Assembly: GCA_024449915.1 (NCBI GenBank)
Contig: JAMZAV010000310.1
Coordinates: 1,178,001 to 1,242,000, forward strand
Direction of reading: 5' to 3'
Length of the DNA: 64,000 nt
Source: Sweltsa coloradensis
Lineage: Eukaryota; Arthropoda; Insecta; Plecoptera; Chloroperlidae
Made by a program: the position numbers and the translations under genes. Below are positions 1 through 64,000 of the stretch, one piece after another; within the stretch, counting starts at the first letter, position 1; the number at the start of each line of letters is the position of its first letter. The notes beneath the pieces were generated by a model, which saw nothing but the letters and a program-made list of their open reading frames with translations, made no database searches and had not been told where the DNA came from.

Positions 1-1783
1 GTAAAATTGATAATAAGTCACATTTTTGCGTTTTAGACCAATTTAAATACTCTAAACTATTTTAAATGGGTAAATGTGGGTATTCACTGGAACGGTCGAT
101 TCGTCTTCTAAATAATCGTACAAAGTTATTGATTTAGAACAAGGATCAAAAGGGTGAAACGTCATGCGGAAGCGTCGCGGCGCGCTCAAAACGGCATGTA
201 GAACAAGGCGGATTCTTTTCGTATACGGTTTATGGTATGTATTTTGAATTAGGCTTTCTAAAAAGTATAATGTCATCTTGTTTCTACCGCCGTAGGGTCA
301 ACTTTCATAACTTGCCGATTGCCGCTGCACGGATGCGAGAAAGCCTTCGCCATTAGAGTAATTTGCACTGGAAAGTTATAAAAATTGTTTCCGTCACAAA
401 TTATAAGTGAACAACAATAATGGAATGAGTAAAAAAAAGTAAAAAAGTTTCCTAGACGGGCTCGAACCGACGTCCTCTCGCATGCAAAACAAGAGCTCTA
501 ACCACTCGGCCAACAATGACCACGGTAAAACGTGCGGTCTAGAGTGATATTATACAGATGCACGATAACTTGCGATAAGCGTAAAACATTTGTCATGACT
601 ATTAGGACACTTTTAATAGTTATAAAACGTTCTGTCGATATTTCTAGAGTGTAATTTACGTCTCTTTTCACAAGATGTACATTATAATTATTTATTTTGT
701 CATTAAAAACTTCGGATGTGGCAGTCAGTCGCATGAAATCATCCAACTCGCCACCAAATAATATCTCGTGGTTTGAAACGTGGCTGGTAATGCGGGTAGC
801 CTAGGACCCAAGTGGGAGAAGACGCAACTGTATTGGCAGAGCTACCGATAGCGGACGATTTAGTTTAGGTAGTCACCGCAAAATTTGAAAGCGCTCGGCC
901 CTGCTTCCGACTCTTAATGTAGAAACCTGATAGGATGTGAATACTGTGGGAGGCGTCGGGTTGGAGAAATCTGAAGGGAATGAGGTTTTGGTGGAGGCGC
1001 CGAGTCGAGATTTACGGAATCCAACTTCTTGGGAAGCCTTTGACATCTCCGAGGCGATGTGATCTTGTACATCCAATGAATATCTAAGTATTTCACATAG
1101 GGAACAGTTTCATTGTGTTCCTTCTCTCAGTATGGTGTGTTATAGTATTGTAAAGATTCTTTGTATAAGCTTCCTGAAATATACATTCAGCTAACCTCTG
1201 GTCAGCCTTGACTTGGGTTTACCATCATCATCATCATCATTATCATAGCCATAATTCATGCTAAAAGCCTAAAAATATACAATTTGTCAAATTTATATTT
1301 TAGTTTAACAATGCTTGTCAGTTAATCAAACTGATGTAGCTTGATTTCAGACTGTTATTTTTTTCAACTGCTTTATTTGATTTCTTCACATTTTAATAGA
1401 TTCTTCTATCACAACATAAACAATTTCACCAATTTAAGCAAGCACACTGTTAAAGTATTGTATGGATTGGGAACAAGCTTTGATGAATACGGTACATACT
1501 TCCTCGGTATATATGGTTATAAAATAATTATTTGTTTTTTGCCCCTTACTTTAAAGTAATATGCATCTTATATTATAAAGTTTCTTAAACTATCTAAAGA
1601 ACTACGTTCACATACTTGCATCCTTCAATTTCCCCTAAAGAAGTTGAATTTATATTTCTTGTACATAACATCTCTACTGTAAACTTAAGGGTGCGTCTAG
1701 GCCAATTATTTTATTTTCAATACCTTGCATTTCAATGTTCAAACCACTAATAGGCTTATACATGACTTCTCTTTGTTTTCCAG
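1..1783. other. Upstream CadN intron sequence, no exon recognised
   Basis: Presumed intron left of the first visible CadN exon. Apart from the tRNA-like element at 441-519 and a short CAT microsatellite near 1222-1240, nothing recognisable. Open frames on the minus strand at 873-1096 have no family resemblance that I can name. Confidence 0.5.
441..519 (-). repeat. tRNA-like element (tRNA-derived SINE head or pseudo-tRNA)
   Basis: Read on the minus strand it has a good A box (TGGCCGAGTGG), a B box (GGTTCGAGCC), an anticodon-like hairpin with loop TTTGCAT, and a T6 Pol III terminator at 446-441. The acceptor ends do not pair and the T stem has a mismatch, so this is not a functional tRNA. The loop resembles tRNA-Ala(TGC). 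Confidence 0.45.
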
Positions 1784-2017
1784 GAATGGTTGTGATGACA
1801 ATGACAGCAGTGGACTACGACGATCCTAGCGAAGGCACAAATGCAAGACTGATCTATTCCATCGAGAAGAATGTGATTGAAGAAGAAACCGGATCCCCAA
1901 TCTTTGAGATCGAGTCTGAGACTGGTGTCATTAAAACCGCTGTGTGCTGCTTGGACAGAGAGCGTACACCAGACTATTCAATACAAGTGGTTGCGATGGA
2001 TGGAGGGGGGTTAAAAG
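1784..2017 (+). CDS. CadN: CadN exon 1 of window: cadherin repeat
   Basis: Starts after a pyrimidine-rich acceptor (ttttccag) and ends before gtaac. Enters with two bases of a split codon and ends with one base (G) of the next. Encodes a cadherin repeat with the calcium-site motif DYDD and the LDRERTPDY strand. Earlier exons must exist to the left. Only 32 bases separate its donor from a TTAA-bounded transposon. Confidence 0.95.
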
Positions 2018-5000
2018 GTAACAATCTAAAGCCAGATATTGATTTCATGTTAACCCCGGAGTAGTCGCGCCTCTTTTTGTTATTTTAGTAGTCGCGCGCG
2101 GTCATTTAGACCGACACATCTATTATTGTCAATAATAAGTCGATGTTTTGATTATCAATGTAACTTATATTTTATTATTTCTATGATATTCTTTATGATA
2201 ATAAATAATAAATAATCAGTCATAAGTATGATCACGTTTATTGGTCAATATAAATGCATATTACAAAAAGAGAACATTTAAACTTTTTAGTGATTATTGA
2301 TTTACTAAATACTACAGTTCTTTGATTATATCATTGATAATACAGGCTAAATTTTGTTTTAACTTGTTAGAGTTACATCAAACATATTTTCAGACATGTA
2401 TTTTGATTTATGAATCGAACAATTTTTTTCACACCATTAACCCCTTAAAAATCAATTCTAAATATTTTTCCCCTTTTCGGATTTTTTTTATCTTATCCCA
2501 CATTGACAAGAACAACCCGAATTTTTTTCCCTCCTTCTTTCTCCCCCCCCCCCGCCCTCTCCGCCCTTAGTGTTTCGTTAAATTTTTTTGAATCTTAAAA
2601 TAAGACCCAAGTTTAGTATTTTATTTCCCTAAATGGAAATTTTTGGCAGATTTCATCTGATATTGACATAAGTCTGCATTACCCCTCCCCCCCACCCCAC
2701 CCACCCCAAGTAACGCACGTTGGGACTCCCCCCCCTCCATATTTTTATCATTCCAAAACAGTAAACAATTGAAAATGAAACTGGTAATCCTTTCCAGCCT
2801 TGACATCACCAACCGCTTTCAGACTACTCCCCCTCTGCCAACCCCCCCATTTTTTCCAACTACCCCCCCCCCCCAAAAAAAAATTACCTTTAGGTGATTT
2901 GTTTGGATTTTATCTGATAGTGATATTTAGCCACCTAAAAACACCTTCCAAAGTAATTCATCCCCTCCCCCACTGTCTACTAAGCCCCCCTTTCTATCCC
3001 TCCCCTTATTTTTGGATGAAATTCTAAAAAAAGTAAAAAATTACTATTTTAGGTATTTAGTCAAGCCTTTTAGGTAATTTGATTGGTTTTCATCCGATCT
3101 TGACATTTTGCTCCCCCCCTCTCCCTCCCCCACCCTTGGTCAACTATTCCCCAGGATAATTTCCCCCAAATTTTTTTCTAAAAAAATCCCCACAATTTTT
3201 AATATTCTAAAAAAACACAATACAGTAAGATCTCTCTTATCCGATCTCCTCTTATCCGATGTTCCGTGTTAACCGAGCCGCCAAAAAAAAAAAAAAATAA
3301 ATAAATAAAAAATAAAGTTTAAATACGTAAGTAAAACATAAAAATAATTACAGACGCCGCGCCGCACTTTTTAAATGTACTCGCATACATTTGTAGGCAT
3401 GCCTTACGAGTGAGTGCAAAGAAGATAGATCGGCGATATATCTCGACTTTCGAGCAGTGTGCATCAGTCTACTGAGCATATAGAGTTCAGTGGTCAGTGT
3501 GCGTCGGGCGCATCGCCGGTAAGCGTCAGTGCCACCCACTGAGCATATAGAGGTCAGTGTGCGTCGCGCGCCTGCGCGTGCGCATACGATCCAGCCATCT
3601 CACACACAGCTGTTCAAAGATGGTCGTTGTGGAACTAGATGCAATCATGTTTCAACCGATTCACGAAATTCGTAATCACGACGCATTGAATTGTTATTCC
3701 TGGGCTTATCTTATTTCTTTCCCAGACTTATCTTGCGTCGTGAGCTTCAGCGCGGGCATAGTAGTGAGAGGTTTTCCCACATGAGAAAGAGAGCTAGGCC
3801 TAGGCCTGGGCCTAGGCCTATGTTTGCATTGTAGGCCTAGGCCTACTGCGTCGAGTTTAGGCCTAGGCCTAGGCCTAGACATACGTTTTTATTACGACAT
3901 GTAGGCCTAATTGTGTACGTGTGTTCGTGAGCTTGAATTACAAGCTATTAAATCATTTAGTATACCCTGTATGAAGTGTATCGTGTGTATTTTATGTTCC
4001 TTTATCCATTACATGTGTCATATATCATTTTACCACATCAGGCTATGCTACGAGAGCAAATAAACAATTGATCCGCGCCATCCGAGTTTTTCGCAAATCC
4101 GAGGTGCCCCCGGTCTCATCCAACTCGGATAAGAGAGATCTTACTGTATATTAAAAATTTGATTCTCCTCAAAAGTCATTGTTTCACATACCATCCACTA
4201 TTGACAAAGAAACACCCCCTGACGCCCGTCTGACAGACGTGGTAGTATGGCGAGGCATAGGTGGCGCACCCGTCTGGCAGACGTGGTAGTATGGCAAGTG
4301 GTTAAGGATAATGGTGGAGCACACTCATATTTTTGCTAACCTTAGTAGTCGGGCAGCGGTCGAAATGACCAGGAATCTGAACATGGGGATTATTCTTGCT
4401 GAAGTTCTTCAAAACACTGACTCGTTTTACTTTCAGTCACTGGTGATAGGTATTTTAGGAATCTAGATGGAGGTTCAGGGTTCGCGCATGAGAACTGTAC
4501 AGATGCCAACTGTTGAAAAAAAGTCGACTACTCCCAACTTAAATAATAAATAGGGGTGTGTGAATATTCTAAATTCAAATTATATTCGTGAATAGTTGTC
4601 AACTACTATTCAATTCAAATTTCAAATACATAGTTTATATTCAAATTTTGAATCGTACCCGGCACCTCCACCATGATGGTGGTGCCTGTTCGGAGGGCAG
4701 CCCCGAGTTTGGCAATTGTTTCTTCGCTTGTTGCAATCTAGTTACGGCTATGAAATTTTTCAGCATTTCTTACTTTTTTATCAAGGTCAGGGGAGAACAA
4801 TTAATCAAGTTTTGAAACACTATTACAGTATCTATTGGAAACCGCTTCAAGCTGAGTTTTAAAATTTGCATTCTATTGTGATTTGCACCTCAGCTTTTAG
4901 AAATGTTATTTGCTTTCTGGTAATTTTGATTGCAAATAAATAGCGAGTAATTATGATTGTTAGATGCTTTACTGGATAATGTATATGATCGTCATACACA

Positions 5001-8000
5001 CAAACTAAGTATGAGACTGTTCACGAAAAGATCACCTCATTTGTTTGGTGCTAATTTTGCCCTTGCGTTCTAGGAACTGGTACGGCATCGATACGAGTGA
5101 AGGACATCAACGACATGCCGCCTCAGTTCACCAAGGATGAGTGGTTCACAGAAGTTGATGAAACCGATGGAACGAATCTTCCTGAAACTCCCATCCTCAC
5201 AGTAACTGTTCACGATGAGGACGAGACCAACAAGTTCCAATATAAGGTATGAAGCTCATGTTTCTAACATTAGCATCGGCTACACATGGAAATCAAACCA
5301 ATCTTTGTATTTTTCTTGATAAAAGCACTTGAACCCTAGCGGAGAAAGTTTGTATCAATCACAACTCAAATCCCATCCTTCTGCCTTGTTACCAAAGCTG
5401 TTATTGTCCATCTAAATTCAGTACAGTTAAACGAACAAACGTTAATAATTCTCAATTTAGATCCTTTCCCAATGTCTAGATTTGTATAGTATTTACCCTA
5501 TTAGGAGACTACCTTGAATTTAAGACAACCACTACTTTCAGGATACTTGATTGATAAAATAACATTGTAACTAAAACTATGCACATTTTAAGATTTACTC
5601 TCACTATTTCCTTAAAAAAATTGCAAAATCATAGTCTTTTATTCAGATATATCAAATTTAAAAATCATCTGTACAGTATAAAAATTAAAAACACAGTCTT
5701 CTAGCAAAGCCCTGCTGTAAATCCATGTGAAGTGCATGAATCAAATCGGGTCAATAGTGAGAAACATTGTGCTTGTTTGCTTTCAGGTGATCGAAAACAG
5801 TGGCTACGGAGCTGACAAGTTCACTATGGTGCGGAACAATGACGGCACTGGTTCACTCAAGATTGTCCAACCCCTAGACTATGAGGACCAACTACAGAGC
5901 AACGGCTTCCGATTCAGGATACAAGTCAACGACAAGGTATGTTTGCGGGATTCAAGATCTCGAAATAGAAAAAGCTTCTAGTTTGGAAGGTGTAATGTGA
6001 TGTAATAATCAGTTCAAAGATTATGTTAGCTGGTAATAATCAGTTCAAAGATTATGTTAGCTGGTAGGAATAAGAAAAATCAAAGGCAAACTGTTTTACT
6101 TGAACTATTAACTATATGATTGAATTATGCACTGATCTTATGCCACATAATAATTTTAGAAGTTAATATGCATATTATTTAACTTGGTAACAATTCTGTA
6201 AAATTTGAATGGGATATATCTTGTAAATAGTATAGTACTGGTTCTAAAATAAATGTACCAGTCCTTTTTACTGGTAGTGCTTTAAAAGCAACAGTGTTGT
6301 AATAATCTCTCTTGTAAACCAGGGTGAAGACAATGATAACGACAAGTACCACGTTGCGTACTCTTGGGTTGTCGTTAAGCTGCGAGATATCAACGACAAC
6401 AAACCACAGTTTGAACGACCAAACATTGAAGTTTCTGTCTACGAGAACGCTGAGGTTGGAAAGAGTTTGGAGACTTTCAAGGCCACAGATCCTGACCAGG
6501 GAGGAAAGAGCAAGGTAAGCACAAAATAATTGTGTACTATAAATGTGTTTGTAACCAGTACAAAAATTGTATTGAGTTATAAAATTAAGAAAACTTAAAG
6601 TTAAACTTTAATTATTTTGTGAAAAACTCTTGCTGGTTTTTCCCCAACCTCTAGTAGTTTAATAAGATGTTTACTTAATTCATCCTGTGCATCATATTAT
6701 TAATAAGCTAGAACTTCGCATTTTGTTTTAATTGTTTTATCTTGATAATGTTTCTTTGAAACACAATCCACACTTAATGGCTTATAACAAACTTTTACTC
6801 GCACTTTTGATCTCAAGCCAAAAAACATAGAAATTTGTTTTCAAGCACTACATCTTAGCCGCATTATTACCCCAAAACTACTCCTAAACTTCTTAACTGG
6901 AATACTGCCCAAACTGACGCCCTTCCTCACAATAGGCTCCTGAATTCTGTGCACATTGTACAGCATTGCATGGTGATTCTCATTTGTTTGAACAATCTTT
7001 CAGGTGAAGTACGCGATTGACCGAAGCTCTGACCGCAAGCGCCAGTTCTCCATCAATCAGGAAGGCACTGTCTCAATCCAGCGTAATCTTGACAGGGAAG
7101 AGACACCTCGCCATCAGGTAGGTCCAACTTCTTTACTTGGTGAAGAGCAGAGATGTTTGTGGTTTCTCGAAGTGCATGATTAATTATGATTATTTATATA
7201 GTGATCAAATGATAAACATAAAAATATAAACATTAGCAGCAGGAATCACTAGCACACAATAAACAGTTTTAAACAATTCTTGAATAAAGATATTAAATTC
7301 GTAACAATATGTAACAATGCCACAAATACATATTTTTATACTGCTATGCGCCACTCATTGAAAACAATTCGTAAGTATTTTTGCTAAACTTGTCAAGTTA
7401 AATCAACGAGTTTGCCTACATTTGATTTCCACCCACATTGCATAATGCATATTTTATGCTTTGATACAATTTTAAATAGAATATAACGAGGACTTGCTGA
7501 GCCTGACTAAAATGCTCTTAAAATCTATATTCTGACTAGCTGGTGATGCGTCACCCACCTTTTATAAGACATATTTGATCCCGGTGGTTTATTATTATAA
7601 CAATTTTTGTTTCTTATTACTCTTTGTACACTTATTTTTTATTCAAAATCAGTTTGATTATTTTCCATGATTCACATCAAAATGTATCAATTAATCTATA
7701 GTTTACCACATGATTTTTTAAAGAATTTGTTGTAAACCATTTGTTTTGTTGAATTTCCAGGTGAAAGTGTTGGCGATAGATGACGGAGTCCCGCCTAAGA
7801 CCGCAACTGCTACTTTAACTGTGATAGTACAGGACATCAACGACAATGCTCCGACCTTCCTCAAAGATTACCGACCGGTCTTGCCCGAGCACGTGCCTCC
7901 GAGGAAAGTGGTTGAGATTCTTGCTACCGATGATGACGACCGCTCAAAGAGCAACGGTCCTCCTTTCACCTTTAGGATGGATCCCAATGCTGACGATATC

Positions 8001-11000
8001 ATCCGAGCCTCATTCAAAGTTGAACATGATCAGAGTGAGTTATAGATAGACTGTCTTTATTTTTGTTTCTATATATGTAATTCATTCTTTTATACCAAAG
8101 CCAACATATAAAGGTGCCATACCAATAATTGTTGGCACCTTATACCCGAATTATTTGTCAATAAATACGAAAAACATTCTCATACTTTCAAATTATGAAT
8201 GTAAAAACTTTCCCTGGTTGTAACATGATGCCATTTCCATACAATAAAATTATCTTTTTGTTTTTGCTTCACAGAGGGTGCTAATGGTGATGGAATGGCA
8301 GTGGTGTCGTCGTTGCGGTCATTTGACCGAGAGCAACAGAAGGAATACCTCATCCCAATCGTTATCAAGGACTCTGGAAACCCTGCAATGTCTGGAACAA
8401 GCACGCTCACAGTCGTCATAGGAGACGTTAATGACAATAAGATGCAGCCGGGCTCAAAGGACATCTTCGTTTATAACTACATGGTAATTATTGAATGGTG
8501 CAACCAGCTACAAAATTGCAATAACATTGTATATGAAATGTAAAATAATGCATAGAGAGAGAATTAGTGTTATGTAATGAGAATCCAGGAATAAATTATA
8601 TTTAGCAAGACAAATTTACATAAATGAAAATGAATTTTGATTTCTGAAGACAACACTCACAAATCTCCTAGCTACATTCACAGTTTCAAATTTGAATTAT
8701 AAAGAAAATTCACAATAAAAGTATTTTACCTTGTAAATTTGTACGTCACGAGTTTAGGTTTATTTCTGGACTCAAAAAATCTCTCTAAAGTGGGCATCAA
8801 ACCTGGGACATTAGAGGTAGCAATGCACCCCCGAACACCCACTCTTTTACAAGGCGAGCTATACTATAATACAACTTGTATAAATAAATGTCATTGTTAT
8901 CTTCCAGGGCCTATCACCAGACACTGAGATTGGCCGAGTGTATGTCTACGATCTCGACGATTGGGATCTTCCAGATAAAAAGTTCTACTGGGAAGGAGCC
9001 GAACATCCAAAGTTCAAGCTCAACGAGGACTCCGGCATGATCACAATGCGTCACGGCACTCGGGATGGCAGGTACGAAGTTAGAGCAAACATTAATAACA
9101 ATCTTCAGTAATGAATCAAAAGAGGCAATAAAGATTAAGAAATATCATAATAGTGGTCGTCCTAGTGGAAATTTAGTATGTACTTTGAAGGCCTAGGTTT
9201 AATGTAATTGAATAGTAGACATGTGCAAGGTAAAAACTAGAGCTGAAAAAAAAATTTTTGACAAGACAGGCCTGTAGGAATATTTTAAATATCTTTACAT
9301 TGGACTCAAAATGAAGTAATGAAAATGTGTTTAGATAAATGTGGATATGATATGAATGAATGATTGGTAGTTTAACAGCTTGTTTGCCACCAAATTTAAA
9401 GAAAAATAAATAAATTTATTCAAATTTAGGTTCATAAGTGCCAAGTGTGGTGGAGGTGCCGGGTATCCTAAATCATAGTTTTTTCTGCTATTGCACCAGG
9501 TCATTAAACATGTGAGTGGAAATGAAAACACTTTTTCTCATTTGTTTATTGCAGTTGCTGGCCTACTAAATTATGTTTTTTAAATACAATCTTTTTGCAC
9601 AATTCATTCTATTTTCTTATAGCGATGTATAAATTTGTGTAAAATATTGATAATTGAATGGTTTGTAAGCCCAGAACTAATTTAAACTACATACAATAAA
9701 TTTTTAGTATTATAATTATCTGCTGGGTACACTTTTTCTTGGGCTCTTCCAAACTCGTGGCAATTCCCCTCTTGAGAACATGACGTTTGTTGCAGGTATA
9801 ACCTGAGGTTCAAGGTATATGATCGCAAGCACACCCAAACAGATGTACCAGCAAACGTAACTGTTACTGTTCGAGAGATACCAAATGAAGCTGTCGTCAA
9901 CTCCGGGTCAGTCCGGGTAGCAGGACTCTCCGACGAGGACTTTATCCGGGTCTGGAACTTCAGGGTAAGATTATCTTTCAGAACTAATTTTTATCTGGAG
10001 AACATATAATTGATATTCTATGCCTTTTTTAGGCATCATATTATATATTTTTCCTTTTGGTAATTTTTATGCTTGTATCTAATTACCTTATGTGCTTTGT
10101 CATCATGCACTTCTTCAATTTTAAAATATTTATACTATCCATATAATTTTAAAACATTTAATGTTAAAACATCAATTAAAAACACTAAATAGTAACAGAT
10201 AAAGCAAGACCAGAAATGTAAAAGGCCTACTTATAATCTGCTTGATTTACTAAATTGAGATAACTTATCATGATTGAGGAAATTTAAAAAAATACCCTGC
10301 ATACAGGATTTCCATTTAAAACTCCTATATTGTCAACTTAATACATTTCCCGTGTGTTCATTTACAGACGCAGAGCGTTCTGCGAAGCAAGTCCGAGCGA
10401 TTCCGAGACAAACTCGCTGACTTGCTAAACACAGAACGTGACAACGTGGATGTGTTCAGTGTTCAGTTACGACGCAAACATCCGCCCATCACTGACATTC
10501 GATTCGCTGCTCACGGCTCGCCGTACTACAAGCCAGTCAGGCTCAATGGACTTGTGCTCATGCATCGAGAAGAGGTGGGTGGCTTCATAACTAAGAGTTA
10601 ACGCTTTGCTCTTGTTTGAATTTAGATTCTATTCACATGGGTCTACACAACTTGCGTTCCTTAAATTCGGATAAAAATAATAAACCGGTAGGCCTACTTA
10701 AAAAATCGACAATGTGCACACTATTGTAGCTTGACAGTAATTCCCCCCTCCCCCTTATAGAAGTTTTCTTTCTTTTTTAGCACATCCTATCATTCACTGT
10801 TGTTTTTCTAACATATGAACTCTATTTTAAATTCTGAAGGTTGGTGTAAATGATTTCCAAAAGCTGTTTTTTTTTTAAGGGTTGAAATCTTTTCATCTAA
10901 CTGTTGATATCCTACCTTATTATATTAGAAAAAATCATGTTAAAATGTTAACCAAGCTTTCTGTAGATAGATTAAATCCATTAAAACAACCCTACTTGTT

Positions 11001-12191
11001 TGTGTGCTACAGATTGAGAAGGATGTTGGTATTAACATCACGATGGTGGGCATTGACGAGTGCCTTTACGAGAACCAGATGTGCGAGGGGAGTTGCACCA
11101 ACACGCTGGACATCAGTAACCTGCCCTACATGGTCAACGCCAACAAGACGTCGCTGGTCGGTGTGAGAGTGGACGTGATCGCGGAGTGCACGTGTGGCGC
11201 ACGCAACTTCTCCAAGGGTGAATCCTGCCGCACCAGCCCCTGCTATAACGGCGGGCGGTGCGTGGAGGGGCGGTACGGACTCAGGTAGGGCTGATAATAG
11301 CTTGTTCATTTGAATTAATAATATTGATTAATTTACTGTTAATTAAGCAAAGCAATCTTTTTGGTAAATGATAATAATTATTCTTTAAGTTCAGCAATTG
11401 TCTTGTAAATTGTTTAATTTTTAATTGAAGAACTAAATAATATGACAATAAATGAATATTTGTGAAATACTCAATTCCTTATTTTAGATAAAAGCCATAA
11501 TGAAAAGCTAATTATAGAGTTGAATGTGCACTGAAATAAGCTAAAATGTTTTAATTTACTCTATTACAGGGTTGCCACCAAGAAAAAATAAAAATCCTGT
11601 TTGAGCAGATCAAAAATCCTTAGAAATCCTTAAATGAAACACCCAAATCCTTAAAAATCCTTAAAATGCCTAAATGTACCAATTTCGATACGATATCGAT
11701 ATATCATAATGTAATTGTTGTAAAAAAATTGAATATATAATTTTTTTATAGAGTAGGTACCGGTAGGCCTATTTTTAATAAATAAATTTTTTAAAAATGT
11801 ATAAAGAGTCTACCCACTCAGTTATATAACTGATTTTCAGTGGGACACAGTAAATCAAAGCGACCAAGCCAACCTGTAGGCCCCGAATCAATCGGGGAAA
11901 AAAATGATTCGAGGCCAAATAGGGTTGATAGAATGATTGATAAGGTATCACCATTAATGCCTATTTTTACGATCTCACAACCGCGTTTTATGACCCGGCA
12001 CCTCCACCATATGCACCAGCCAGGTTAATTTAATTTAGACTACCTACCCGGCACCTCCACCAAAATTCCGAAATTTTGCATTTTTGGTGTAAATTTTGAT
12101 ATTTATACATTGAAAATATTCCCACTTATCAATATCGCATTGAAATATAATTTTTTGACCAGCCCTAGTTAAAAACGGCGTAAAACGTAAA

Positions 12192-12222
<31 letters not shown>

Positions 12223-15200
12223 AATCCGTAAATTGGACTAAAAATCCGTGTATCCGTTTTGCACCCTCAAAATCCGTTAAAACGGATAAAATCCGTAAAA
12301 ACGGCAACCCTACTCTATTATAATGTTGAAGAAATAAAATTTAGAAAGGTTGTGCTATAACAATTTATGTATGTCTCTCTCTATAAATAGTTTAGATTGG
12401 AGAAGGGTTGACAGGTTGGGAAAGCATAGAGAACATAAAGCCCAGCCTGAAGGGCTGGGGGCGACAAAACTTTTCACCTGCTGATGACAACTGTCGCTAA
12501 TTTAAAGTTGTTACCTTAATCCACGACGCGTTTCGTCCTTACGTACGTTACGTATAAAACTTCTGCAAATTTTATAATAGGCTACTAGCAACTACGTCAC
12601 AAATCGAGGGGAATGAGGGGTATTCTCCGCTTTGAGCCCATCTGATGGACAAGCAACCCTCGTTCTGCAAGTGGACGCGTGCTGAACATTGCACAACTTA
12701 TCACGCTCCAACTTTTACCCTATTCATTATTGGGGAAAAACTTAAGAGGAATAATATTTAGCAAATATATCATTCAATTCTAATAGCGATTATTTTGAAT
12801 TTTTAGACAGACGTTAACATGTTATATCGATGTACGTATTGAAATAACATTTAAGACTTTTACTTGTTTTTTATGAAATTAAATAAAACAACTTCAATTG
12901 ACAGAAACCTAGTGATCGGATTTTGACAAGAACTCTTTCAAAAAATTCATCGGACTGTTTAGACAAGAAATAAATAAACTTTCTAGATAGAAAGTGCACA
13001 GAACGAAAATTTATAACATAGGGTAATATGCATGGTATGTGTTTTCATCTAAAATACGCGCTTTTGACGTGCGGATGAGCTGTGAATAAGATAGATAGAT
13101 AGATAGATTTATTTGCGTAATGAATACTCTTCCCATGTAGACCATGTTCTGAGTGTATTACATGTCATGATATGTCTAGGCTAATACATAAATACCAATA
13201 TATACAAATAATATTAAAAACATTTACAATATGTACAGATCTAGACTAAGTAGCCTAGTAGGATAATACATCAATTATCTCAAATAATATAAAATATTCT
13301 ATTATGGCCATATAGTACTAGTATATTGTATGTACATTCTTTATTTTTTTACACATGTTGTTGTAGAAAGCATACATTGATAACATTTCAAAGTGCTTGG
13401 AGGTAACTATTTACAATTAAATAAGTTGGCTAGGATTAGGTTCAACTGAGGTGAGGGTCTACAATTACTGCACGCTATGCTGTAAAATTTCGTTCAGTGC
13501 TTTTTCTATCGAGAAAGTTAACTTATTTCTTGTCTTATTAGTTGGATGCATATTTAGAGAGAATTCTTGTTGAAATCCGATCAGTAGTTTTTTATCAATT
13601 GAAGTTGAGAAGATGTAACGTTGTTGATAATTTTGTCATTTATAATGCGTAACTTGTTATAACAAACTAACGGTTCTGTTAAAAAATTCGAGATAGTCGC
13701 CATTAGAAGAAATGATATGTTTGCTAAATATTATTTCTCTTAAGTTTTGTCCAAATAATGAATAGGATAAAAGTTAATTGTAGAGCCGTTCACCAGGCAT
13801 CAACTTGCGAAATGAGAATGCTTGTCCATCAGTTCGATTCGCGGCTACTTGCCGGCGAGCTGTGATGTCACATGAGGCTTCCCTATTCACTTTTGTATTT
13901 AATTAAATTTGACAGATGATATTATAATATAACTTACTGGTAATTAATGAATAATGATATAATCATAATCTTATACATGCAATAAAATGAAATGCCACCT
14001 CAATGATGTTGTACATTTGTTCCCAGCTGTGTTTGTCCGAGTGGCTACAACGGGCCTCGCTGCCAACAGACGGCGCGTAGTTTCCGTGGTAACGGCTGGG
14101 CGTGGTACCCCCCACTGGAGATGTGCGACACCTCTCATCTGAGCCTTGAGTTCATCACAAGAAAAGCAGACGGGATGCTGCTCTATAATGGACCAATAGT
14201 GCCCCCAGAGTCAGATGAGTCTATTGTTTCAGGTAGGCTAGACTAAATTTAAGTTGCATGAACTTTTTGTTCTCTTTCATTAATAACAAGGAATTAATTA
14301 ATCTTAATACGTGTTATTGATCCATTGATTTATTATTCAATCGTAACAAATTTAAAGGCAACTGGACTTGATTTTTTTTTTTTTTTTTAAAGAAGTGTCC
14401 AAAGCAGGTTATATATTGTCCAAAATTCAAATTGTTTCAAGTTCCTTTTCACACTGGAATTCACGAAATGTTATGCCAACTTTTAAAATATAAAAAATAC
14501 TTTCAATTAGTATTTTGTATACCTACTGATATTTGGAGACTTCAACAATATTGAAATACTACATATACCGTAGTTTTTCCCATCACTACTAGGGATAACT
14601 TTGGTTAACCGGAAAACAATTCGATCCGGTTTTGAATGCAACTGGTTTCAAATTTTAAAACCGTTAAAAAATATATATATATATAATTGCGAGACATGCA
14701 AGGGAAACTTCCTAGGTTATATGAACGCAAGTGAGCGCCATTTCTCGGCTGCAGGGCTAATACTATTTTCAAAATCGAGATCACCCATCCCAACCAACCA
14801 AGGTCACCCGCTTTCCCGATCATAAATATGCCGATAAAGTAGAGGCAACAAACATCCTCGCCACTCCTAACTAGGGCTGGGCTATGACATTTCATTCAAT
14901 TATCGATATCACACGAAAAATTTTGATATATCAATTGATCGAAATGTAATTGTTTCAAAAAAAATTAAAAAATTATCTAAAAGAGTGAGTCTATTTTTCA
15001 TAATTTGTGGCCAAATAGGGTTGATAAGGTATCACCATAAACTAGGGCTGGGCTATGACAGATCACTCAATTATCGATATCACACAAAAAATTTGATATG
15101 ATATCGATGCAAAATGTAATTGTTTGTAAAAAAAAAAAAAATATTAAAAAATATTTTTTTCAATTTTTTTTAGTGTTTTTTTTCATATTTTGGCCAAATA

Positions 15201-18200
15201 GGGTTGATAAGGTGTCACCATAGACCTATTAATGATCTCACAATCGCGTTTTATGACCCGGCACCTCCAGCAAATGCACCAGCCAGGGTAATTTAATTTA
15301 GACTACCTACCTGGCACCTCCACCAAATTCAATGTACATTTTGTGTAAATTTCATTTTCGAAGAATCAATATCTATCGAATTTTCCAATTATCGATATCA
15401 TATCAAATATCGATTTTTTTGCCACCCTACCATAAACCTATTTAACGATTTTTACAATCTCACAATCCGTTTTATGACCGGCACCTCCACCAAATGCACC
15501 AGCCAGGTTAATTTAATTTAAACTACCTACCCGGCACCTCCACCAAAATTACGAAATTTAGCATTTTTTGTGTTAATTTCGATATGAAATCAAATACCGA
15601 TATCGTATCGAAATATATTTTTTTTACCCAGCTCTACTCCTAACCCACAACAAAAATAAAACTGAACTTTTCATTTTTTTCATTTTTTTTTTTTGAAAAC
15701 CGGTTTTGGTTTTTGGAAATCGGTTAGCGATTTCACTAACCGATGTCATCCCTAATCAATACTACTCTGTAAGTTTATTAACAAAATGTTGCACTATCTT
15801 GGAACATGCGGGTGTCAATGTTTGGTATATTCGTTGTTACAGATTTTGTTTCACTTGAACTGGAAAGAGGAATGCCGAGATTACTGATCGATTTTGGTTC
15901 GGGAACTCTTGAACTTCGAGTAAAAACAAAAAAGAGCCTAGATGATGGTGAATGGCATCGTATCGATGTCTTTTGGGATACGGAGGTAAAGAATGTAAAT
16001 GGATCCAACGTTTATCTATTTGAGCTAAGTTCATCGTGTGGCAACATTGCAATGAATGCTGAATGACATAGTCACACAGGCAATAGCCATACTAGTTATG
16101 AGAAATCTTCACTGATTTAAATAATTTGCTTGACAAAATTAATATGCTTCAGTGAAATTTGGTATGTTATTTTTATGCTTGATAAAAATTGTATCAACTT
16201 GTATTTAGTGTAGTAGTTAATTGAAATCATTTAGGTAAGTAATTAGCTATTCAAATACTTATTGCCAGACCTTGAGCCTTATTGTGTTTACTACCTACTC
16301 AGTGGGACAAATTTAATTCAGTGGTTTGTTTTGGGTTTGTTAGAATGTGCGCCTTGTGGTGGACTATTGCAAATCTGCCGAAGTGGCGGAACTGGAAGAT
16401 GGAACTCCGCCAGAGTTCGATGACTCGAGTTGCCAAGCGCACGGGACAATACCTCCGTTCAACGAGTACCTGAATGTGAACGCCCCACTGCAGATCGGTG
16501 GACTCTACGTCGAACAGTTCGACCCTACTCACTATCACTGGCAGTATATGCCAGTCGGCAAGGGTTTTGACGGTTGCATCAAGAATGTTTTCCACAACAG
16601 CAAGGTGAGCATTGAGCATAGCATCTTTACCATGTTATTTACTTGACTACATTTGCTTCTAATAGTATTTATAATGAGAAGTATATTGGTAATAGATTTC
16701 TCAATAATATTAAGTGTATAAATATAAAATCAAATCGTAAATCCAACTTTTTAGCCACACAGCCTTTAGATAGAAGACCACAATTTGACTTGCAAATTCT
16801 GTATTTAAGGTACATAGAATAGAAATTTTGTTCACCGTTATCCAGTAACAAGACGTGAGTTTTCAACAATTGCAATTATAAAATTAAATATTATAACACA
16901 ATAATATCAGACCCCTATTCCAACATTCGTCGGGTCAGGGGGGTGACAAGTCACCATTTTCTCGGGCTACGGCTTATCAGCGCTTGTTAGCAACATAAAA
17001 TAACACTTATTTAAATTTATTTAAAAGTTATGTAAGGCCCTACTTGGACATATTCAAAATCTTATAATTACTAACGAATGTATGTTGTATGTTGCAGCTG
17101 TATGACCTGGCCCACCCCGGCCTATCGCGCAACAGTGTAGCGGGATGCCCTCAGACAGAGGAAGTGTGCAACACTCAGGAGTCGACCTTCCGCTGCTGGG
17201 AACACGGCATGTGCGTGGGCAGTTTCTCCGAGGCGCGCTGCCAGTGTAAGCCAGGCTGGACGGGTCCCGGATGCATCACACCCACGATCCCCACGACCTT
17301 CAAGCCGCAGAGCTATGTCAAGTACGCTCTCTCCTTCGAGCCCGACCGCTTCTCCACGCAGGTTCAGCTCCGGTTCAGGACGAGGGAGGAGTTTGGGGAG
17401 TTGTTCCGAGTCAGCGACCAACACAACCGAGAGTACGGGATTCTGGAGATCAAGGACAGTCGCCTCCACTTCCGGTACAACCTCAACAGTCTCCGCACGG
17501 AGGAGCGAGATATCTGGCTCAGCGCTATCACTGTTGATGACGGACAGTGGCACACCGCTAGAGTGAGTGTAGACTTTAGTCTTAATATATAATAACATTA
17601 TATTTTCCTGTTTCACTTATGAGCTATGACCAGGAAATCGGTTCACTTCTTTAAAATGTCTCGAATGCCCTCCAAACTCTTCTCTCATTTTAATAAGAAA
17701 TTATTTTGAAAATATGGTAAATTTAAATATTTTCAACAGTTTCTCCAATGTATATTGGTGTGAGATAGGATCCAACAGCTTACCTTCGTAAAGTGATGGT
17801 GGCTGCTGAATTTCTTCTTCATAAGTTATTACTAGTTAGTTACTAGGTAATGAATCATAACCTAGTTTCTCTAATTTATGTTTACTTTTTGTTTAGAAAT
17901 CTAGAAACTAATTACCAGTACCTAATAATTATATCCTGCCTATATGTGCTGTTCACATACGTTTAATAAGGAACGTCAGGCTGCATTTTTTTTTTTTTTA
18001 GTTACTGTGTTATTATTAGCTAATATTCTTGCAACGTTCAATAGATACAACTTATGTCAATGGTATCCATATTGTGTAAGTTAGTAATAGACTTTTTATT
18101 TTTAACAAATTTTGTATATTATGATATGTATGAGAAAGTGGTTTTAGTATTCATTGACTTTCTTTACATTTACTAATTTTAATGTTTGAAATGAACATTT

Positions 18201-21200
18201 TTAAACCAAATTGTATCATGGTTTGTATTACTCAGGTTTCTCGTCACGGCTCAGCAGCAACTCTGGAGCTTGATGGTGGTGAAGGCCGAAGGTACAACGA
18301 AACCTTCACATTTGAAGGTCACCAATGGCTTCTAGTCGACAAGCAAGAGGGCGTGTATGCTGGCGGCAAAGCTGAGTACACCGGTGTACGGACTTTTGAA
18401 GTTTATGCTGATTACCAAAAAGGTAAGACACACACATACAAATGCCTTTGGATTGCAGAACCCTGATGGGGAAACAATTGCTATGCTAAAAAGCTTATCA
18501 AGCTATCCTTCAGAGGTAACTAACTTTCTCTGATTGTGTTGTGTGTGTAGGTTGCCTCGACGATATCAGGCTAGAGGGGAAACATCTTCCTTTGCCCCCT
18601 GCCATGAATGGAACTCAGTGGGGTCAAGCCACAATGGCGCGCAACTTGGAAAGAAACTGTCCATCTAATAAGCCATGTGCTAATGTCATCTGTCCTGATC
18701 CATTTGAATGTGTGGATCTATGGAACGAATATGAGTGCACGTAAGAATTAATTTTCTAGAATTTCGCCTTTTGATTTTGCCAGGTTTATGGAAAATACTA
18801 AAACTTACAATAGGTACTCACTACTCAATATAAAAATCTGTATCAAACTTAACTTACGATAGGTCACTACCCAATATAAAAATCTGTATCAAACTTTACA
18901 AATCAAATTAGTTTTTTTTAATTTTTTTCTAAGACTATTGATTTGCTATTACAGAAGCAAGAAACTTGAATGATTTTCAATAATATTATTTACAAGTATC
19001 GATATCTTTAAAAAATCATTTCAACAATCCCTAGTTATTAAAATTTAAAGACTGATGTATTGATCCAAATCTAGTACAGCTTAAAAGAGAATTTATTTTC
19101 CTCAGCCCATACCAGTACCAAGAACATAGTTGTGTTGCAGTTCAGTCTGTGTGCCTTGTTTATTTCTGAATCTCAACCCCATACATTTGTTAGGTACAAA
19201 TCTTTCAAATAATAATTTATTGGTGCAGCTCTAGTAGTTGTGACTGCATTATTGTCAAGATTCGATCAACATAATATGAAAACGATACATAAAAAAACCA
19301 GAACTGGAATGCATTAGTCTTCAAATATCATCCAATTTAGGTTGTGGACCAATAATTCTTTGAAAACGTCCTTCATTTGGATCAATACTTTCATTGTAGT
19401 ATCCTACTATCAATGATTCTTGTATTATATGAATTTTTAATTTTTAATGAATTTTGACAGTCATTTGATTGAAATTTCAACACATAGGGCCTAATCTGAG
19501 CTTTGCTTTCTAGGGTGTATTTCTGTTTTCAAAAAGTTTACATTTGCCTTCATGTGTCTTTTTTGTCATCTATTATCTATGCCTCTTTCTTTACTCTATT
19601 TTAACCGCATTTAATGTATATTTGATTAATTCGTAACATATAGTACATAATTAATTAACATGAATGGGATTGACAGAAGCTATGTAGATATCTTGCACTT
19701 GAATTTCACACAATACTAAAACTCCTTCCGTTTCTCTCGTGTGTACTAATGTGTGTTGTGGTTTTCCTCTTGTTGCCTCTCTATCTAATGCTATAATGCA
19801 GCTGTGGTGAGGGTCGCGTCATGTCTCCGGACACTAAAGACTGTACGGACAAGAACGAGTGTTTGGACAGCCCTTGTCTGAACGGGGGCACCTGCATCAA
19901 CCAGGACCCTCGTCTTCGGTACCGTTGCGCCTGCCCTGAAGGCTTTTGGGGGGAGAACTGTGAGCTCGTGCAAGAGGGACAGACACTCAAGCTGAGCATG
20001 GGAGCACTAGCTGCTATCCTTGTCTGTCTCCTCATCATCCTTAGTAAGTTATGGTTTAGACAAAGTAGACATTCTAGAAAGAAGGCAGTGACGGGCAGGT
20101 GGCGCAACGTGGTGAAACTGATTCCCGCCAAGCAAGGTGGTGGGCATTATATTTACTGTTCACAGCTGGTTGCTTTTGTTCACCATCTGTGTTCAAGGTA
20201 GGGTTAGTAGTGGTAGTAGTACATTGTAGATAAAACTGCTGTAGCACATTGTTGTGAATGGGTGCAAAATATTATTTTATAGTTGTGTAGCTCTTGTTGT
20301 AATGTAATACAAATATCACCCAAGCCAGAAGAATTGGATAGTTTGGGTATGAGAGTCCCAGTTATAGGAGCAAACTTGTCTAAAATGGTTGCTCGTTCAC
20401 AAGACGCCCACCTTAAAACACTTCACATAATCGAGAATTGCACAGTAATTTATATTTATTACTACATGTAACTGCATTTGCAAATGGCAATATTTCAGTA
20501 GTGCAATAAAATACATACATGATCATGATTTCTGCTTTGGGTGATACTTTGTTAGCTTCATTTTTATCTGTATAAACATGCACTGTGCAATTTTATTTTG
20601 CATGTTTAGTGTGATATGCCTGCCAGCAAATGCATGGTAATTAATTAGTAATAATTTCATAATTTGCCTGTATTAAATTCCAATTTCCATTCACTTGAGT
20701 ACTTTGCTCTCCATTAAAATATAAAGATAATTTTTGAATGATCACCTACTCACTATAATAAAAAGCATAACTGGTTAGTTTCACACAATAAAGGTAAAAA
20801 CATTAAACTTGAAATGCCAAAATGAATCTAATTACTTGACAACATAGTTAAAAAGGGCAATTTTGTTTTATTTTAACTTAGGATATCGGTTAGCAAAATC
20901 GCTAACCGGTTTCCCGATACCAAAATCGTCTTAAAACCGGTTTTTAACAAAGATTAAATTGTTGTGGGTGAGAGATAAAAGCCAATTTAATTGAATTGAT
21001 ATGTAAAAGTAGGGCTGGGCAAAAAAATCAATATTTCGATACGATATCAATAAGTGGGAATATTAGATATTTGGATAGATAAATAACTAAATTTACACAC
21101 AAAAATGCTGTTTCGTAATTTTGGTGGAGGTGCCGGGTAGTCAAAATTAAATTAATCCTGGCTGGTACAATGGTGGAGGTGCCGGGTCATAAAACGCGAT

Positions 21201-24200
21201 CGTGACATCGTAAAAATCGTTTGTACGCGAGTTAGCTCTTACCTTGGAACTATTTATGGTTGTGTATAACCATTAAGAAATAGGGGGGAAAAGTTGAAAC
21301 CGAATTTAAAATTCAAAACCGAAACAATACTGGTTTTCGGTTGACCTAAGTTATCCCTAATATCAACATTAGTCTCAGTGGCTTAGCTTTACAACATACA
21401 GTATAGAAATGGCAAATAATTATGCAGGCAATGGTACTACAAATTAATGGAAAGTGGACATTTAATATCCTGAGCAATAATCTTTTCACTCTTCAGTTTG
21501 ACTTCTGTTTCATGTAGTTTCCTTCTTATATCTGTGGCTATGTTGTTTATCTAGCATGCTTTAGCACTTTAATAAACAATATTATATATTATTTGAAATT
21601 AAATCATTTCTTTATTTTATCCATCTAAATCTAAACCCTATTATCCCAATCCTGTTGAAACCAGTTTTACTTGTCAACTTATACATCGTGTGATCGTTAG
21701 CTGTCCCGTGGGGTTCCGCATCAACGATAGAACATGTCTAAACGAAGACGAGTGTGAATGGCGTCCATGTTTGAACGGCGGTGCTTGCGAAGACTATTGG
21801 GACGAACGCCACTACACATGTCACTGTCCGACTGGTTTCACAGGACTGCACTGTGAACTAGAGTTGCTTGAATCAGGGAACATCAAAGCATCCACAGACT
21901 TCATAATAGCAATCATTATTTGCCTTGTTCTTTTGCTCAGTAAGTTTATTTTATTATTTAGTTGATTTATGTATTCATTATGCTTGTACATATTATTTAG
22001 TTCATTTGTAGTTCTACTTATAATATTATGTAGCCTACTTCTGATGTTTGATACTGCAAAATCAAAGATGGCAGCCATTGTGTACGTAAGTAATTTTGAT
22101 TAATACCTGAATACGCTGAGTATGCTTAATCTTTCTCACTGAAAGTACAGACATTTATAAATAATACTATTTATAACTGAGCTTTATTACTAGACAGGGC
22201 AGAATAGAGCACTTGAGTACAAACTGCTTTCAATTTGCAAAAAACTTATGTTTTTGTAAAGCATCAGTGCTAATTAATAAATGCTTATGATTCACTATGT
22301 ACCATAGGTATCTGATTTAGTAGTTAAGAGAATAACTTTTGACTCTTTGAGTCATTGCTAAATGCTAAGTATAACATAGGCACACATTACCTTATCAGTC
22401 ACTGTACTAATAAAGGCTTCTCTGTGTAGTCTTGGTGCTGGTATTTGTGGTGTACAACCGTCGGCGCGAGGCTCACATAAAGTACCCCGGTCCGGACGAC
22501 GATGTGCGGGAAAACATCATCAACTACGACGATGAGGGTGGTGGCGAAGATGACATGACAGCCTTTGACATCACGCCATTGCAGATACCCATCGGAGGGC
22601 CCCTCCCTGAGATGCCCGCCAAACTACCATGTAAGGAACGAATCATACCCTAGATTTCTGTCTTTTAACAAATTTGATACAAATGGATTGTTACTTATTC
22701 AATTGTAGCAAATTTCACATACTCTTGGAACACTTGTCGACCTCTAATTTTCACCCCGAAAAAATTGAAAGTTTGATATGTTGTTTAGAAAAGATATGCA
22801 CATGTCTATAAGACTACTTCTTCACATTTGAATTAAATGGCTGTTTAAGCTTGTAAAGTTACTCCAGTATAAATGTTGTCTGTTATTACATATTCACAGT
22901 CAGTTACTAAAATATCTAAGTAAATAAAAGTGTACTCTGATAGAGACCTGCACATATCCTTTCTAAATGATCTCTTCTGAAGTTTCTCATTTTTGGCTTA
23001 CAAGTTTGTGAGGAAAAAGTGGTCTAAGACTAAAGCCTTTCAATCTGCATTAAAGCCTAGTTTGTTGTGAGGTCATACAACAGTTGGCAGTAGTCCAATT
23101 TTTTTTACATGTTTATTGATGAGAAATTTTCAAACCAACTTTAAAGTGATAAAATTCTAATTTGAAAATAATATTAATTTTACTCATTTAAAAATGCATC
23201 AAACTTGCTTTAAATTGTATTGCTAAACTATGATACAATAGCTTATTAATGCTTTTGTAAAATGTGGCAGAGTGTTACCCTAGTACTGTGTTTATATACC
23301 TAACTTCACTGTTAATGAACCACTTTATTTAAATTATATGCACAGAAGAAGAGTAACATGTGCCACATTCATTAATGAGGCTGTTTGTTTGTAGTCAACC
23401 CTCTAGGTCCCGAACCGAATGTGGGCGTTTTCATCGAGGACCACAAGAAGCGTGCAGATGCCGACCCGAGTGCACCACCGTTTGATGATCTGCGCAACTA
23501 CGCTTACGAGGGGGGCGGCAGCACGGCCGGCTCACTCTCTTCCCTCGCTTCAGGTAAGCATGCGTGCATGATGAGGTCAACAAGGAAAATCATATTGAAT
23601 TTTACACTAGGAAAACGCTTAAGTCCCGCCGCGTTGTTGGATGAGCGTAATTGGTGTATTGAGCTGCCATGTGTTATGCGGATTTTCTGTTGTTCTGTGA
23701 AAAAATCATTACTAAGTTGAAGATTTTTTTTAAAATTAATTTAAATTAAATAAAAAATAAACTTTAATTTTTAATTTTTTTAGTTAATCGTAATTTAAAA
23801 AAAGAAAAAAATCGTAAAATTGCGATTTTCATAAGAAATAATTATTTGATTGCGCTTAAATTTCACACGAATATATTAATTCATAAAATTAAGGTTCTGT
23901 GAAAAAATCATTACAATCGGATAAAGCATGTAGGTGTTATAAGTAGAAGAAATTTTTCAAAAATCGAAAAAAAATCGTAAAATTGCGATTTTAATGAGAA
24001 ATAATTTTTCGATTGCGCTCAAAAACGTGGCAGTTCTAAGTTCAGAGATTTCGAAGGCCTCCTTAAAATTTCATCGCAATTGGAGTATCGGTTTAGCCGG
24101 AATCGTGCGGACAAACACACAAAAAGAAAAAAAGAAAAAAAAACATTCCGGATTTTTCTCCAGTGTAGTGAAATGGAATCTTCGCTTCGCTCGCTACGCT

Positions 24201-26569
24201 CATCCAAAAACTTTAAAACTTGTTAAAATTAATTCTATTAACTATTTTCGTATACATGTATATATTTTTTGACGTAAAGTTTTCGTGCAATATTTTTTTC
24301 TTTTTTATATTTGTTGTCTTCCGTATAATAGGCTAAATCACTTTTCATACTGAACAGATTAGATGTTAAATAAGATTATTATTATTTAGCTACTATATTT
24401 ACATATTGTACATTGAAACTGCATTTTCTATAATAAAAGTTATGCTAATGGTGTTGTTTAAATAGATGGTCAATAGACATATCTAGCAAGCACCAAAAGT
24501 GACAAAAAATAGTCAGTAGGTCGGTACCAAATATAGGCTTAGCCAAATTACCATAATGGTTGTGGTTGTGCTGTGGATCTCATTGTTACCTCCATAAGAA
24601 AACAGTAGCAGTGTTACTTGCTATAGGTACCGGTGCAATGCAATACTGTAAGTAATTGTGACTTTTCACCCAACTATGTATCAACTACTTTTTATAGTTA
24701 ATATGAGTAATTAATGGATAGTGAATTTGCATTGTCTGCCTTCTAGATTATCCGTAAGAAATCATTAAGAACTTACAAATTATGGCTAAGATATTGTGGC
24801 TGGACTTTGGCTGGCGTACCATTTAGTAGCATAAGCTTGATTAGGCAGGAAGTGACGGTGCACATCTGTGGGCAGCTCAGAGAACTATACCCTAAAATTT
24901 GGAAAAACTTTTATGCGTCACTCATTGTCATGTCACATATTTAAAACAATATGTTGCCATAAAATTATATAGATATTCACGCTATTGTGTGGTCTTCTGC
25001 AAGATTGACAGAAGCTATTGAAACCATTCCTAATGGCCCAATGGGCATAAATAATAACGTAGTAAAACCAAGGAGGTATGAATTATGTTAGGAGGCAGCA
25101 TGCGCTTTCTGTGGCTGTACAAATGAACGTGGCCGTTTTGAACATCTGATGGAGTTTTTCGCAGTATTTGCTGCTTCTCGTTTCATGCCGACCAATGGCA
25201 GCCACCATCGTCAAAAATGGCGGCACTGAAACAGCTGGTATTATATTCAATAGATTGATAGTAACTCTTGTATTAATTTGAGAATGAATAATAAATTAGT
25301 GAAATGTAATTTTTGTTTATCTGCACCGTTTTTGTTTGTTTTGGAATGTTCATAGCTTAAAGTGAACTTTGACAATACTGACGATCTTGCTTTGGGTTCG
25401 AGGCTCTCGCCGACCACCAAGCAACGTTCAAAGTGGTTATGCCTTTGATGACGCCATGCTGCCTCCTAACATAATTCATACCTCCTTGAATAAAACTGGC
25501 TTAAAACCCCAAATTTCCAAGATGCTTATAAAAACAAACAAACAATCATAGACATCTTTCGTGTGTCCTTTGTCATTGTTTGTCCGAAATCTGCAATAAG
25601 TTCCACCGATATCAGACAGGTAACGCTGTAGGTTACCCGGCACCTCCACCATAATTAAGCACTTTGAATGAAAATTTAAAAAAATAAATCTATTGTTCTT
25701 GGCATAAATGGGGTTAAGTTATCTATGTCACCAAAGTCCATATCCACATTATATTTATTTTTCAAAGAGTCCAAACATCTAAATCGGAAATATTTATTTA
25801 CAATATTTCTGCCCGGCTTTATGTGTTTAACACTGTTAAGAAATTCTTGCAAGCCACCAATTCAGAAGTATGGCTTGAGTTTTCTACATATGACGGCCAA
25901 ACATTGTCTTTAATCAATCAATATCTGACCCTATTTCCAACTTTTAAGTCGGGTAGGGGGTGGGAGGATCCCACCACATTCTTGGCTCCCCAGGTTTATC
26001 GAAGCTGGCTTGCATGACGCTTCCCCCACATAATCTTTTACTTCCTCTGCATCTACTTCCCGTTCTTCTTCCTCGGGGACCTCCACCAGTTGTTGCCATT
26101 TTTTTCTTTCTTCCCAACATCTCTCCTGGTTAACTCTTTCCCAAGCTGTGTTTCTTAATACAATGAATGATAAATTTCAGAATTCTTATTTGAACTTATT
26201 TTTTCACACGTGTTCAAGAAGTTAGACACCTTAAGAGAAAAATATTATTTCCCCCTGATAATAATCCTAAAAAATTATTATTTGAAGAAAGTACATTATT
26301 TAAATAAACAGAAACTAGTTATTTTATTGTTTGTATTTTGTTTCCTGTCTCCGTACCAAAATAATTATCATGTTCCCTCTGTTGATAATTAAGTCCACAA
26401 ACTGGTTGTATTTTCTTCATCTGATAATCAAATTCTCTTGAATTCCGTAGGCACAGACGACAATGAGCAAGATTTTGACTACTTGGGTGCCTGGGGACCT
26501 CGTTTCGACAAGTTGGCGGACATGTATGGCCCCGAGGAAGGCGAGGAGAGCGAAGAAGAAGAACAGTAA
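1784..26569 (+). CDS. CadN: N-cadherin (CadN-type classic cadherin), 3' portion, multi-exon
   Basis: Calcium-dependent cell-adhesion receptor of the plasma membrane, known in insects for axon guidance and synaptic targeting. Twenty-one exons with AG/GT borders join in one frame to 1442 residues plus stop. In order: cadherin repeats with linker motifs [27 protein letters not shown] and DVNDNKMQP (about residues 86-433), a membrane-proximal arthropod cadherin region, an EGF-like module (about 700-730), laminin G 1 (about 734-920), EGF (about 939-981), laminin G 2 (about 990-1140), two EGF modules, one transmembrane helix (about 1265-1293) and a catenin-binding tail. The tail has an acidic juxtamembrane block ([15 protein letters not shown], p120-type) and a beta-catenin-type end ([30 protein letters not shown]). 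The 5' part, with start codon and signal peptide, lies left of the window. Two mutually exclusive versions of the transmembrane exon are present. Confidence 0.97.
3223..4146. mobile_element. pogo/Tc1-mariner-like non-autonomous element with TA target site
   Basis: Perfect 22-bp terminal inverted repeats starting CAGTAAGATCTCTCTTATCC, flanked by TA on both sides (3221-3222 and 4147-4148). 924 bp, no transposase frame. The interior holds a duplicated GC-rich segment (about 3473-3570) and an AGGCCT array (about 3795-3880). Confidence 0.75.
3795..3880. repeat. AGGCCT hexamer cluster
   Basis: Repeated tAGGCCTAGGCCT tracts, self-complementary, inside the pogo-like element. Isolated AGGCCTA motifs also recur throughout the window. 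Confidence 0.8.
4225..4294. repeat. Duplicated palindrome-bearing unit
   Basis: Two copies of a unit containing the palindrome CGTCTGNCAGACG followed by TGGTAGTATGGC, about 43 bases apart. Such palindromes are common near piggyBac-type ends. Confidence 0.6.
5074..5246 (+). CDS. CadN: CadN exon 2: cadherin repeat linker DINDMPPQF
   Basis: Acceptor ttctag, donor gtatga. The first two bases (GA) complete the glycine codon split from the previous exon; it ends on a whole codon. It carries the DIND calcium linker and the start of the next cadherin repeat (VHDEDE). Confidence 0.95.
5787..5936 (+). CDS. CadN: CadN exon 3: cadherin repeat
   Basis: Acceptor tttcag, donor gtatgt; exactly 50 codons, phase 0 at both ends. 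Core strands of a cadherin repeat ([15 protein letters not shown]). Confidence 0.95.
6003..6064 (+). repeat. 31-bp perfect tandem duplication in CadN intron
   Basis: Two identical 31-base copies (6003-6033 and 6034-6064) containing AATCAGTTCAAAGATT. Recent slippage or duplication. Confidence 0.9.
6323..6514 (+). CDS. CadN: CadN exon 4: cadherin repeat, linker DINDNKPQF
   Basis: Acceptor accag, donor gtaagc; 64 codons, phase 0. Contains the canonical calcium-binding linker DINDN and the following YENAEVG strand. Confidence 0.95.
7004..7117 (+). CDS. CadN: CadN exon 5: cadherin repeat
   Basis: Acceptor tttcag, donor gtaggt; 38 codons, phase 0. Contains the LDREE motif typical of cadherin repeats. 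Confidence 0.94.
7761..8034 (+). CDS. CadN: CadN exon 6: cadherin repeats, linker DINDNAPTF
   Basis: Acceptor tttccag, donor gtgagt. Contains AIDDG, then DINDNAPTF, then the start of the last complete cadherin repeat. Ends with one base of a split lysine codon. Confidence 0.95.
8275..8483 (+). CDS. CadN: CadN exon 7: last cadherin repeat, linker DVNDNKMQP
   Basis: Acceptor cttcacag, donor gtaatt. Completes the split codon, then continues with SFDREQQ and the DVNDN linker; ends in phase 0. Confidence 0.95.
8908..9071 (+). CDS. CadN: CadN exon 8: membrane-proximal cadherin-like domain
   Basis: Acceptor cttccag, donor gtacga. Contains [17 protein letters not shown]. In Drosophila the matching exon (number 13) has two alternative versions; only one copy is visible here. 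Confidence 0.93.
9796..9964 (+). CDS. CadN: CadN exon 9: membrane-proximal region
   Basis: Acceptor ttgcag, donor gtaaga. The first base completes an AGG arginine codon. Reads [10 protein letters not shown], then TVTVREIP, then a DEDF..VWNFR segment typical of arthropod N-cadherins. Confidence 0.93.
10368..10574 (+). CDS. CadN: CadN exon 10: membrane-proximal region
   Basis: Acceptor tttacag, donor gtgggt; 69 codons, phase 0. Contains [11 protein letters not shown] and [12 protein letters not shown], part of the non-chordate classic cadherin region before the EGF modules. Confidence 0.93.
11013..11284 (+). CDS. CadN: CadN exon 11: Cys-rich segment and start of EGF module 1
   Basis: Acceptor gctacag, donor gtaggg. 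Cys-rich stretch ([14 protein letters not shown]) followed by the EGF pattern [10 protein letters not shown]. Ends with two bases (AG) of a split serine codon. Confidence 0.94.
11567..12312. mobile_element. hAT-type non-autonomous transposon in CadN intron
   Basis: Ends CAGGGTTGCC and GGCAACCCTA form terminal inverted repeats; perfect 8-bp target duplication CTCTATTA at 11559-11566 and 12313-12320. 746 bp, T30 run at about 12193-12222, no transposase. The inside contains a second element (about 11690-12170) with the twin 16-mer and CGATATCGATAT-type palindromes. Confidence 0.85.
12388..12540 (-). mobile_element. Truncated copy of the hammerhead-bearing repeat (copy 0)
   Basis: Matches the 3' segment of the repeats at 47.3-51.5 kb, from the element end up to the GGAC-GAAA half of the hammerhead motif, then stops. 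The conserved CTGAAGA half is missing, so no active ribozyme is expected. Lies in the CadN intron between exons 11 and 12. Confidence 0.8.
13089..13500 (-). mobile_element. Possible LINE 3' end with GATA-type tail
   Basis: Starts with (GATA)n followed by atttatttgcgtaatgaa. Read on the minus strand it ends AATAAATCTATCTATC, a tail type seen in several invertebrate LINEs. No coding match; the 3' limit of the element is uncertain. Confidence 0.3.
14027..14232 (+). CDS. CadN: CadN exon 12: end of EGF 1 and start of laminin G 1
   Basis: Acceptor tcccag, donor gtaggc. Finishes the EGF module ([12 protein letters not shown]), then opens the first laminin G domain ([19 protein letters not shown]). 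Ends with one base of an aspartate codon. Confidence 0.95.
14590..15754. mobile_element. hAT-like element with nested repeats, CadN intron 12
   Basis: Ends TAGGGATAACTTTGGTTA and, inverted, TAGGGATGACATCGGTTA; flanked by an 8-bp duplication with one mismatch (ATCACTAC at 14582-14589, ATCAATAC at 15755-15762). Inside are at least three partial copies of another element starting CTAGGGCTGGGCTATGACA, with CGATATCG-rich tracts and the twin 16-mer. Confidence 0.7.
15843..15985 (+). CDS. CadN: CadN exon 13: laminin G 1
   Basis: Acceptor gttacag, donor gtaaag. Contains [16 protein letters not shown] and [15 protein letters not shown], hallmark laminin G strands. It begins only 88 bases after the 3' end of a nested transposon cluster. 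Confidence 0.95.
16344..16604 (+). CDS. CadN: CadN exon 14: end of laminin G 1
   Basis: Acceptor ttgttag, donor gtgagc; 87 codons, phase 0. Contains [16 protein letters not shown] and the closing [10 protein letters not shown] motif of laminin G. Confidence 0.95.
17098..17562 (+). CDS. CadN: CadN exon 15: EGF 2 and laminin G 2
   Basis: Largest coding exon; acceptor gttgcag, donor gtgagt; 155 codons, phase 0. EGF module with [12 protein letters not shown], then the second laminin G domain ([26 protein letters not shown]). Noticeably more GC-rich than the flanking introns. Confidence 0.96.
18236..18422 (+). CDS. CadN: CadN exon 16: laminin G 2
   Basis: Acceptor actcag, donor gtaaga. Contains [18 protein letters not shown] and [12 protein letters not shown]. 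Ends with one base of a glycine codon. The intron to the next exon is only 128 bases. Confidence 0.95.
18551..18740 (+). CDS. CadN: CadN exon 17: end of laminin G 2 and EGF 3
   Basis: Acceptor gtgtgtag, donor gtaaga. [16 protein letters not shown] closes laminin G; then [18 protein letters not shown] starts an EGF module. Ends with AC, the first two bases of a threonine codon that is completed by C in either version of the next exon. Confidence 0.95.
19802..20043 (+). CDS. CadN: CadN exon 18a: EGF 4 and transmembrane helix, alternative version 1
   Basis: 242 bases, acceptor ataatgcag, donor gtaagt. The first base completes threonine; it ends with one base of an isoleucine codon. EGF core [18 protein letters not shown], then juxtamembrane [13 protein letters not shown] and the first part of the helix ([13 protein letters not shown]). 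A second exon with the same entry and exit phases follows at 21701, so the two are read as mutually exclusive, as known for Drosophila CadN exon 18. Joining both in one mRNA would shift the frame and give two helices. Confidence 0.95.
20879..21359. mobile_element. Second copy of the GGTTAACCGG-type element between exons 18a and 18b
   Basis: Ends TAGGATATCGGTTAGC and GGTTGACCTAAGTTATCCCTA; AACCGG/CCGGTT-rich subtermini as in the 14590 element. Contains a nested GTAGGGCTGGGC element with two 16-mer copies in reverse orientation. No clear target duplication. Confidence 0.55.
21701..21939 (+). CDS. CadN: CadN exon 18b: EGF 4 and transmembrane helix, alternative version 2
   Basis: 239 bases, acceptor atcgttag, donor gtaagt. 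EGF core [18 protein letters not shown], juxtamembrane [14 protein letters not shown], helix start [13 protein letters not shown]. Same split-codon phases as 18a, but different residues in the EGF loop, the juxtamembrane stalk and the helix. This predicts receptor isoforms that differ only at the membrane. It is separated from 18a by 1.66 kb carrying a transposon. Confidence 0.94.
22430..22630 (+). CDS. CadN: CadN exon 19: rest of helix and juxtamembrane cytoplasmic domain
   Basis: Acceptor gtgtag, donor gtaagg. Finishes the helix (ILVLVFVVY), then the stop-transfer NRRR, then the p120-catenin-type block with [18 protein letters not shown]. The first two bases complete isoleucine from 18a or 18b. 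Confidence 0.95.
22631..23394. other. CadN intron between exons 19 and 20, nothing else seen
   Basis: AT-rich; no repeat, exon or RNA recognised. Confidence 0.5.
23395..23553 (+). CDS. CadN: CadN exon 20: catenin-binding tail
   Basis: Acceptor tttgtag, donor gtaagc. Contains [16 protein letters not shown], then [17 protein letters not shown] and SLSSLAS, the first part of the beta-catenin-binding region. The serine cluster is a likely phosphorylation site by family knowledge. Confidence 0.95.
23607..24207 (+). mobile_element. TTGGATGAGCG-family repeat, copy A (CadN intron 20)
   Basis: Inverted ends TTGGATGAGCGTA at 23637 and TACGCTCATCCAA at 24195-24207. The 30 bases before the left end (ACTAGGAAAACGCTTAAG and following) are shared with copy B. 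Interior holds GTGGCAGTTCTAAGTTCAG and a CGCTTCGCTCGCTACGC track. Confidence 0.7.
24208..25060. other. CadN intron sequence, nothing recognised
   Basis: AT-rich sequence between two transposon remnants; no exon-like segment. Confidence 0.45.
25069..25488. mobile_element. MITE with long perfect inverted ends, last CadN intron
   Basis: More than 30 bp of perfect terminal inverted repeat starting CAAGGAGGTATGAATTATG; candidate 8-bp target duplication with one mismatch (AGTAAAAC at 25061-25068, AATAAAAC at 25489-25496). 420 bp, no coding content recognised. Confidence 0.7.
25935..26160 (-). mobile_element. LINE ORF2 C-terminal remnant
   Basis: Minus-strand frame reads [20 protein letters not shown], then an acidic stretch and stop. 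The W-x-R-x-R-K-K-W pattern matches the C-terminus of RTE/Jockey-type LINE proteins and the copy at 47012-47182. 5'-truncated fossil in the last CadN intron. Confidence 0.45.
26451..26569 (+). CDS. CadN: CadN exon 21: terminal coding exon, stop TAA
   Basis: Acceptor ttccgtag. [20 protein letters not shown], then [10 protein letters not shown] and an acidic Glu-rich end, stop at 26567-26569. It matches the conserved C-terminus of arthropod N-cadherins, with an acidic extension after the usual end. Confidence 0.96.
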
Positions 26570-29500
26570 GACGACGAGAAGACTCGGTTTAGTACTCCGA
26601 GTTGTATTTAGCACATGAACCACGTACTTTCTAGATCGCATCGTGTGTTGATACGACTAGGGAGGACACGCATTCCTGACAATGCAATTTGACTGAAGCA
26701 TTTGTTGAAGCAGCAAGTGGTGTCACTACTTAGATATAAGATGATCTCATTCATCTGGAGAGATGTGGTTTACTTCCCCCTCTCTCTGGCAACCCCTTCT
26801 TCCTGTAGCACCCACCGGCACCCCCACCTCATCTCAGGTTACGCAGCGTTTTCAATGACATTCACGAACCGATGCTTGGACTAAAGTGTACGTGTTTAGT
26901 GAACACTCGCCACCCCCAGAGACCGACGTTCAAACATTATCCCCGAGACCGCCCCGAAGGTGTTGTCAATCTAATCGCAGAAGATCTTGATCGCTCAAGC
27001 ACTCATATGCCACGCAATTATTAAAGATGTGACCAAATCAAGTATTCTGCAGGTCTTGTGGATTTATTTCAAATTTCTTAAGCGAAGATCTCGTAAGCAA
27101 TCAAGAACTCCTACCCCGAAAATCGTTCGACGGGTTATGTTGAAAGCACCTTCTGTGTTCGTCGCAAATATTACGCAGTCTCTGGGCCTTAATATGGGGT
27201 TGAAAGAAAGGAAATAAGACTGTTACGACTCTTCACACGCGGTGAAGTAAGTCTTGTCTTCGAGAACATAAGACGAGCACCTTGCCAATATTTATTAGAA
27301 TTAAGAATTAAGATGTCAACCCTCACTTAAAACAGAGTAAGGTAACTAACTTGAATGTTATGTACATATATAGTTGCTGAGCCAGCCATAGTTATCCCAA
27401 ATATTCATCAAGTCACCACATACCGTACCGTAGGTAGAATCATCATGTAAATAGATTGTCAATATTGTGTCGTAATATTTTAAAGCATTTTGCACATCAT
27501 GAACAAAAACGTACTTTTTTTATTATACCTTCTTAACTGAGAACACACATTTTAACAATCAGCACCGTATGGCCACGAGCTCGTCAAAAGTTCTGTTCTA
27601 TTATACTAGTTTTGTATGTCCTGCACCAAGGTTGTGCATGACAAACTTGTATTGACTGCATTTTCCAAAGTAACTGTACAAATCTCGAGCAAGCGAATTA
27701 TTGTGAGTGACGTCGGTGAACATGGCCAAGACGCAGCAATCGAGTCAGTGAGTGCAAGTCCTAATCAAAACTTGATTTAGTTTTGCCCTAATATTGTCTA
27801 GTGCCAATTTAAATAGTAGGTAGACAAAAACACATATAAATTCACATTAATGTGTTGCACTCATATATCAACTATTAGATGTAGGAGTTGTAATTTTAAG
27901 AAATATTAAACAGATATTATTTACTGTCCATATGTCACATAACTATTGCTGTAATTATTGTTAATTTAGACTGTACTGTACTTGTTTACTGTAGAAAAAT
28001 GTGAGTTAATTTTAAGTGAACGTTGCATATGAATGGAGTTTATTTTTGTGTACTAGGTTGTATGCATGTGATTTGTATTTGATCATGAATGTTTCCGAGA
28101 ACGATGTATACGGCCTCACACAGAATAATTTATGCGATAAGTTAATGATAAAGCTCTATTTATTTTGTGACATGTACACTAGTAACTTATTTCTTGGCAA
28201 TTACGTCTCAGTCAGCCAATGATGTGTTTTGTTGGGTTGCAATACACCCTGTTTAATATTAATAGTTATATAGTTGTCAGTATTACAATACTAGAATGTA
28301 TGGCGTATGAATGCTTTGAATCCGATGAGGGCATTCACTTTCCTTGCAATGATGTGGGATAACAGAGAAAATTCCAGTTAGCCAGTGTCCAACATTCCAT
28401 TAACTGTTTTAGTGACAGTCTGCAACAAACTATGAGAAAAAAATTATATCAGACAATCTGGAATTCAAACCTTGTCACTGAGATTACCCTCTGACAACTT
28501 GTGTGCATGCGTAATAAAATGGCCACTTTATCTATGCTGTTGACTGACTGAATATATCATTAGGCCTAGTATACCATCAATCACTTAACGTAATTCGAAT
28601 TTGGTCAGTGATGTTTGATGGAACAGTACTTGGAAGTGATATTTCTTAACTGCTCAAGTCTTCACTACATAATATGATTATGTAATGTTCATCCCCTTAG
28701 GCCTACCATTCATCATTTGCATACAAAGTGTGAAGTAAAAAACAAAACAATTATGTACATTATTTATTTTGGTGTGACTTATGTTCTCTGACTATAACAA
28801 AGATATTAAACCATGTGAAATTCTTACTCATATGATATGATGAAGAATATTCTCTGGTGCTTAGTAGTATACAATACTCTATATTATTTATATTGTAGAA
28901 TTATGTTTGTATTTTTAAAATTTTACTGAACAGTCACCACGGTTCTGTAAATTTGACTGTGAACATCAAATTCCACTATTCCTATGCAAGAACTTTTTGT
29001 TGTCATTAATGTTAAAGAGTACATTATTGTTATGGAAGTGAAAGTTTGGGAGCCACGCCATGTTGACGTCTCGAAACAAAAAGTGACATTTAGGCTCTCT
29101 GTTATTTGTGTTCATTGGTGTGTTTTTATGGCTTTGTGTGTACAGGCCTATATAAGATTTAAAAAATTAAACATTGGAAGATTTAACATAATATGTGAAC
29201 TTGATCCTTACTAAGTTGTACAACACATTAAATTTGTTGTATCTTATTAATTTGCTCACTATAAAGTATGAAATATTATAAAGTACTATGTAGATGTATT
29301 TAAATTTGCAAGTGGCCATATTTTAGTTAAGAGTTTTAATCTAATCTGTTTGTTTTCCACTTGGAATACTGTAATACGAGTCAAAACATCCACAATGAAA
29401 ATGCGACCTTCCGCATTTCATTCCTCAAAGGCTCTGAATCACTGCCATCAAGAGCATGTAACACGTGCAAACTTTCCCAACGGAAAGTTGATTTTAGGTC

Positions 29501-30195
29501 GTAGGTAATTATTGTCAACACTTAATTACAAGACGAGTGAATGTGATTTTTTAGTATGAGAAGTATTATACCTCACTAAGTTCAAAACTTTTCATTTAAT
29601 ACCAATAATTATTATTTCCTTGTAAACAACTATAAATCTATTTGAAATGGCTAAGAAATGAATTTTGTACATTTTTAAAAAATCTTAACATGAAGATTCT
29701 CAACATGTTTCATCAAGAATATAGATACTTTCCTACAAGATATATGTATATCTTGTTTGTCAACCAGCAATATGGTAAATTTAAAAACGGAGAGTCATAA
29801 AGCAATTAATTAGTCATCAATAGAGTAGCACCAACTATAAAGTTAAGATACGGTAAACTTAAAGTTTTATGTATGAAAAAAGTTAATTATTCTTAACTGG
29901 ATTTTTATTTAAAATTTATGTTAATTGTTATGTTGTAAGAATCTAAGCATTCGCCTACAAATGCTCTAAAATTCAATATTTATTAACTTTTTACTAAAGA
30001 AAACAGTTAAGAAAATAGTAATGATTTGCTATCTATGCAGTATACACTTAAGTCTGTTATTGAATTCAATGACAGAATAATTACTGTGATTTCAGTTGAA
30101 ACTATGTGTGTTTTTGTAACATGTCCCAATGTGTTTGTATTTTTCAGCTGTGATTAGCTGTTTAATTTGCAAATGAAATAAAAAAATAAAAACAT
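26570..30195 (+). other. CadN: Putative long CadN 3' UTR
   Basis: About 3.6 kb of AT-rich, mostly unique-looking sequence follows the stop, with no second coding exon and no clear transposon. It ends at overlapping AATAAA signals just before a LINE tail. Long 3' UTRs are common in neuronal genes. The extent is inferred; earlier minor poly(A) sites are possible. Confidence 0.6.
30177..30190 (+). terminator. Candidate CadN poly(A) signals (two AATAAA)
   Basis: AATAAA at 30177-30182 and 30185-30190, followed by a T/G-rich stretch (ttgattgtag). This is the best candidate end of the CadN transcript. Confidence 0.5.
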
Positions 30196-30229
30196 ACAAC
30201 TTGATTGTAGCATTGTTACATCATCATCC

Positions 30230-30460
30230 ATTGATGCTTCCTGATTCTGGCAGGGTCAACTTGGGTTTCTACATTAATTTTTGTTTACTTCTTTCTATCC
30301 CCCCAACATCTTATCTCTTCCACATCTTCCCAGCTCTCTGATCTTGCCTGTAGGTCTCCTGCTATCGCCCTTTAAATCTCTTCCTTGGCATCTCCCTTAC
30401 TATTCCTTCCATTCTGTTTTCATACATTCTCTCAGGCACACTCTCCCGGCATGTGTTTGA
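30230..30460 (-). mobile_element. LINE 3' end remnant just after CadN
   Basis: The minus strand shows diverged matches to the 47012-47260 LINE tail: MPRKRF-like, GRPRK-type and SWEDVEE-type segments with frame breaks, then CCCAAGTTGACCCTGCC and a GATGATGATG end. Confidence 0.55.
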
Positions 30461-30654
30461 ATGGTAACCGACCGTGTCCTTGTCGTCCTGTCACCTAACT
30501 TCTCTTTTTCTATATCACCCAGCATTTCCCTAATGGTTGTATTTCTGATCCTGTCTCTTCTTGTCTTACTCACTGTGCTCGTTAGGAACCCCCGTCTGGG
30601 CCCGAGGTAGAATTGGCCCAGAGCATGGCTCTGCTAATCGCAAAAGTCGATTCA

Positions 30655-31235
30655 AGAGAAAAAGTCCACCTCGCAAACATCAGCTAGTAAGAGGGAAACT
30701 AGAAGCGAGCTCTGGCAATCGTCGTCTGGGACACCTCCCCCTTCCCTTGACGACCTCCCCGGCGACGATGACAATGACACAACGAACGATGACAAAGACG
30801 ATGACGACCGCAACGTGAGAACCCCCTTTCCTCCCCCTACCTGTGGCTGGTTTTGACCAGCATGGGCCCCTCCTCCCCACAACCCCTAGGCTAGAGTGGT
30901 GCATTATGACCGAATGGTTGACGCGCCCTTAATCCAAATAAAAAACTTTAAAAAAACTATGAAAGATAAGTCCATTTTGCAAACATCAGTTAGCAATTAG
31001 GGGAGTACTCTCTGAAACTAGAGGGGAGCTCTGGAAGTCGTCTGGGCACCATTCCCTTGACTACCTCCCCGAAAACAAAGACAATGACGACCACGAAGTG
31101 AGAACACCTCCATTCCTCCCCCTACACCTGTGGCTGGTTTTGACCAGCATGGGATTTTTCTCCCCACATCTCTTTAGGCTAAAGTGGTGCATTATGACCT
31201 AATGGTTGATGTGCCCTTATCCATAATACTCTGTA
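30655..31235 (+). repeat. Diverged direct repeat of about 290 bp
   Basis: Two copies (about 30655-30935 and 30965-31235) share CAAACATCAG, GAGCTCTGG, GACTACCTCCCCG-like, a GACAATGAC-rich acidic-coding stretch, CTGTGGCTGGTTTTGACCAG and GTGGTGCATTATGACC. One frame is Asp-rich, but both copies have stops. Likely an old repeat, function unknown. Confidence 0.7.
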
Positions 31236-32314
31236 AGAATCTCATTACTGTTCCCTGTTTTGTTCTCTTTTTCCCATGGTCAGAATTTTTGCTGCAAATA
31301 CTAAGATTGGTATTGAGAAGGTACCGACCGGTATTATGAGCCACCCTCATTTTTATGCTTATCTTCATGCTGGCCTCCCCAAATAAAATAAAATAAAAGG
31401 ATCTTAATTTCTTTTCCAATTAATTTTCTATGCCTTGAAAAATCAAATCCTACTAACAATTTCAAGAAGAATTCCGTATCATATTCCCTGTTGAAAGGGC
31501 AGTGTCAACAAAAATAGACATCGTGTTTGATTTTTATCGTGAGACGTGACATTCGGCCGACAGATAAGTGACGCATATATAGGGGAGTTTCGTTCCCTAA
31601 AAAATGTAGATTCATGGGTGCGGTCAACTTGTAAATTAGAGTTATACCAGCCTATGGACGCATTGCGTTGTCACCTTGTATCTTTGCTAATTAATCGAGA
31701 ATGAGTACGGGGTACCCAAAAAAGTGAGCGAAGCAACTTAATCATCAGACCGTTGAAGACTAGTAATACACTTGATTCCATCGTTCCGATCTCGTTGCTG
31801 GTAATGGTGCCAAGTATGAAGAGGGATACAAATATAAAAATATGTTTCTATTAGTGAGGTCTCGTTGATGGTAGAGGGGCTGGGTATTTCTATGTAACTT
31901 ACTCTATGTGTAACTTTGGGAGATGCTAGTCCCGCCCCCTCACTCCTAGGGTCCCAAAAATCATTCCGTACCGGGTATAATCCTTGTTGAAGGATAATGT
32001 CAATTTTAAAAACTCATTTCAGTCAGAGGTCGTGTTCAGTTTTTATCGTGTGACGTCACACTCGCTTATTTGTTTCAACATCCCCTCTGTCCCAAAACTC
32101 CACACACACGTACACGATTTTGAACCATCGTGTTAGTTGTTAAACAATCACTTTTTGATGAAACTGTGTTCTTCTCTTTGGGAACTCAAGTTTGAAGTAG
32201 ATAGTTGTAGATCTATGCGTGAATATCCTAAAGTGCCCTAAAACTGATACTACTAATTTTTTTTCTTTTTTTTCCAATCAATTCAATTTATTGTCACAAA
32301 ATATATATAATATT
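31236..32314. other. Intergenic, weak direct repeats
   Basis: Two diverged segments about 500 bp apart (near 31470-31560 and 31965-32060) share CATTCCGTA, a GTTGAAGG-like run and TTTTTATCGTG.GACGT. Otherwise nothing recognised. Confidence 0.4.
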
Positions 32315-32436
32315 ATCTAGGGTGACGGTCGTTCGCCCGCAGCCAAGCGCACGCGACTGCTAGAAGGCGATGACTATCTAGGGCGACGGTCGTTCGCCCG
32401 CAGCCAAGCGTACGCGACTGCTAGAAGGCGATGACT
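32315..32436 (+). repeat. 61-bp tandem duplication, GC-rich
   Basis: Two near-identical 61-base units (32315-32375 and 32376-32436) containing GACGGTCGTTCGCCCGCAGC. GC content contrasts with the surroundings. Confidence 0.9.
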
Positions 32437-32799
32437 AACTCGACCCTGTTTACTCCTACCCGAGTTGGGGGGTTTTCAGCTATCTGCACACGCCGCCCCA
32501 AAATATTTACAATCTTGAAACTCAGTATATGACCTGATATGTGGTCCATGACCTACAAAAAAAATCAGCCCGATCCGATAACCCGTTCTGTGTTTAAAAA
32601 AGTGCCTCAACATGGTTGAAAAAATTCCGGCTGGCTGGGTGAATGTGGATTCTGACTGAGAGGAATAAGAGCCTACAGAGAAAACGGTGCATCTTAGAAC
32701 TATGAAACTTGGACCACACTTAGATGTACCTCAGACTCATGCACTTTTGCTTTCAAAGCCAAAACTATTTAAACCATTTAAATTCAAAACCATTAATAA

Positions 32800-33240
32800 A
32801 TATCTAACACATGGGCTCCATGCGCGAAATTTGGCATGGAGGTAGATAAAAATATCATAATTAATAATCCGCCGAGAGGCAAGCGATATTCCACCCCCAA
32901 CACCCCCTAAATCATCCCCTAAAATTGGAATAATTCATAGCTCTAACCCAAAATTGAATTTTTATTCAAATTAGTAAATTATGTTTTAATGTGTTTTAAC
33001 CCAATCGGCCTATTCTCATTTCCTAAACCACATTTTTTCAACCCCCATCCCTAATAGTTTATATTATTTTCACCTTGATTTCCAGCATTCACCATGAAGG
33101 CACCGAATGAGTTATCAGCATGAAATTTGGCATGATGGTACATAATAATATGAAACATGATAATCCGTCCGGAGGCAAGCGATATTTCACCCCCACAGTT
33201 CCCTACCACCCTTAAATTTGGGAAAAACGTTAGGTCGAAT
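32800..33240 (+). repeat. Diverged direct repeat of about 140 bp
   Basis: Segments near 32820-32900 and 33115-33200 share GAAATTTGGCATG, ATAATCCG, GAGGCAAGCGATATT and CACCCCCA. Probably parts of an old transposon. Confidence 0.55.
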
Positions 33241-33397
33241 TTAATACGATTTGAATATTTTAATTGCTGATTAAAATTATGCGTCAATGTGTTGTAGTCC
33301 GGTCAACAAATCATTCACACAAAAACCAAGACGACATTAACCATAAGAAATTTAATAAAAACATTGTATATTGCTAACTAAGATTGTAAACAAAAAC

Positions 33398-34648
33398 AAT
33401 ACAAAATTTGTAAAAAAAAAAAAAAAAAAAAACGGCAGCCGAGCTCTCCTTCAAAAGACTTTGGCTGTGAATGCTGTGAGATATAGAAGTTGAGCCAAGC
33501 ATTTCATTCTTTCTCCCTAGTTTCGCAGATCATTTCGCCTGTTGACGAGCGCCAATGCCAACCATTTTCGTGGTAAAAAAGTAAAAGTTTTAAACTCAAA
33601 ATCATAAAAAATTGAACTAGGCCATTGACTTTTTAGAGTTCTCGTAATGAACCAAATTCAATGGCCAAGTAATTTTTTTGTTGGATGAGCGTAGCGAGCG
33701 AAGCGAAGATTCCATTTAACTACACTGGAGAAAAAAATCCGTTTTTTTTTTTGTATTTTTTTTTTGTATTTTTGTCTGTTTGTTAGCACGATTCCGGCTA
33801 AACCGATACTCCGATTGCGATGAAATTTTTTGGAGGTCTTCGAAATCTCTGAACTTAGAACTGCCACGTTTTTGAGCACAATCGAAAAATTATTTCTCTT
33901 TTTTCAATTTTTTAAAAATTTCTTCGACTTACAACACCTACATGCTTTGTCCGATTGTAATGAATTTTTCACAGAACCTTAATTTCATGAATTGATATAT
34001 TCACGTGAAATTTGAGCGTTATCAAAAAACTATTTTTTACGAAAATCGCAATTTTACGACTTTTTTTCAATTTTTAAAATTTCTCCAGCTTATAACACCT
34101 ACATTCTTTATCCTATTGTAATGATTTTTTTTACATAACCTTAATTTTATGAATTAATATATTCGTGTAAAATTTGTGCGCAATCGAATAATTATTTCTT
34201 ATGAAAATTTCAATATTACGATTTTTTCCTTTTTTTAAATTACGATTAATTTTTAAAAAAATTAAATTTTATGTTAATTTTTTATTTAATTTTATTTAAT
34301 TTTTAAAAATATCTTCCAACCTTAGTAATGATTTTTTTCACAAAACAACAGAAAATCCGCATAACACATGGCAGCTCAATGCACCAATAACGCTCATCCA
34401 ACAACGCGGCGGGACTTAAGCGTTTTCCTAGTAATTGTAATTTTGAGTTTAAAATTTTTACTTTTTTTTACCACGAAAATGGTTGGCTTGGCGCTCGTCA
34501 ACAGGCGAAATGATCTTACTTCTTTTCAATGCAAAACTAGCGGAGAAAGAATGAAATGCTTGGCTCAACTTCCATATCTCACAGCATTCACAGCCAAAGA
34601 CTTTTGAAGGAGAGCTTGGCTGCCGTCTTTTACAAATTTTTGTATTTT
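33398..34648. mobile_element. Foldback-type element with about 200-bp inverted arms
   Basis: Left arm 33398-33605 and right arm 34438-34648 are inverted copies (for example AAAGACTTTGGCTGTGAATG on the left matches CATTCACAGCCAAAG on the right, and CATTTCGCCTGTTGACGAGC on the left matches GCTCGTCAACAGGCGAAATG on the right). The centre holds copy B of the TTGGATGAGCG family. A poly-A run (33411-33432) and a 24-G run (34651-34674) sit at the outer edges. Confidence 0.7.
33681..34432 (-). mobile_element. TTGGATGAGCG-family repeat, copy B
   Basis: TTGGATGAGCGTAGCGAGCG at the left, CGCTCATCCAA at 34391-34401, plus the shared ACTAGGAAAACGCTTAAG extension to 34432. Inverted relative to copy A in CadN. 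Confidence 0.7.
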
Positions 34649-34650
34649 GC

Positions 34651-34674
34651 GGGGGGGGGGGGGGGGGGGGGGGG
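34651..34674 (+). repeat. Poly-G run (24)
   Basis: Uninterrupted G tract directly after the foldback arm; could form a G-quadruplex. Length may be unreliable in an assembly. Confidence 0.8.
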
Positions 34675-35480
34675 TCATTATTACATCTCAGGAAACCTAC
34701 AAAGCCCATTATGTGGGCTCATCTGTGGCATAAGCAACATCAAACAAACAAAAACAACTATAGAGAAAGGAAACAACATTAACAAATCAGAAACATAAAG
34801 AAATGAAAGCAGATTAACCATAACTTTTCAAATAAAATAAAACACAACATTATCAAAGCTTTTAAGTTAGGCCTACAATAAAATATCAGAAACCCATCAG
34901 AAAGATTGCTAAAGAAAGGATGAGCATTAAACAAGGTGAGAGCAAAACAGATTTAGACCAGAGCATTCAATTGAGACATCAGATAGACTGATGTATTTTA
35001 TTTTTTGCTTGACCCCAGAAATCATTTGTAAAAATTAATAAATGATCCGGTAAGTGATTAATGATAATAATAAATAATAATAAAACAGGTGTAGGCCTAC
35101 GACATGTTCAAAACTTTGTTATTGTATAGACCGTTTTTTTTAAATTCAGAGTATTTGGAGGGGTGCTGAGCACACCTCCAAACAATCTGAGGGGTGCTTC
35201 AGCCCCTAACCCACGGAGTCGGCATGTACTAGGTACTGTAGTCAAATGCGTTCTAGCTCGCCAATGGCTCAGGCTGTACCAACAAACAGCAGTCAAAAGT
35301 GTTCTAGTAGTCTAACCAATGCTTTTACCGACATCAATTATTGGATTGCTTACTAACAAGCCAAATGCATTTAAGCATACCAATTTGTTTTATTCATATT
35401 TTATTAAACATATTTATAAACGTTGCAGTGTTGTTGTTATTACAGAAGATTTGAATTTTTGGAGTGTAAGTGTTGGACGA
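34675..35480. other. Intergenic, nothing firm
   Basis: AT-rich. A GAGGGGTGCT / AGCACACCTCC self-complementary patch near 35155-35200 looks like a DNA-transposon end, but no partner was found. Confidence 0.4.
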
Positions 35481-35499
35481 AAAAAACATGCCTTAGGTG

Positions 35500-35650
35500 G
35501 TACTGCACTCGAACCCACGTCCCCCTAGTCACACTCTTTGGATCCAATCGTACGAGCCACCGCGAACGGCTGATGAAAACCTTACACCGCCGACGCCGGG
35601 AATCAAACCCACGCCCTGCACTGATATCGGTAAATGACAACCCGCGCTTA
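35500..35650 (-). repeat. Two adjacent tRNA-like segments (SINE-like)
   Basis: On the minus strand, GTGGGTTCGAGTG and, upstream, GGGTTTGATTCCC resemble B boxes. The upstream segment starts GCCGATAAGCGCGGG; neither folds into a full tRNA. Probably a tRNA-derived SINE. Confidence 0.4.
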
Positions 35651-35702
35651 TCGGCGTATTTCTAGTTTCTTATCTCGACATAGATGTCGCAAGCGGCAAC
35701 GA

Positions 35703-35710
35703 TGACGTCA
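35703..35710. promoter_or_regulatory. CRE-like palindrome TGACGTCA
   Basis: Perfect CREB/ATF consensus within the first candidate lncRNA exon or promoter. A single chance hit is possible. Confidence 0.35.
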
Positions 35711-36984
35711 GACTTGTTCCTGGTCTCGGGGTGCTCGCATGCAATTGCAATCTGCTTGCATCGGCATCTGTTGCTGCCCAGACTTCGCCGAGCTCACTTC
35801 GTCAGGTAATTAACTTACTCATACTCTACTTGTACTTGCATTGCCTCGTGTTCAGAAAACTGCACTCCCTTCTTGATTTTCGTTCATTCATTGTTTGCAA
35901 TACAATAAATATTTGCACTTCTCTTGTTTATTTTAATACTTCATTAGCCTAATCATTATTAGAACCTCCGTTTATACAAATTATGCCCCCTTTTGGCCAT
36001 CGACTTTCTTGCATTGCATGTTCAAATCAAATTGCTACTTGGATGATTGGATCGATTCAAGTTTAGTCTTTATGATTCAGTAGGCCTACAGTAGTTAGTC
36101 ATTTTCAAAGCTGTTTGTGGACGTGGTATTGTTGCTGTGTTGGTTGAATTTTTTTGTTCAAATGCTTATAATATTAGGTATTACTTGCCTCATACTCACA
36201 ATATTCTATGAGGAATTATTAAAGGTTATGTAGTCAATAGGCCTACATTCCACACGCTTTAATCCACATTTGAGAAAACTTACTGGTTATTTGCATTGTT
36301 TTAGTATTTGCATCACTATTCACTAAGGTCATGTTGGTAGGTAAAGAAGAATATCACGGTCAAGGTCAAATGCCACAACCGCAATGGAGTAAATACGCCA
36401 CGCTATTGATCCTGTTTGATCCATGACTTCATCTATGTATTTAAATCAGATAAAACTTACTGGTTAGGTTATTTGCATTGTTTCTTGTTTCGAGGATAAT
36501 ATAATTGCATCGCGGAGGTCATGACGGGAAAGTAGGTACCCATTGATATTAAACCCCTATACAGTAGTTAAATATCAATGTAGGTACCGTACCACGGTCA
36601 AGGTCAAGTGCCGTTCTCCGATCTCGCGGTTTTGCGTGCTAAGGTGAGGTGACACGTCCTTCCAACCACCAACAGTCATGCTAGCTAGAACCAACATTCT
36701 TTACTTTTGAATTTTGATTATCGACCCACGGCAAATTCTCGGTACTGTTTCGGTTAAGAATGGCCAACTTTTCACCAGCACTTCCACCGAGCCGTACACT
36801 CACTGTGTAAGTAACCTTACAAAACAAAAAATACCTTCAAAACCTTTAACACACACAACACAGTTTACAAGTGTTTAAAAGTTGAACAGTGCCGACTTGG
36901 AGATTAAAAATATATTAACTCATTTGGTAGGGTACCATGTTTTAAAATATATTAGTAGAGTTTATTATCAGGTGAGGACTATGC

Positions 36985-37250
36985 TACCTACATGCGCGTA
37001 CGTGGTTCAATCCGCCAGTCATATCTCTCTCAAACGTGTTCTTTCGCCAGGGCTAGGCTACGTGCGCGTACGTGGTTCAATCCCCCAGTCATAAAACAAG
37101 TCTCGCGAACGTCTGTTTCTCCAGGGCTAGGCTACATGCACGTATGAGGTTCAATCCACCAGTCATAAAGACGTCTCTGGGACGTCTGCTTTTCCAGGAC
37201 TAGGCTACGTGCGTGTGTAAGGTTCAATCCCCCAGTCATAAAACTATCCG
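36985..37250 (+). repeat. Tandem repeat, about 72-bp units, four copies
   Basis: GGTTCAATCC recurs at 37004, 37074, 37148 and 37221 (spacing 70, 74 and 73), each preceded by ACGTGCGCGTACGT-like and followed by CCAGTCATA, with TTCTCCAGGGCTAGGCTAC between units. A degenerate partial unit lies at about 37348. The repeated motif resembles a Pol III B box. Confidence 0.8.
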
Positions 37251-37476
37251 ATTTTTATGGTGTGCTATTGGTGGGTAGGTGCCAGGTTCAAGTCCCTTCT
37301 TTGTTCTTTGGGATGCTGTGTAAATATTTTTCAAATTGGTTGTACGACAGGGCTAGACTACGTGCGTATGAATTCTAGTTGAAAATAATCCGCGCATGTC
37401 CCTATAAATATTGTGACATTGTGACATTGTTGTGATTTGTGAATGAATGTCAATGATTTACTTTGCCTTGTTCCAG

Positions 37477-37639
37477 CACCCTATTATGCAGCGTTGTCTT
37501 GTAGAGCTGCATCAGAGGTGAAGGGGATGACTAATCCTCTACTGACGAAACCTAGCCTACCTGGTTGGCCATGTGAAGCAGACGCATTGCCGACTCACGT
37601 CACTGCAGCAGTAACCCACAAGCCGACGACCTTACCTGG
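37477..37639 (+). ncRNA. Candidate lncRNA exon 2
   Basis: 163 bases between ttgttccag and gtaagt; more GC-rich than its flanks. Open in one frame only (54 codons), with no protein family recognised. Confidence 0.5.
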
Positions 37640-38110
37640 GTAAGTTCAAAATCGTCTCGTGATAATTATTTCAACTATAGGCCTATGACAAATCCAAAAT
37701 TCCATTTGAGACAGGCCTATTGGTTGAAAATTGTTTTTTAAATTCATTTTAAATGATTTGGAATTTGGTGAGTGTTAGCTCAAACTTGTAAAACCGACTT
37801 GTAGGATAATATGTGTAAAATAATATAATTTCAAGATAAAAAGCTGCTTGAACTTGTCGATTTTTCAAAGATTGAATGAATAGTCGATGAAAATGCTTCA
37901 AAAATTGTTAATCTAATTTATGTTAAGTTATTTTATAAACTATTTATTTGTGTGGTTCATGGTACTACTTTGTGTTTAACCCTGCATCCAATACAGAAAG
38001 CTCAAGTGCCACTAAAAATATAATCAATCAATATTGCATGTTGGCACCAAGACGATGATGCCAATAAATACGAGGGAAAAAATGAAGAAACAAATCACAA
38101 TCGAGCTTAC

Positions 38111-38480
38111 CTTGGCTTCGAGACAGTTGGCTTGTGGAGACGGCGAACTTGCCGTTTGAGCGAGGTGTCGAAGTAGGTGATGAAGAGTGAAAAATGATAG
38201 GCTAGCCTAGTGAGATGATAGATAGAAGGGGGATCGATAGTGATGAAAGCAGTAAATGATGATACAACAACATACGTAATGCACACGAAAAATCAACTTA
38301 ATATCACTTGTAAAGCACTGTGAACTGTGTGTGTGTTAAGAAAGTGTCACTGAGTGACCACGAAGAATATTGTTGGTTTGTTGCACTCGAGGCAACTAAT
38401 ATGCGAATTCACTGTCTAGAACAGACAGCCGTACTGAGGTCTGAACGCTATGGCAGTTCGAAAGCAATAGAGACGAGCCA
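38111..38480 (-). other. Possible minus-strand first exon and promoter region
   Basis: On the minus strand, CGAAGCCAAG is followed by a consensus donor gtaagc (38110-38105). The sequence upstream (to about 38480) is unusually GC-mixed. No ATG-led frame and no downstream acceptor identified, so this is only a 5' UTR-like candidate. Confidence 0.25.
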
Positions 38481-38691
38481 ACGACCTGTCTAGGTCAGGT
38501 TTAAAACAGAGATAAGAGAACCAAGGGGGGTACGAGGGGAGTGAAAAACTAAATACTACGTGAAACAAGAGTGGGCTTAATACTGGCGCGAATATTGCAC
38601 TAAATAATCAGGTTAATATTGTTAATAATCGATTTGTGCTAATAAAAATGATTGTATTATATTTAAAAATTGTATTTCCAATTTATTCCAG

Positions 38692-38844
38692 TTCTTCATG
38701 TATTTTATCATCTCTACCAGTTCATTGGATGTCAAGAGATTGACTCGGCCAGTCAACAGACGAAGCTGCCTGGCTCCTGTGCATGGTGATCGGTGAAGAA
38801 TTGAATTCCTGGACTGACTTGACACACTACCATCTCATTATAAG
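38692..38844 (+). ncRNA. Candidate lncRNA exon 3
   Basis: Between tttattccag and gtaagaac. The frame carried over from exon 2 ends in TGA after about 17 codons. Confidence 0.5.
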
Positions 38845-38949
38845 GTAAGAACAAAGTTAATGCAGTATTTAATTTGATTACAAATACATAAGCCAGTTGC
38901 ACAAGTGTAAGTGTCTGTACCAATATTAATCTTATAAATTTTATTCCAG

Positions 38950-39076
38950 TACGCCCAGAACCGTCTCGTGAAACAATCCAAGATCTAGAGAATGACGCAC
39001 CCCGGCATCACTGAACCTGACAGCTTCCGTTGTTTAAGGAGACTTGTTGCAATGATGTTCCAGCTACCATCCAACG
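38950..39076 (+). ncRNA. Candidate lncRNA exon 4
   Basis: Between ttttattccag and gtaagctc; 127 bases. The intron before it is only 105 bases, a usual short insect intron. Confidence 0.5.
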
Positions 39077-39368
39077 GTAAGCTCCAAACTATCTTTGTTG
39101 GCAAGTAAAATTTTCCCTCAAAAAGTATTATTTTTAATGCCTCCCACCCTCAAATATTATCTTGTGAGTAGGCCTATCCCATGAAAAAATGTGAGATTTG
39201 TTTTCATTGTTGCGCATTATAAAATATTGATAATTAACAATCCTAATTTTTTAAATATTAATCTGCATTAAAGTATACATTATTATGACTTCAGACAATG
39301 AGCATTCAGATACTCCATTGGAACTACTTCATGTACGGTACTACAGTTATTTCATTTTACCTTTTCAG

Positions 39369-39517
39369 ATAACCACCCATTGATCGTCGCTCAAGCTGGC
39401 AAGCTGTCTTCTCCGCGTAGGCCCCACAAGAATGAGGTTGGCTCCTGAACCAGCCCATGTCAACAACTACCAACTACTAGCTAAATCCACACAGCAGCAA
39501 TTACTACTTTACAAGCG
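39369..39517 (+). ncRNA. Candidate lncRNA exon 5
   Basis: Between taccttttcag and gtgagtt; 149 bases, stops in all frames read. The next exon was not found. Confidence 0.45.
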
Positions 39518-39550
39518 GTGAGTTAATTTCCGTTTCCCTATTATCTAGGG

Positions 39551-39730
39551 CAGTGCTCCCCAAACGTTTTAGAACCACGACCCATTTTTTAGAACGCCTT
39601 ATGTTCGCGACCCACATAGCTACAATTATATGTGTGTGTGTGTGGGGGGGGGGGATATTTTAAAGCATTGCCTTTTTTTATCAACTGACATATATTATTT
39701 TAATTTCATATAATTTTACTTACACAACTT
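39551..39730 (+). mobile_element. hAT end fragment
   Basis: CAGTGCTCCCCAAACG, then TTTTAGAACCACGACCCA and CGCGACCCACA, is the classic opening of many hAT transposons. No matching right end found. Confidence 0.5.
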
Positions 39731-40590
39731 ATTATTTATCATATTGGAGAGTGTAGGAATGCTGCGCGAGTTTTTGGGTTCTGTTGATGACGGCTATGTG
39801 TGCGATTTTCAGGCGCAAGTGCGTTAATTTGTAGCTTTTGTTTCCCAATATTTAGTTTCTATTCCATCCATATTCAAAAACGCAACTTCACAATAATTTT
39901 ACGAAGATGTGAAAAGTAGCAGCAATCAAGCTTCCGCAGAAATAGTTGGAACACGTTTCGTGAACAGACATTCAGAACAATGTCATTTTTGCGGTTGAAA
40001 TTTGTTTTTAACTTTGTTTGTAACGTCGAGTCATATTCAGACGGGTCCAAACAGTTCCGAACGGACAATAAGCCAAACTAAAAACTTTTTTTAAGTCATC
40101 TGACATAGTTTCTGATACTTTGATGTGTACTACTAAATACTAATATACTAAATAAATAACCATTCATTTGCCTTTCTTTTCTTCATACAATGTTGTGAGT
40201 GCCATGGTCCTTTATGTTATACTGTACCTAGTTCGATCCAGGTTTCACCAATCATTTGTACAGTACACGCGGGTGTCTACTGTATTTGGTGCTCCTCGAC
40301 CATAAACTACGAAGGCAACATTTTAAAAATATTAACAATTGCAAAACAATTTTTTTTAAGTAGAAGGTTGAAACATTCATGAAGAGAATTTGTTTGTTAA
40401 ACTTTTTAGTGTGGACATAATTTTACAAATTTTTAGGATGGTTATTAAGAATGGAGACTTTGGAATACAGAACAGAAATTACAAAATCTATCCCAACCGG
40501 GATCAAATGGCAGGGTTCCTTCACCCATCCATGTCACTGATACATTACTTTGTACACACTCGAATGTAAAGGTACTATATGCCTACCGCT

Positions 40591-41025
40591 TAGGGATGCA
40601 CATCAATACTTTTTTCATTATCAATTATCAAAATAGTAATGTCATTATCGAATCAATAATATCGATATCGCCAATAAAGCCTGTTCTGACCTATAAGTGG
40701 AACCTCAAGTGTGGCAAGTGTAAGTCAAAACAAAACAATCCCGTTCCGTTTAATGCCTGGCTGTCTTCGATGTCATGATTGTGTTTGGCTTCCGTTATTG
40801 TGACTGATAGGTCAATCCCAAACATAAATCTCAAGTTTGACACCATCAGCCCTGCCAGTGCATGGCACAACGTGAGATAATCTCCTCTTTAGAGTTTAGT
40901 TTGTGCCACTATTGCCGAATTATTTGATATTTCGATAATCGATAATGAATTTTGGTTATCGATTATCGAAATAATATCCATTATTGATTATCGATCGATA
41001 ATATCGATTATCGTGTGCATCCCTA
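40591..41025. mobile_element. hAT-like MITE, 435 bp
   Basis: Ends TAGGGATGCACA and TGTGCATCCCTA, with an 8-bp duplication with one mismatch (CTACCGCT at 40583-40590, CTACCACT at 41026-41033). ATCGATATCG- and ATCGATTATCG-rich subtermini. Confidence 0.8.
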
Positions 41026-41768
41026 CTACCACTAGATTGAATAAAAGGGTCTTAAGGTTTTGGTTCACTTCTTATGTATTGGGAAAACTTTAGCAAGACA
41101 TGAATAATGGCACCTGTCTGTAGTGGCTCATACAATTGACGCCAAGGTCCGAAGAATATGACACTAAAAGGGATCGAATCCCGCATAAGGCATGAGTTTT
41201 CGTCTTTACCCTCGTTTATCAACCCTCATCGCCTCGAATAGCAATATAGCAACCAATACGTAATATTGATTGACGATAAGCAACAAAAATGAAAAATTAA
41301 TTATGGCTCTGTAGGCCTATTAGCACAACAAGAATTTTGCTGTAGGTTTTTTAGATGAAATTCCTGTCAATGGTAGTGCCTGGATGAAACAAGTATTTTC
41401 TTATGGCAATTTTTTTAGATATCGTCCGACACGTGCATTATGTTCCGTAACTATCCAAAAGTACACATAGACCTCCATCTTGTATCTAGGTTACTTCGAC
41501 GGGGTCAAATTTTGACCTCTACATTTTTTGCTCGAATTCATTAATCGGTCATGATCGAGCTCGAGTGAAGAGTGTTGGTAGCCTAGCTTGCTTGATGATC
41601 TGGGTCCAAGTCCCATACAAGACAAGTACTCTATAAAACATTGTTCATAACCATAAACACCAAATTTGGGTAGTTAACTTATTAATGCCAGTAGCTCGGT
41701 TCCAGAGTATTGATTTGTAGCATAGCCAGATAATGTGGGTTCAAGCTTTAGACAAAGATTTTAAATAA

Positions 41769-42226
41769 TTGGATGAGTGAAACAAAGACTTCAATTTCAC
41801 TGACCCCCAAAAAAATTAGCTTGGATGTTATTTTTTTGTTTGTTCGCACTTTACCGGGCAAACGGCATATGCGATATTGATGGAAATTGGAGGGGACCTT
41901 CGAAATCTCTGAACTTAGACCTGCCACGTTTTTGGGTACAATCAAAGAAATATTTCTCATGAATATCGTTCTTTTACGATTTTTTTTCAATTTTTAATGC
42001 AATATTTTCGTGATACCCTATTTGGGCTCGCGACCGGGCAAACTGCTACTCCGATTTTGATGAAACTTTATGGGAACGTTTGAAATCATTAAAATTAGAT
42101 GTTTTGATTTTAGGGATATTTTGAAGAAATATTTCTCATAGAAATCGTACTTTTCGATTTTGTATACAATATTTTCGTAATGTTTGGGCTGATTCTGACC
42201 AAACGGGTGGGGCTACAACGTTCATA
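41769..42226 (-). mobile_element. TTGGATGAG-family repeat, copy C
   Basis: Starts TTGGATGAGTGAAAC; contains CTTCGAAATCTCTGAACTTAG as in copy B; ends near GACCAAACGGGTGGGGCTAC, shared with copy D at 54.4 kb. Confidence 0.65.
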
Positions 42227-42239
42227 TTTTACATTAGTA

Positions 42240-42276
42240 ATACATTAGTAGTAGTAGTGGTAGTGGTAGCGGTAGC

Positions 42277-42336
<60 letters not shown>

Positions 42337-42398
42337 TAGTAGTAGTAGTTAGTAGTAGTTAGTAGTAGTAGTTAGTAGTAGTAGTAGTATGTAGTTAG

Positions 42399-42449
<51 letters not shown>

Positions 42450-42530
42450 TAGTTGTAGTTATAGTAGTAGATAGTAATAGTAAGTAAGTATAGATAAGTA
42501 GTAGTATAGTTATATTAGTAGTAGTAGTGT
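42240..42530 (+). repeat. GTA trinucleotide microsatellite
   Basis: About 290 bp of (GTA)n with interruptions (GTAGTTA, GTAGCG). Confidence 0.95.
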
Positions 42531-43539
42531 TTTACATTGTCCTTTAGGAAGAAAAAGTTGAAAGATGTTTGATTTGTTATAAGATAATAAAAATAAAATG
42601 TAATAATCATGCAACTGAACTACGTTTGATTATCATACCTACACAATTATTTTGTTGAACAGACAAAATTATTAAAAGTTAATCATGATATTATACGAAT
42701 TCAATGCATTTTCAATTTTATTCTAATATGTGATTAGAATTTCATTAGTATGATGCCCTCATCATAAACACGCATATTTCTGCAGAGAGCTATATTTTAT
42801 TTTGTACTATCATTTTAAACCACAGATTAGATTTTGACTACAAATGAGACTTAAACCATTTTTAATTCATATTTTTATGTCAGAAAACTGTTTTCTGGGC
42901 ATTTGACCAAATTTATCTCGAAACAAAATATGCCTCCAGCGTCTGGGGCTCTGCCCCAGTCCTCGAAGTGGTCCATGGAGTACAAAGTACATTTCTTACA
43001 CTTAAGTTGTCCCGGTTTGTAACTTTCAAAATATGGTCACCTTAGACATTAGGTAGAGCCTACCGTATTTGGTCATGTTATCGTGATATGTTTTATCACA
43101 TATATCAACATTTTATAAGCCGTGAATAAAGTAGTTCGTCCCACAGAGTCAGTATTTTAACGAAAATGATTTTAAGTAATCACGATTACGAAAGTGTTTT
43201 TTTTGCCTTGTTGGTAATCGTGTGTCCAAAGTTCCTATAATGCCAACCTTGCCAGATGTGATGTCAATATTTAGGAGCATCAAAATGTATTGATTTTATT
43301 CGTACACTTCATAAACACTTTATTTTTAGGATATATTGGTTAAGGCTTAGCTTTAAAATAGTTGTGTTTTACTTCGAAAGCAGTTTTAGAGACCGTTATT
43401 TTTTTTCTTTTTGCCGATCCTGTGGCCATAGTGCGTGGGCGACAGTGCTGCGATCCCTCGGCGACCGCCACCTTAACTGGTTCCACCAATAGTGCTACTT
43501 TCTAATGTTCATCTGGTTTAGGTAGTTCTATGATATTAT

Positions 43540-43802
43540 TAGAGATGAACCGATACCAGGATTTGCCGATACCGACACCGATCTCACTTTTTTCGATACC
43601 AATTCAGATACCTATTTATTTAGAATGACCTAGAAATTAAGATGTAACAATATAAGATTTAAGTTTTGAGTTATCAACATATGTGAATTGGCTGAACTAA
43701 AGTTGAAGAGATGGCATCGGTATCGGCAAAATCTTCCAATACTGATTTTACCGATACTACTAGTATCGTCCGATTCTCAATATCGGTATCGGTCCACCTC
43801 TA
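43540..43802. mobile_element. hAT-like MITE, 263 bp
   Basis: Ends TAGAGATGAACCGATACC and GGTATCGGTCCACCTCTA, perfect 8-bp target duplication GATATTAT (43532-43539 and 43803-43810). Non-coding. Confidence 0.88.
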
Positions 43803-43889
43803 GATATTATTAACAAAATCTGTCACAGAAGTTTTATCGATCGTCCCTTTCTGTAGCAAAAACCCAAATAGATTTATTTGCACCCCAGG

Positions 43890-44510
43890 GTCAAGAAATG
43901 ATTCTTCCATCCAGCACACCATCAGTCACATCAGCCAATTGTCTTGTATTGACCATCACCTAAACTGGGTACCTCACATTGAAGTACTGCTATGCAAGAT
44001 GGCTAAAGCCACCTTTGCCATTCAAACTCTTGCTCACGAGTGCGACATATCCGATCCATGGTACAGTACGGTATCATCTGTGGGGAAGGGGGGGGGGGAA
44101 GGGCACCAATCCATCCGAGTCTTCCTCGCTCAAAAACGGGAGATTAGATGCCTAGTATCTATAAACGTTCGTCAATCATGCTGACTTAAATTCAGTGAGG
44201 TTAACATAATGCCTTTGCCTAATTTACCTATTGCCATTGGTTATGGCATGGGTTACTTATATTGTCCGTTTCCAAACTGGTAATCACGGCCATGGCACAA
44301 GAACATCTGGTAATCTTATCCACGAACGTCACCGGCTCAAGTCTACCAGTTTGGGAGTCATACAGATGGGCCGCAAGCTCTACAATAAATTACCCACTGA
44401 CTAAAACCATCCAGGAAGGACGTTCCTTCAAGCTGAACCTACAGCACTATCTACTGAGGAAGTGTTACTACACGGTGACCTTGCAAAGAGTAAAGTGATT
44501 GCCGCACAGA
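43890..44510 (+). mobile_element. LINE reverse transcriptase 3' fragment, frameshifted
   Basis: One frame reads HLNWVPHIEVLLCKMAKATF, the thumb-region pattern of LINE reverse transcriptases; later, in other frames, VIQMGRKLYNKLP and SFKLNLQHYLLRKCYY match the typical protein end. At least two frame breaks; a G run at 44089-44098 marks one. Dead, 5'-truncated copy. Confidence 0.6.
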
Positions 44511-44664
44511 CTATTGCTGCGCCTTGTGTTTGTTAATTGGAAACAGAGAAAAAACATCAAAATTGTTCTTTATTTTCACCTCAAATACTGGTCTCTGGAC
44601 TTAACCTACTTTTTTAAAGTTTTTTATCTAGGTTGAAGAAAAGTTTAAGACAAACTCCAGTCTT

Positions 44665-45108
44665 GTTACACAAAAAGAATAGTTTTATTTAATACCTTAA
44701 TCTTGAAGTGATGACATTTAGTGAAAAATTATCTTGCACAGGCATTGTAGACTATACCATAATCACTAATCAGGAAAATCGTAATAATATGCTGTAAATG
44801 TATTTTGATAACATATTGTGTAATCCTACTATTTCGATACTGGTACAGAGTCATACAAGAACATACAAAGTTATACATAATATTATTATTAAAGATAAAT
44901 TGAAAAATGAATTGTGAGTGTAGGGGCTCACACACAAATATATTTGAAAAATGAAAATGTATTGGCATCACATTGCCACAGGAGACTTGCACATTGTAGA
45001 TGAAAAAAAAGAAAAAAAGAAAGACTTGTCGACACTGTGTATTGGTAGTTGGTACCCCTGATGAAATGGACACCAACATTTTTTCAGCTGGCAATATTGA
45101 TGTGCTTA
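44665..45108 (-). other. SmB: SmB 3' UTR
   Basis: Follows the stop codon; ends shortly after an AATAAA (minus strand) at 44689-44684. About 440 bases, extent inferred. Confidence 0.6.
44684..44689 (-). terminator. SmB poly(A) signal AATAAA
   Basis: TTTATT on the plus strand, the first strong signal downstream of the SmB stop. Confidence 0.6.
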
Positions 45109-45128
45109 TTAATATGGACGAGGAGGCC
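45109..45128 (-). CDS. SmB: SmB terminal coding exon (GPPRPY, stop TAA)
   Basis: Only 20 coding bases after a strong acceptor (ten T then cag). Completes glycine, then PPRPY and TAA at 45111-45109. The exact phase match and the RPY-like ending support it. Confidence 0.88.
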
Positions 45129-48100
45129 CTGAAAAAAAAAACATGATTTACATTTGACACTTTATGCCATCTACTTACTACTACTACTCAAAAAACACTT
45201 GAGAGATGCCACTGGACGGGACGACGGCTAACATCAATGGAAATAAACACTGCGTTAAGTTGTAAACTACGATGATAACACGGCGGAATATCGATTTATC
45301 ACGATCGGTACGGTATGCTATCGTATCGACATACGATTATTGTTCGCACTACTAGAAAAAGCAGTTGACTGAGGTATGTAATTTTAGCTTATAAAACGTG
45401 TTTTAGATCTTTTAAAAGCTGCAAATTCACAAAAATGCCACCTATGGCGATAACAGATCTTGACGTAACCAAAAAGAAAAATTGCGATATTAAATTATTT
45501 AACAATAAGCATGTGCAAATCCTACCTTGATACACACAATTCAAGTGTACGTGTCACATTTGCGACAATGAGGGCATGCACCCTATTGTTTTGCTTTTAT
45601 TGCCCAAAAGCTGATGGAATTAGTTTGTAATTCAAAAATTTAACTAAGGCCTACTTTGCGCAAAGTAGACCTTAGTTAAAGGGGGGAAAGAGAGACTTAT
45701 CTCTACTGGTTTACTCAATTACATTCAATTAATATGATACTAAGACTTTCATGTGGCCGTGGGGAGCGTGCCAATTAGAAACCCATCATGAAAGGGGAAA
45801 AACAGCCGTCTAAATGTATGTAAATTTGTGCATATTTACATACAGACGGCGGTGCTCGCCCATCCACAGCCACTTAAATCGTCAGATTAGCCAACTAGTT
45901 GAAGTAATGTGGCAGGGAAATGATTTTCCCCTTTCATGATGGCTTCAAATCGGCACGCTAGTGCTCGGGGTGAAGGATAGGAGACTGATCGTCTAGCGCA
46001 GCGCATAGCAAAGCTTATTTATGTCATTGGGTTTACTAAATCTAGTTGATGGCATCATAGGCCAAATGTGGGCATTTAAGAAGAAGCAGAAGAAGAAGAC
46101 TTCATTTAATAACTTTGCTAAAGAATTGCTCAGATTGCTCATCAATCATAAGAAACCCCAGCAAAAGAAAGAGTTAAAGAAAGAGTTTGGTAGGAATGAT
46201 GAGTCATCATTCCTACGAAACTCCATCAAAATAAATAGTTAAATAAATAGTTGATTAGTTAATTACCCTTAAATCTGTTTTGTTTTCGTTTGTGGTTCGT
46301 TGTTTCGTTTGTACCAGGTTTATTTGTGAAAGGTGACACGGATCGTAGAATAGTCATGATTATAAATAAATCCTTAAATGTAAGTGATGCCCTCTACAAC
46401 TTACCTCCCCTCATCATCCCTGGAGGTGGTCCCCTCATTCCAGGTGGACCCATTGGACCTCCACGACCCATTGCCATACCTGGTGGCATTCCTGGTTGAA
46501 AAAACATAAAACTTTACTTAAACAGACAGAAGAAACACATCTTACACACATGAAGAATAATATTAATAGCCTATAATGATTAGGCCAATGTAAGGTCAGG
46601 AACCTCTGGCTTTGGAGCGGCATGCAACTCTTGTTTGGGTCTTGTGTGGCTTCATATTTTTGTAAGGAAATCTATCAAGAAATCTGAAGCCAACCAATGT
46701 TTGAAATATTGTGCTAAGTAGGCCTAAGTACTTTTATCAGCTGTAAATTTTAAATTCACCAAATTAGGTAAGTTTAACATTATTTGATCATCAATTTTTA
46801 TGTAGTATTTGAATTTTTTAATGTGGTTTCAAGAGGTTTTCTGTAGCCTAGGCATAGAAAGAACTAAGAACAAGACACTTTGTGTCTGGGGCCTCATGGC
46901 CTTTTTCTAACTTTCTATGGAGTTGTTCATCATAATTTTATGTCATATTTGTACCAAGCCTTCTAAAATAAATAATTATTATTATAAATAATAAATTGAT
47001 AAAATAATAAAATGTATGAAAGAAGGATTAAAGAAGGAAGAAGAAGACGGGGTAGACCAAGGAAGAGATGGAAGGACATCATAGCAGGAGACTTGGAGGC
47101 AAGAGGAGAAAGCTGGGAAGATGTGGAAGAGATACGATTGTGGGAGGATAGAAAGAAGTGGAAAAATTGTGTTGCTAACTAAACCCAAGCTCACCCTGCC
47201 ACAAGCAGGAAATGGCGATGGATAATGATGATGATAATAAATAATAATATTAATTAGTTTGGAAAAGGCCAAATGGCTAGTTTAGTTTAGATTGGAGAAG
47301 GGTTGACAGGTTGGGAAAGCATAGAGAACAAAACATAAAGCCCAGCCTGAAGGGCTGGGGGCGACAAAACTTTTCACCTGCTGATGACAACTGTAGCTAA
47401 TTTAAAGTTGTTACCTTAATCCACGACGCGTTTCGTCCTTCTGGGACTCTTCAGGCGGATGGTGGCCACTAAAAATCAGCTTACTACATGCAACCAAAAC
47501 TCACAACACATAACCAAACCTGTGGTAGGGCCACGCAAGAAGTAAATTCTGCAAGCATGTTGTCATCATCAGCAAGGTTACTTCACACACCATTCATACT
47601 GGGGCACACAGTCAGCACAGACAGTAAGGGGGCTTCCCTCCCAACTCTGGTGCTCGGGAGACAAGAAATCCATGACTTACCCTGGATTCGAACCAGGACC
47701 CTTGGCAACAAGAGAAAAGCTGCCCCTCCTGCTGTTGCTGGGCAAGGGTGCCTCTTCATTCATACAAAGAGAAAAGGTTAGAGATAGGAAGGGTGGAAAG
47801 TCACAACACAGCACAACCAGTGAGGGGCTTCCCTCCTAGACTCTGGTGCTTGGGCGACAAAAGAACCATGTCTTACCCTGGATTTGAACCAAGACCCGTG
47901 GCAACGAGAGAGGCTGCCCTACTAATACTAAAAAACTAACTACTAACTAACTTCAACCTCTTCATCTGCAGCCAAGAGCTAATATAGCACGTGTACCTGT
48001 GCTATAGCCAAGAGCTTGCAATTTGTAGTCTTGTTTCCTTTCGTTTTCGAATCCCAGTCACAATTAGTAGGGCAGCCTCTCTCGTTGCCACGGGTCTTGG

Positions 48101-51100
48101 TTCAAATCCAGGGTAAGACATGGTTCTTTTGTCGCCCAAGCACCAGAGTCTAGGAGGGAAGCCCCCTCACTGGTTGTGCTGTGTTGTGACTTTCCACCCT
48201 TCCTATCTCTAACCTTTTCTCTTTGTATGAATGAAGAGGCACCCTTGCCCAGCAACAGCAGGAGGGGCAGCTTTTCTCTTGTTGCCAAGGGTCCTGGTTC
48301 GAATCCAGGGTAAGTCATGGATTTCTTGTCTCCCGAGCACCAGAGTTGGGAGGGAAGCCCCCTTACTGTCTGTGCTGACTGTGTGCCCCAGTATGAATGG
48401 TGTGTGAAGTAACCTTGCTGATGATGACAACATGCTTGCAGAATTTACTTCTTGCGTGGCCCTACCACAGGTTTGGTTATGTGTTGTGAGTTTTGGTTGC
48501 ATGTAGTAAGCTGATTTTTAGTGGCCACCATCCGCCTGAAGAGTCCCAGAAGGACGAAACGCGTCGTGGATTAAGGTAACAACTTTAAATTAGCTACAGT
48601 TGTCATCAGAAGGTGAAAAGTTTTGTCGCCCCCAGCCCTTCAGGCTGGCTTTATGTTTTGTTCTCTATGCTTTCCCAACCTGTCAACCCTTCTCCAATCT
48701 AAACTAAATAATAATATTAATAAGAGTAGATCAACATATTGGCTACACCAAATTACTGTCAAAAACATAGTTTACAAAATAGTTTCAAATGAACCTTTCA
48801 CTCAATTTACATTTTAGGCCTATATAGAGAAGAAATGCCTACCCATCATTCCCGGTGGAGGTCCCATCATGCCTGGCGGTGGCCCACCAACTTGCATTGA
48901 CATAGGCCCACCAACTGGCATTCCCCTGGGTGGCCCCTGTTGCTGTGGCCTCATTTGAGGGGGAGCGGATACCTGGGGGCCCCCTCGCCCTCCAGGAGTC
49001 ATCACCTGTTGCGATGGTCCGCCCACACCTCGGACTGGTCCCTGGAGACCTAGACAAACAAATATGTACTGTAGTAAAATCTTAAATAAGGGATTGTACA
49101 GTTAGTCTTGGAACAAGTAACCTTGGAGCAGAATTCTTTATACAGTCTGCAGAAATAATAGTCTATGCCTAGGCATAGTACAAAACGGTAGATTAGCTAG
49201 GAGGTAGCTTAAAAGTTACAAAATGTTTTCCAAGTCTAGTTTGCTGTTGATCGTGGCTCCTTGTTGTGCTCCAATTTCAAGTTACAGGTGGACAACATAA
49301 TTCAGTCCATACAAGAAGGGATGACCTATCTATCGCTTTGAGCCAGCATTATTATGAAATGAGAACTTTTGTAAACTGACTGTGCTGACTGCTGACTGTG
49401 TGCCCCAGTATGAATGGTGTGTGAAGTAACCTTGCTGATGATGACAACATGCTTGCAGAATTTACTTCTTGCGTGGCCCTACCACAGGTTTGGTTATGTG
49501 TTGTGAGTTTTGGTTGCATGTAGTTAGCTGATTTTTAGTGGCCACCATCCGCCTGAAGAGTCCCAGAAGGACGAAACGCGTCGTGGATTAAGGTAACAAC
49601 TTTAAATTAGCTACAGTTGTCATCAGCAGGTGAAAAGTTTTGTCGCCCCCACCCTTCAGGCTGGGCTTTATGTTCTCTATGCTTTCCACAACCTGTCAAC
49701 CCTTCTCCAATCTAAACTAAACTAGCCATTTGGCCTTTTCCAAACTAATTGAACAACCAAGTCATTTGGACACCTATCACTTTCCATCTTTCTTCACCTA
49801 TGGGGTCGAGATGGGCGAGCCTACTCTACACCCTCTGGTGGTCCGTGTTTCCTTGTTCATAACAAGTGTGACTCCTTGTCCTGCTGGGAGGTCCTAGCAG
49901 GTGATGAACCTGTTAGACCCTACTCGTCTTTTCCTTCAACCTCTTCATCTGCAGCCAAGAGCTAATATAGCACGTGTACCTGTGCTATAGCCAAGAGCTT
50001 GCAATTTGTAGTCTTTTTTCCTTTCGTTTTCGAATCCCAGTCACAATTAGTAGGGCAGCCTCTCTCGTTGCCACGGGTCTTGGTTCAAATCCAGGGTAAG
50101 ACATGGTTCTTTTGTCGCCCAAGCACCAGAGTCTAGGAGGGAAGCCCCCTCACTGGTTGTGCTGTGTTGTGACTTTCCACCCTTCCTATCTCTAACCTTT
50201 TCTCTTTGTATGAATGAAGAGGCACCCTTGCCCAGCAACAGCAGGAGGGGCAGCTTTTCTCTTGTTGCCAAGGGTCCTGGTTCGAATCCAGGGTAAGTCA
50301 TGGATTTCTTGTCTCCCGAGCACCAGAGTTGGGAGGGAAGCCCCCTTACTGTCTGTGCTGACTGTGTGCCCCAGTATGAATGGTGTGTGAAGTATTTCGT
50401 TGTGTATGGACTTGCGTTAAAATCCGGGACACATGTACTTTCGTTGTGTATGGACTTGCGTAGGCTACCCAGGGTCTGGGGCGAAGCCCCAGCTGCCGGA
50501 GGCGAAATTTTTTTGGGCCTTTTTTTCCCCCAAGATCGCCTGTAGTGAGATCTGAGAGTGTCGGGACAATTTTTAAATGATCTAAAATGTCTGAACGTCC
50601 ACCATGCTCTATCCCGAACACACCACGGCACACAGAACAATCAATTTTTCCTTCGATTTGCGTATTTCTAGACAAGAACGGATATTCGTCTTTCAGTTTG
50701 TCTGAAAAACGACACTTGCGTTTGGCAATTGTATTTTGCCACACACGCACACCACTGGCACAGTCTGTAAGCTAAGCAATGTCACAAGTCACAACGCGAA
50801 CTCAACACTCACTGATTACACAACGGTGACTGCAGACTGTGCAGTGAATCATTGACAACGACTGGACTAGCCTACTAGTGGGTTGACACTGTACGTACTG
50901 TCGCCGCCCGCTGCCCTGGCCTTGAGCTCGACTCAATGACAACATTATTGGTTACATTGCGCGTCCCGGCCCAGCCGCCGTCGGTGCCGCGAAATATTTG
51001 AAAGCAGAAATTTGCTACGACAATTTGGAATTGGATTTTCGATTTCCGGGACAATTTGGCGTCCCGAAAATGTTTTTCGGGACACCGGGACAGCAACAAG

Positions 51101-53580
51101 AAAAACGGGACTGTCCCGGAAAATCCGGGACGTATGGTAACCCTAGTGAAGTAACCTTGCTGATGATGACAACATGCTTGCAGAATTTACTTCTTGCGTG
51201 ACCCTACCACAGGTTTGGTTATGTGTTGTGAGTTTTGGTTGCATGTAGTTAGCTGATTTTTAGTGGCCACCATCCGCCTGAAGAGTCCCAGAAGGACGAA
51301 ACGCGTTGTGGATTAAGGTAACAACTTTAAATTAGCTACAGTTGTCATCAGCAGGTGAAAAGTTTTGTCACCCCCAGCCCTTCAGGCTGGGCTTTATGTT
51401 CTCTATGCTTTCCCAACCTGTCAACCCTTCTCCAATCTAAACTAAACTAGCCATTTGGCCTTTTCCAAACTAATTAATTCGCTATTAAATTAATTGTTAA
51501 TTAGTAAGATACGCTACGGTTCTCTAGATGCTGATGCAGTTCAATTCATGCTTTGGTCTAAGGTTTGTTAACCTATGAACTAAACATCTTGATATAATAT
51601 TGGTAGAGTACTAATTCTTTATGCAAATTACGTAACTTGCAAGCCTTTTTGCAGCAAAACCACAAATTGTACCTTACTAATTGTAATATGCGTGCCCGAA
51701 TTCAGCTGCAAAATTAGCTAGGTAAATGAAGCGTTCCTATTTCAATCGGCTAGATTAGCCTCTAGCACAGTGTTCCAGTGATCAGCTGCTGAGCCAACAA
51801 TAGGCTATTTGCATGAATTTTAGATTTAGGCTAAGTTAAACATATTTATCTCTAGAGAATAAAACGCCCTGAACCCAAATATCGCGTATATTTTATGTTA
51901 AAAAAATGTTTTGACATAGATATTGTGACTTGAAGCGTAGTATTTTAGAACATACTGTGAAACCGGCTGTCATTGGTCATTCCATTATGACATATTTAGG
52001 CACTACATGGGCGATGATGCGTGGCCCAGAGCTTGTCAAAACAGTGCTACCGCAGCCTGTTGTATTGTTGCCGAGAGATAATCCAAAGCACTTGGCATTC
52101 TGAAGATATTATTTTTGCGTTATACTGCACAGTATTTGGAAGGCCGTGGCTAATATAGGGCCTCATTACGTCACACTTTTGGCGCGGAATTTAAACGTCG
52201 TTTTTGAAACATTTTTAATTATTTTTTATAAAATAGGCCCTACATCAAATGCTTCAAATTTTGTTTTGAAACTGTATATAAATATAATATGTAGAATCAT
52301 ATGAGCAACTCGAAAAAAATATAAAAAAATCTCATGCAAATAGCCTATTCTAGCCAAGATTAGGACCGCTTACCAGCTAGAAACCACGTGAAATTGCAGC
52401 CACTTTAAATGTTGTGTTGTATATGAATCACAAAAGACGTTTTTCTGCTGAACATGGAAAAGAGATGTGGGAATTCAGATATGCTACTAATTGAACAATG
52501 CATATACTTGCATTCCAGAACTTGAGCAGAGAGAATTCAAGTTGACACAACAGTAACTTACGTAGTTTGCTTTGTAGGATTAATATTTTATTGAAATGTA
52601 CGATATTTGAGATATTTTCTATAATTTTTAAGTTTCCCAGACTAAAATAAAATATTGGTTGCTCATACCTGCATTGTTAGTTGCCCTGGGTATAGCAATT
52701 TTTGAGCCCAGATAGAATGTGGGAACAGAGATTTTAAGTGTCTCAATGAAGCTAATTAGTAGGTACTGTAATTACATTCACAATGTCAATAGCACAGCAC
52801 AACACACAACAATGCCGATCACAGACAATTCCCTGTGGCTACTGGCTACCCTTAGTTGCGTATGCTATGTAAGTGGCAGCTCCCCAGATGAAGGGAGCGA
52901 ACCCAAGTCTTACCAAAGAATCTGGCATGTGCAAGTTATTATTCCATCGTACTACAAATTCTGCCTTTTATGTTTTACACTTTTTATTCCAAGCAAACTA
53001 ATTTAATTTGTTGACTTGGAGAGGTTTCTGTGTGATTGCGTAGTACTTCCCAGTCCCCTATACCTATCAAGAACAAACCTGTTCCTCGAGGTGTAGCTCT
53101 GAAAGCTTTACTTAGTTGCTTGCGAGGTTTGCCCGACTCACCTCGCATTAGATGGGGTTGCGATGGGAGATTTTGAAGTGGATACCAGTGCGGACACTTT
53201 TGGTCGATTCCGTGTGACACTGTGTCACGTTGCCATTTGTTCCATATGATTGGAATTTTGCTTCGTAGGCCTAATTAGCATGGAACCAGAGCCAGTGTGC
53301 TACGTACCTGCTGGGATTCCACCTGCTCCTGCTGGCACGCCTCTGCCGGCCGCGCGGCCCATCCCTGGTCCAGGATTTGTTCCGGGAACAGGGACACGGG
53401 GAAGACCCTCTTCTGGAGGTGGGGGACCCTCCACTGTAAGTGACACAATGTTCTCGCCACGTAACAACAAGAAGCCGAGAACTCGTTTCTCTTCACGTTC
53501 CGGTGCCTTCGTGTTCTTGGGCTTTATTTTACGGAACTCTTCGCAATCTCCTAATATGAGATTCATGTGCTTATCAAAAG
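45109..53580 (-). CDS. SmB: Small nuclear ribonucleoprotein-associated protein B (SmB), 5' exon missing
   Basis: Core Sm-ring protein of the spliceosomal U1, U2, U4 and U5 snRNPs; acts in the nucleus after cytoplasmic Sm-ring assembly. Four minus-strand exons join in frame: 53580-53308, 49049-48843, 46491-46405 and 45128-45109, giving 194 residues. Visible features: [10 protein letters not shown] and EEFRKIKP (end of the Sm1 region), the Sm2 motif ([20 protein letters not shown]), then a Pro/Gly/Met-rich tail with [13 protein letters not shown] and repeated PPPGMMG, ending GPPRPY-stop. SmB tails bind WW/GYF proteins and carry arginine methylation in other species. Roughly 35 N-terminal residues (start and most of Sm1) are encoded further upstream and were not found. 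The introns are full of hammerhead-bearing repeats. Confidence 0.95.
45639..45680. repeat. 42-nt near-perfect palindrome in SmB intron
   Basis: TTTAACTAAGG, then CCTACTTTGC, mirrored by GCAAAGTAG, ACCTTAGTTAAA. It would form a hairpin or cruciform. Confidence 0.8.
45767..45959. mobile_element. MITE of about 190 bp with nested palindrome
   Basis: Outer arms share CCATCATGAAAGGGGAAAA (19 bp perfect) within about 36 bp of imperfect inverted repeat. The inside carries AGCCGTCTAAATGTATGTAAA / TTTACATACAGACGGCGG, related to the CACCGCCGTC element at 58793. Confidence 0.6.
46183..46223. repeat. 20-bp-arm palindrome in SmB intron
   Basis: GAGTTTGGTAGGAATGATGA and TCATCATTCCTACGAAACTC around a single G; one mismatch. 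Confidence 0.8.
46405..46491 (-). CDS. SmB: SmB exon: Pro/Gly/Met-rich tail part 2
   Basis: Acceptor tcaaccag, donor gtaagt. 87 bases: [20 protein letters not shown], then PPPGMMRG. Confidence 0.94.
47012..47240 (+). mobile_element. LINE ORF2 C-terminal remnant with 3' tail
   Basis: Plus-strand frame of 56 codons (47012-47182, stop TAA) reads [20 protein letters not shown], then [19 protein letters not shown], the standard end of RTE/Jockey-type LINE proteins; then a short 3' UTR and a GATGATGATAATAA tail. 5'-truncated. Confidence 0.75.
47252..47926 (-). mobile_element. Hammerhead-bearing tRNA-like repeat, copy 1
   Basis: Orientation given by the ribozyme. Reading on the minus strand: tRNA-like segment with GGTTCAAATCC, second tRNA-like segment with GGTTCGAATCC, then the hammerhead and a 3' end with CAGCCCTTCAGGCTGGGC and CCAATCTAAACTAAAC. 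Lies in the SmB intron between the two Pro/Gly/Met exons, sense to SmB, and forms an inverted repeat with copy 2. Confidence 0.85.
47419..47460 (-). ncRNA. Hammerhead ribozyme motif, copy 1 (sense in SmB intron)
   Basis: Minus strand: stem I ATCCGC/GTGGAT, core CTGAAGA, stem II GTCC-CAGAA-GGAC, GAAA, palindromic stem III CGCG, cleavage triplet GTC. All conserved core bases are present. Predicted cut between 47425 and 47424. Confidence 0.8.
47949..48707 (+). mobile_element. Hammerhead-bearing tRNA-like repeat, copy 2
   Basis: Starts CTTCAACCTCTTCATCTGC as copy 4 does; from 48063 it mirrors copy 1 almost perfectly. T-arm-like CCTGG-TTCGAAT-CCAGG at 48293-48309 and a related CTTGG-TTCAAAT-CCAGG at 48096-48112. 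Antisense to SmB. Confidence 0.85.
48530..48571 (+). ncRNA. Hammerhead ribozyme motif, copy 2
   Basis: Same 42 bases as copy 1, on the plus strand: CTGAAGA at 48536-48542, GAAA at 48556-48559, cleavage after GTC ending at 48565. The very short palindromic stem III (ACGCGT with flanks) is the dimer-acting minimal type. Confidence 0.8.
48843..49049 (-). CDS. SmB: SmB exon: Pro/Gly/Met-rich tail part 1
   Basis: Acceptor tgtctag, donor gtaggc on the minus strand. [20 protein letters not shown] is diagnostic for SmB/N; then [13 protein letters not shown] and [14 protein letters not shown]. Phases match both neighbours. Confidence 0.96.
49379..49745 (+). mobile_element. Hammerhead-bearing repeat, copy 3 (5'-truncated)
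   Basis: Retains the 3' half: hammerhead at 49547-49588, inverted CCTTCAGGCTGGGC, and the end CCAATCTAAACTAAAC followed by TAGCCATTTGGCC. The tRNA-like part is missing. Confidence 0.85.
49547..49588 (+). ncRNA. Hammerhead ribozyme motif, copy 3
   Basis: Identical 42-base motif; predicted cleavage after 49582. Confidence 0.8.
50395..51145 (-). mobile_element. hAT element, internally deleted, with BED-finger remnant
   Basis: Perfect 8-bp duplication GTGAAGTA (50387-50394 and 51146-51153). Right end, inverted: TAGGGTTACCATACGTCCCG, then a CCGGGAC-rich subterminus typical of hAT. A minus-strand frame (about 50750-50560) reads [17 protein letters not shown] and [18 protein letters not shown], the N-terminal BED-type zinc finger of hAT transposases. 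The left end carries a 45-bp internal duplication (TTTCGTTGTGTATGGACTTG twice). Confidence 0.8.
51272..51313 (+). ncRNA. Hammerhead ribozyme motif, copy 4 (GTC to GTT variant)
   Basis: As the others, but the cleavage triplet is GTT, still within the NUH rule though expected to be slower. Predicted cleavage after 51307. Confidence 0.75.
51474..53000. other. SmB intron, nothing recognised
   Basis: AT-rich intron sequence; several isolated splice-like motifs but no supported exon. Confidence 0.45.
53010..53235 (-). promoter_or_regulatory. GC-rich intronic segment beside the SmB Sm2 exon, possible poison exon
   Basis: On the minus strand, 70-170 bases past the SmB donor, a GC-rich block contains a possible acceptor (gtgacacag) and a strong donor GCGAG|gtgagt. 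Vertebrate SNRPB autoregulates through a stop-containing exon in the corresponding intron. This match is by position only and is speculative. Confidence 0.25.
53308..53580 (-). CDS. SmB: SmB exon: Sm2 motif
   Basis: Minus-strand acceptor gttcacag, donor gtacgt. Begins with two bases completing alanine of the FKAFDKHMN motif and ends with one base of glycine. 90 whole codons. Confidence 0.96.
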
Positions 53581-53699
53581 CTGTGAACATTAACACCAAA
53601 ATTATAATGCAAATTGCGGAATAAGTATTGATAATAGGAATGGGAAAAAGCATTTCATTTCCTAAACGTTTTTAAGACCCATTTTCTTTTAAATTTTTT

Positions 53700-54060
53700 C
53701 AAAAAATTGGAGGGTGAGGCCTAGGTTTTACAACAAAAATCTTAATTTTGTACTTATGACCGACCGACGAATAATTAACAACGGTTCTATTCTCACACTC
53801 GCATTTAATGACCCGGCACTTCCATTAAGAGTAACAGACAAGATGCCTTAATACAGCCTGGGACCCGGCACCTCCACCAAAATTAAACACTTTCATAAAA
53901 TTATTGGCCTAATTTGTTGGCCTGTATTTGTATATGCTCCCAAACTGATAACAAAACAACATCTCATTTTTTTAAATTTATTTTATTTTTTTACCATCAT
54001 TATAAACGACTCATCCCTAGTTGATAAATAATTACTCTAACTTAGATCCATTAGACCTAG
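53700..54060. repeat. Repeat remnant with twin ACCCGGCACCTCCACC motif
   Basis: Copies at 53811-53826 (degenerate) and 53863-53878 (exact), about 52 bases apart, the same spacing as in the CadN-intron copies. Ends near ACTCATCCCTAG. Confidence 0.5.
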
Positions 54061-54414
54061 ATGCACATACCTAGGCCTAATATAAGTAAAGGACATCACA
54101 ACCCCGGGATTTCCTGGGAATGTAAACAAACTTATTTTTTTAACTAGGCCGCTTCGCAAACGCTTTTTTTAGTCGCGTTGATGGATGAGTTTTTTTGTAA
54201 ATTTTTTAGTTTGTGTGGGATCTCATTACTTCTGCAAGTGCTTTTTAAACGCATTGTAGGTGATTGTTGTCAAGTTTCTATTGTAAGTACTTGTTAATTG
54301 TTATTATATACCTCAAAAAACTCATATTAAAACCTTTATTCTATGGATTCTGGCTAACTTTTTCTTTCAAAAGGCAACACATCACCATTTCCTTAATGTC
54401 CATGTGAAATATTA

Positions 54415-54736
54415 ACTTTGTAGCGGATGTAGCCCCACCCGTTTGGTCAGAATCGGCCCAAATATCGCGAAAATATTGCACTAAAAATCGGAAAAAAATA
54501 GTAAAAGAACAATATTCACGATGAGAAATATTTCTTTGATTATACGGTACCCAAAAACGTGGCACGACTAAGTTCAGAGATTTCGAAGGTCCCCTCCAAT
54601 TTTCATCAAGATCGCATATATGCCGTTTGCCCGGTAGAGAGCGAAAAAACAGACAAAAATACAAACAAAAAACATTGGAGCTAAATTTTTTGAGGGGTCA
54701 GTGAAATTGAAGTCTTCGCTTTGCTCATCCAATGAA
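54415..54736 (+). mobile_element. TTGGATGAG-family repeat, copy D
   Basis: Starts GTAGCCCCACCCGTTTGGTC (inverted in copy C), contains GTTCAGAGATTTCGAAGG, ends CTTTGCTCATCCAA. A matching left-end sequence GATGGATGAG at about 54180 may be part of it. Confidence 0.65.
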
Positions 54737-55249
54737 TTATGGAGAAAACTAGAAGTCGCTAACTTGAAACAGTAAGTAATGACACATATGATTTAATTAG
54801 ACGTGGGAGCAGAGCGACTGAGGATTATCATTCAAGAAAATTGGCTCTTATTCTGTGATTCTGTGGGTGTGTGTGTGTACAGAAAAAAATCAGACGAATC
54901 GCTCAATACATTGCGCTGAAATTCTACAAGACATAATAAATTGAAAAATAGGCTGCGATGTGTAGGAATTATTTTAACGACAATGGTTTTGTTTTTGAAA
55001 AAATATTTTTTGTTTGTTATTTGTCTGTTTGTGAAAATACCGTGGCCAAGGTGTATCGAATCTTGCACGCTCAAGGTACCCCCAATTAATAGAGCTGGTA
55101 GATTGAATAAACCTTGCAATCTTTACACATATTTCATACTGTCTATGTTTTCCATAGTATTGTCACAGATGATAGACTAGGCCTACACTGCATTATATGC
55201 ATTTTAAAACATGTTTAATAATTTTAAAAATACAATCCAGAATTTACAA

Positions 55250-55340
55250 AATCTTTCCCGACCAGGGGAAAAAAACCCAGGTCTCCCTCATTTTGGGTAT
55301 AACGGCTCCTTATCCAACTAGACTAGGAAAAGCTTTCTTA
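55250..55340 (-). repeat. tRNA-like SINE remnant
   Basis: On the minus strand, TAGTCTAGTTGGATAAGGAG resembles an A box, and GACCTGGGTTTTTTTCCCC a decayed B box; the adjoining AATTTACAAAATCTTTCC recurs near 40480. Confidence 0.35.
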
Positions 55341-55491
55341 AGTCGTTGTTAGACGTGTGAGCGAGTCGTGTGACATAGATACTACGCACCCGTCAGGTCC
55401 TTGCAAAGTAAACATTTTTGTTGAAAACTAAACATACTTTTGATTCAATATTTAAATGACCTGCAAAACACGTATTATAGTGTTATTTTTG

Positions 55492-57066
55492 ATGACCTCC
55501 AAACCCGCCACCCAGATTTCAGAGCAGCCCACCATGAGCGAGCTGACTTGCTTGCCCGCTGACATAAAAAAGCTTCTCCGGGGGACCAAGGCTAATACCG
55601 CAGCGGGTCCAGACGGCGTTCCTGCAATCCTGCTAAAAACTCCCTGGAACGCTCTCCGCGACTCACTTGCCCACCTCTTCAACATCGCCCTTGAACAGGG
55701 CATTCCACGGAATGGAAAACGGCGTCTGTGGCACCGATCTACAAAGACGGCGACAAGAGAGACATAAAGAACTACCGTCCAATCAGCATCACCTCACTGG
55801 TCGGTAAGACGATGGAACGTTTTGTGAGAGACCGGACGAGCGAGTTCCTCGAGAGCCAAAACGTCATCCCTGCGGCGCAGCACGGCTTTCGACAGCGCCG
55901 TTCTTGCACCACTCTCCTAGCCGGCGCCATTGATGCATGGACGGCAGCGCTGGACGAGCATAGCGGAGCTCACATTCACTGTGTCTTTCTCGATTGGTCT
56001 AAAGCGTTCGATAAAGTGCCGCACGTGCGTCTACTATCCAAGCTCGAGCATTATGGCATTAAGGGCAATTTGCTTAGGTGGTTCGAGAGTTTCCTTGTCG
56101 GCCGCACGCAGTTCGTCCAGTTCAACGGCGAGCGCTCGGAATTCCGGGACGTGCCCTCGGGCGTCATCCAGGGAAGTGTGCTTGGCCCCCTGCTGTTTAA
56201 CGTCTTCGTAGCCGACCTCCCTACCCTCGGCAAGGATCTAAATGCTCCAGTACGCTGACGACGTCACCCTGTACTGCATCGTGGTCACCCAAGAGGATGC
56301 AGACGCCCTTCAAGCAGACCTAGACGACATTCAGATTTGGTGCGACAACAATGGCATGTCGCTCAACGCCCTCAAGTGCAAGATGATGGACATCACGCGC
56401 CGCGCGCACCCCACTATACTTCCTGTACACCATAGATGGTGTCCCACTCGAGTACGTCGACAAGCAGCGCCTCCTCGGAATGCACATCACAAGCGACCTC
56501 CGATGGAACGTTCACACCGATATTGTGCGGGCCAAGGCGGCGCAGGTGCTGGGTTTCGCGGCCCGCAATCTGAACGGGTGCACGCCGCGCATCAAGAGGA
56601 TGGCCTACCTGTCGTTAGTTAACCCACCATGACTTTCGGCCTCCCCGCATGGCACCCAACCACCATTGAGAACACTACCAAGCTTGAGAGGGTGCAGAGA
56701 AGGGCATTGCATTTCATACATGGCCGTAACATCCCCCCACCCTGTGACCAGAAGCAGGTTATGCCAATGACCATGCACCTGCAATACACCGATCTGGTGT
56801 TTTTTAAAAGATGCCTCAGTGGCGCCACTGATTTTGACGTGTGCGCGCGCATCAACCAGGGCCGCGTGTTGAGAGGCGACGATATTAGGCACCCCCGCCT
56901 CCAACCCCCTCCGGCTAAAGGAGTGCTCGGCCGACGTGCTTTTTCTTTTCGGGTTGTTAACCCATGGAACGACCTGCCGCCCGCCCTCAAAGACTGCCCA
57001 GTAAGTCATTTCCCTTCCATGTGTAAGGAGTACTTATGGGAGAACCAACTACAAGTGCCATGTTAG
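55492..57066 (+). pseudogene. Jockey/CR1-type LINE reverse transcriptase, 5'-truncated and frameshifted
   Basis: Pieces in three frames follow the LINE reverse transcriptase order: AAGPDGVPAILLK, IYKDGDKRDIKNYRPISITS, AAQHGFRQRRSCTTLLAGAI, HCVFLDWSKAFDKVPHVRLL, GVIQGSVLGPLLF, the catalytic YADD at 56251-56262, then DKQRLLGMHITSDLRWNVHT and a C-terminal part ending at TAG. Frame breaks near 55712, 56237, 56410 and 56622. GC-rich compared with the surroundings, suggesting a fairly recent insertion. No endonuclease part; not active. Confidence 0.88.
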
Positions 57067-57786
57067 TTTCACGTAATTTAGCAAGGCTCTTCGCGGCACG
57101 AGACTTCCACAAAGATATCAAGTGTTTTAGCAAAATATTTGCTAGCGTCGACGCCTTTTCTTGTTAAAAAATGTAATAACAACAAGGATAAACAACAATA
57201 AAAATAAGATTGAAAAAATGTCTAGATATTTTCACACTGACACAGTCCTATGCACGTAGAAAAATTAAAAAAATACTACACGGAAATGGACACAAATGTA
57301 TGAAAGTTTTCGTTTAATATCTAACATGTCTTTCTGGCGAGTCTCCGCCGACCCCCGTGAAGAACGGAGTGGGTCGGCATAGCCTACATCTAGGATAAAC
57401 TACCCATCGAGAAAACATCCTCGCAACGTTTTAGCTCGCGGTGGTTCATAAGATAGTTGTGTAGATGTCACTCGTAATGAATGTAGGTGTGTGAGTTGAG
57501 AACAACACAAAATTATGAATTTTTCTCGTAAATAGAATGTTCCGAACAAGTAGTGCTCCCGCAGTTCCGACTGGCCACAGGACACGGCGTTCTGCAGCAC
57601 CACCTGAGTCGATTTCAAATCACAAAGAAACCAGTAACTTGCAAACTACGTACATCAGGTTTTCAGGACAGAGCGCACCTCCTCAGCTGCGCTGCACTTA
57701 AATCTGACATTGACGCCAAATAACCTGAACGGGCCAGAAAAGGAAGCACATATTTATTGGATAGCTAGGAAGAAAAATGATTTAAG
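57067..57786. other. Intergenic, nothing recognised
   Basis: Moderately GC-rich around 57330-57660; no coding frame with family resemblance. Could include the promoter-side sequence of a neighbouring gene. Confidence 0.35.
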
Positions 57787-57954
57787 AAACAAGCTTTTGG
57801 CATAGGAAAAAAAAGTAGCTCAAAGAGTCCACAATGTTTTCTGAAAAGTTGCATTGTGCGCTTTACGATAAAAACAAGCTTTTGGCATAGGAAAAAAAAG
57901 TAGCTCAAAGAGTCCACAATGTTTTCTGAAAAGTTGCATTGTGCGCTTTACGAT
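57787..57954 (+). repeat. 83-bp perfect tandem duplication
   Basis: 57787-57869 and 57872-57954 are identical (both contain CAAGCTTTTGGCATAGG and GCATTGTGCGCTTTACGAT), separated by two A. Recent event or assembly artefact. Confidence 0.9.
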
Positions 57955-58293
57955 GTCAGTAGCTGGTCGCTGGGTCTGGCTTGGTGAACCACAGCCGGAA
58001 CACGTATCAATGTATCACAGACACATACTAGCACATTTTAAACGAATTACACATACCCTACAGTTTATTTTATATATTTTTTTAAAATAATTATTTAGAC
58101 CCTAGTTAGCTACCCTAGTTATCTGACGGTGGGTGCAAACAGAACAAGAAAATATTTATTTTCCTACATGTGATTTTTGAAAAGTACAAGAATAGGCCTA
58201 CTGCACTCTAGACCCTGAGCGTCCACCCACACGCAAACCTCAAAACTCACAATTATTGTTTAAGAGTCTTCACTAGACAATTATGACCTTGGC

Positions 58294-58682
58294 ACGCCCG
58301 TAAGCACTAAAATACAAATGTACAACGCTCTAGAGAAAAATTGAATCGACATGAATTCTAAAATGCACAAAACACAGATATTTTTATGCAGAAGAACATA
58401 ACAAACAGAATTACTTTATGTAATAAACCCTACTATTCACCATTGTTAAGTGTAAAGTCAACGCGGCGGGAACTACCTCTTCTTTTTCCCGTTGCGTCGA
58501 CTTTATGCGTAACAATGGTGTAAGCCTATAGTAGGGTTTATCACATACCTCAATTCTGTTTGTTGCACGTTCTTCTGCATAAAAATATCTGTGTCTTGTG
58601 CATTTTAGAATTTTCGTATGTCGATTCAATTTTTCTCCAGAGCGTTGTTTGTACATCTGATTTGAGTGCTTTCGAGCGTGCC
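58294..58682. mobile_element. Long hairpin element, about 180-bp arms
   Basis: Left and right halves are near-complementary around about 58480: for example GAGAAAAATTGAATCGACAT on the left pairs with ATGTCGATTCAATTTTTCTC on the right, and ATAAACCCTACTAT with ATAGTAGGGTTTAT. Loop centred on AACTACCTCTTCTTTTTC. Non-coding foldback. Confidence 0.8.
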
Positions 58683-58792
58683 GTGTACATTTCTGTCTCG
58701 TGAACGCTCTTTGATAAAATTTGAGGTAAAAGATAACAGGGTAAAAATATAACGCTGAGAAGATATTTTTGTAATTATTGTATTGTATTTAA

Positions 58793-59250
58793 CACCGCCG
58801 TCTGGATGTATGTAAGATACAAATTAAGCTGCTTGTCGTGGCTCGGATTTCCCCATGTTAAATGATTGACATGCAAAAGGCATAGAGCTTTGTCGGTCTG
58901 CCGCTAGATAGGGCTAGTTAAGGGGGGCGGAAGTAGATTTATTTCAGGTTTAGGATTGGGACTTTTGGACGGGCTTTTAATTAATGAATAATAAAGGTGT
59001 TAATTATATTTTTATTTAGTTGGAACGTTTTATATCAAGGAATTGTTTATTTTCCATGAATTATGACAACAAACTCAGGTAGGGAAAGGAAGTTTCACAG
59101 ATCTAGTTCCAGCTTTGAACCATAGATGGTGTTAGTTAAGGGGGGCATGAACTTCTTTACCGACTGAAAGTTCACTGAAAGTCATGACCAAATTTTGTTG
59201 AGCCATGACAAGCAGCTCATTTGTATCTTACATACATCCAGACGGCGGTG
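58793..59250. mobile_element. CACCGCCGTC element, 458 bp, perfect 8-bp target duplication
   Basis: Inverted ends of about 44 bp starting CACCGCCGTCTGGATGTATG; flanks GTATTTAA at 58785-58792 and 59251-59258. The superfamily is uncertain; 8-bp duplications suit hAT or P. Interior has no transposase. Confidence 0.88.
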
Positions 59251-59305
59251 GTATTTAAATAGGGCCTTTGAATAATTAAATGATAAGAAATTATCTTGTG
59301 AATAA

Positions 59306-59870
59306 GGCCCGTTTCCACCAAATGAATGCTAAACTCGAGTTTAACTAAGCTCCGCTTATCTTTAAACTTCAGTTTAAACCATGACCCATTCCACCACATT
59401 TTATTCACCTCCGTTTAGCTAAGCGGAGTTTATTTTGTAAGGATGTCTGTGATTAGTTCTAAAAAATCACGTGATTTTGTCTCCACGGTCAGCTGTTGAA
59501 CAAGACAGTGACGACACACTGACAACATAACCTATGAAAAATGAAAATACGTTCGCGTGGTACTAACTACTCGGAGAGTGAGAAAATCTTGCTGTTACAA
59601 GTTGTTGAACAGTATAAACACTATAAACAGGTATAGAGACGTAAATAAAACCGATTCCACATCGTCACATCGTCAAAATCACAGCTTGTTATATGTGAAA
59701 TCGAATATCGTACTGGCGGTGAGTCCAGTTTAAGTTGTTAAACTGCACCCCAGGTAGGGTTTAGTTTAAGCTCGGTTTAAACTCGAGTTTAGTTCTGGTG
59801 GAACGCATTTTCAAGCTAACCGAGGTTTAACAAAATTAAACTCGAGTTTAAGACTTGGTGGAATCGGGCC
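59306..59870. mobile_element. PIF/Harbinger element, internally deleted
   Basis: Ends GGCCCGTTTCCACCAA and, inverted, GGCCCGATTCCACCAA, with TAA target duplication on both sides (59303-59305 and 59871-59873). TAAACTCGAGTTTAA recurs near both ends. Confidence 0.85.
59541..59636 (+). pseudogene. Start of Harbinger Myb/SANT-like protein
   Basis: ATG-led 31-codon frame reads RSRGTNYSESEKILLLQVV, then EQYKHYKQ, the N-terminus of Myb/SANT-like DNA-binding proteins found in Harbinger elements. It ends at what would be an exon donor (CAG|gtatag). The rest of the gene is deleted. Confidence 0.55.
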
Positions 59871-60129
59871 TAAAGTATTACAAATTTAATTCTGACGATA
59901 AACAACTAAAAATTGAGGACGATGAGGAAATATTATTGTTATAATAATTATATATAGTAATGACATATGTAAATTTTATTTTGAATGTAAAATGAATAAC
60001 ATGTAATAATGTATTTTGCATGTAGAATTAAATATGCAAAATATCAGGTATTTTGTAAGTAGATTTAGAATTAGTTAAAGCATGTTTCAAGACTTGTACA
60101 AGAACTATGTATTTTTAAGTGAGCAATGC

Positions 60130-61115
60130 TTTTGCAATTGGCTTGTTCACTGCGACTTTTACTCACCACGCTGCGCTATTGTACTAACCCCCCACCGCCG
60201 TCTTGATGCCTGTAAAGGCAGATGTAGAGTGTAGACGGCGGTGATAGCCCAACTTGCGGGTGTCATGGCTGCTCATAGCTGTCAGCAACCTACTGTTTTT
60301 ACTGTCAGTTTGCATAGTTTTATGTTGAAAGCAAAATGCCCAATTGCTGTGTGTATTCGTGTAAGGAGAGAGGAGGGCATACTGTCGTGTTTATTACTAC
60401 AAATAAATACAATCACACATAATATACTGACAATTGTGTCTTTATTCGGCCTCCTGCCTACGTAACCTCTCTCATGTCAACAAATCAACACTGGCTAGGA
60501 CTAAGCCCTAGGCTTTGCTGAGGCGTATGCAAGTAGGGCCTAGGCCTATACTTGCTAATTTATAATACCATGATATTGATATGCCTAGGTCTACATCTTA
60601 TGCTGAAGAAAAGCCTAGGCCCTAGTAGCCTTATTCCAAGTAGGCCTAGGTCTAATCTCAATAACAGTGCTAGGCCCCAGGTTTAGACTTCAACGGCGCC
60701 ATGTGCTTTCAGCTCTTATTTTAATTTTCCTGTCGATCACGTTTTCATTGTTTAAAAGTTTAAACAAACAAAATATGCTATTGAATAAAATTACTTGAAA
60801 TAGGCCGTACGACTTCTTACGTAAAACCATTGATTAAAGAAGGAATGGTAAAACAATACGTAAACAAACAATCGAGGAAGCATACATATTTGACAATGCA
60901 GAGCCTGCTATACATAGTTTATTTCAAACACCGCCACGGTCTTACGGCAGGGTCCACTAGATACCTAACAAGCAGCTCGGAATAAGTATCCATTGGACCC
61001 TGGTTTTGGGGGTTAGTGCAGTGGCGCGATCTGCGTGGAGCTTTGCGTGAACAAGCCAATTGCTAATGAAATAAAACGCATTTGAATTGAATTGAATTGA
61101 ATTGAAGGCTAACTC
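60130..61115. mobile_element. Inverted-repeat element or LINE tail with GAATT tail
   Basis: GCAATTGGCTTGTTCAC near 60135 and GTGAACAAGCCAATTGC near 61050 are inverted, as are ACTAACCCCC and GGGGGTTAGT. The right side ends AATAAAACGC then (GAATT)n at about 61085-61107. Confidence 0.4.
60191..60243. repeat. Mini palindrome of the CACCGCCGTC family
   Basis: CACCGCCGTC and GACGGCGGTG 53 bases end to end; probably a solo derivative of the 58793 element. Confidence 0.65.
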
Positions 61116-62200
61116 TTTGCAACAAAGTAAGTATGGATGTCAAAAGTTATTTAGCCCTAGCCTATTAACATTCATGAAAAATTTGGTAGATCAGCAGACC
61201 TAATGATATTAAGCCTATGGTACCTACTAAAAATTCTGGCGGAATCATCAATACCTGAGCAAGTATATTTTATAATTTTAGTAGCATCAACCTCAGAGAC
61301 TCTTCTTAGAAGTACATAGATTTCTATTTAGCCCTAACTAAAGTTCCAGTCAAATTGGAAAGGATGTTATAAGGTGGGTGGGGTTTGTTCACGCGGTTGT
61401 TTGAAAAAAGGGTACTTAAGGTCTACTTTTGTGTGCTGCATGTGGTTATGGAGGCCGGTGAAGTGTCGCGAGGGGTGAGGGGCACTATCTGACCAGCCAA
61501 TTAGGAAACAATCTTGAAAAATCGTTTTTCTCAAAAAGCTGTGTTGTCGCATCTCCGTTCAGTCCGTCGTCACTTTACCTAACACAACGCACCATCATCG
61601 CGCTCGTTTCTGCGGAGCCAGTAGAAAGAGTAGATCTCGCAACACCGTGGGCAGTTTTCAAGTCGCACGCGTTGAAATGTTGCTCCGTCCACATTATCCG
61701 GTTTCGTTCCGACTTAAGGTGCCGGGAACTATAGTAGCTTGGTAGGCCCTACCTAGATGTCTGTGAGGGGTTGTGGGAGAAGTCAATATCGACAGCACAT
61801 TGAGTTACTGAAATTTGAAATTGCCCGCTATCGGACATTAACACTCAGTAGGTAGGGCCTACCTATTCGTTAGTTTTTTGTAAGACATAGATTTAAGCAC
61901 ATAGGCTTAGGCAGACCCACATATAGTGATGTAAAGGCAAAAAGTTTGCAATGAAAAGATTGAAAAGTTTTCACTTTCATGCAAACTTTTCACCAAGCTT
62001 GTGAAAAGTTTAAAATTTTTGAAAAGTTGGTAATAATGTACCTAGTTGCTACAGATCTACAGGTCTTGGAATACGATTCGGAATAGCTTTAAAGACCAAG
62101 TAGGCCTAATAAGGATACTGGAAATATTGCCACTTATAGGCCTATGACACTAAATTTTGAGTTTTGAAATGTGTTATGAAATGAAACTATGTACTGATTA
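61116..62200. other. Intergenic, nothing recognised
   Basis: AT-rich with scattered AGGCCTA motifs; a moderately GC-rich stretch (about 61540-61740) has no recognisable gene. Confidence 0.4.
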
Positions 62201-62205
62201 ATTAA

Positions 62206-63937
62206 TAATTGAATGGGCCAAGTCAATAAGTGCCCAAGTTACAAAAAATGCACAAATGAGTTAGAACCGCCATTGTATTCTCTAGGCATAGGGGCATCAT
62301 ATTAATGCAAGAAACACCCAAGTTCAAGCAGTTATAAGCCATTTAGGGCCCCAGGCGATGAAAACTTGTCTCAAGGCAATAACTGACCAAGTACGTGTTA
62401 CTTAAAGGTCATTTCTTGCATTGAGGTTGGCGATCATGGGACTGCTTTTGTGGATATTAACTACAGTAAGGAATCCTCCTCATCTCCTAGTCTTATTTTA
62501 TATTGTTAAACAAATAATTTAAGATACTATAATAATATATTTTGGATAAAATTTAAAAAAAATATGTATTTTGGGTAAAATTTAAAAAATATTTATGTAC
62601 ATAGGCCTATATTTTTATTTTTACATTTATTTTTCAAGTGACGTGATAGTTTATTGATATGCAAGGGGGGGGGGGGCTGCAAAGGGGTTGATGGAAAAGG
62701 CTTAAAACATGGTTTTATTCCTTAAAATGAAAAAAAGTTAATGCAAGAAATCAGTGGCGTCGGAACAGGGGGGGGCAAGGGGGGCATTGCCCCCCCCTAA
62801 CTTCCATGCCATGGGGGCATAGGGGGGCAGATTTTAGAGTTGAAAAATCAAGATTTTTACTCTACTTTTTGGGACAGCAACGTCGAATGATCCTGTCAAC
62901 AATTCATTTCCAGGAATAAACAACCCAACAATAGCAGAAATGTTAGGTTGGCTGACGTATCCCATGCCTGAACCGTCTATCCGACTATCTTTATAACTAG
63001 CCACCCGTATTGTATTGTGTGCTGGTCACTCAGTGGACACGACACGTAACTCAGACTCACGTCTAATCCAAACATCCCTTTGAATGATTTGCTAGAGTTA
63101 TTGGCAGACGCAAGTTGGGATTTGGTTCGCTCGTGTCGCATCGTTATGCGTTCACTGTTCACTGTTCAGTCATCTTTGGAATGGTGTAGCGACTGTGATT
63201 ATAGCGAAGTGGCAAGTGGGAAAGATTATTTATTTCTCTTAGAGTGTAAGTAGTGTAGTGTGAAGTGTAAAGTAAAGTGTAAGTGTGTGTGTAGTTTTTC
63301 GTGTTTAATGGTGTTAAATATTAAATTGAAATCGTAATTTTAAAAAAAATATGAAACGTACTAAACAGCCTTCAGTTAGTATTTTTTTTTTTAAAGAAGA
63401 GGGTAAAACAAAAAAAATTTCCCTGTATGCTTCGTCATTACATAAAAACAATGAGTTGTTATTTATTAAATGGGCCACTTCACGTTAATTTCTTGAGTTT
63501 TTAGATCGCAGATACTTGATGTAAAACATCGTTTACAGAGTCCGAGTGCTGTTAAAACATGACGAAATAACTGTAGTATAGTGAAATTTTTTTTTTTCGC
63601 CTTCGGCGAATAGGGCCTCTGGCGGCTGGGGCTTCGCCCCAGATCCCAGCTATACCCTACAAAATCTACCAATGGATTTCCCCCCCAACTTTCAAAACGT
63701 TCCGACGCGCCTGCAAGAAATGCCCAAGTGACAAGCTCAAGTCAATAACTAAAAGTAAAGTCAAAAAAATAAAAACCCTAAAATAATATATTGTTCGGTA
63801 CGGTATCTTAAGGTTAAGTAGTGTGCAATTTTGTATGCTTTTAAATTAAAAATTTGCTGCGTTATGTAGTTTTATCTATTTATCTCAGAATGTGGTCTTT
63901 GTAACTTGGTCAGTTATTGACTTGGCCCATTCAATTA
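62206..63937. mobile_element. Element with 24-bp perfect inverted ends, host of a hAT insertion
   Basis: TAATTGAATGGGCCAAGTCA and following bases at 62206-62229 are repeated inverted at 63914-63937. Without the inserted hAT it is about 770 bp. Internal ATGCAAGAAA / TTTCTTGCAT copies occur. Confidence 0.6.
62752..63713 (+). mobile_element. hAT element, internally deleted, 962 bp
   Basis: Perfect target duplication CAAGAAAT (62744-62751 and 63714-63721); ends CAGTGGCGTCGGAAC and, inverted, CAGGCGCGTCGGAAC; G/C-run subtermini. At 63351 an ATG-led frame reads MKRTKQPSVSIFFFKEEG, a typical start of TTF/ZMYM-type hAT transposases, then breaks off. Near the right end lies a hairpin CTGGGGC-TTC-GCCCCAG. 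Confidence 0.85.
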
Positions 63938-64000
63938 CTAACTAGTGTATGGATTTGTATACTGTTAGGCTACCTACATAACATTAGACATTGTAGGCAT

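Follow-up and report, generated by a model that had tools for sequence, protein, structure and literature searches.

A retrozyme-like 965-bp hammerhead repeat of Sweltsa coloradensis that probably inserts like a Penelope-like element

The repeat analysed here is probably a retrozyme-like, non-autonomous retroelement with a 965-bp unit, which inserts in the manner of a Penelope-like element (PLE). We identified it in a 64,000-bp stretch of the Sweltsa coloradensis genome (the window) and mapped further copies in the genome assembly. The initial annotation had proposed a non-autonomous, ribozyme-bearing, retrozyme-like element, and this proposal is supported by the hammerheads and by a tandem 965-bp unit devoid of reverse transcriptase and endonuclease (RT/EN). 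The copies display the footprint of a PLE, namely two 3' end sites with a 30-40 bp tail, head-to-head copies with a target duplication, and partial tandems. By analogy with characterised elements, this footprint points to a Penelope-like enzyme as the mobiliser, and the match of the insertion scars to a Penelope-type reverse transcriptase suggests how such ribozyme elements may move. As far as can be judged from sequence, the tandem units and the variants common to several units favour a multimeric or circular template.

The repeat unit and its hammerhead ribozyme

The unit spans 965 bp, has a GC content of 48.4% and is arranged head to tail. Among the genome matches listed, 83 of 85 were 99-100% identical to it, and exact 965|1 tandem junctions (partial tandem units, pseudo-LTR) were present at many loci. 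No long sense ORF was identified, the longest stop-free stretch in the circularised unit being 80 codons in sense and 150 in antisense. The unit contains no RT or GIY-YIG endonuclease ORF and is not an autonomous PLE.

The copies in the window are listed in Table 1. The region 47252-48708 is an inverted pair with arms that are 99.5% identical, flanked by a repeated 17-bp word; the last bases of its left occurrence overlap the element end, and the true duplication is up to 17 bp long. The region 49376-51475 is a tandem of a truncated unit and a full 965-bp unit, the latter split by an insert of 751 bp. The tail string has three matches in the window and none in 100 shuffles.

Table 1. Copies of the repeat and associated features in the window.
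Feature	Position	Strand	Remark
Fifth copy, 5'-truncated, 153 bp (unit 783-935), tailless 3' end	12388-12540	-	blastn and sequence
Left target-site duplication of inverted insertion	47238-47254	.	TAAATAATAATATTAAT
Left arm of inverted insertion	47252-47926	-	29-bp tail string at outer 3' end (47252-47280)
Hammerhead type I, left arm	47419-47460	-	RF00163, 42.2 bits
Filler of 24 nt at inner junction of arms	47927-47950	.	
Right arm of inverted insertion	47951-48708	+	outer 3' end tailless
T-arm/box-B-like string	48099-48109	+	GGTTCAAATCC; no tRNA supported
Second T-arm/box-B-like string	48296-48306	+	GGTTCGAATCC; no tRNA supported
Hammerhead type I, right arm	48530-48571	+	RF00163, 42.2 bits
Right target-site duplication of inverted insertion	48705-48721	.	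TAAATAATAATATTAAT
5'-truncated unit of tandem insertion (unit about 595-965)	49376-49750	+	
Hammerhead type I, truncated tandem unit	49547-49588	+	RF00163, 42.2 bits
Tail string	49722-49750	+	exact copies at 47252-47280 (-) and 51447-51475
Full 965-bp unit, first part (unit 1-644)	49751-50394	+	
8-bp repeat flanking the 751-bp insert	50387-50394 and 51146-51153		GTGAAGTA
Foreign 751-bp insert, not part of element	50395-51145	.	8-bp flanking repeat GTGAAGTA
Full unit, second part (unit 637-965)	51146-51475	+	tailed 3' end
Hammerhead type I with GTT, not GTC, cleavage triplet	51272-51313	+	RF00163, 38.3 bits

A complete type I hammerhead had been claimed from the letters of the sequence, with a covariance search as the suggested check. 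This search, with model RF00163 (hammerhead type I; gathering cut-off 34 bits), confirmed the claim in four of four window copies, at 38.3-42.2 bits. The aligned copy features CUGA-A-GA, a 4-bp stem II, GAAA, a palindromic CG/CG stem III and a 6-bp stem I. The copy at 51272 carries GTT in place of GTC at the cleavage triplet. Across the genome, 69 of the 74 scored hammerhead candidates exceed the RF00163 cut-off. Eight distinct versions, read by eye, carry changes at the free position of CUGANGA, in loop II and in stem III/cleavage triplet; among them changes in stem I were one-sided, and double changes were not seen. Six viral contigs also match a hammerhead pattern, but not the 965-bp unit.

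Insertion ends, mirror pairs and target duplications

We mapped 47 insertions with 72 arms. Insertions were chosen by similarity, C408 and C20 were taken since opposite strands were visible, and a second query was extended to the tail site. Segments below 96% identity or 100 bp were left out of the arm counts (C8636, 271 bp; C2220, 46 bp; C11571, 43 bp; C7134, 180 and 288 bp; C869, 172 bp). The 3' ends of 65 of the 72 arms were localised to one of two sites 30-40 nt apart: 39 arms are tailless (unit 933-940) and 26 are tailed, ending 1-10 bases past 965, whereas the remaining seven end elsewhere.

Genome-wide alignment of copies had been suggested as a way to define both the true ends and the mobilising partner. 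The 47 mapped insertions yielded the former, as the two 3' end sites over 72 arms, but not the latter. A GIY-YIG family search of the same genome gave at least 28 matches (150 of 1048 candidates scored), and 12 loci were fetched. Because the unit showed no blastn similarity to these 12 loci, the partner enzyme was not found among them. Six of the 12 (L053, L054, L057, L058, L059 and L061) contain a hammerhead-like CTGA.GA...GAAACG motif in a 3-kb stretch, as motif matches only, and L053, L054 and L061 feature two each, pointing outwards; cmscan at E<=0.5 reported RF00163 in none of the 12.

Inverted pairs account for 23 of the 47 insertions, a fraction that is not an unbiased estimate given the selection by similarity, visible strands and the tail-site query, and given that none of eight ribozyme-selected loci (L007-L014) showed inverted arms within 3-kb stretches, perhaps through loss of palindromes with age. 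All 23 pairs are head to head with their 3' ends outward. Seventeen combine a tailed with a tailless end, two are tailless on both sides, four have one other end and none is tailed on both sides. The inner junction position pairs differ across all 23 insertions, and the inner 5' break points of the two arms fall within 20 nt of each other in two pairs. Such differing break points are as expected for two separate cDNAs.

Outside microsatellites, 16 of 18 inverted pairs share a flank word of 11-19 bp compared with one of 12 single-orientation insertions, although these words may contain bases of the element's own ends, and the count becomes 15/18 if C869 is taken at its inner end. In the first set, words of 14-17 bp were present in nine of ten inverted insertions outside TA repeats; in the second, words of 11-19 bp were present in seven of eight, with two insertions in tetranucleotide repeats left out. 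Single-orientation insertions shared a word of at least 11 bp in 0/7 and 1/5 cases in the first and second set, respectively, and the single-orientation insertion C69 has a 12-bp word. In mismatched flank pairs, used as a control, the longest shared word was 9 bp in 272 pairs and 8 bp in 210. Individual insertions depart from this pattern: C1225 has no target duplication, that of C11571 is imperfect, and C718, set aside as TA-rich, has a 16-bp word that is not a pure repeat. C869 has two candidate right ends: the outer one gives a 13-bp duplication, whereas the other reaches just 7 bp, and the outer end is ambiguous because the right flank is repeated in the assembly.

Most arms (70/72) run through the ribozyme cut site. 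Their 5' ends are not enriched there, with 0/72 within unit 794-804 and about 0.8 expected, so the insertions carry no direct trace of cleavage.

Template, priming and competing explanations

Units of the same insertion have variants in common much more often than expected by chance. Among 229 unit pairs sharing a variant, 107 lie within the same insertion (5.3 expected; maximum 15 in 1000 shuffles), and 49 of these are on opposite arms (2.6 expected; maximum 10 in 1000 shuffles). The rate of sharing is 9.5% within and 0.15% between insertions, a comparison biased by the limitation to variants in at most two insertions. Rare variants, present in at most 2 of the 47 insertions, occur in two or more units in 12 of 39 multi-segment insertions. 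In C480 the variant types alternate as A-B-A-B along the plus arm, and the opposite arm carries type B as well; in C1169 a cluster of A>G changes is present in both units. RNA editing as the source of this cluster is suggestive only, as the private substitutions outside C1169 comprise 12 A>G and 14 T>C, with no excess. Based on the sharing, also across arms, and on the A-B-A-B order, the sequences suggest that each insertion was copied several times from a single template, for which a circular RNA is the simplest candidate; a linear multimer is also compatible.

In overall similarity, units of one insertion were no closer to each other than to the rest (median differences per kb 10.8 in tandem, 8.1 in inverted arrangement and 8.8 between insertions), and 258 of 283 insertion-private variants, covered there at least twice, occur in one unit only. 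We tentatively ascribe both observations to later mutation and assembly errors. In C4581, C20, C765 and C869 the units often differ by small indels, which may be assembly errors.

In the mechanism we propose, transcripts of tandem units would carry the minimal type I hammerhead, and the template would be an RNA of one or two units, in the simplest case a circle formed by self-cleavage and ligation. A PLE reverse transcriptase/GIY-YIG endonuclease, presumably supplied in trans, would take up this RNA and make a staggered cut, often in AT-rich DNA. Reverse transcription would then start inside the RNA, about 137 or about 170 nt downstream of the ribozyme cut; these are the end positions observed, with the enzyme a putative one. 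Extension of one DNA end would produce a direct 5'-truncated tandem, usually with no recognisable target duplication. Extension of both DNA ends on the same template would produce two cDNAs joined at scattered 5' ends, and this sequence of steps would account for the observed mirror insertions, which are head to head, tailed at one end and tailless at the other, and flanked by a target duplication. A further reading, about as likely as not, is that the template of each insertion is a single ribozyme-generated circle, sometimes dimeric (A-B), that a PLE enzyme copies in rolling-circle fashion from both ends of the break, with its own start site at each. If this is true, a PLE moves a retrozyme, and one mechanism explains the tandem units, the mirror copies and the one-sided tail.

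It is also possible, though on balance doubtful, that uncut read-through transcripts of genomic tandem arrays are the PLE template, with no circle formed and with the ribozyme a passenger or acting later. Insertion in vitro persists in hammerhead mutants of the Anolis element PAc, for which unprocessed RNA is regarded as the chief substrate (PMC11167929), and the insertion step may therefore not require the ribozyme. The arms that cross the cut site, the lack of 5' ends at it and the mostly unit-specific private differences agree with such a linear template, and an array transcript would also yield tandem and A-B-A-B products. However, variants recur among the units of an insertion far more often than chance predicts, and for C480, with type B on the other arm, the source array would need the same arrangement. 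The C1169 cluster fits one RNA read twice, but an older source would explain it too.

Snap-back self-priming, in which the inverted arm is a hairpin-primed copy of the first cDNA, has been put forward for PLEs of rotifers, with an antisense template (PMC3846280). The inner break points within 20 nt in two pairs (C11571, 736/733; C6169, 894/911) would suit it. In 21 of 23 pairs, however, the start points of the arms are separated by at least 39 nt of the unit, and in 17 of 23 the outer ends use two different start sites, an outcome not expected if one arm were copied from the other; we consider this origin very unlikely.

Schistosome SMalpha elements are promoted by Pol III, and the initial annotation envisaged a comparable SINE with a tRNA-like dimer. 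Its two T-arm-like strings are indeed present with the 197-bp spacing that had been described, and the pair recurs at 50082-50092 and 50279-50289. No tRNA accompanies them: ARAGORN identified 0 tRNAs in the window, and a permissive cmscan of 47900-48720 (821 bases) gave no RF00005 match at E<=10. The unit contains nine T4/T5 runs. Three of them (unit positions 361, 449 and 506) follow the first box and two (724 and 748) the second; these five lie ahead of the ribozyme at 769, and Pol III would be expected to stop before reaching it. A common A-rich 3' tail was not seen in the insertion flanks inspected, and neither mirror insertions nor a pair of fixed 3' end sites are known as features of LINE or SINE ends. 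SMalpha repeats provide a precedent for hammerhead-bearing SINE-like elements (PMC8490949). Nevertheless, a LINE-mobilised element in which Pol III transcribes the ribozyme from the two tRNA-like boxes is most improbable, and we rejected the Pol III/SINE reading on the missing tRNA and the T runs.

The 99.5% identity of the window arms and the mirror ends of the element would also suit an inverted DNA transposon or an assembly fold-back artefact, but this is scarcely credible given that inner junction positions differ among all 23 insertions, that most pairs have ends differing by the tail and that artefacts would not create the duplications seen in 16/18 pairs outside microsatellites. LINE twin priming, which places one outer end at a random internal site, was rejected because both outer ends lie at the same start region.

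Relation to known ribozyme elements

Like PLEs of the Penelope/Poseidon type, described for PAc (PMC11167929) and for the Pen families of A. vaga (PMC3846280), the repeat has tandem and head-to-head inverted copies, AT-rich targets and target duplications, and one end of an inverted pair may carry a tail of 30-40 bp. In PAc both strands are cut and extended, targets are AT-rich with ATT, copies are in tandem, a hammerhead is present and two internal start sites explain the 30-40 bp tail (PMC11167929). The A. vaga Pen families show inverted copies, a 31-bp tail on one of them and duplications of 8-10 bp; the word hammerhead does not appear in that paper (PMC3846280). Unlike PLEs, the 965-bp unit has no RT/EN ORF, and its DNA does not resemble any of the 12 PLE-type loci examined in its own genome. 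Of the 19 inverted pairs in which both ends are standard, 17 here combine a tailed and a tailless end, whereas PAc showed no strand difference in start sites in vitro (PMC11167929). The mirror insertions of the 965-bp family support priming from both DNA ends, each with its own start site.

Metazoan non-LTR retrozymes are likewise non-coding tandem repeats with a type I hammerhead, GC below 50%, duplications above 4 bp and a presumed circular RNA (PMC7229834, PMC7761336). Their units measure about 170-400 bp compared with 965 bp here, although the published discussion allows circles of 150 to >1000 nt. A retrozyme taken as a monomer of ~150-450 bp with a canonical hammerhead differs from what we found, since the 965-bp unit has the tiny CG/CG palindromic stem III that is PLE-like; its insertion ends point to a mobilising machinery, for which those papers name PLEs as a candidate. 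The Schistosoma W36.2/SMalpha repeat, with a type I hammerhead and described as SINE-like, is 335 bp long (PMC8490949), and differs in that the T runs make Pol III transcription through the ribozyme unlikely in the 965-bp unit. Plant LTR retrozymes are also non-coding ribozyme elements spread via circular RNA, but have LTRs, PBS, PPT, type III hammerheads and 4-bp duplications (PMC4918200, PMC7761336).

None of the top-ranked matches in a literature search mostly covering papers outside subscription reports PLE tails or mirror insertions for an ORF-less ribozyme element. In their available parts, PMC7761336 and PMC7229834 leave the mobilising enzyme of animal retrozymes open, favour PLEs and give no terminal motif that identifies the partner, and a 2024 review proposes that retrozymes are reduced PLEs (PMC11722881). 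By supplying a terminal signature and many near-identical copies, the 965-bp family makes the question of the retrozyme mobiliser testable, and its mirror insertions are a naturally occurring record of the way in which a PLE-type enzyme deals with the two DNA ends.

Hammerhead units in the window

Covariance search with the Rfam type I hammerhead model gave four matches in the window, all above the gathering score, and the ribozymes reported in the initial annotation were thus confirmed (see table). By self-comparison of the window we identified an inverted arm pair, in which 47281–47926 and 48063–48708 are 99.5% identical, and a head-to-tail pair in which a truncated unit precedes a full one that is interrupted by a foreign insert. 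This insert (751 bp, within the third unit) has the 8-bp repeat GTGAAGTA on both flanks, and repeats of this length are characteristic of hAT elements. The string TTTCGTTGTGTATGGACTTGCGT occurs twice in its left part, and no matching inverted ends were seen by eye.

Features of the window
Feature	Coordinates	Strand	Remarks
Short fifth copy of the repeat	12388–12540		
Exons encoding laminin G and EGF domains	17089–20201		Probable arthropod N-cadherin, by inference
LINE-tail-related stretch	30219–30388		78% related to 47057–47230
Tandem repeat of a 73-bp unit (3.5 copies)	36988–37242		The unit includes GAGGTTCAATCCCC, which resembles a tRNA T arm; the period is tRNA-like
LINE-tail-like stretch	47057–47230		Trinucleotide-rich end; directly 5' of the inverted arm pair
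Inverted arm pair	47252–48708		
Hammerhead type I	47419–47460	-	Rfam model, above gathering score
Hammerhead type I	48530–48571	+	Rfam model, above gathering score
Head-to-tail pair (C310tan)	49376–51475		
Hammerhead type I	49547–49588	+	Rfam model, above gathering score
Foreign insert	50395–51145		
Hammerhead type I	51272–51313	+	Rfam model, above gathering score
Two ORFs matching reverse transcriptase (PF00078)	55728–56622		Different frames; LINE-like element by inference

The unit in contig C2220 measures 965 bp and is repeated head to tail, with the ribozyme core beginning at unit position 769 and the predicted cut after 798. In the circularised unit, no stop-free stretch exceeds 80 codons in sense (antisense: 150). 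The initial annotation had proposed a tRNA dimer with Pol III promotion. Both tRNA-like strings exist in the window and box-B-like strings occur at unit 333 and 530, but no tRNA was detected by ARAGORN in the window or by a permissive covariance search of 47900–48720 (E ≤ 10). T4/T5 runs are located at unit 180, 278, 361, 449, 506, 724, 748, 854 and 952, so that Pol III starting at either box would encounter such runs ahead of the ribozyme, and we rejected this reading on both grounds.

The ribozyme of one family member (ribozyme-selected locus L008, 1501–1545; 46.7 bits) fits a stem III hairpin (ACG-TGG-CGT) in place of the palindromic CGCG. Six IMG/VR viral contigs (L001–L006) carry the pattern CTGANGAGTCN6GGACGAAACGCG, and the unit had no blastn match to them.

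Ends and target duplications of genomic insertions

The assembly searched comprises 1.449 Gb in 16,871 contigs. For the hammerhead family, 74 of 174,555 first-look candidates were scored, giving 70 matches (69 over the cut-off); this first look is noisy and its count gives no copy number. With a 644-bp query from the full unit, 40 of 1,835 candidates were scored and 43 matches resulted, every listed one at 99–100% identity; with a 226-bp query from the 3' end, scoring 40 of 2,676 candidates produced 42 matches, of which 40 were at 99–100% and the others at 98% and 84%. These identities describe the best-matching copies, a small part of the candidates, and their near-identity suggests that the family was recently active.

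We mapped 47 insertions. The first set (30) consists of 27 loci of the 644-bp search outside the window plus three within it; the second (17), from the 226-bp search, comprises seven loci newly supplied by the search and ten that we selected from its list, C408 and C20 among these ten because arms on opposite strands could already be seen. Seven further contigs listed for the 644-bp query and 11 further places for the 226-bp query lie outside this sample, and arm counts exclude six pieces that were shorter than 100 bp or less than 96% identical. The 3' ends fell at unit 933–940 (tailless) in 39/72 arms, 1–10 bases past 965 (tailed) in 26 and elsewhere in seven, including 644 in the window tandem insertion, where the arm borders the foreign insert, and 581 in C3564, an internal junction. 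The two sites are ~30–40 nt apart, the published size of the optional tail of Penelope-like elements (PLEs), this gap being approximate because the last bases of an arm may match the target by chance. The 5' ends are scattered over the unit; none of the 72 lies within 794–804, around the predicted cut, against about 0.8 expected by chance, and the cut site is read through in 70 arms.

Two opposite arms were present in 23 of the 47 insertions, with 3' ends pointing outward in every case. One tailed and one tailless end were paired in 17 of these 23; two were tailless at both ends (both within TA repeats), three combined a tailless with an odd end, one a tailed with an odd end, and none had two tailed ends. 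The second set favours tails because its query reached the tail site; the first set alone (13 inverted) gave nine mixed pairs, two tailless pairs, two with an odd end and no double tails. Where the arms join, they overlap by as much as 8 nt or are separated by as much as 62 nt. This largest gap, in C2220, consists mostly of unit sequence. The inner break points are ≤20 nt apart in 2/23 pairs.

Insertions in or beside TA repeats numbered 13/30 in the first set and 2/17 in the second. Outside them, the longest word common to both flanks was 14–17 bp in nine of ten first-set inverted insertions, the tenth (C11571) having an imperfect duplication by eye, compared with 4–10 bp in seven single-orientation insertions and at most 9 bp in 272 mismatched flank pairs. 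In the second set, the word was 11–19 bp in 7/8 inverted insertions (leaving out C822 and C20, in tetranucleotide repeats), whereas one of five single-orientation insertions had a 12-bp word (C69) and 210 mismatched pairs reached at most 8 bp. All these lengths are upper bounds, since a few bases in each word may belong to the ends of the element. C718, a single-orientation insertion set aside as TA-rich, has a 16-bp word that is not pure repeat. Duplication therefore accompanies two-ended extension and is mostly absent with one-ended extension. In C869 (L073 plus L086), the common word is 13 bp at the outer and 7 bp at the inner candidate end; its right side bears a ~1-kb repeat of the element 3' end and flank, possibly a retained haplotype duplicate.

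Template of individual insertions

Across 64 variants, 229 unit pairs had a variant in common, and 107 of these lay in the same insertion, compared with 5.3 expected and a maximum of 15 when variants were shuffled 1000 times among the units covering the site. Forty-nine of the 107 were on opposite arms (2.6 expected, shuffle maximum 10). Among the 39 multi-segment insertions, 12 had variants that were shared by at least two of their units and found in no more than two of the 47 insertions; such variants lay on both arms in C480, C20, C822, C6169, C4581 and the window pair. In C20, 528T occurs in 6/6 units and 463A in the 5/5 covering that position; in C822, 519T and 682C occur in 4/4.

The most telling case is C480, which has a 15-bp word common to its flanks. 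Units of type A (528T) and type B (both 869A and 136+G) alternate as A-B-A-B along its plus arm, with 742C throughout, and the full unit of the minus arm is type B; 136+G is found in other insertions too. The simplest account is a circular dimer that was copied on both strands through more than one full turn, although the template may instead have been linear, transcribed from an A-B array. On the one-template picture, the divergence data run against the shuffle test: 258/283 private variants covered at least twice occur in one unit only, and median divergence per kb within insertions (tandem 10.8, inverted 8.1) is not lower than between them (8.8). Later mutation and assembly errors would explain the unit-specific variants and this divergence. 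In C1169 (L030), both tandem units have a cluster of five A>G changes spanning 46 nt (unit 807–852) that is absent from the other 46 insertions. It may reflect RNA editing of the template or an older source.

Candidate enzymes and relation to known elements

The genome gave 28 matches to GIY-YIG (PLE-type) loci, of which 12 were examined. In six of the 12, a hammerhead-like motif lies within the 3-kb stretch around the match; the Rfam hammerhead model reported none in the 12. Two outward-pointing motifs occur at L053, L054 and L061, of the form CTGAAGATGGA..GAAACGTC with small variants. They contain an ATG, comparable to the Anolis PLE PAc, whose ORF starts at stem II (PMC11167929). At L058, a tRNA match (RF00005, 625–698, minus strand, 34 bits) lies ≤1.5 kb from the GIY-YIG fragment. 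None of the 12 loci aligns with the unit, and the mobilising enzyme is therefore proposed from the insertion footprint. We consider it likely that the 965-bp repeat is a non-autonomous, ribozyme-bearing element inserted by a Penelope-type mechanism. The retrozyme interpretation of the initial annotation is supported, though in modified form.

PMC11167929 describes purified PAc protein as cutting and extending both strands and preferring AT-rich DNA with an ATT motif; reverse transcription begins at two adjacent internal sites, explaining the tail, and ribozyme mutants can still insert. For rotifer PLEs, PMC3846280 describes inverted copies that have 8–10 bp duplications and, at one of the inverted ends, a 31-bp tail, some inverted copies and a partial tandem without inversion lacking duplications, and unrelated DNA between PLE repeats mobilised in trans. 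PLEs have been proposed as movers of animal retrozymes, with no partner-identifying motif reported in the passages considered from PMC7229834 and PMC7761336, and retrozymes as reduced PLEs in a review (PMC11722881). The 965-bp family resembles retrozymes in its ribozyme and non-coding tandem unit and PLEs in its insertion footprint, thus uniting the traits of both.
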